Positions 1 through 25,480 of a stretch of DNA of 25,480 bases are shown here, piece after piece. A model generated the notes under the pieces. That model made no database searches and was not told the origin of the DNA. It saw only the letters and a list, made by a program, of their open reading frames with translations. The stretch spans positions 1 to 25,480 of IMG/VR virus record IMGVR_UViG_3300022602_002686; one strand, written 5' to 3'. Both the position numbers and the translations under genes were made by a program. Source of the stretch: a virus. Numbering within the stretch: the stretch's first letter is position 1; every line of letters begins with the position of its first letter.

Positions 1-143
1 TTATAGACTTCACAATGATTGCCATTCATGCGAATCATACCAGTTGCTGGGTTACCACTCGGATCAGGATAAACGTATGGAGTATTGTTGTGTCCGCTGA
101 CATGTAGATATCCTGAGGTGTTAGAATAGATATTATTAATCAT
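1..143 (-). CDS. Partial CDS, probable phage virion protein (N-terminal 47 residues)
   Basis: The gene runs off the left edge, so only its first 47 codons are visible. The start ATG at 143-141 overlaps the TGA stop of the upstream membrane-protein gene (ATGA), the coupling used throughout this operon. The peptide begins MINNIYSNTSGYLHVSGHNN and is rich in Asn, Ser, Thr, Gly, Tyr and Pro, with the short pattern NPATGMIRMNG. Such composition is common in beta-rich structural proteins of tailed phages, but no catalytic motif is visible. It is the last visible gene of the folE operon. A structural role is inferred from composition and context only; the C-terminal part is needed to decide. Confidence 0.6.
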   Translation of the reverse strand, partial: MINNIYSNTSGYLHVSGHNNTPYVYPDPSGNPATGMIRMNGNHCEVY

Positions 144-367
144 TTTTCAACCTTGGTTAAACGTAGGCTAACATCTCTGCCTTCGGTAATAATACGATTT
201 TCAAGTTGCAATATTTTGTGATTTAGTCTAACGATGCGAACATGAGCATATACCAATGCAGCAACTACTAAGCTAAATGTTAAACCCCACCCAGCAACAA
301 TACCGATGACCCAAGACCATAATCCATTGACTTCTCCAACGACAGTTTGCAACGATTCGACTATCAT
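140..367 (-). CDS. Small membrane protein with one transmembrane segment and a coiled-coil tail
   Basis: This 75-residue protein has a hydrophobic segment at about residues 15-44 (WSWVIGIVAGWGLTFSLVVA and onward), followed by a charged, heptad-like tail with leucines and lysines (residues 47-75). The architecture suggests an inner-membrane protein with a soluble coiled coil, as seen in spanin-like or other phage envelope proteins, but no family motif supports a function. The start is fixed by a 4-nt ATGA overlap with the upstream gene, and it overlaps the next gene in the same way. It belongs to the folE operon. Confidence 0.6.
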   Translation of the reverse strand: MIVESLQTVVGEVNGLWSWVIGIVAGWGLTFSLVVAALVYAHVRIVRLNHKILQLENRIITEGRDVSLRLTKVEK

Positions 368-693
368 GCTTTTAACTTGCTCATAGTAATAATTTTGCCT
401 AACTCACGATCAAAGTCTGCACCATCGGGGATAATATACAGCTCGCCATTGCTATATTCTTGCAGATTCATCTGAACAATAGTACCACCATTGGCTGGGG
501 TAATTTTAATAGTCATTGTTTGACTGGACTGTGGCGTTTGTGCAACCCCATATCCAGCTGGATTAATATTAATAGTTCCTTGACTGCCGCCTAAGGTGTA
601 TGACATGGGTTTTTTATCTTTCTCTATTGTAATTCTACCTGCTGCTAACCAGTTTAATATGCTGATGCGGAAGTTCTTGAACCAGAAGCTCAT
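364..693 (-). CDS. Conserved phage protein, tandem paralogue of the gene at 690-965
   Basis: The 109-residue product has a basic, amphipathic N-terminus (residues 1-27), a low-complexity Gly/Asn/Gln/Ser middle and a compact C-terminal domain. That domain reads TPANGGTIVQMNLQ, then YIIPDG, then LGKIITMSKL. The same pattern (MPAQGGTVVQIRSY, HVIPDG, IGHIVSMELL) is in the adjacent upstream gene, so the two are tandem duplicates that have diverged. The function is unknown; I recognise no enzyme motif. Start and stop both form ATGA overlaps with neighbours, which supports real translation. It is encoded in the folE operon, between the paralogue and a small membrane protein. Confidence 0.65.
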   Translation of the reverse strand: MSFWFKNFRISILNWLAAGRITIEKDKKPMSYTLGGSQGTININPAGYGVAQTPQSSQTMTIKITPANGGTIVQMNLQEYSNGELYIIPDGADFDRELGKIITMSKLKA

Positions 694-965
694 GAACGCA
701 ATAATTCCATGCTAACAATATGTCCGATGCGTGTTGCAATATCTTCGCCGTCGGGGATAACATGTGTGATGCTATTATTACGATCTGTTCGACGATCGTA
801 GCTACGAATCTGCACTACAGTTCCGCCTTGTGCCGGCATAACATTAAAGGATAGTCCTTCTACATCAACTGATCTTGCACCTACAGCTACATCCTGTGCT
901 ACAGGTTGATTGTTATACCAGTCATCTCTAACCCACTTAACAACAATTCTCTTTAGCCATTTCAT
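690..965 (-). CDS. Conserved phage protein, tandem paralogue of the gene at 364-693
   Basis: This 91-residue protein begins with a basic tryptophan-rich stretch (MKWLKRIVVKWVRDDW). It continues into the domain shared with its downstream neighbour: PAQGGTVVQI at about residues 44-53, VIPDGED at about 69-75 and IGHIVSMELL at the end. The shared core is about 45 residues, and the N-terminal extensions differ. It is coupled by a 4-nt overlap to folE upstream and to its paralogue downstream. Function is unknown. The constant GGT(I/V)VQ and IPDG motifs suggest a small structured domain, perhaps a binding protein, but that is only a guess. Confidence 0.65.
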   Translation of the reverse strand: MKWLKRIVVKWVRDDWYNNQPVAQDVAVGARSVDVEGLSFNVMPAQGGTVVQIRSYDRRTDRNNSITHVIPDGEDIATRIGHIVSMELLRS

Positions 966-1654
966 CGTGCATAACCTTGTTGTAATTTGATATTATCAAA
1001 AAACTCTTTTTTAGTATTCATGTCAATTTGGAATGCACCTGTTAATACGGTAGTTTGAGTCAATGAGCTACCTGCCATAATACCACGATTTTCGCAACAT
1101 CCGTGTGTGGCCTGAATATAAACTGCAATATTTTTACTACCAGTTGCTAAGCCGATCTCACGTGCTATGTCGTTGCACAGTTCTTCTTGTAGTGTGCCGC
1201 GACGAGCACACCACTGAGCAATCCTAGTATACTTACTAAGACCAATAAGCCTATTGGCGGCAATAATCCCAATGTAAGCCACTCCCACAACTGGCTGATG
1301 ATGATGACTACACATAGAGCGCAATTCACTCCGTACAACCAACATGCCTTTATATCCATCATCTACCTCGTTGGGAAAACTTGTTGCATCTGGTGCAGAT
1401 TCATATCTACCTGCCATAATTTCATTGTAGTACATCTTGGCCAAGCGTTTAGCTGTACCTTGACTATTGGGATCGTTTTCACGATCAATTAGTAGCGTAT
1501 CTAATACCTGCTCAAAAGCCACAGTGGCTTCCTTGATTAGTTCTGCTTTTACTTCTTCTGTTACGTATTCACTGATGTTATCACCAGCCCAAAAGCGTTT
1601 CTTATCCGCTTTCATTTTTTCACGTAATACTTGTGCTAAGTTTTTTTCTGACAT
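962..1654 (-). CDS. folE: GTP cyclohydrolase I (FolE)
   Basis: FolE converts GTP to 7,8-dihydroneopterin triphosphate, the first step of folate and of 7-deazaguanine (queuosine-type) synthesis. The 230-residue product is of family length. The zinc-site and active-site sequence MCSHHHQP (C115, H118) and the later HGCCENRG (H184, C186) match the family's CEHH and HxC sites. GLSKYTRIAQWCARR and QEEL are the usual substrate-pocket segments. It is the first gene of a minus-strand operon behind a sigma70-like promoter at 1694-1722, and its stop overlaps the next gene by 4 nt. Phages usually carry folE to supply 7-deazaguanine DNA modification. The QueD-like and TGT-like genes at 11097-13862 support that here, although a role in folate supply is possible. 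Confidence 0.93.
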   Translation of the reverse strand: MSEKNLAQVLREKMKADKKRFWAGDNISEYVTEEVKAELIKEATVAFEQVLDTLLIDRENDPNSQGTAKRLAKMYYNEIMAGRYESAPDATSFPNEVDDGYKGMLVVRSELRSMCSHHHQPVVGVAYIGIIAANRLIGLSKYTRIAQWCARRGTLQEELCNDIAREIGLATGSKNIAVYIQATHGCCENRGIMAGSSLTQTTVLTGAFQIDMNTKKEFFDNIKLQQGYAR

Positions 1655-1693
1655 TGTTTTCCTATTTTCTGTCGTGGATGACTTTATTCAGTT

Positions 1694-1722
1694 ATTGTAT
1701 AGTATTTAGACCTAGGAGTCAA
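1694..1722 (-). promoter_or_regulatory. Sigma70-like promoter of the folE operon
   Basis: On the minus strand, TTGACT (1722-1717) and TACAAT (1699-1694) are separated by exactly 17 bases, each hexamer matching the sigma70 consensus at 5 of 6 positions. The predicted start is near 1687, giving a leader of about 33 nt before the folE ATG. The same two hexamers with the same spacing precede the sliding clamp gene. The spacer also contains TCTAAATA, which resembles a T4-type late element. Confidence 0.65.
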
Positions 1723-1731
1723 TACATTTAG

Positions 1732-1739
1732 AATAAATA
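1732..1739 (+). promoter_or_regulatory. NATAAATA late-promoter-like motif before the adenylate-forming ligase
   Basis: AATAAATA fits 7 of 8 positions of the T4 late box TATAAATA and fully fits the looser NATAAATA. A T4-type late start, about 6 nt after the box, would fall near 1745, only about 3 nt before the ATG at 1748. The resulting mRNA would be nearly leaderless, and no well-placed Shine-Dalgarno sequence is visible. Confidence 0.4.
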
Positions 1740-1747
1740 CATGTTCA

Positions 1748-2833
1748 ATGAAACGTGCCGTTCTGTGTGTATCTAATCCACAAGATTATATTCCTAAATT
1801 AAACAACTATAGCATTATGGTAATTAATCCTAATGCCACTCCTGCACGAAATCAATACCTATTAGCCAATTCGGACTGGAGTTTACTAATAACAGACACT
1901 GAAGAAAAACATAGAGATGGTGCCGACTATCCAAACGAGCGTGTACTTTGGTACACCAGTGGAACCACTGGCGACAGTAAGTTCTGTAGTTTTAGTCAAG
2001 ACCAACTGGACAGCATGGCCAAGACTATTTGTAATGCTTATGATATTACAGCCAATGATAGGTATGTGAGTGTTATGAGTTTATGGCATGCACATGGTCA
2101 GGGATTTTATTGGGCAACACAATTGGCTGGATGTGAAACTCACTATTTGCCGGTTAAGGAAATTAGACATCTACCCAAATATAGTCCAACTTTTATTACA
2201 GCTATCCCAGACTTACTCAGAGTTATTGGTGAACTTGAATTTAATACCAATTTAAGATTTATTCGTGGTGCTAGTGCCCCTTTGCCGGATCTACTATACA
2301 AGGGTCTGCAGAATAAATTCAATATTCCTATAATAGAAGCATTTGGAATGACCGAAGCATTTAGTCATTGCTTTAGTAATCCGTTACATGGCAAACAACG
2401 TATAGGTACTGTGGGATTACCAGATGGTATTGATGCACGTATCATTAATGGCCATTTAGAAATTTGTGGAGCTAATATTGCAACCCCCGGATGGTTTGAT
2501 ACCGGAGACCTAGCCGAACAAGATGACCAAGGTTACTACAAAATATTAGGACGTCACCGCGATCAAATCAATATCAAAGGTGTTAAATTAAATCCATTGA
2601 GTCTAGAAAAACAATTACTTGAATCTGTTGATGGCATGCAGGAATGTGCGGTATTTGGAACTGACAATGTTAACTGTGTATATGTAGGCAATTGTGATAA
2701 AGACACTATTATTAGTTTCTTATTATCATTGGGTAGTCATTGCAGACCAAGTATTTTAGAATCTGTAGAACTAATACCGTTAAACCCGGCGGGTAAGGTT
2801 TCCCGTAGTTTGCTCAATTCGTTGTATTACTAA
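1748..2833 (+). CDS. Compact adenylate-forming (AMP-binding) acyl ligase
   Basis: This 361-residue protein carries all core motifs of the acyl-CoA synthetase/NRPS-adenylation superfamily. They are the phosphate-binding loop YTSGTTGDSK (69-78), FGMTE (199-203), the ATP-binding FDTGDL (250-255), the hinge GRHRDQINIKG (268-278) and NPAGKVSR with catalytic K350. The family normally has 500 or more residues; here most of the N-terminal subdomain is missing, but the active-site set is complete. It should activate a carboxylic acid with ATP and pass it to CoA, a carrier protein or another acceptor; the substrate cannot be read from sequence. It is a plus-strand gene facing the GalE/DegT/SGNH operon, and its last 54 bases overlap the SGNH gene tail to tail. 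Surface-glycan or lipid modification is a plausible job. Confidence 0.88.
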   Translation: MKRAVLCVSNPQDYIPKLNNYSIMVINPNATPARNQYLLANSDWSLLITDTEEKHRDGADYPNERVLWYTSGTTGDSKFCSFSQDQLDSMAKTICNAYDITANDRYVSVMSLWHAHGQGFYWATQLAGCETHYLPVKEIRHLPKYSPTFITAIPDLLRVIGELEFNTNLRFIRGASAPLPDLLYKGLQNKFNIPIIEAFGMTEAFSHCFSNPLHGKQRIGTVGLPDGIDARIINGHLEICGANIATPGWFDTGDLAEQDDQGYYKILGRHRDQINIKGVKLNPLSLEKQLLESVDGMQECAVFGTDNVNCVYVGNCDKDTIISFLLSLGSHCRPSILESVELIPLNPAGKVSRSLLNSLYY

Positions 2834-3493
2834 ATCGGCATAATTCTTGTAGGCGTCAATAGTGGGATGATTGGAATCATTATCCCACCATTGGTTATTA
2901 ATGGCTATAGTATGCAAGTGTTCTTCGTGAACTTGAGTCCAGTCGATCATCTCAAATAATTTTGGAAATCGTTGCCGACCTGCAAATGGATGATAGTTCA
3001 TGAAAAGGTACGGAATATTTAAAGTTTTTAACGTATTCTGTAAAGAAATAATTTTAATCAAGCTAGAAAAGACTTGTTGTCGATTGTTGGTAAATCTATA
3101 ATAACCATCAAACAATTCCTTTACATTTGATTCAGCATTACCGGCATTAGTACCACGTGATGATACGCCAAATACCCAGTCTTTTTGTATATACTCAAAT
3201 TCTGTAGTAGTGCGATCTCGTAGCATCTCTGGGCAAAAAGATGTATAGTATGTATTATTAAAATCACTAGGATCGTGTATTTTAAAATCCATTCTCATAA
3301 AATCCGCCCACATAATTAATACTAAATCATATTGCCTCTCGCTTAGTTCTGCAATAGTGGATTCTGAAATATACGTATTTCCGGCACCGGCAAGAGATAG
3401 ATTAATTAACTCGCAGTCTAGTTGGGATTGTATATGTACCGGCCAACTAATCCCACTGCTACTAACACTACTTCCATTGACTAAAATTCTCAT
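2780..3493 (-). CDS. SGNH-like hydrolase/acyltransferase
   Basis: The 237-residue product has SGNH/GDSL-like blocks in order: NGSSVSSSG (6-14, candidate nucleophile Ser), NLSLAGAGN (31-39, block II/III Gly and Asn), and DSNHP (206-210, the Asp-x-x-His of block V). Such proteins remove or transfer acyl groups on glycans or lipids. The core strand YDLVLIMW (55-62) has a counterpart, TDFVFVLW, in the plus-strand gene at 19980. The two look like distant paralogues. It is the last gene of the GalE-DegT-SGNH operon, started by a 4-nt overlap with the aminotransferase gene. Its C-terminal codons overlap the end of the adenylate-forming ligase. Catalysis is inferred from motifs only. Confidence 0.6.
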   Translation of the reverse strand: MRILVNGSSVSSSGISWPVHIQSQLDCELINLSLAGAGNTYISESTIAELSERQYDLVLIMWADFMRMDFKIHDPSDFNNTYYTSFCPEMLRDRTTTEFEYIQKDWVFGVSSRGTNAGNAESNVKELFDGYYRFTNNRQQVFSSLIKIISLQNTLKTLNIPYLFMNYHPFAGRQRFPKLFEMIDWTQVHEEHLHTIAINNQWWDNDSNHPTIDAYKNYADLVIQRIEQTTGNLTRRV

Positions 3494-4077
3494 TGAAAAT
3501 TTATCTTTCGCAAATCAGGATACTGATAATGTTGAGTCTCCTGATTTGCATAAGGTAATTGAACTACTCCATCTCGGCAAAGTTCTAAAGTAGGGCAGTA
3601 GTGATATCCTTGTTTAAATGTTAATTGATTCTCCCAAGGGCTAATACGTAGATCTCTACCATCGCTACGCCAACAGCTTAAAGTTTCGTACACATTTAGA
3701 CTATCTGTTAAGATAGCGCCACCCTTGCCTAGTTCAAGTGGCTTGCCGTGACCAAAACTTAAACATTGTAATTGATTACGTCGATACATGCCCTGACGTA
3801 ATAAGCGGGCACTATCCCAGATACGTGTATCCTCAAATTGATATTCACCAATCCAAGTTTGTTCTGACTCATTGAGATAATAGTACCCGATATCGAGTTG
3901 ATTTAACAACTGTGGAATACTCAGATATGTATACGGAGTAAGACCGAGAATTTCTACTTCATCGTACCGTAGACAAAGTTCTAGTGCATGTGTACACCCA
4001 TCTGTTACTACCGCGTAAGGCGCACCTGTGAACTTGGCCAATGCAGATTCAAAGTCAAATAGTGTTTGAAAGCTCAT
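3490..4077 (-). CDS. Miniature DegT/DnrJ/EryC1-type PLP aminotransferase-like protein
   Basis: The 195-residue product matches the large domain of sugar aminotransferases. It has FESALAKFTGAPYAVVTDGC-like N-terminal sequence (positions 9-28), an Asp at 88 (IWDSAR) in the place of the cofactor-ring Asp, and SFGHGKPLELGKGGAILTD (107-125), where K112 would be the PLP lysine. Family members usually have about 370-400 residues and a C-terminal domain; here the chain ends soon after a GYHYCPTLELCRDG segment. It is not obviously broken, since both ends form 4-nt overlaps with neighbours. It may be a minimal enzyme, or a PLP or sugar-binding relic. Transcribed with the galE-like gene, it probably acts on a nucleotide sugar. 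Confidence 0.65.
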   Translation of the reverse strand: MSFQTLFDFESALAKFTGAPYAVVTDGCTHALELCLRYDEVEILGLTPYTYLSIPQLLNQLDIGYYYLNESEQTWIGEYQFEDTRIWDSARLLRQGMYRRNQLQCLSFGHGKPLELGKGGAILTDSLNVYETLSCWRSDGRDLRISPWENQLTFKQGYHYCPTLELCRDGVVQLPYANQETQHYQYPDLRKINFQ

Positions 4078-5060
4078 TGACTACTATACCACTTGTAAGC
4101 CGTATCGATAATGGTGGCAATGTCGCTGTATTTAGGTTCCCATTTTAGCTTTAGTCTTGCTTCTGTAGCATCAGCAACCAGCTCTGCAGGGTCGCCCCAC
4201 CGTACTGGGCCATAATTTACAAATGACAATCCGTAGTGTTCCATTACATAATCGACAATTTGTTTATTGCTAACACCTGTGTTAGTACCAAGATTGAATA
4301 TACTAGCACCTACATTGGGTGTTCCGTCTATCCATGCCGGCAAAATATAATCAACTGCCTTAAGATGTGCTTGTGCAATATCCCAAACGTGAACATAGTC
4401 GCGAATACAAGTACCATCCGGAGTTGAAAAGTCTCCACCGTTAATGGTGAATGCTCGACCTGCTATGCTGGCTTCCAGTACACGGGCAACAATGTGAGTA
4501 GCATCTGGCTCCTGCCCTAGATCTGTTGTAATGGGCATGGCACCTGCGGCATTAAAGTAACGAAAGCACACACTAGGTAGCGCATACGCACCCCAAAAAT
4601 CCTTGAGTATTTCTTCTGTCATTGCTTTGGTATTGCCGTAAGGGCTAATAGGATTCTTCCTAGTGTGCTCTGTAATTGGTAACTTGTCCGGCTGTCCATA
4701 CACACTAGCACTTGAACTAAACATGATCAAGGGCTTTTTCTTAAAATCCTTAACCCAGTTTAACATACGAATAGTTTTACTAATGTTATTATTGTAATAC
4801 TCGCCGGGATTGGTCATACTAGGACCGACTAAACTAGTGCCAGCACAATGTACAATAACATCGGGATTAAGATCTAATATAGTAGCAAGTGCATCATCGT
4901 CAGCAAAGTCGCTGATGTAAAATCCATCTATATCTTTAAGTGTATGCTCACGCTTGACTCGATCGATAATGAATACCTCATCACCGTTCTGTTTAAATGC
5001 TCGTGCAACGTGACTACCGATATAGCCACATCCGCCAGTTACAACAATTCGTTTGCTCAT
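4074..5060 (-). CDS. galE: UDP-glucose 4-epimerase-like NAD-dependent sugar epimerase
   Basis: This short-chain dehydrogenase of 328 residues, normal for GalE, starts with the dinucleotide-binding TGGCGYIGSH (8-17). It has the catalytic set FSSSASVYG (114-122) and YGNTK (Y141, K145). RYFNAAGA, LGQEPDATHIVARV and DGTCIRDYVHVWDIAQAH are typical of GalE-type enzymes and their sugar-binding segments. It should interconvert UDP-glucose and UDP-galactose or the N-acetyl forms. It begins the coupled epimerase-aminotransferase-SGNH run, with 4-nt overlaps to both neighbours. In a phage it points to nucleotide-sugar supply for glycan synthesis. Exact substrate is not certain. Confidence 0.88.
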   Translation of the reverse strand: MSKRIVVTGGCGYIGSHVARAFKQNGDEVFIIDRVKREHTLKDIDGFYISDFADDDALATILDLNPDVIVHCAGTSLVGPSMTNPGEYYNNNISKTIRMLNWVKDFKKKPLIMFSSSASVYGQPDKLPITEHTRKNPISPYGNTKAMTEEILKDFWGAYALPSVCFRYFNAAGAMPITTDLGQEPDATHIVARVLEASIAGRAFTINGGDFSTPDGTCIRDYVHVWDIAQAHLKAVDYILPAWIDGTPNVGASIFNLGTNTGVSNKQIVDYVMEHYGLSFVNYGPVRWGDPAELVADATEARLKLKWEPKYSDIATIIDTAYKWYSSQ

Positions 5061-5281
5061 TCTTTCGCTTTTTTAGTACGAACTGTTTTAGCTTTTGTTG
5101 CTGGTTTTTTTTCTGTTGTAGTTGCAAACATAGCCAACGCTTCCATAACGTCTGCACGTAGTTTATCGTCGTCTACTACAAAGTCTACCTTACCGTTAGG
5201 ATATTGAGTACGTACACTATGGCTACCGACAGTAACAATAGGTTCTACTTCTTTACTTTTTGCTGGTTTTTTGGTTGCCAT
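5057..5281 (-). CDS. Small basic-ended hypothetical protein
   Basis: The 74-residue product has lysine-rich ends (MATKKPAKSKE and KKPATKAKTVRTKKAKE) around a short central segment with VRTQYPNGKVDFVVDDDKL. AAGGAC lies 7-12 nt upstream of the ATG as a ribosome binding site. The gene overlaps the preceding gene by 29 nt and the galE-like gene by 4 nt. Basic low-complexity ends suggest nucleic-acid contact, but no domain is recognised. Confidence 0.55.
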   Translation of the reverse strand: MATKKPAKSKEVEPIVTVGSHSVRTQYPNGKVDFVVDDDKLRADVMEALAMFATTTEKKPATKAKTVRTKKAKE

Positions 5282-5474
5282 TTTTTGTCCTTAGTTCTTT
5301 GTTTTCTTCTACTAACTCACGAGTCAGTTTTTTATAGTATACTATATCTGTTCGCATTGCGTCAAGATCTGCCTTGGTATGTTCGTAGTCTTTGGGCTGT
5401 CGATCATCTTTAGCACTGACCCGACCGCAAACAAATCCAAAGAACAATGCAAGCATAAACATTACAATACTCAT
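5253..5474 (-). CDS. Small membrane-anchored coiled-coil protein
   Basis: I choose the ATG at 5474 because it overlaps the stop of the CDGSH gene as ATGA; an in-frame upstream ATG at 5495 lacks that support. The 73-residue product starts MSIVMFMLALFFGFVCGR, a single hydrophobic segment, followed by a charged helical region (about residues 25-65) rich in Glu and Lys. The same plan and a similar start occur in the gene at 6734-6979. The topology recalls inner-membrane spanin subunits or other small phage membrane proteins; function is not known. Confidence 0.55.
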   Translation of the reverse strand: MSIVMFMLALFFGFVCGRVSAKDDRQPKDYEHTKADLDAMRTDIVYYKKLTRELVEENKELRTKNGNQKTSKK

Positions 5475-5656
5475 TCGGGTTTCCCTCCAGTACACGATCC
5501 ACCGTCAAACCAAAGTTCTTGGGCTTGCTTTTGATAGCGTTCTAATTCTATCTTGCGCTTCCACTCTTCGTACTGCTGTTCATTACGACCATGACTACCA
5601 TCACAGTAGGGCGGGTGCATGGTCTTGCCACATCCGCATCCGGGTTGATTGCTCAT
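5471..5656 (-). CDS. CDGSH-type iron-sulfur protein
   Basis: The 61-residue product contains a perfect CDGSH signature, CGCGKTMHPPYCDGSH, at residues 7-22. It fits C-x-C-x2-T-x3-P-x-C-D-G-S-H, with C7, C9, C18 and H22 as the three-Cys, one-His ligands of a 2Fe-2S cluster. Known CDGSH proteins hold redox-active, transferable clusters. The rest is a Glu/Lys/Gln-rich helix (about 26-49) and a short tail with WFDGGSCTGG. I start it at 5656, where ATGA overlaps the upstream gene, rather than at 5734, which would add 26 residues lying over that gene. Its role in the phage is unknown; cluster donation or redox sensing are options. Confidence 0.8.
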   Translation of the reverse strand: MSNQPGCGCGKTMHPPYCDGSHGRNEQQYEEWKRKIELERYQKQAQELWFDGGSCTGGKPE

Positions 5657-5862
5657 TCTGGAATCCTTATCTTTAATCCACGCCACTCTAAGACAGGTCC
5701 ACCAGTAATATCCCACCCAGTTTCTTGATTCCATTCAAGTCTATGTGGCCAAGGCCAGCTTGCAGTTTTTACTTCGTATGAACCTGGATTAACTGGATCA
5801 ACGTCTCCGGGAAACCAGTCTGTTAATAGTGATTCTAAATCTTCAGTTGTAAATGTTGTCAT
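5653..5862 (-). CDS. Small protein of a WFP...EWRG domain type
   Basis: This 69-residue protein is a stand-alone copy of a domain that also forms the C-terminus of the next gene upstream. Both read WFP, then V.P, then G.Y, a Trp-rich middle and a closing EWRG. Here the motifs are TDWFPGDVDPVNPGSYEV and VLEWRGLKI. The ATG at 5862 overlaps the stop of the upstream gene by one base (TAATG), and its own stop overlaps the CDGSH gene. The domain recurs in bacterial and phage hypothetical proteins; I do not know a function. Confidence 0.6.
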   Translation of the reverse strand: MTTFTTEDLESLLTDWFPGDVDPVNPGSYEVKTASWPWPHRLEWNQETGWDITGGPVLEWRGLKIRIPE

Positions 5863-6779
5863 TATTCTGCATCCGGGTCGTGATCAATGCCGCGCCACTC
5901 TTTAACTTTACAAGCCTCGGCAGTGGCATAGTTAGCTTCTTCGGTCCACGAGTACAACCAGCGTGATCCAGTCCATAGTGAACGAGAGAAATAAACTTCA
6001 TCTGGGCTATTTCTAGTTTGATAAACACCAACACGTGCAGGTTTAACTTTTTTAGGGAACCATTCAGTCATAGAGTATTCAGCACTATCAGCATCGTTAT
6101 AGCTTTCGTACGTGTTATCATCTTTAATTAGGTAAAAAGTAAAGTCTGAACTTTTACCGTCTGTGTTACCGCCCCAGTTATCGATATCTTCACCATCATA
6201 ATTAACACCGTAGATAATTTCTTCACCGTCAATTTCTTCTGTTGAAAACCGCAACTTAGCAATATCAAATGGAGCAGTCAGATTGATTTCACCTTCAAAA
6301 AATGTTCCCTTCTCATTGCTCTGTCCAACAAACACTACACTACCAGGTCCTTTTTGACTAATCCATACTTCGTTATCGCAATCAAACTCTGGACTACCAT
6401 CGTCTGGGTCGCCTGACATGTCCTCAATACTGAGCTCAAGAAAGCTATCTCCGTTCTCATCTTCGATCTGTAGTGTGCCAGCGTTGCGACTTACACCATG
6501 AGCATGTCCCATGTTGTCGCACTCATACCACGAACCTGGATTAAAAGGTTGCATATCCTCTGGAATATTATTTTCTTCTGCGTAGTCACTGTCCCATGCA
6601 AACGCACTCACATCAAGTCTACGCTTTTTAAAGTAATCAAACTGAGCACGATCGATGGTGCCCATAACCTTTTCGCCACCATAACCCCACATCTGAATCT
6701 TATAAGTGCGTGGGGTAAATTTAAGAACTTGGATTAGTTCTTCTGCTGTAATATCTTTAATGTCTGCTTGGTTTCCCAT
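5862..6779 (-). CDS. Large acidic hypothetical phage protein with C-terminal WFP...EWRG domain
   Basis: The 305-residue product is strongly acidic, with Asp/Glu/Gly-rich stretches in the middle (about 100-230). It contains no recognised catalytic motif. The N-terminus has a short helical region and a segment YKIQMWGYGGEKVMGTI. The C-terminal ~65 residues (MTEWFPKKVKPARVGVYQ to VKEWRGIDHD) are homologous to the whole of the adjacent small protein, so this is a fusion or the small gene is a duplicated fragment. A GAGG-like ribosome binding site precedes the ATG at 6779, and the first 46 nt overlap the upstream gene. Function is unknown; acidity could indicate cation binding or DNA mimicry, which is unproven. 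Confidence 0.6.
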   Translation of the reverse strand: MGNQADIKDITAEELIQVLKFTPRTYKIQMWGYGGEKVMGTIDRAQFDYFKKRRLDVSAFAWDSDYAEENNIPEDMQPFNPGSWYECDNMGHAHGVSRNAGTLQIEDENGDSFLELSIEDMSGDPDDGSPEFDCDNEVWISQKGPGSVVFVGQSNEKGTFFEGEINLTAPFDIAKLRFSTEEIDGEEIIYGVNYDGEDIDNWGGNTDGKSSDFTFYLIKDDNTYESYNDADSAEYSMTEWFPKKVKPARVGVYQTRNSPDEVYFSRSLWTGSRWLYSWTEEANYATAEACKVKEWRGIDHDPDAE

Positions 6780-6979
6780 AACTCGCCTCTTAGTTGATTT
6801 TCTATTACTCGGTAGTTTTGGACTTCGGATAATAGTGATTGATTTAATGAAAGTTGATACTCGTACTCTTTGCGTTCTTTAGCTGTCATTTCAAGTTGCT
6901 TAATTACTTCTTTGGGTGCAGAAGTGCGCCCTGCTGTAAAGCAAACAATACCAACAATAATGTAAAGTACTATATCCAT
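6734..6979 (-). CDS. Small membrane-anchored coiled-coil protein
   Basis: The 81-residue protein starts MDIVLYIIVGIVCFTAGRTS, a single membrane segment ending in AGR.SA, followed by a long charged helix (about 22-81) with heptad-like Leu/Tyr spacing. The segment VCGRVSA in the gene at 5253-5474 aligns with FTAGRTSA here, so the two may be distant relatives. TCTAAATA lies just upstream of the ATG (6993-6986). A spanin-like or membrane-tether role is possible but not shown. Confidence 0.5.
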   Translation of the reverse strand: MDIVLYIIVGIVCFTAGRTSAPKEVIKQLEMTAKERKEYEYQLSLNQSLLSEVQNYRVIENQLRGELWETKQTLKILQQKN

Positions 6980-6980
6980 A

Positions 6981-7217
6981 TTATCTATTTAGAGTTGACC
7001 AAGTTAACCATTCCTTAAAGCAATTATACACTTCAGAGATTTCTTTGTCATCCTGTTCGAGTCGAACTCCACGAACATAAAAGCCATCTTGGGCTATTTT
7101 AAGCATTTCGGTTCCGGCACAATGTAACACTACACTATTTTCGGGCGGTGCAGTCATTGATATTACAGGTTGTACTTCACGTTGTTTAGCAAATACCCAT
7201 TGATCGCCGGTAGACAT
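6981..7217 (-). CDS. Conserved small phage protein
   Basis: The 78-residue product has a short beta-like region (SVVLHCAGTEMLKIAQDGFY) and a C-terminal helix with VYNCFKEWLTW. A MLKI..DGFYVRG pattern is familiar from T4-like marine phages, in small proteins of unknown function. The ATG overlaps the glycosyltransferase stop by one base (TAATG), so it is translated together with that gene. No membrane segment or catalytic motif is visible. Confidence 0.55.
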   Translation of the reverse strand: MSTGDQWVFAKQREVQPVISMTAPPENSVVLHCAGTEMLKIAQDGFYVRGVRLEQDDKEISEVYNCFKEWLTWSTLNR

Positions 7218-8410
7218 TAGTATTTGCTTTCGTGTGTATGCTTACGATAATCAGTTGACATGCGCTTCCATTCTTCGCCTTTGCCTTCTAGGATATCCAC
7301 AATACGATCAATACAGCCATCCGTCCAATCGCTGATGCGACCTTGTTGTGCGTGTGGACGTTGTAACAATGTTCCTAATTTGGTCATTGCATCTTCTAGT
7401 GACCAAGGAACGTATAACCGGCTTGCGTCATTTGCAAAAGTTTCAGGGAAGCTACGATAAGCAGGATATAAAACATTCGATCCAAGCGTATCTGCTTCTG
7501 ATACTGTATTTGAAACCCAGTCTTGTAAAGCGCAGTTAAACAATACCCTAGTATCGTTAAGCAAACTATAGTAATCATTCTTTTCTAAATCCTCGTATAC
7601 AGTAAGCAGGCCTCGGGCTTGTAAATCTCTTGTACGAGCCATATAGCTATCGTTATTGCTTTTTAACTTACCGCCACTGTAGATACAGAACTCTACCTTA
7701 GGTAAATGGAAGTTATCATTCCATGCTTCGATCAAGTCCATGTAAAAGTCTGGTTGTTTCTCTTGATCCCACCGAGCCGCAAAACCCACACGCATAGCAC
7801 GATCTTCAAATGGCTTTAAGTCACCTTTAACACGTGAGCGTACTTCTTCTTTGCCAAATGCTAGGCCTGAAATATTGTAGATAGGACTTTCCCACCCTGC
7901 AATCTTCATATGCATGACCATTTCTTCGTTACTAGCCAAGGTGATATCTGCAAAGCTATCAACCATCTTCTCATACAGGCCCATCCACTTGCTCATGCCC
8001 CAGACATGTACAAAGTCATCGGGGTCGATACTCTGGGCCAAGCAACGTACAGCAATTCTAGGACGATGTGCTGGATCGATTTGATCCATAATGTAAGGCA
8101 AACTTTCAATACCGGGTTGAAACATATCTTCAAAGTACACAACATCTTCGTTGGTTACTTCTCCTTGCTTCATCAGCTTGACCAAGTTCATTATCTGGCT
8201 CATACCAAAGTAAGTGCGTCCGTGTGCATCCAGAACTTGTCCTGTAACAATAGCTTGATCGTTACCGAGTGTTTCGCCTGTGACAATTTCGTAGTCAATA
8301 CCCCGACGTTTGAATACAGCTTCATTCCAATCTTGTAACTGTAATGTATATCTTGCTTTATAAGGCTCTAGGCCCATGTACCATAATTTACGCATTTTGT
8401 ATAGTTTCAT
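7217..8410 (-). CDS. Glycosyltransferase, GT-B type (GT4-like)
   Basis: The 397-residue length suits a GT-B enzyme. The C-terminal half has the expected features: VGFAARWDQEKQPDFYMDLI (about 208-227) as the start of the donor-binding Rossmann domain, LNDTRVLFNCALQDW, and SEADTLGSNVLYPAYRSFPE, where Glu and Gly occupy the donor-contact E(x)nG position. The N-terminal half carries VVYFEDMFQPGIESLPYIMD and an ADITLASNEEM strand typical of GT acceptor domains. It should transfer a sugar from a nucleotide donor. Possible acceptors are a surface glycan or modified phage DNA; the sequence does not decide. The start is fixed by ATGA overlap with the upstream gene. Confidence 0.72.
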   Translation of the reverse strand: MKLYKMRKLWYMGLEPYKARYTLQLQDWNEAVFKRRGIDYEIVTGETLGNDQAIVTGQVLDAHGRTYFGMSQIMNLVKLMKQGEVTNEDVVYFEDMFQPGIESLPYIMDQIDPAHRPRIAVRCLAQSIDPDDFVHVWGMSKWMGLYEKMVDSFADITLASNEEMVMHMKIAGWESPIYNISGLAFGKEEVRSRVKGDLKPFEDRAMRVGFAARWDQEKQPDFYMDLIEAWNDNFHLPKVEFCIYSGGKLKSNNDSYMARTRDLQARGLLTVYEDLEKNDYYSLLNDTRVLFNCALQDWVSNTVSEADTLGSNVLYPAYRSFPETFANDASRLYVPWSLEDAMTKLGTLLQRPHAQQGRISDWTDGCIDRIVDILEGKGEEWKRMSTDYRKHTHESKY

Positions 8411-8901
8411 TTCTCTGTATCTTGTATACTGTTCATTATAGCATTAACATCCATAGAACTCAAACTGATCTTGCCCGATACAGCTCCTGGATTATGTATG
8501 CTGATAGTAGCAGGATTTGTACCTGTTGTGGTATAAGGCATGTTTGGATCAATTCCCCAGTTTGGCCCATATACTGGTACATTGTACGGCGGGGTATATG
8601 GTGATCCTGCACCCGGATTCCACGGACTTGGCGATCCTGCACCTGGTTGACGTAATTGTCCTTCTAGATTAGTTAGACGGCGTGTAATGTTCTTTAAATC
8701 TTCTTGCATTTGGCGTAGTGGGCCGTGGCTAGTTTCTACAGCCATACGTCCATCGTCTTGTGGGCGTGTTAGCTCAATGATAGTTAGCAATCCACGTAGA
8801 GCACTTTGTACACGTTCGTCTCGACTAGTCAGTGCTTCATCCATCAACTCGAAGAGTTTTTCTAAATCAAAGTCTGCTTGTGTTTTTTCTCGCATACTCA
8901 T
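8407..8901 (-). CDS. Hypothetical protein with coiled coil and Pro/Gly-rich repeats
   Basis: The 164-residue protein has a helical N-terminal half (residues 10-85, with RRLTNLEGQLRQ as a clear heptad end). A Pro/Gly/Tyr/Asn-rich region with PGAGSP twice follows, and the C-terminus is short and helical (MDVNAIMNSIQ). No family is recognised. The layout suggests an oligomeric scaffold or adaptor. It overlaps both neighbours by 4 nt and sits between the MazG-like and glycosyltransferase genes. Confidence 0.55.
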   Translation of the reverse strand: MSMREKTQADFDLEKLFELMDEALTSRDERVQSALRGLLTIIELTRPQDDGRMAVETSHGPLRQMQEDLKNITRRLTNLEGQLRQPGAGSPSPWNPGAGSPYTPPYNVPVYGPNWGIDPNMPYTTTGTNPATISIHNPGAVSGKISLSSMDVNAIMNSIQDTEK

Positions 8902-9275
8902 TTTACGTATGGCCCTAATACTGGAGCTGTCCAGCCTACGGGCTTTAACACTTTACCATCTTCACGCTTACGTACTTTACCTGTGGCGTGATCAATTTTA
9001 GCAAAGTTGGTACGCATAACTTCTTTCCATGCACCTTCTGCATCAAACCCGCCTGAGTGAATAGCACCAATGGTAACAACTAAGATATCGATAAGTGCAT
9101 CTAACTGCTCTACTGGATCGCAAGCATCAACTGCCTCTTGTAATTCTGCTACTTCTTCTTTAATCAAGTTTAGATACAGATCGTATTGATCTTCGTTGAC
9201 TTCGTCGTTTACTCTGCCTACAGTTTGATCGCAGGCACGCATAAACTTCTCTTGATCACGGAATGGATTTGTCAT
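8898..9275 (-). CDS. MazG-like nucleotide pyrophosphohydrolase
   Basis: All-alpha NTP pyrophosphohydrolases hydrolyse (d)NTPs to NMP and PPi using Mg2+ held by EExxE and ExxD-type motifs. This 125-residue protein has LIKEEVAELQEAVD (37-50) and LDALIDILVVTIGA (58-71), then a C-terminal NFAKIDHATGKVRKREDGKVLKPVGW segment (read in two parts around 90-115) like that of phosphoribosyl-ATP pyrophosphatase-type phage enzymes. It may clean or adjust the dNTP pool, or trigger host stress changes as proposed for other marine phage MazG proteins. A link to the 7-deazaguanine module, where free dGTP would compete, is possible but speculative. It is coupled to the following gene by ATGA. Confidence 0.75.
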   Translation of the reverse strand: MTNPFRDQEKFMRACDQTVGRVNDEVNEDQYDLYLNLIKEEVAELQEAVDACDPVEQLDALIDILVVTIGAIHSGGFDAEGAWKEVMRTNFAKIDHATGKVRKREDGKVLKPVGWTAPVLGPYVK

Positions 9276-9276
9276 A

Positions 9277-9615
9277 TTATTTCTTTGCGGGTTTCTTAAA
9301 TGTTTTTACATCTTTAACAGCAGATTTCAAAGTGTCTGCATAGTTTACGGCTTGTTGTTCTGACATAATGATGCTGGCTTCATACTTGATATAACCTGTA
9401 GTTAATAACTTCCAAATATGTTGCCAGCGTGTTATTGACCAAAAGTTTGTTTTTTGTTCTGTATAGGTAGTAACACTAACACCGGTTTCGTCTGCTTCTA
9501 CCCAGACATTATGAGCACAATCACTCCCGCAACATTCACAGGTTACTGTGTAGGACTTAGAGTCGCCCCAATCTTTACGTAGTAAAATACCTTCTGCGGG
9601 AGCCTGTGCTTTCAT
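9277..9615 (-). CDS. Hypothetical protein with a Cys-rich (zinc-binding-like) motif
   Basis: I start this gene at the ATG at 9615, one base after the upstream stop, giving 112 residues. A longer reading from 9711 would lie over the upstream gene. The N-terminal half has CECCGSDCAHNV (about 27-38), a Cys/His cluster suited to one metal ion. The C-terminal half is helical with a Lys-rich end. No known family is recognised. Confidence 0.55.
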   Translation of the reverse strand: MKAQAPAEGILLRKDWGDSKSYTVTCECCGSDCAHNVWVEADETGVSVTTYTEQKTNFWSITRWQHIWKLLTTGYIKYEASIIMSEQQAVNYADTLKSAVKDVKTFKKPAKK

Positions 9616-9616
9616 C

Positions 9617-9880
9617 TTAGTGTTCTCTTGGTTTCCAGTTTGTATTACGTGGCTTGAACGTAGTTCGATCACGTTTAGGAGTACGCCACTGATCCCAAGG
9701 CTCGCGACCACGGACCATCTTTAAGTATTCACCATACGGTGTTCGTTCGTTGTACAAATTCTTCTCATCATACGGGTAGCCATAATCTCTGCAGAATTGT
9801 TCGTACACTTCCAAATCTTCAAAGATTGTTTTTACTTCAGGTTTAAGGCAAAGATACTTAGCTAGCCATTCTTGGGCCAT
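9617..9880 (-). CDS. Small hypothetical phage protein
   Basis: The 87-residue product has a helical, acidic N-terminal half and a basic, Trp/Arg/Pro-rich C-terminal tail (about residues 60-87). AAGGAA about 7 nt upstream of the ATG is a good ribosome binding site. It is the first gene downstream of a candidate promoter inside the end of the radical SAM gene. No family is recognised. Confidence 0.55.
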   Translation of the reverse strand: MAQEWLAKYLCLKPEVKTIFEDLEVYEQFCRDYGYPYDEKNLYNERTPYGEYLKMVRGREPWDQWRTPKRDRTTFKPRNTNWKPREH

Positions 9881-9909
9881 AATATTTCCTTTTTAAGTTA
9901 AACTACAGG

Positions 9910-11097
9910 TTAATTATAATATTTTAACACACTTTCGTCGAGGTGTATTTTAATTATTTTTTTAAAATCTTCCTTCGAATTTGCCTTTGGGGCGCATATA
10001 CCACATCCACAATTAATCTTTGGACATTGTATAACCGGTACAGTTTTTGTTTCTAACTGATTTTTAAATTTTTCTAATATTTGATCTGCCTCGTCAATAG
10101 AGCCAATTGAGCCAACAGCATTAGTTTCAGGATTAACCATGCAACTAGTGTTATGATAAATTAATCCCGAATGTTGTTTAACAAACAAAAAATACCAATT
10201 GACACTACAGTACCAGTTACGAAATTGCGTAATAGGCACGTGAGAAACGGGATTACGTCTATTTGAATTAATGCACAATGCTTTTTCGCTACAGCATGGA
10301 TACCCTGCACTAGAAACAATAAACTTATCATTGACTGTAGTCATGTCCTGCAGTTTAATTGTGTTTATAGATTTTTTATTGTTTTCATTCCAATAATTAG
10401 CTATAAATTCAGATTGTTCTTTAGTATAAGAATGAAACTTTGCTCCGTCTTTATCTTTCCAGTCCGTTTCGATACCATGCTTTATTGTAACCCCAATTGG
10501 TTTTATTAAAGTTTTAATGCCGTCTTGATTAAACCTTTCAGCTAAATCTTGACATTCTTTAAATTTAAGTGGGTCGGAATGAGCTAATAATCTAACCTCA
10601 AATGATTTGTTATGTTTTTTTAACAAATAGATAGTTTCAAGTGTCATTGCCTTTTGCTTAGGCAATGATTCTGTGTGATAACTAACAGTCCAATATTGTA
10701 TTATAGGCAAACATTTTTCTAATACAGTTTTGCCTACAACACCATTAGTTATAACGTATGTAGTCAACTTCCATTTATCCTTATACGTAGTTTCGTATAA
10801 CTCGGACATATACTCAAGTATTTCTTGAATGTCTGGGTGTATTAGTGTTTCACCACCTAACAAATTTAGTGTAACAAATTTTTCGTAAGGTTTCCTGACG
10901 GACATAACAAGATCTGCATATTTAAATGCAAAATCAATGCCTTTTTTGCAACTGTTTATATCGGGGTGCTTAGTAGTGTTATCGTGAGCACCACAATACG
11001 AGCAATCAAGATTACAAAGATAGGTTAATTCCCAATCAATAACAAATGCCGGGCGATGATTTGGGTCAAACGCCAAATCAATACTTGATATAGTCAT
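9910..11097 (-). CDS. Radical SAM protein with C-terminal cysteine clusters
   Basis: The CX3CX2C motif CNLDCSYC (C28, C32, C35) would bind the 4Fe-4S cluster that cleaves S-adenosylmethionine, and LLGGETLIHPDI (about 78-89) is the usual GGE strand. The C-terminal part has extra cysteines (YPCCSEKALC around 276, and CPKINCGCGIC near 357-367), as in SPASM/twitch proteins that bind auxiliary clusters. Length is 395 residues. The protein is the last gene of the clamp-led operon; its ATG overlaps the QueD-like stop by one base. The QueE step of 7-deazaguanine synthesis is also radical SAM, but QueE is much shorter and lacks this C-terminal region, so I do not call it QueE. The gene looks more AT-rich than its neighbours. 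Confidence 0.8.
   Translation of the reverse strand: MTISSIDLAFDPNHRPAFVIDWELTYLCNLDCSYCGAHDNTTKHPDINSCKKGIDFAFKYADLVMSVRKPYEKFVTLNLLGGETLIHPDIQEILEYMSELYETTYKDKWKLTTYVITNGVVGKTVLEKCLPIIQYWTVSYHTESLPKQKAMTLETIYLLKKHNKSFEVRLLAHSDPLKFKECQDLAERFNQDGIKTLIKPIGVTIKHGIETDWKDKDGAKFHSYTKEQSEFIANYWNENNKKSINTIKLQDMTTVNDKFIVSSAGYPCCSEKALCINSNRRNPVSHVPITQFRNWYCSVNWYFLFVKQHSGLIYHNTSCMVNPETNAVGSIGSIDEADQILEKFKNQLETKTVPVIQCPKINCGCGICAPKANSKEDFKKIIKIHLDESVLKYYN
9913..9941 (-). promoter_or_regulatory. Candidate sigma70-like promoter before the 9880-5057 gene group
   Basis: A perfect TATAAT lies at 9918-9913 on the minus strand, with TCGACG (4 of 6 to TTGACA) 17 bases upstream at 9941-9936, within the last codons of the radical SAM gene. 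The predicted leader to the ATG at 9880 is about 26 nt. The AT-rich setting makes a chance -10 match possible. Confidence 0.4.
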
Positions 11098-11540
11098 TAA
11101 ATTACAATTGATTGACTTGGACGGGTGAGGTTATAAGTAATTGTGCATCCGTTTTCACCGTCCTCGGATACAGCAATTTTTACAGCACGATTAGGATACC
11201 GTGCAGCAATTTGGAGATATAAGTCGTCTGCAATCATTTCGCAGGACTTAAAGTCTAATTCTAAAATGTCTTTGCTATAAAGACCTTCCAACCAACGTTT
11301 GAATTGAATAAATTCAATATCGCGATCATTGTGGAATACGTCAATCCATACTTGGAAATGAAAGATATGACGATGTGCATTGCCCAGGAAACTAACATCG
11401 TATTCTCCAGGAGTACTCAATGCAGGATCAGTTGCTGCCGCTGGATAACGATGGATTCCTTCTTTGCGAAATGTCACCCAAATTTCTCGTTGTGCCGCTG
11501 ATTGAATACGTTCCACTACTGCTCTTTGTTCTTGATTCAT
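11097..11540 (-). CDS. QueD/6-pyruvoyl-tetrahydropterin synthase-like protein
   Basis: QueD turns dihydroneopterin triphosphate, the FolE product, into 6-carboxy-tetrahydropterin. This 147-residue protein is of family length. GNAHRHIFHFQVWIDV (about 52-67) resembles the HGHxY zinc strand, with GIHRYP (about 28-33) offering another His. LELDFKSCEMIADDLYLQI and VSEDGENG resemble the NPTaEnla helix and the late Glu of the family. The match is distant, and the usual HGH spacing is altered. Position between the TGT/DpdA-like operon genes and the radical SAM gene, plus folE elsewhere in the window, makes the assignment more likely. It could instead be a divergent pterin-binding protein. Confidence 0.5.
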   Translation of the reverse strand: MNQEQRAVVERIQSAAQREIWVTFRKEGIHRYPAAATDPALSTPGEYDVSFLGNAHRHIFHFQVWIDVFHNDRDIEFIQFKRWLEGLYSKDILELDFKSCEMIADDLYLQIAARYPNRAVKIAVSEDGENGCTITYNLTRPSQSIVI

Positions 11541-12052
11541 TTGATTACTTCATCTTTAGTATATTTAGACCAATCCGTAAACTTGCTACGGTCCCGTAAA
11601 TCATGTAAACTATGACACCAAACTCCGGGGTTAGTTGCCGCAAAGTCTTTGTCGTCGAGCTTAATTGTAGCATTATATCCCAGCATTTGTAAATACGGCA
11701 ATTTCACCGAAATCATAGGAATAAAGTTGTTGTACTCGCATAGTGGACCTTCTATTAATCCTTCTACTGACTTAACATCAATATCTAAGGTGCATAGTAA
11801 ACCTAATCGTAATGCTACTAGGATCATGTTTTCCCACGATTTCCACGTTGCGGCATCGTTTACAGCCGGATCAGGGAAACTTTGATTGGCACCAAAGTAA
11901 ACGTGTCTACACTCATTTTTATGAGCCATAAGTAAGACAGTTTCGGAATCCTGTACACCTACAACAAATAGAGTCCGTTGCCCAAATGCCGGTGTATGCT
12001 CTACTTCTGTACCTACAAAAAAGTCTACCTGTTCGTGTCCTGCTCTAATCAT
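11537..12052 (-). CDS. Unknown protein between QueD-like and TGT-like genes
   Basis: The 171-residue product begins MIRAGHEQVDFFVGTEVEHT and has an alternating alpha/beta look: TLFVVGVQ, HVYFGANQSF, LLCTLDIDVKS, FIPMISVKLP. This resembles half of a TIM barrel. There is no CX3CX2C motif, so it is not a functional radical SAM enzyme. Pairs such as MISVKLP and NPGVWCHSL could line an active site. The gene is joined by ATGA overlaps to the DUF465-like and QueD-like genes, which argues for a job in the same pathway. I do not recognise the family with confidence; a role in precursor synthesis is inferred only from context. Confidence 0.6.
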   Translation of the reverse strand: MIRAGHEQVDFFVGTEVEHTPAFGQRTLFVVGVQDSETVLLMAHKNECRHVYFGANQSFPDPAVNDAATWKSWENMILVALRLGLLCTLDIDVKSVEGLIEGPLCEYNNFIPMISVKLPYLQMLGYNATIKLDDKDFAATNPGVWCHSLHDLRDRSKFTDWSKYTKDEVIK

Positions 12053-12249
12053 GATTTATCTTTTTTACTTTGTTCAAATGCCACAGTTTCTTTAAGTTTA
12101 GCAATATCGTCTTTGATATGCAACCGTTGCTTCTTCAATTTGTTAAGTAACTCGTCCTGGAATGCTCCAGATTTTTCTAAACCATCAACCTTCTTATCTA
12201 GTTTAGCATGTTGTTCTTCTAAGTGTTTAATACGTGCGGTGATTGTCAT
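12049..12249 (-). CDS. YdcH/DUF465-like coiled-coil protein
   Basis: The 66-residue product is one long helix. RIKHLEEQHAKLDKKVDGLE, then DELLNKLKKQRLHIKDDI, follow the pattern of the bacterial YdcH (DUF465) family, with its LExxHxxLDxxI first half and LKKxRLxLKDxI second half. Family members are small coiled coils of unknown function. It overlaps both the TGT-like gene and the unknown 171-residue gene by 4 nt, so it is made in step with them and might be a partner or chaperone, which is speculative. Confidence 0.65.
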   Translation of the reverse strand: MTITARIKHLEEQHAKLDKKVDGLEKSGAFQDELLNKLKKQRLHIKDDIAKLKETVAFEQSKKDKS

Positions 12250-13862
12250 TCGTTTTCCAGTTCGTCTAGTTTGGTTTCATCAAATCCGGAATCATCAATA
12301 TGATGTTCTTCTACTTCATCTACTTCGTAATCAAACAATGCGTTAAACATAGTTTGGCTATTCAATGCTTTCTTACCTTTAAAGCCACGTGTGCCTACAA
12401 TCTCCATCCAGTAACTACTGTACTGTTCGATAATAGCTTCACTTGTTTCGCGATCTGGTGCTGCAAAGATTGCTTCTACGATCTGCTCAAAGTATTCACC
12501 GCCTGGCCCACTACAACGCATCATTGCTGGATGTTCGCCTGCATCAAATCTACGATTAGCTTCTTGTACCGCAGTTAAATGTAAATAAACATTGTGACCC
12601 ATTAATAATGCATAGCTAAATGAATCCCACGATGTTTTGCCCCATTTGCCATTTTTGTTTACACTTGGAAGCACATCGTACATTTCAGGATCGCGGAAGT
12701 TATCCTCTGTGAGGGTAACACCTGCTTTAACAACACCACCATTGTAGATACAGATATCTTTCATGGTAAGCATATTGCTAATAGGACTTTCCATCCAATT
12801 ATCGTAAATACCGTCGGCTACTACTCCATCCGACCACTTGCGTGTATCTGTACTGTATTTCTTATCATCTGCACTAGGTGCCATGCGATAAGACCACTTC
12901 TTATTATTCTCAAATACATTTTCAAAGTAAACCTGTCCGTTGGCAGTAGCAAGGAACGGACTAGCACAATCAAAGCTAATAGTGAAACTAGGATTGATAT
13001 ACTTACGCACGTTACGTTGAATAACAGTCAGCAAGACTGCCCACTCTAGTTTACTTGTACCCAAAAAGTGCATCCAATCGTGTACACCTTCTTTAAGTAG
13101 GCCATCGTACTTCAATGCAATTAATCGTCTAAGGATCAAGTGTACGTCGCACATGTTCTGACCACCCATTGACCACCCATTGAAGTGTGTATCTGGATAC
13201 TTAACAGGATCGCAATAATCCTTCATTAGTTCATACCATTCGTCTGCATCCTTGTGATTGGCGCCCTGTAGTACGTTAAGTACCTTCATTCCGCCATTGG
13301 CAACACCCTTGCGATGTTCCATGAAGTAGTCGTTATTGAACTTAGTTGCATCTACAGCTTCTTTGAGCGTTCGAATGCCGCACTTGTCACTAGCGTTCTT
13401 ATCATGAATGACCCAGGTTGGAATATCAAGAGTCATACCATAATCAGCAATACCGTCAAGCCAAGCTAAAACTTGTTCACGTTTTTTCTGGGCTTTCGGG
13501 CATCCTGAATGGGCCTTCCAATCTCCTTCCCATAATCCTTTGGCAATCTGGAATCCACCAGAGTCGCCTAGCATTAGTGTGTTGGGATCTCGATTGCGTA
13601 CCATATCCTCTGACCAGTCCTGCTTGGTAAGGTCGAGGTTTGCGTGGCCACCGGAGTAGAGCGACCACTTATATGGGAACAGGGCTTTCTGGTCATTTAG
13701 CCAGTTCATCTGTTCCATGTCTGTTAAGCCCTGCGGGAAACGTGCAGGGTCTACGTATTCTTCATTGCGTTGCTTACCTACAAAGGTAGCATAGAAACCA
13801 CTAATAGCCGGGAGAAATATGGCATAGTCGTTTTGTTTTAGGGTTAGGTTATCTTGTTCCAT
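12246..13862 (-). CDS. tRNA-guanine transglycosylase/DpdA-like enzyme
   Basis: TGT-fold enzymes exchange guanine for a 7-deazaguanine base; phage DpdA versions act on DNA. The 538-residue protein shows the TGT motif order: LGDSGGFQ with general-base D100, LDIPTW (145-150), VLQGAN (198-202, matching VQGG), FNGWSMGG (227-234, matching GLSVGE), HFLGTS (265-270) and ISFDCASPF with candidate nucleophile D298. LLMGHNVYLHLTAVQEANRR near residue 430 resembles the TGT C-terminal helix. The usual Cys-x-Cys-x2-Cys zinc cluster is not visible, and the protein is longer than a bacterial TGT (about 375). Together with FolE and the QueD-like protein it fits phage 7-deazaguanine modification of DNA. It is coupled to the sulfotransferase (14-nt overlap) and the DUF465-like gene. 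Confidence 0.8.
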   Translation of the reverse strand: MEQDNLTLKQNDYAIFLPAISGFYATFVGKQRNEEYVDPARFPQGLTDMEQMNWLNDQKALFPYKWSLYSGGHANLDLTKQDWSEDMVRNRDPNTLMLGDSGGFQIAKGLWEGDWKAHSGCPKAQKKREQVLAWLDGIADYGMTLDIPTWVIHDKNASDKCGIRTLKEAVDATKFNNDYFMEHRKGVANGGMKVLNVLQGANHKDADEWYELMKDYCDPVKYPDTHFNGWSMGGQNMCDVHLILRRLIALKYDGLLKEGVHDWMHFLGTSKLEWAVLLTVIQRNVRKYINPSFTISFDCASPFLATANGQVYFENVFENNKKWSYRMAPSADDKKYSTDTRKWSDGVVADGIYDNWMESPISNMLTMKDICIYNGGVVKAGVTLTEDNFRDPEMYDVLPSVNKNGKWGKTSWDSFSYALLMGHNVYLHLTAVQEANRRFDAGEHPAMMRCSGPGGEYFEQIVEAIFAAPDRETSEAIIEQYSSYWMEIVGTRGFKGKKALNSQTMFNALFDYEVDEVEEHHIDDSGFDETKLDELENE

Positions 13863-14472
13863 AGAACTGTGTTTGCTCGATTAATTTAAGGTCTTGTCTG
13901 AAATAGTCTTCAACTTGATTAAGGTATTTAGAGTTTTTCAATGCCTGGGTAAAAATTTCTTTAAACTGTTTTCTTATTGCATCATTATCACTTACATGTT
14001 GTTTTGCATAATTACGGTAATTATTTGGCATTCCATTTTCTGCTAAGAAGTTGCTAAAGTTTTCTCTATAGTGCTCATCAAACTTAAAGAATACGCAACG
14101 ACTTAAATCTAATCCTTCAATGAAGTATACTTGTTTCTCGGTGTGGTCGTCAAATGCAATCTTGTCGAATATTAAATCCAGTAGCTCCGTAGTAAATGAG
14201 CTAGTGGTCCAGTCCCTGTGGTACAGATACAAGTACTCGGCCATACCACTGGCCCAGCGTTCAACTGGGTCACGTAACACAACCATAGCAGTCTTGTGGT
14301 ATAGGTTATCTGTGTGGTAATTGTAAAACTCCCACTCAAAGTCTGCTAAGTTTGGCTTGGTCCACGATGTTGCATTTTTAGGAATGTTTATATACATCAA
14401 GTCAGACTCTGAGTGTGTCATGCACTCCCCAAACACGTGACCTTTTGCTCTATAGTAATCTAAAAAACTCAT
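13849..14472 (-). CDS. Sulfotransferase-family protein
   Basis: Sulfotransferases move sulfate from PAPS to a hydroxyl or amine. The 207-residue product has the 5'-phosphosulfate loop MYINIPKNATSW (26-37) and the 3'-phosphate strand/helix VVLRDPVERWASG (64-76), the two core PAPS contacts of Golgi-type and bacterial sulfotransferases. FFKFDEHY (around 130) may be a further core strand. It is shorter than most members, but both cofactor sites are present. It overlaps the radical SAM gene by 4 nt and the TGT-like gene by 14 nt. The acceptor is unknown: a glycan is the usual substrate, though the operon setting allows a modified base or pathway intermediate. Confidence 0.75.
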   Translation of the reverse strand: MSFLDYYRAKGHVFGECMTHSESDLMYINIPKNATSWTKPNLADFEWEFYNYHTDNLYHKTAMVVLRDPVERWASGMAEYLYLYHRDWTTSSFTTELLDLIFDKIAFDDHTEKQVYFIEGLDLSRCVFFKFDEHYRENFSNFLAENGMPNNYRNYAKQHVSDNDAIRKQFKEIFTQALKNSKYLNQVEDYFRQDLKLIEQTQFYGTR

Positions 14473-15476
14473 AGTAGTTGTTTTAAAAATGATCCGATAG
14501 TGATATGCGACATGGTACTGACTGCTCTTAACGAATCAATAACCTTGTTGTATTCGGGACCAGGCTTGGCCATAATATCTTGTTCAACAAAGTTATCAAA
14601 CGTACCCCAGTTTTCAATTTTGGTAATTTCACCATTAAAGCCAAACTTACTGCACATCTCAGCAAAGTTAATAATATCATTATAGTTACTAACACTCAAG
14701 CAGAACATAAGTCTTACAGTGGCACCAACAGGCTTATTGTCTGATAGCCATTGTAAGTTATCTTGCAATACGCTAAATTTACCTGGGCGTCTAACCACTT
14801 CGTATACTGCTTGACTACCAGCATCTACGCTGATTTGAAACTCTTGTATGTTTGATAATATTGGACTATCTGGTAATAACTTACGCATCAATAATCCGTT
14901 GGTAAACAGTTTAATAGTTTGATTGCTCTTAGGAGTCCAATTTAATATCAATGGTCGCATAATCAAACTAGCAAGCGGATCTCCATTGCCACTCATGGTC
15001 AAGTGCAGTGGTTTATCAAACTTGTTAATTAGTTCAACCAAGTGACTAACCATCTTGGATTTACGATCAAACTGTTCGCCCTTGGTGTGATTGATTAATT
15101 CTCTACGACAGCTGGGACAGGCTAGATTGCAACTTTCATCTATATTGATAGATAGATAGTAATGTGTAGACGTAAGATTTTGATTTAGAATCCCGCAATG
15201 CTGAACAGCACAATACTTGTAGGTACGATCAATGATTGTTTTTTGTAATTCATGTGCAATGGGATTATCCCAGACTTCACTTAAATCAGCAAAGTCCAGA
15301 ATGTTCCCTACAGTAATTGGTAAGTGTGCTTCGCATTTGCATAAGAAACAATTACCTTCTAAATCTACTGTTAATACAGTAAATGGACTATCGCAAAGAT
15401 TTCTTATGGGTTCTTTCCAATCCTGTCCCCTAGGATACAATGATAGTATGTGAGTTACAGAATCAGAAAGTTGCAT
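14469..15476 (-). CDS. Radical SAM protein with an N-terminal SPASM-like domain
   Basis: The 335-residue protein carries the cluster motif CNLACPSC (C116, C120, C123) and a GNGDPL segment (about 163-168) in place of GGE. FSVLQDNLQWLSDN and similar repeats complete a partial TIM barrel. Unusually, a SPASM-like cysteine region precedes the barrel: C28, C43, C46, C48, then VGNILDFADLSEVWDN (56-71), then C89 and C94. In normal SPASM proteins this region follows the barrel. The reaction is unknown; peptide modification is common for SPASM proteins. Translation is coupled to the sliding clamp gene (TAATG) and the sulfotransferase gene (ATGA). Confidence 0.78.
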   Translation of the reverse strand: MQLSDSVTHILSLYPRGQDWKEPIRNLCDSPFTVLTVDLEGNCFLCKCEAHLPITVGNILDFADLSEVWDNPIAHELQKTIIDRTYKYCAVQHCGILNQNLTSTHYYLSINIDESCNLACPSCRRELINHTKGEQFDRKSKMVSHLVELINKFDKPLHLTMSGNGDPLASLIMRPLILNWTPKSNQTIKLFTNGLLMRKLLPDSPILSNIQEFQISVDAGSQAVYEVVRRPGKFSVLQDNLQWLSDNKPVGATVRLMFCLSVSNYNDIINFAEMCSKFGFNGEITKIENWGTFDNFVEQDIMAKPGPEYNKVIDSLRAVSTMSHITIGSFLKQLL

Positions 15477-16213
15477 TACTTGGTTTGTGCTGGCAACATA
15501 TAGTGGTAAACAGCAAGTCCGCTATCTACAGTGATCTCAGCAACACCTTCGTCACTGATCTTAAATGTCTTGTCGCCTGGCAAGTTAAAAATACTAATAA
15601 CTACATTGATTGGCCAGTGTAGTTGCTTGCTCAAAGCGCCACCGCAATCGGATGCAAAAGTAAAATGTCCAGCATGTGAACTATGGTCGCCAAAGTAAAA
15701 GTTCAAGTTACCATTTTCAACCTTAGTGCTAAATGATGTTGCGTCTGAGTGTGCTTGTGCTTGAAACTTTAGTTTCTGAATACTAGCGTTGGTAGGAGTA
15801 ATATCTACACCCCATTTAACCTGCTTCATCTTAACGTTCTTTAATTGATCGTTAATAACAGAAGTACTCATGAAGCGATAGTTGTTTTTAAAGTCGCCTG
15901 TTTCGTTTTCAAAGTTGATACCGCTTGGCACATCTTCACCATCTGTATCTTTTTGCTTGCTTACAGTAATCTTGGCATTGTCTTTGTAGACTGGAAGATT
16001 TATAATAGTGTTCAAGCGATCCAAGTTTGGCATACCAAATACGCCAACGAATTCAGCAATCGGGGCTTTGAATTCTGCATTTAATACTACTGTTTTAGTT
16101 GCTTGGTCAAACGCATTTATAGCGGTGCCAGTTGATGTTCCGGTAATTTTAATCATATCAATAACGCCAAGGTTATGAGTATGTTGTACGATGTCTAGTA
16201 AGTGATCACGCAT
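15476..16213 (-). CDS. 45: DNA polymerase sliding clamp, gp45-like
   Basis: The 245-residue product resembles the T4 gp45 trimeric clamp. An N-terminal helix LLDIVQHTHNLGVIDMIKI leads into an alternating strand pattern, then FKAPIAEFVGVFGMPNLDRLNTI, the usual clamp helix and loop, and a second repeat ending VYHYMLP. It tethers the polymerase to DNA and in T4-type phages also activates late transcription. The polymerase gene two genes upstream ends in a Phe-rich clamp-binding-like tail. The start is supported by GGAG about 10 nt upstream and by a sigma70-like promoter at 16241-16269. It leads a fully coupled operon down to 9910. Confidence 0.82.
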   Translation of the reverse strand: MRDHLLDIVQHTHNLGVIDMIKITGTSTGTAINAFDQATKTVVLNAEFKAPIAEFVGVFGMPNLDRLNTIINLPVYKDNAKITVSKQKDTDGEDVPSGINFENETGDFKNNYRFMSTSVINDQLKNVKMKQVKWGVDITPTNASIQKLKFQAQAHSDATSFSTKVENGNLNFYFGDHSSHAGHFTFASDCGGALSKQLHWPINVVISIFNLPGDKTFKISDEGVAEITVDSGLAVYHYMLPAQTK

Positions 16214-16240
16214 AGTTTTTATTCTCCATAAGATAAATGT

Positions 16241-16269
16241 ATTGTAAAGTAATATTTAGATAAAGTCAA
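16241..16269 (-). promoter_or_regulatory. Sigma70-like promoter of the sliding clamp operon
   Basis: On the minus strand TTGACT (16269-16264) and TACAAT (16246-16241) are 17 bases apart, the same hexamers and spacing as the folE promoter. The -35 box overlaps the methyltransferase stop codon. The spacer contains TCTAAATA followed by TTACT, close to the late-type element near 19949 and 21215. This promoter would drive the operon from the clamp down to the radical SAM gene ending at 9910. Confidence 0.6.
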
Positions 16270-17207
16270 AGGTTGATGTGTTTTATTTCGCCCAATACCT
16301 GATGAGCTTTATTTGTTTCAAGTGTGCCAGGCTTCTTAATTTCAAGCCAGCTGATATTTGGTTCAAAGTCAAATTCTGTAACAGAATAACCAAATCTTTC
16401 GCATAGTGGTACCAACATACTTTTTGGCATGTAAGTTTGTGCAAAGTTTTCTGCCATGCCTGCACCAGCCGGAGTATCACCGTTGTTGTAACTGAACATA
16501 AAGATGCCGCCGGGACGTAGCAATTCATATGCTTGTTCGATATACTGTTTCATAGTATCCATACTAACATAATTGAAATAGCCCCAACTAAAAATAAAAT
16601 TAAACTGTCCTACAGGTAGCGCAGACAAGTCGTGATCAACAAGTGGATATTTTCTCAAACGGTTTTGATATGGTTCCGGGAATCTATCGTTGGTGCTTTC
16701 TATAAATTCTCGCTGGCGATCCATTATATATAACGGATCAGATGCAACTAAAAACTGAGTCCATTCACCATCGCGGCACCCAATTTCTAATGCAGGGTAA
16801 CGCCAATTGGTATGCAGTAAAATACGTTGTTTAACTGTCTGTTCAACATCAGCATTGATATAAATTCTACGACTATTACGAACAAAATCCACAGTCCCGT
16901 ACCGTTCTTCTAGTTCATAGTTTCCAGCAAACAGTTTCTGCGTTATTGCATCAATCTGAATGTTAATCTGTTTCAATTGAACTTCCAATTCGTTAACTGG
17001 TCGTTGAACCTGCTCAATAACAGTATCGTAGTAGGTCATTAAACTATCCACGTATTGTTTGTACTCGTCGCTTAGTACAGGAACGGTAGTTTTAATAGTT
17101 GATATGCTATTTTGTAAATCAAATAAACTTTTAACTACAGAATCTGTATTCAAGACTCTGGTTAATTTTTGTTTAAGTGTTACTAGGTCATGTAGGTGCA
17201 TTGTCAT
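16266..17207 (-). CDS. Class I SAM-dependent methyltransferase with N-terminal coiled coil
   Basis: The 313-residue product starts with a long helical region (about 1-95), including heptads around VNELEVQLKQINIQIDAI. A Rossmann methyltransferase domain follows. LEIGCRDGEW (140-149) is the SAM-binding motif I, FNFIFSWGYFNYVS is the motif II/IV region, and LLRPGGIFMFSYNN is the post-strand-4 motif. The coiled coil could mediate oligomers or bind a partner. No DNA methyltransferase (N/D)PP(Y/F) motif is visible, so small molecules, glycans or proteins are likelier substrates. It lies between the polymerase (3-nt gap) and the clamp, an unusual insertion into the replication block. Confidence 0.75.
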   Translation of the reverse strand: MTMHLHDLVTLKQKLTRVLNTDSVVKSLFDLQNSISTIKTTVPVLSDEYKQYVDSLMTYYDTVIEQVQRPVNELEVQLKQINIQIDAITQKLFAGNYELEERYGTVDFVRNSRRIYINADVEQTVKQRILLHTNWRYPALEIGCRDGEWTQFLVASDPLYIMDRQREFIESTNDRFPEPYQNRLRKYPLVDHDLSALPVGQFNFIFSWGYFNYVSMDTMKQYIEQAYELLRPGGIFMFSYNNGDTPAGAGMAENFAQTYMPKSMLVPLCERFGYSVTEFDFEPNISWLEIKKPGTLETNKAHQVLGEIKHINL

Positions 17208-17210
17208 ATT

Positions 17211-19871
17211 TTACTCGAAGCTGAATAAATCATCAAACGTTGTTTTAATATCTGTGCTTTCTGCAATCCGCCATTCCAGCACACCCAATAAGTTTTCTAC
17301 CTTTTGATCTACGATAGTTGATTCCATTAGGTTATCGTCAAACGGCAAGTCCTTAAACCACTGCGGGATATGTGTTTCATCTGTAGGATAACCTACACTA
17401 GTGTAACCAACTGGATTATCTTTGAGTTTGCACACAACAGTTTTCATGCCATCAATAATAGTGGTACTATAGTTGTCGCCGTGCGTACGCTTTAGGTTGT
17501 TCCAGTTCATTGCAGCACGAACATGTCCGGGCATGTTGGCTTTGCCTTCACGTTGCTCTGCGGCTGTGTACTTGGTCAAGTTGTTTACACGTTTAGGTGT
17601 ACCTTTTTCCCAGGCTGGTCTTTCTGCAAACTTTAATTTAAAGTCTTTGACTTTGACAATAATAGCTTCTTTCTCGGCACCTGTGAGCACATCCATAAGC
17701 AATTCACTCAGGAACTCCTGTACTATCTTAGGCGTATCACTACGCTTCAAATCAAGTCCCATTGCTTTCATTTTGCCTGGTTTACCGTGAGTATCGAGAC
17801 GATTACCTTCTATATCAAACACTAAAATGCCGTAACGCTTTTTCTTAATAAACAGACCTTTTGAAGCAATAAGTTCACGACCGCCTTTGATAATACTACC
17901 CATCTCGCGCGGACAATGACAAGCACGTTCCATGAATCCCGGGAATGAATCATTTACAGAGTCTGCAATAGTATCGTATAACTGTACACAGATTTCTCTA
18001 TTCCATTCCATGCGCCCAGATTCTACTTCCTCTTTGATTTGCGGCCAGGCTGAGAAATAGACCGAGTCCGTGTCGCCGTAGATGACTGATTTGCCAGTGT
18101 GATCGTATTCCCCGGTAATAGCTTCGTTAACGTGTGCGTCCATGTGTTTGGCAATAATGCGACCCGTAAGTGTCGTACTTTGGCCAATGCGCTGGTCAAA
18201 GAAGCGACAGCCCGGATTGAGGATCGCACCATATAGCGAGTTGAGGTTAATTTTTTTGACGAGCTGTCTTTTGTCCCAGAACGCCGTATCTTCCGGAGAT
18301 GTTGCGGCTTTCTTTTTAGCTTGCATTTCTTTACGTTCTGCATACCACCTTTCTAACAGTCCGGGAATAATTCCTTTTGTGTTATGTTTAAAAATTGTAC
18401 CATTGGCACTGAATGTCCAAGGTTGGCGACTATCAAATACCAAGCGCCATACGTCCGCGGCACTCATTATGTCGCTACTTCCGTCTTGCCAATCTATAGT
18501 AATCTCAGTACCTATTTCGCCAGCCATTACTGCTTGATACTCTAAGCTACCAAACATGTTTTCCCATGCATCAGCAAAACTTGAACCTGCATCCATCTTT
18601 TCTTTGATGTAGTGATCAGTCATAATAGGACGAAGTTGTCCTACAATGGTTTCTGGCCCCATGTTAAGGGCACGAATAGCCGAGGGATAGAGACTGTTGA
18701 TATCGATGGCACCGATGTATTCGTGCATTCCTTTTTTGGGATAAGCAACATAGGCACCTGCCGCTTGCGTGTTTCCTTGATCATCTCTTGCTCTCCTGTT
18801 GGGCACAACCAAACCTCGGCTGTGCGATTCGTTAATAATAGCTTGTTCTGTAACTGCCACAGCGCCCATAGTGGTTTGTAGCAATACAGTATTGTCATGT
18901 GCCAATTCATTGGCCAGATCTAAGAAGCGCAACTTCTTATCTAGTTTGGCCAACAGTAGGGTATCTTGTCTATTGTAGTCAATAAACTTTGAGAATTCTT
19001 TGTTGTATAGTTGATCCAGGGTGCCTTCATATGCCAACTTAGATCCAACTTCTTCGTACTCGCCGATAGCATCTAAACTATAGCTATGACGTTCTTCGTA
19101 TGTGTACTTGCGGTACAGTTGCATATAGTCCAAATGCACACGGCCCAGCAGGTCAAATGTTAATTGTTCTGCACCAAAGCGTTCAAACATACGTTGCTTA
19201 GGTAACTGACCCCACAAGCATAGTCTACGAGTATCATCCTTGCTCAAGACCTTGGTAATACGCATAGTGGTATAGGGAATATCAAAGCCCTCTGAGTTCC
19301 AACCTGATAGGATATCTGCATCTTGAATTACATCTAAGAACGTATCGAGCATGTCTGCTTCACGTTCAAATAAGAAACAGTTGTCGTATGTATCACAGAT
19401 CTCCTGTGCAGATTCCCAACTATAACTCTTAGGAGGCACAACCAGGGTAACCATCTTATCCATCCAGTCCAAATAGATTGATATACTGGTAATTGGATTA
19501 AATGGATCTTCGGGCTTACTATAACCTCTAAGTGGATCAAAGTCCACCTCAATATCGAAAAAGGCTGTTTGTAGTTTTGGTGATGTGGCACCTAGGTAGT
19601 TTTCTTCTAAGCATCGGAAGATGGGATTAATATCCGACTCCCATAACTTCTTACCTGAGTTGATTCGTTGTTCCTTATGGAACTCCTTGCCATTGCGTGT
19701 GCTAAAACGTGACACGGGTGTGTCGTAGATAGTGCGGAACTTGCCGCGGGGGTCATCGTAGTAAAAAACATAGTTAGCAGGATACTCTTTGTATACACGC
19801 TCACCATCAATACGTTCTACTACATGGATGCGATCTTTATCGCGATCAAACAATGCGTCAATATATGACAT
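17211..19871 (-). CDS. 43: Family B DNA polymerase, gp43-like
   Basis: The 886-residue length is close to T4 gp43. Exonuclease motifs are FFDIEVDF (D106, E108), GWNSEGFDIPY (190-200) and YNRQD (299-303). Polymerase motifs are DINSLYPS (390-397), KKINLNSLYGA (539-549) and YGDTDS (598-603), followed by KKRYG in the thumb. All catalytic residues are present, so it should both synthesise and proofread. The C-terminus ends TTFDDLFSFE, a Phe-containing tail like the gp43 clamp-binding peptide. GGAG lies about 10 nt before the ATG. Expression likely uses the TTGACA/TATACT promoter at 19958-19986, and the leader hairpin at 19887-19906 may allow autoregulation as in T4. Confidence 0.96.
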   Translation of the reverse strand: MSYIDALFDRDKDRIHVVERIDGERVYKEYPANYVFYYDDPRGKFRTIYDTPVSRFSTRNGKEFHKEQRINSGKKLWESDINPIFRCLEENYLGATSPKLQTAFFDIEVDFDPLRGYSKPEDPFNPITSISIYLDWMDKMVTLVVPPKSYSWESAQEICDTYDNCFLFEREADMLDTFLDVIQDADILSGWNSEGFDIPYTTMRITKVLSKDDTRRLCLWGQLPKQRMFERFGAEQLTFDLLGRVHLDYMQLYRKYTYEERHSYSLDAIGEYEEVGSKLAYEGTLDQLYNKEFSKFIDYNRQDTLLLAKLDKKLRFLDLANELAHDNTVLLQTTMGAVAVTEQAIINESHSRGLVVPNRRARDDQGNTQAAGAYVAYPKKGMHEYIGAIDINSLYPSAIRALNMGPETIVGQLRPIMTDHYIKEKMDAGSSFADAWENMFGSLEYQAVMAGEIGTEITIDWQDGSSDIMSAADVWRLVFDSRQPWTFSANGTIFKHNTKGIIPGLLERWYAERKEMQAKKKAATSPEDTAFWDKRQLVKKINLNSLYGAILNPGCRFFDQRIGQSTTLTGRIIAKHMDAHVNEAITGEYDHTGKSVIYGDTDSVYFSAWPQIKEEVESGRMEWNREICVQLYDTIADSVNDSFPGFMERACHCPREMGSIIKGGRELIASKGLFIKKKRYGILVFDIEGNRLDTHGKPGKMKAMGLDLKRSDTPKIVQEFLSELLMDVLTGAEKEAIIVKVKDFKLKFAERPAWEKGTPKRVNNLTKYTAAEQREGKANMPGHVRAAMNWNNLKRTHGDNYSTTIIDGMKTVVCKLKDNPVGYTSVGYPTDETHIPQWFKDLPFDDNLMESTIVDQKVENLLGVLEWRIAESTDIKTTFDDLFSFE

Positions 19872-19886
19872 TTACTCTCCAATTTT

Positions 19887-19906
19887 GTGTCGCTTCGAGC
19901 CGACAC
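19887..19906 (-). promoter_or_regulatory. Leader hairpin upstream of the polymerase gene, possible gp43 translational operator
   Basis: GTGTCG pairs with CGACAC (6 bp) around an 8-nt loop. The hairpin ends 6 nt before the GGAG ribosome binding site of the polymerase gene. T4 gp43 represses its own translation by binding a short hairpin with an 8-nt loop next to its ribosome binding site. Size and position match, but the loop sequence (GCTCGAAG) differs from T4's. Confidence 0.45.
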
Positions 19907-19937
19907 TACTCTGCTTGTCCGTAAAGTGGACGACTCT

Positions 19938-19980
19938 TACTAATATTTACTCTTGTAAGTATAACAGTTAAATATTAGTA
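19938..19980. promoter_or_regulatory. Inverted repeat made of two divergent late-type elements
   Basis: Arms 19938-19949 and 19969-19980 are perfect 12-base inverted copies with a 19-base centre. Each arm reads TAAATATTAGTA outward. The plus-strand arm runs into the ATG of the gene at 19980; the minus-strand arm points to the polymerase. The same TAAATATTAGT occurs at 21215-21225 before the HNH gene, so promoter elements are a better explanation than an RNA hairpin. Confidence 0.5.
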
Positions 19981-19986
19981 TGTCAA
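19958..19986 (-). promoter_or_regulatory. Near-consensus sigma70 promoter of the DNA polymerase gene
   Basis: On the minus strand a perfect TTGACA (19986-19981) is followed after 17 bases by TATACT (19963-19958). Transcription would start near 19951, giving an ~80-nt leader that includes the hairpin at 19887-19906. The -35 box lies in the first codons of the divergent plus-strand gene. Confidence 0.65.
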
Positions 19987-20672
19987 AATATAATAGATTA
20001 ATTGCCTACGGATCAAGCCCAATTGATGGCACTGAACTATTGGGCAATTCGGGGAAAGACAAAACTTTAGCATTTCCTGCCAAACTTGCTCGTGCATTAG
20101 AATTAGATTATGTATGCCGCGGCAAACCATTATCAAGCAATAGTAAGATATCTCGTAAAGTACTAGGGTCTGAACACACAGATACCGATTTTGTATTTGT
20201 ACTATGGTCATCACCTAATCGCTACGAATTTAAAACTGAACAAGGGTGGAACGGATTTACAGCACATTCTGAAACTGACAATGGATTAATACGTGAATGG
20301 CTAGATGGTCCCGGTAAGCTAGAGTATACGGAAGTATATATGTCGCTTAAAGACATTGCGCTTACGCAAACATATTTGAAACAAAATAACTTATCTTATA
20401 TATTTTCCATGGACAACAATGCTATCAAGGATAGTTATTGTTTTAATAATCCTGATCCGTATCTTGCTAGTATTAAATCATTGATAGACTGGGATAAGTT
20501 CCAATGGTTTGACAACAACGGATTTATCAATTGGGCAAAACAAAATGGGTTCCCGTTTATAGGAACCCATGCTGGTGCCGAAGCACATAGTATTGCAACC
20601 GATTATGTATTAAACCATTGGATGACCAGTTTTGTTAGTCCTACAGAATCAATACAAAACAGCAACGCATAA
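19980..20672 (+). CDS. SGNH-like protein, distant paralogue of the gene at 2780-3493
   Basis: The 230-residue product opens with RLIAYGSSPIDG, similar to the SGNH block I serine region. TDFVFVLWSSPNRYEF (about 64-79) aligns with YDLVLIMWADFMRMDF of the minus-strand SGNH-like protein. Both then share an IDW..(x)n..W segment and a C-terminal His motif; here it is IGTHAGAEAH (about 198-207), without the Asp-x-x-His of the other copy. It may be a family member with altered or lost hydrolase chemistry. No Shine-Dalgarno is evident; a late-type motif ends at the ATG. The last 70 nt overlap the minus-strand membrane-protein gene tail to tail. Confidence 0.6.
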   Translation: MSKYNRLIAYGSSPIDGTELLGNSGKDKTLAFPAKLARALELDYVCRGKPLSSNSKISRKVLGSEHTDTDFVFVLWSSPNRYEFKTEQGWNGFTAHSETDNGLIREWLDGPGKLEYTEVYMSLKDIALTQTYLKQNNLSYIFSMDNNAIKDSYCFNNPDPYLASIKSLIDWDKFQWFDNNGFINWAKQNGFPFIGTHAGAEAHSIATDYVLNHWMTSFVSPTESIQNSNA

Positions 20673-20896
20673 TTGGCCAGCATGCCAAATGATCCGCGTG
20701 TCCATGCTGCCCAAGAATAGATTATTGTACTAATTACCCATATAGTATACAGTGGCAACAGCGGCGGGTTAGGTAAGAACCATGTCATGCCTAGAGCACA
20801 ACCTACGCTACCAAACCAACCTATTATTTCTAAAACACAACGTAATGGGTTTTCTTCATAATCCTTGCGGATGTATGCAACAACATTTGATATCAA
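20603..20896 (-). CDS. Small integral membrane protein
   Basis: The 97-residue product has three hydrophobic stretches: about 20-40 (VLEIIGWFGSVGCALGMTWF), 46-66 (LLPLYTIWVISTIIYSWAAW) and 72-93. The N-terminus is short, charged and probably cytoplasmic. It looks like a small polytopic membrane protein of a type common in T4-like aquatic phages. Function is unknown. The start is coupled by ATGA to the DsbA-like gene, and the end overlaps the plus-strand SGNH-like gene by 70 nt. Confidence 0.6.
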   Translation of the reverse strand: MISNVVAYIRKDYEENPLRCVLEIIGWFGSVGCALGMTWFLPNPPLLPLYTIWVISTIIYSWAAWTRGSFGMLANYALLFCIDSVGLTKLVIQWFNT

Positions 20897-21153
20897 AGTG
20901 TTTTACCAACAGTTTCTAAAATAGTGTTCAACTCGTCGTGATCTTGGTTAGTAGATCCTAGTGTTGATTTTTGTGCAATCTTGATAGCTTTCTTTAGGAT
21001 AGCTGGTTTGATTTCCATTTCTTCGGCGATGGCTTTTACAGTATCGTTAAGCCCTGCGTTCAAGTCTTCGATTTCTGTCAACACAGCCATACCTTCATTA
21101 ATTATCTGAGTGAGCTTTGCACGTTGCTCGTTTGAAAACATTCTTGCAGTCAT
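20893..21153 (-). CDS. DsbA-like double-stranded-DNA-binding/late transcription protein
   Basis: The 86-residue, mainly helical product resembles T4 DsbA, a small double-stranded-DNA-binding protein that aids late transcription. The alignable part is IEDLNAGLNDTVKAIAEEME (about 28-47), then a second helix pair ending in an acidic helix DELNTILETVG. Similarity is weak in identity but good in size and helix layout. It has a GGAG ribosome binding site and its own sigma70-like promoter (21177-21205), and sits near the polymerase as other replication/transcription genes do. It could be an unrelated small helical protein. Confidence 0.5.
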   Translation of the reverse strand: MTARMFSNEQRAKLTQIINEGMAVLTEIEDLNAGLNDTVKAIAEEMEIKPAILKKAIKIAQKSTLGSTNQDHDELNTILETVGKTL

Positions 21154-21176
21154 TTTTGATTCTCCGTTAAAAGTTT

Positions 21177-21205
21177 ATTATACTTGATTTATTTGCAAAA
21201 CACAA
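21177..21205 (-). promoter_or_regulatory. Sigma70-like promoter of the DsbA-like gene
   Basis: On the minus strand a perfect TATAAT (21182-21177) lies 17 bases after TTGTGT (21205-21200), which matches the -35 consensus at 3 of 6 positions. The predicted leader is short and contains the GGAG ribosome binding site of the gene starting at 21153. Confidence 0.5.
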
Positions 21206-21212
21206 CTATTTT

Positions 21213-21225
21213 GATAAATATTAGT
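21213..21225 (+). promoter_or_regulatory. Late-type promoter motif before the HNH gene
   Basis: GATAAATATTAGT contains NATAAATA, a 7 of 8 match to the T4 late box. It shares the 11-mer TAAATATTAGT with both arms of the inverted repeat at 19938-19980. A start near 21226 would leave a leader of about 58 nt containing the AAGGA ribosome binding site at 21269-21273. Confidence 0.5.
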
Positions 21226-21283
21226 GTAGTTCGCGATATGGGGATATCCAACTACTCTAACAGTTTATAAGGAACTATCAGCA

Positions 21284-22066
21284 ATGATATTTATCAACAA
21301 CAAATATACCAAATTCTATTATAGCATCATTTCTAACGCACAATCAAGAGTTTTATCAAAAGAAGTATACACAGAACGTCACCATATTATACCAAAAAGT
21401 TTAGGTGGCAGTAATTCAAAAAATAATTTAGTTAAACTAACTGCTCGAGAACATTTTATATGTCATTTACTCCTTACTAAAATGACCAAAGGCGAAAATA
21501 AAATGAAAATGGCAAAGGCGGCATTTATGTTTGCTACAACGTCGAATAATCAACTCCGTTATAAATTAAACAGCCATTGGTATGAATCTCTGAGATTAAA
21601 ATCATCCGATGCAAGACGTAACGTTCCGTCGCCTTTAAAAGGTATAAAAATAACAGATGCCGAGAGATTAGATCAAATAAAACAATCTATTAAAGAACGA
21701 GAGTTAAAGTATAGCACTGGACAACTATCCCGTGGTAATATGGGAAAGTATGAACGTAGCAAAGAATATATAGAATATCTTCGCGTAGATGTTAAAAATA
21801 GAAAAGGATTCTCAACTAAAGGGCAATCGGCTGAAGCAAGAGAACGGGCCGCTAAAAATATATCAATTGCTAGAAAAGGTCAACCTGCTCACAATAAAGG
21901 TACAGCCCCATCTCGGGTTAGTTGTTTATGTTGTAAGGTAGAAGTTGATATCAGAAACTTTGCTCGATATCACAAGGAATGTAAAACCGCTTTTTCCAAA
22001 TACATTCCGGAGCACGACTTCCATATATTCGAAGGGCAGCGGCGAGCCCATTCACACCGTAATTAA
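21284..22066 (+). CDS. Free-standing HNH endonuclease (probable homing endonuclease)
   Basis: The 260-residue product has an N-terminal HNH domain: ERHHIIPKSLGGSNSKNNLV (31-50) with catalytic His pair H33/H34 and Asn, then LTAREHFICHLLL (52-64) with H57 and H61. The middle has NUMOD3-like short DNA-binding segments (RKGFSTKG, RKGQPAHNKG). The C-terminus has CLCCKVEVDIRNFARYHKEC, a C-x2-C...H-x3-C zinc-finger pattern. This layout is typical of phage homing endonucleases that cut a related phage's genome and spread by repair. It is plus-strand, unlike its neighbours, with its own AAGGA site and late-type promoter motif, as expected for an inserted mobile gene. Confidence 0.85.
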   Translation: MIFINNKYTKFYYSIISNAQSRVLSKEVYTERHHIIPKSLGGSNSKNNLVKLTAREHFICHLLLTKMTKGENKMKMAKAAFMFATTSNNQLRYKLNSHWYESLRLKSSDARRNVPSPLKGIKITDAERLDQIKQSIKERELKYSTGQLSRGNMGKYERSKEYIEYLRVDVKNRKGFSTKGQSAEARERAAKNISIARKGQPAHNKGTAPSRVSCLCCKVEVDIRNFARYHKECKTAFSKYIPEHDFHIFEGQRRAHSHRN

Positions 22067-22084
22067 ACGGATCCTAAGGTGAAT
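22050..22084. terminator. Possible bidirectional hairpin between convergent genes
   Basis: ATTCAC (22050-22055) can pair with GTGAAT (22079-22084), and inside it CCGT (22057-22060) with ACGG (22067-22070) around AATTAA. The stem is interrupted by bulges and lacks a strong U-tract, so termination is uncertain. It lies exactly between the convergent HNH and deaminase genes. Confidence 0.25.
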
Positions 22085-22087
22085 CTC

Positions 22088-22624
22088 TTATTTTGGTATA
22101 CAGTTAGGGACCATATGGTCACCTTTTTTCTTCATACCAACTTGTTTGTAATTTTTCCAACAATCCTCATCTAAGAATGTGTCGGCAAGTTTTTTGCATA
22201 GTTCTTTAAGTTTTGGATTACTTGTTTCTGTACTTGTATCTTCTTCTTGTGTGGGGTCTTTGTAACCGCAATAAACGTGTTTAATGCCGCTATGAGCAAT
22301 TAGATCTTCACAGCTTTCGCCTGAGCGTTCATCCATTGGACGATTGCAAGGACTTAATGTGGTTACTATAATACAATCAGCATCAGCATCGGTACAACGT
22401 TCTAATGCGGCACGCTCGGCATGTACTCGGCGCCCATCTTCGGTCGCATAGTTAACACCATATATGCGTCGACCATCTGGATACACTACACAAGCTCCGA
22501 CCATACCATAAAACTCTGAATCGGACTCTTGGCCGTCAAGAACCATTTCACAGCAACGTGCAAGTATACTATCTAATTCTTCTTGGGGATCAGACTGGGC
22601 TGTAAGGATTTCGTTTATAATCAC
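22088..22624 (-). CDS. Zinc-dependent nucleoside/deoxycytidylate deaminase-like protein with a phage C-terminal module
   Basis: The 178-residue product has the deaminase zinc site HAE (H68-E70) and a PC...C partner (C93 and C105), but with 11 residues between the cysteines instead of the usual 2. The fold strands GACVVYPDGRRIYGVNYAT and CIIVTTLSPC fit the cytidine deaminase superfamily. The N-terminus IINEIL resembles the capsid-targeting-like starts of the next two genes. The last ~25 residues (CWKNYKQVGMKKKGDHMVPN and onward) look like a separate module known from T4-like aquatic phages. The start is GTG at 22624, with AAGG upstream. Its substrate could be dCMP, a free nucleoside or a modified pyrimidine. 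Confidence 0.65.
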   Translation of the reverse strand: MIINEILTAQSDPQEELDSILARCCEMVLDGQESDSEFYGMVGACVVYPDGRRIYGVNYATEDGRRVHAERAALERCTDADADCIIVTTLSPCNRPMDERSGESCEDLIAHSGIKHVYCGYKDPTQEEDTSTETSNPKLKELCKKLADTFLDEDCWKNYKQVGMKKKGDHMVPNCIPK

Positions 22625-22670
22625 TATCGTCGCCTTCTGCTTGTTCTGGCCAAACTGGGTAGTCGTTCAT
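22590..22670 (-). CDS. Possible 26-codon micro-ORF between two genes
   Basis: The stop of the metalloprotease-like gene forms ATGA with an ATG at 22670, the coupling signal used by almost every gene here. That frame gives 26 codons (MNDYPVWPEQAEGDDSDYKR, then NPYSPV) and ends inside the deaminase gene, overlapping its first codons in a different frame. It may be a real tiny gene, a coupling leader for the GTG-started deaminase, or chance. Confidence 0.25.
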   Translation of the reverse strand: MNDYPVWPEQAEGDDSDYKRNPYSPV

Positions 22671-23374
22671 TCTGGATTTGCTTGACTAAAGTTACGCATA
22701 ATAATGCCAGCTTCAGCATTGGCTTCATTTTCTTCTTCACTGCCAGTTTCGCCACTTGTATCATCCAATTGATCTTCACATGCTTGTTTGTAGTGTACAA
22801 GTTCGTGTGCTAGTGTACGTAACGCATCTTTTGGATGGCGTCCTTTTGTCACTAGATAGATGCAACCGTCGTCTGGACTAAAACAACCAAATGTAGTCCC
22901 GTCTGCGCCTGGCACACGGTCGACTACTTTAATTACAGGTAATGTATTGATTCCTAAATGCTCTTTGGCAAACGGCAAAAATGATTTAACAAAATCGTTT
23001 TCGTGTGACTCATACATAATTTCAAATATTTTTGATTCTGCAATCATTAACATGTCTTGCAATTCTTCTACGGATTCGCAATTCCATTTACGTAATGATT
23101 TATTGATACGACTGTTTGGATCGTTCTTAGTCTTAGCCGACGTATTGTGTTTCTTCATGCCCTTCATACGAGCACAGAAACTCTTACGACGCTTGGAAGA
23201 CTTTGACCCTTTTTTAAGTTTACTAGGTTTAGTAGTTACTGCTGTTTGCAATTTGCTACCAGGATGTTCTTTGCGATAACTAGCAACGCCCTTCTTGTTT
23301 AAGCCGCCGTTCTTATTCTTGCCAGATTTTTTCTGCCAAGTTGCGGTTTCAACAATGATCTCTGTTATTTTCAT
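22667..23374 (-). CDS. DUF6321-like plus HExxH metalloprotease-like fusion with a capsid-targeting-like N-terminus
   Basis: The 235-residue protein has three parts. Residues 1-9, MKITEIIVE, resemble the T4 capsid-targeting sequence and end in I-x-E, the prohead-protease consensus. Residues about 14-100 are Lys/Arg-rich with KKSFCARMKGM-like sequence (SFCARMKGMKK) and a closing LRKWNC, as in the DUF6321 family of phage proteins. Residues about 105-235 hold LAHELVHYKQ with the zinc motif H190-E191-x-x-H194, followed by EENEANAEAG, which may supply the third Glu ligand. It could be a packaged basic protein with protease activity, acting in head maturation or after injection. Both gene ends use ATGA overlaps. 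Confidence 0.7.
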   Translation of the reverse strand: MKITEIIVETATWQKKSGKNKNGGLNKKGVASYRKEHPGSKLQTAVTTKPSKLKKGSKSSKRRKSFCARMKGMKKHNTSAKTKNDPNSRINKSLRKWNCESVEELQDMLMIAESKIFEIMYESHENDFVKSFLPFAKEHLGINTLPVIKVVDRVPGADGTTFGCFSPDDGCIYLVTKGRHPKDALRTLAHELVHYKQACEDQLDDTSGETGSEEENEANAEAGIIMRNFSQANPE

Positions 23375-23781
23375 TTTTTCTTAAGTGCAATAGCACCAAC
23401 TTTGCGTGTTGTACTAGAACGATTAATAGTAGGCGATTCTTTGCTGTCGTCATCGGTTAAATTAAGTTGACTTTCTGGTTCGCCGCCATGTGGATCTAAC
23501 CCTAATTGTTTGAATGCAAAATCGATCATATCTTGTTCTGCTTGTGTATAGGTAGTCATTACTGGGTCGCCACTAAGTGCGCCAGCTGCTGGAGTTGTAA
23601 TTTCTGGTGCGCCAGCTAGTGCAAGCCCAAATCGATATTGTTGGTAGAATGAACCGTTACTCTTGTTCATACTCAATGCTGGCAAGGATTTAAGTCCTTT
23701 AATGCCAGCAAACTGGTCTGGTGCTAATTTTTTACCGTCAGCGGCCGGGCTATCTTCTGTAATAATTTCGTTTATTTTCAT
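23371..23781 (-). CDS. Small hypothetical protein with a capsid-targeting-like N-terminus
   Basis: I start this gene at 23781, where the ATG forms ATGA with the Dps stop; a longer reading from 23805 would overlap the Dps gene. The 136-residue product begins MKINEIITED, the same start as the next gene. It then contains QQYRFGLALAGAPEI and a helical AEQDMIDFAFKQLGL segment, ending in a basic tail. QYRFGLA...TYT..E..M..FA..QLG resembles small uncharacterised proteins of T4-like aquatic phages. Function is unknown, and head packaging is inferred only from the N-terminus. Confidence 0.6.
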   Translation of the reverse strand: MKINEIITEDSPAADGKKLAPDQFAGIKGLKSLPALSMNKSNGSFYQQYRFGLALAGAPEITTPAAGALSGDPVMTTYTQAEQDMIDFAFKQLGLDPHGGEPESQLNLTDDDSKESPTINRSSTTRKVGAIALKKK

Positions 23782-24215
23782 TTGCTTGTGGCCCTTAACA
23801 TCCAACTGTGCTTACGGAAAGCATCCATGCGTTCTGCTAGGAAGTTGGAGAAACCATGTTCTCCTTCTGCTTCAGCAACATCGTAAACCTTCTTTAAAAT
23901 AGTAACCATATTATCACTATCTTGCAATAGCTCAGCGACCATTTGTTCTGCTGGCACTACACTCGTTTCATCGTCAATTTGACTCAGTACACTAAAGCGA
24001 CTGTTACTCCCAGGAGCATACGCACCAAGAGCACGAATCTTTTCAGCAAACGGATCAATGGCGCCATACACTTCAGAGTTGATTGTATCAAACAATGCGT
24101 GTAGTTCTTGGAAGTTAATACCTTCCACATTCCAATGAAAGAAAGCCGCTTTCAAATAGAAAGTGTATTGGCTTGCAAACCCAATCTTAGCGGCTTTAAG
24201 TAATTGTTCGTTCAT
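23778..24215 (-). CDS. Dps-type mini-ferritin
   Basis: Dps proteins form 12-subunit shells that bind DNA and oxidise Fe(II) with hydrogen peroxide. This 145-residue protein has the whole ferroxidase ligand set, H27 (FFHWN), H39 and D43 (ELHALFD), and D54 and E58 (DPFAEKI). The spacings of 12, 4, 11 and 4 residues are identical to those in E. coli Dps. The helix with AAFFHWNVEGINFQELH is the family's most conserved stretch. A long basic N-terminal tail is absent, so DNA binding may be weak. It is coupled by ATGA to both neighbours within the head-protein-like group, suggesting a role in DNA protection or iron handling in infection or in the particle. Confidence 0.85.
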   Translation of the reverse strand: MNEQLLKAAKIGFASQYTFYLKAAFFHWNVEGINFQELHALFDTINSEVYGAIDPFAEKIRALGAYAPGSNSRFSVLSQIDDETSVVPAEQMVAELLQDSDNMVTILKKVYDVAEAEGEHGFSNFLAERMDAFRKHSWMLRATSK

Positions 24216-25480
24216 TTTGTTTTGTTAACACTTTCCGATAATTCGTTTACTAAACTAGCAATTTTTGTATTACGTTCACTCTGTAGTTTAGTCCAATAGT
24301 TTGTACTTTCGCCTAACTCTAATTCTTTCTTCTGTTGAGCACGTTTTTTAGCGTAGTCAGTTTGTGGGTTTTTTGGTTGACGGCTAACTGGCTTACCAGC
24401 ATCAACATCACGCTCACGTTGACGACGTTTGGAGTAATCTGTAGCAACTTCCGCCACACCTTGCTCTTTCATTAAGGCACTACCACCGTGATGTTTTTCA
24501 ATGTCTTGTTCTTTACTACTAATAGAATAATCCATAACACCAATAATTTTATCCGCGGCCTGGGCAATTTCACTTTGAACCCAGTCTGGTAAATCTTCGC
24601 CACTACCGATTGCATTATCCAAGTGTGTTATTACTCGTTTCATACTATGCAGTTGATTTTTAACAAAGTCGCCTTCGCCTTGACTATGATTAGCAGGATC
24701 TACATTTTTTAATTCTGTATCTTTAACATTGCCTTTGTATTCTTCCGCCACACCTTGCTCTTTCAAATGCCCTGCGGCTCTTGCTCGAGCTACTATAGCT
24801 TTAGTATCACCTGGAGATTTAACAGAATCAAAATCATAATGTTTATGATATTGTGCCGGTATTGCTTTTTTAAGTTTATCTACCATACCAATAGCAAAGG
24901 ATTGTTTTATATCACCAAAGAAGCCTTCCGCCACACCTTGCTGTCCTTGGACAGGGCTGTCTCTAAGTGCATCTCGATAAAACTCTTTGAAATCTTGTGC
25001 CAATTCTCTTGCTGACCACGCCCAAGTTTGACTGTCCCAATCGTCTGTCATCTCAGCTTCAAGTTTAGTACCCGGGTCTCGACCACGACTAAACCCTATA
25101 CGAACAGTATGTTCAATTTGTTTATTAACCAACTTTGCAAATAGTTTGCCATTGGGATTTGGATTAATTGTTACTTTATATCCGTGTTTTTCAGCAAACT
25201 GTATCGTTGGCTGTAAGAACTGAATTTTAGGATCAACCCCACCGGATATAACCGGAACAGCCTCCGCCACCCCTTGCTTCATACAATGCTTTAATTCTGC
25301 TACAGCTTCTTCATATGAATCGTAGCCAGCTAAATCTTTACCACTAGCGTAATGCTTTATATACCACTGACCAGCACCGGGACTGGATTCACGGTCGATG
25401 CCAACTTCACCTACTGGCTCGCCGTTCTTTTTAAAGACTCGGCGTTGTTGATCTGCATGGCCTTCCGCCACACCTTTGTT
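24212..25480 (-). CDS. Multi-module protein with five QGVAE spacers (5' end beyond the window)
   Basis: The reading frame is open to the right edge, so the true start lies outside. The GTG at 25471 that could be read as a start is an internal Val codon in NKGVAEGHAD. At least 422 residues are visible. Five copies of a (K/E/Q)QGVAE-type peptide separate unlike modules: a QWYIKHYASGKDLAGYDSYE module, a module with KVTINPNPNGKLFAKLVNKQ, a short basic module, a helical DLPDWVQSEIAQAADKI module and a final basic module with repeats of DYSKRR/DYAKKR. VAE and LGE resemble prohead-protease sites. I infer a packaged head protein, possibly a polyprotein; no enzyme motif is seen. Confidence 0.65.
   Translation of the reverse strand, partial: NKGVAEGHADQQRRVFKKNGEPVGEVGIDRESSPGAGQWYIKHYASGKDLAGYDSYEEAVAELKHCMKQGVAEAVPVISGGVDPKIQFLQPTIQFAEKHGYKVTINPNPNGKLFAKLVNKQIEHTVRIGFSRGRDPGTKLEAEMTDDWDSQTWAWSARELAQDFKEFYRDALRDSPVQGQQGVAEGFFGDIKQSFAIGMVDKLKKAIPAQYHKHYDFDSVKSPGDTKAIVARARAAGHLKEQGVAEEYKGNVKDTELKNVDPANHSQGEGDFVKNQLHSMKRVITHLDNAIGSGEDLPDWVQSEIAQAADKIIGVMDYSISSKEQDIEKHHGGSALMKEQGVAEVATDYSKRRQRERDVDAGKPVSRQPKNPQTDYAKKRAQQKKELELGESTNYWTKLQSERNTKIASLVNELSESVNKTK
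24448..24471 (-). repeat. QGVAE-coding repeat, copy 1 (24 bases, identical to copy 2)
   Basis: This encodes (M)KEQGVAE. Its 24 bases are identical to 24742-24765, including third codon positions, which points to recent duplication or recombination rather than protein-level convergence. Confidence 0.75.
24742..24765 (-). repeat. QGVAE-coding repeat, copy 2
   Basis: Identical over 24 bases to copy 1, 294 bases away, in the same frame. It encodes (L)KEQGVAE before the EYKGN module. Confidence 0.75.
24925..24942 (-). repeat. QGVAE-coding repeat, copy 3
   Basis: An 18-base match to copies 1 and 2 (minus strand AGCAAGGTGTGGCGGAAG), encoding QQGVAEG before the FFGDIK module; the flanking bases then diverge. 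Confidence 0.7.
25261..25278 (-). repeat. QGVAE-coding repeat, copy 4 (diverged)
   Basis: Encodes KQGVAEA before the VPVISGG module. It differs from copies 1-3 by two base changes, both leaving QGVAE unchanged. Confidence 0.65.
25461..25480 (-). repeat. QGVAE-coding repeat, copy 5 (cut by window edge)
   Basis: Encodes NKGVAEG before the HADQQ module, with Lys in place of Gln. The repeat is cut by the right edge of the window, so more copies may lie beyond. Confidence 0.6.

Follow-up and report, generated by a model that had tools for sequence, protein, structure and literature searches.

A two-hairpin, pseudoknotted RNA element in the leader of gp43-type DNA polymerase genes, a proposed translational operator

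According to a review (PMC3014915), phage T4 DNA polymerase gp43 represses its own translation at a hairpin operator beside the ribosome-binding site. This was a founding case of an enzyme repressing its own mRNA and the target of the first RNA SELEX. In the same review, some T4 relatives do not autoregulate, the gp43-RNA complex is described as unsolved, and no evidence of a pseudoknot is reported for gene 43. According to a second source (PMC535899), gp43 that is bound to DNA cannot bind its RNA and vice versa, which would couple supply to demand. As read from the genomes, the T4 hairpin (AGCCU-AAUAACUC-GGGCU) and the RB69 hairpin (AGAC-AAUAACUC-GUCU) both have an 8-nt loop and lie just before the Shine-Dalgarno sequence.

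Gene 32 of T4, T2 and RB69, a phage replication gene for a single-stranded DNA-binding protein, has a leader pseudoknot as its autogenous repression site (PMC535899 and PMC3014915). That pseudoknot is ~67 nt upstream and is the starting point of cooperative binding along UUAA(A) repeats. It might be the sole viral pseudoknot for translational autoregulation, according to the review (PMC3014915). Autogenous translational control through a leader pseudoknot is also mentioned there for E. coli rpsO, encoding ribosomal protein S15 (PMC3014915).

The polymerase gene and its leader

The window, i.e. the whole 25,480-nucleotide stretch of viral DNA analysed, contained the following features.

17211..19871, minus strand: gp43-type family B DNA polymerase gene, 886 aa
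19877..19880, minus strand: Shine-Dalgarno GGAG, from the sequence

Pfam DNA_pol_B and an exonuclease domain were found in the polymerase by a domain search, and the protein matched PHROG 262 (E 2.5e-189). Its top PDB match was chain 1clq_A (E 4e-62), which we take to be RB69 gp43; the parallel with T4 gp43 drawn in the earlier note was supported in that the gene is of T4/RB69 gp43 type. The nearest long ORF upstream was on the opposite strand (19980+), so the polymerase was probably transcribed on its own. Radical-SAM/SPASM-like proteins, an AMP-binding enzyme and a methyltransferase were encoded near the polymerase (14469-15476, minus; 9910-11097, minus; 1748-2833, plus; 16266-17207, minus), an unusual content for a phage replication region, and an HNH homing endonuclease-like gene (PHROG 655) lay at 21284-22066 on the plus strand.

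From 19938, the minus-strand leader read AAGAGTC GTCC ACTTTAC GGAC AAGCAGAGTA GTGTCG GCTCGAAG CGACAC AAAATT GGAG AGTAA ATG. Positions 19906-19887 (GTGTCG GCTCGAAG CGACAC) gave an uninterrupted stem of 6 bp closing an 8-nt loop, followed by 6 nt, GGAG (19880-19877), 5 nt and the ATG (19871-19869). This hairpin (hairpin 2) was thus located exactly where the earlier note had put it, at 19887-19906 on the minus strand.

As a lone sequence, hairpin 2 was at chance level. Its fold energy of -8.0 kcal/mol (z -2.6) was equalled by 2 of 200 shuffles, and 14 Watson-Crick hairpins with 6 bp and an 8-nt loop were counted across the window; among 25 window leaders of 60 nt examined, a 6-bp hairpin occurred in that of the polymerase only. 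The whole-leader fold energy was ordinary (z -0.5 for 99 nt, -0.8 for 70 nt), and the minimum-free-energy fold of the 99-nt leader favoured a different pairing. Single-sequence folding, with its ordinary z-scores, was dropped as a test and covariation was used to decide instead. The 14 hairpins of equal size and the ordinary leader energies would suit a functionless chance hairpin beside the ribosome-binding site, a reading which we now consider hardly credible, as it was refuted by the covariation in relatives.

Covariation of two hairpins and a pseudoknot

Eighty viral loci with polymerases 80-100% identical were fetched, and hairpin 2 was found directly upstream of the polymerase in 68 of them, with differing stem sequences. 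Fifty-two distinct leaders out of those 68 were aligned on sequence alone (alignment A1). RNAalifold predicted two hairpins with 10 pairs, each of which had two-sided changes, as at one hairpin-2 pair (AU in 25 leaders, CG in 12, GC in 11 and UA in 2). In these 52 leaders, 97.7% of 512 cells were paired, vs 78.0% after shuffling (0 of 500 shuffles reached the observed value), and 118 cells were two-sided compensatory, vs 39.2. The covariation score was 0.646, vs 0.277 when shuffled and 0.013-0.094 when the structure was slid by 1-3 columns, where only 22-46% of the cells paired. These results argue against a chance hairpin and indicate that selection has kept the hairpin before the polymerase gene as a genuine RNA structure; hairpin 2 rises above chance because it is conserved and covarying in relatives. 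An alignment of related leaders for compensatory stem changes had been proposed in the earlier note, and such changes were present at all 10 pairs; the outcome named there as refuting, a stem without covariation or conservation in relatives, did not occur. The reading in that note was supported in part and was incomplete, since the hairpin is one part of a two-hairpin, pseudoknotted element.

19887..19906, minus strand: hairpin 2, 6-bp stem with the 8-nt loop GCUCGAAG at 19900-19893; 6/6 pairs with two-sided changes, 96.4% of cells paired
19897..19900, minus strand: 3' strand of pairing S1b (GCUC), the 5' half of the hairpin-2 loop; from covariation
19908..19911, minus strand: 5' strand of pairing S1b (GAGU), partner of hairpin-2 loop nt 1-4 (GCUC); from covariation
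19917..19931, minus strand: hairpin 1, GUCC / GGAC with the 7-nt loop ACUUUAC; 4/4 pairs with two-sided changes, 99.5% of cells paired, 52 leaders

Comparison of the leaders showed an element of ~55 nt, with the 4-bp hairpin 1 at its upstream end, followed by a conserved linker whose last bases are [AG]G[UC] and then by hairpin 2 with a pseudoknotted loop. The hairpin-2 loop conserved GC...AA bases and had the form [GA]C[UC]nnAA[AGU] in relatives, being 8 nt long in 80 of 81 distinct parsed variants; the parser required [GA]C[UC]nn(n)AA[AGU] and admitted 8 or 9 nt only, so that the loop form was partly built in. Many loci were the same contig repeated, hence counts are given as distinct variants. 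At one locus (L068, 1041-1097, identical to L171), the hairpin-2 stem had just 3 bp and its 3' strand UGG entered GGAG, so the Shine-Dalgarno sequence itself belonged to the fold. The window had no match in Rfam 15 at the gathering cut-off; in a search to E 10, the best sub-threshold hits (E 0.37 and 2.9) were both on the opposite strand.

In the window, GAGU (19911-19908) can pair with GCUC (19900-19897), and in relatives the conserved linker GAG[UC] before hairpin 2 complements the loop start GCUC. The three loop-proximal pairs of S1b formed in all 81 distinct hairpin-2 variants (82 parsed minus one false parse, L241; five linker offsets tried). GCC loops occurred with GG[UC] in 12/12 cases, GCU with AG[UC] in 67/67 and ACU with AGU in 2/2, and in a subset with short stems (19 sequences, of which 17 were distinct) the pair that covaries was GC in 9 and AU in 8. 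On the polymerase tree, for which the [AG]G[UC] triplet closest to the stem on its outer side was used, loop and linker agreed in 144 of 144 polymerase-distinct rows with 7 changes each; these rows exclude eight model-matched loci missed by the parser (L004, L038, L055, L066, L212, L224, L245 and L303). Agreement held in 6/6 independent pairs on supported branches (sign test, p 0.031). A fourth pair formed occasionally (GAGY/GCUC, UAGC/GCUA, UGGC/GCCA) and was broken in most GCUA loops among the 81 variants, often by G.A or another mismatch, which weakens the reading as a pseudoknot operator discussed below.

In the S1b topology, S1 has 3-4 bp, the loop that crosses the 3-7-bp stem has 1-3 nt, the helices abut with zero nt between them, and loop 3 is A-rich with 4-5 nt; this is the classical H-type pseudoknot geometry. 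Covariation thus showed that the first three bases of the hairpin-2 loop pair with the upstream RGY triplet in an H-type pseudoknot, whose end is separated from the Shine-Dalgarno sequence by 0-6 nt.

A second pairing (S1a), of the hairpin-1 loop with the strand preceding it, is retained as possible.

19933..19937, minus strand: putative 5' strand of S1a (AGAGU), partner of the hairpin-1 loop; from covariation in relatives
19958..19986, minus strand: sigma70-type promoter-like site TTGACA-17-TATACT, 11/12 matches, TG before the -10; from a consensus scan

S1a pairing was seen in part of the relatives (e.g. AGUC/GACU, UGUC/GACA, UGGUC/GACCA, AUAGUC/GACUAU, AUUGUC/GACAAU and UAUAGU/ACUAUA). In 30 aligned leaders with a 9-nt hairpin-1 loop, the variable pair 7-20 was UA in 14, AU in 13, and GC, GU and another combination in one each; on the tree, 30/31 of this group agreed, with 4-5/5 independent pairs. 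Over all 107 hairpin-1 variants the pairing score was 3.34 vs 2.80 when permuted, a value reached by none of 1000 permutations. Outside the 9-nt-loop group the signal was weaker (2 of 1000 permutations equalled it), and S1a was lost in the 'AAC' group.

The consensus scan of the window gave 3 sigma70 sites vs 1.7 expected. The 45 nt preceding hairpin 1 contained a box resembling a -10 in 89 of 126 distinct leaders, vs 10 of 124 control stretches, and in many relatives such a box was 7-10 nt before hairpin 1, so that the S1a strand may there be promoter and not RNA. In the window it would be transcribed, since the predicted promoter is farther upstream. A TAAATA box, resembling a T4 late promoter, occurred 10 nt before hairpin 1 in 18 of the 31 leaders of the 9-nt-loop group (e.g. 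L110, L122 and L181), and leaders outside this group mostly had sigma70-like -10 boxes; the promoter class seems to switch together with the leader type.

Distribution of the element and its link to the polymerase gene

A covariance model of the two-hairpin element (R1) matched the window and 74 of the 80 polymerase loci, the other six being L058, L059, L073, L074, L076 and L077. Using other polymerases as queries brought 152, 65 and 47 further loci, among which many contigs recurred. R1 matched 54/79, 59/73, 63/72 and 29/47 sources in the further sets, a 30th match in the last being weak. The set of 72 included seven named jumbo phages (Phosso, Atu_ph07, SCTP-2, PA5oct, Vibrio 2.275.O, RaK2 and XacN1), with polymerases 32-51% identical, none of which matched R1; five of the seven were covered by the tree rows. 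No relative was confirmed in bacterial and archaeal genome contigs. The carriers are a group of uncultivated, probably jumbo phages.

The element was present with 152 of 194 distinct polymerases, with 5 changes on the tree, and absent from 42 (a list compiled by hand), which evidently manage without it. In 24 of 38 distinct leaders of element-less polymerases (L074, L119, L126, L216, L234, L312 and others), a -10-like hexamer lay 3-8 nt before the ATG and the same scan found no Shine-Dalgarno motif, as if these mRNAs were leaderless. Co-evolution of polymerase and element was also considered. Residues 405-406 (GP vs AQ, in the SLYPS...NMGPET stretch) were the sole pass of the filter and were rejected as shared descent, having three starred independent pairs on the tree and mostly no change; no polymerase residue tracked the element beyond shared descent on the polymerase tree.

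Viral contigs were scanned with two degenerate DNA patterns, which picked out 69 distinct loci. The polymerase was directly downstream in 52 and after 74-181 nt in 15, and in two the contig ended inside a short intervening ORF; none of the 69 had a non-polymerase gene downstream. As the patterns derive from polymerase leaders, divergent copies elsewhere could be missed. Among ten long records (51-374 kb), nine had a single strong copy and one (that of L076) had none. These results showed that the element is tied to the polymerase transcription unit, with no other gene found in these scans.

This dedication bears on whether polymerase output is set by some other factor that reads the leader, be it a phage regulator of the RegA kind, an RNA-binding protein of the host or a small molecule (e.g. 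a nucleotide). Compact pseudoknots with conserved unpaired bases are usual in both protein-binding and ligand-binding leaders, which would suit such a factor, and the lack of an Rfam family match means that no known ligand can be read from the element. If a general regulator or nucleotide sensor were involved, the element should precede at least two genes, and neither the long records nor the pattern scans gave such a case; we regard this explanation as quite unlikely.

At some loci (L051-L054 and L065) a Cys-containing ORF of ~50-60 aa lay between element and polymerase. The stop codon of the last intervening ORF overlapped the start codon of the polymerase, and the element thereby kept its place at whichever ribosome-binding site comes first in the unit. 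The Cys-containing ORF (L051 4841-5001, L052, L053, L054, L065 and L413) starts with MSNRNYFEDED... or MSNRTWFEEPGEP... and is a candidate partner or coupling device. At one further locus (L079, 1569-2661), two larger ORFs, perhaps sulfotransferase-like, were inserted, each starting with an SPGRTG motif.

All 91 distinct leaders with direct linkage had a Shine-Dalgarno-type motif after hairpin 2; it lay 0-6 nt past the stem in 87, and in the other four it shared 1-2 nt with the stem. Its position outside hairpin 2 in those 87 would fit a cis-acting structure serving mainly mRNA stability or translation efficiency with no trans-acting repressor, in which a 5'-terminal hairpin counters 5'-end-dependent decay and the structure keeps the Shine-Dalgarno region open; hairpin 1, which follows a -10-like box by 7-10 nt in many relatives, may indeed be the very 5' end of the mRNA. 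The conserved loop bases GC...AA and the pseudoknot exceed the needs of a generic stabiliser, and one gene only uses the element though any phage mRNA could profit, which makes this alternative unlikely in our view.

A proposed operator of polymerase translation

The element resembled the gene 43 operator of T4, RB69 and RB49 in its homologous polymerase, its 8-nt-loop hairpin at the ribosome-binding site and its dedication to the polymerase gene. The earlier note had allowed for a changed loop sequence, and this was so: the loop was GCUCnAAG-type instead of AAUAACUC as in T4 and RB69, and the UAAC/UAAA bases of the T4, RB69 and RB49 loops were not found in loops of the element. It further differed in having a second, upstream hairpin, where T4 and RB69 have a plain hairpin, and in pairing the 5' half of its loop upstream as a pseudoknot; R1 had no match in T4 or RB69. 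The element would work like the gene 43 operator and is not filed as a T4-type member, since the loop differs and binding is putative.

The gene 32 operator is like it in topology, a leader pseudoknot (here supported by the S1b covariation), and not in sequence. The gene differs, being the polymerase here in 67 of 69 loci (the other two cut by the contig end), and there is no room for a UUAA(A)-type tract because the pseudoknot ends so close to the Shine-Dalgarno sequence. The predicted fold class is therefore that of the gene 32 operator, but on another gene. The resemblance to rpsO, a cellular ribosomal-protein gene, is in logic only. No description of this leader element was found in a literature search mostly outside the subscription literature.

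We consider it rather likely that the leader element is a translational operator of the gp43-type polymerase, probably autogenous, in pseudoknot form. Most likely, the folded element would let the polymerase, or another binder, shut off further polymerase production. Autogenous repression is the best guess because the gene is homologous to gene 43, the position and loop size are those of its operator, and the element serves one gene. When free polymerase exceeds DNA primer-termini, it would bind the pseudoknot, with the 8-nt loop and the joined helices as its probable recognition features, and would cover the ribosome-binding site, blocking 30S entry; when it is busy on DNA, the leader would open and translation resume. 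Hairpin 1 may enlarge the binding surface or shield the mRNA 5' end. Where a small ORF intervenes, the operator could act by translational coupling, the polymerase start overlapping the ORF stop.

Conservation alone is not specific to such an operator, since any dedicated cis-acting RNA of the polymerase gene, be it a stability element or a target of another binder, would be conserved in the same way. The autogenous reading is weakened by the lack of a model match in T4, RB69 and the seven named jumbo phages, by the 42 distinct polymerases lacking the element, and by the finding that no polymerase residue tracks it beyond shared descent.

A more elaborate form of the operator, which we hold to be doubtful, would consist of tandem H-type pseudoknots of one design for autocontrol of replicative polymerase translation, with promoter-dependent operator folds that change by infection time. 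If this were true, transcripts from near promoters would be without the 5' strand of the first pseudoknot and those from farther upstream would have it; the mRNAs of one gene would carry differently folded operators, because the promoter boxes lie at varied distances before hairpin 1.

A dedicated leader structure with an 8-nt loop is thus conserved, at the place where T4 has its hairpin, in a gp43-type gene distant from that of T4, but as a covarying pseudoknot. About a hundred natural variants would provide a ready compensatory set for testing how a replicative polymerase could recognise RNA, and they may help to tell an ancient origin of gp43 autoregulation from repeated invention.
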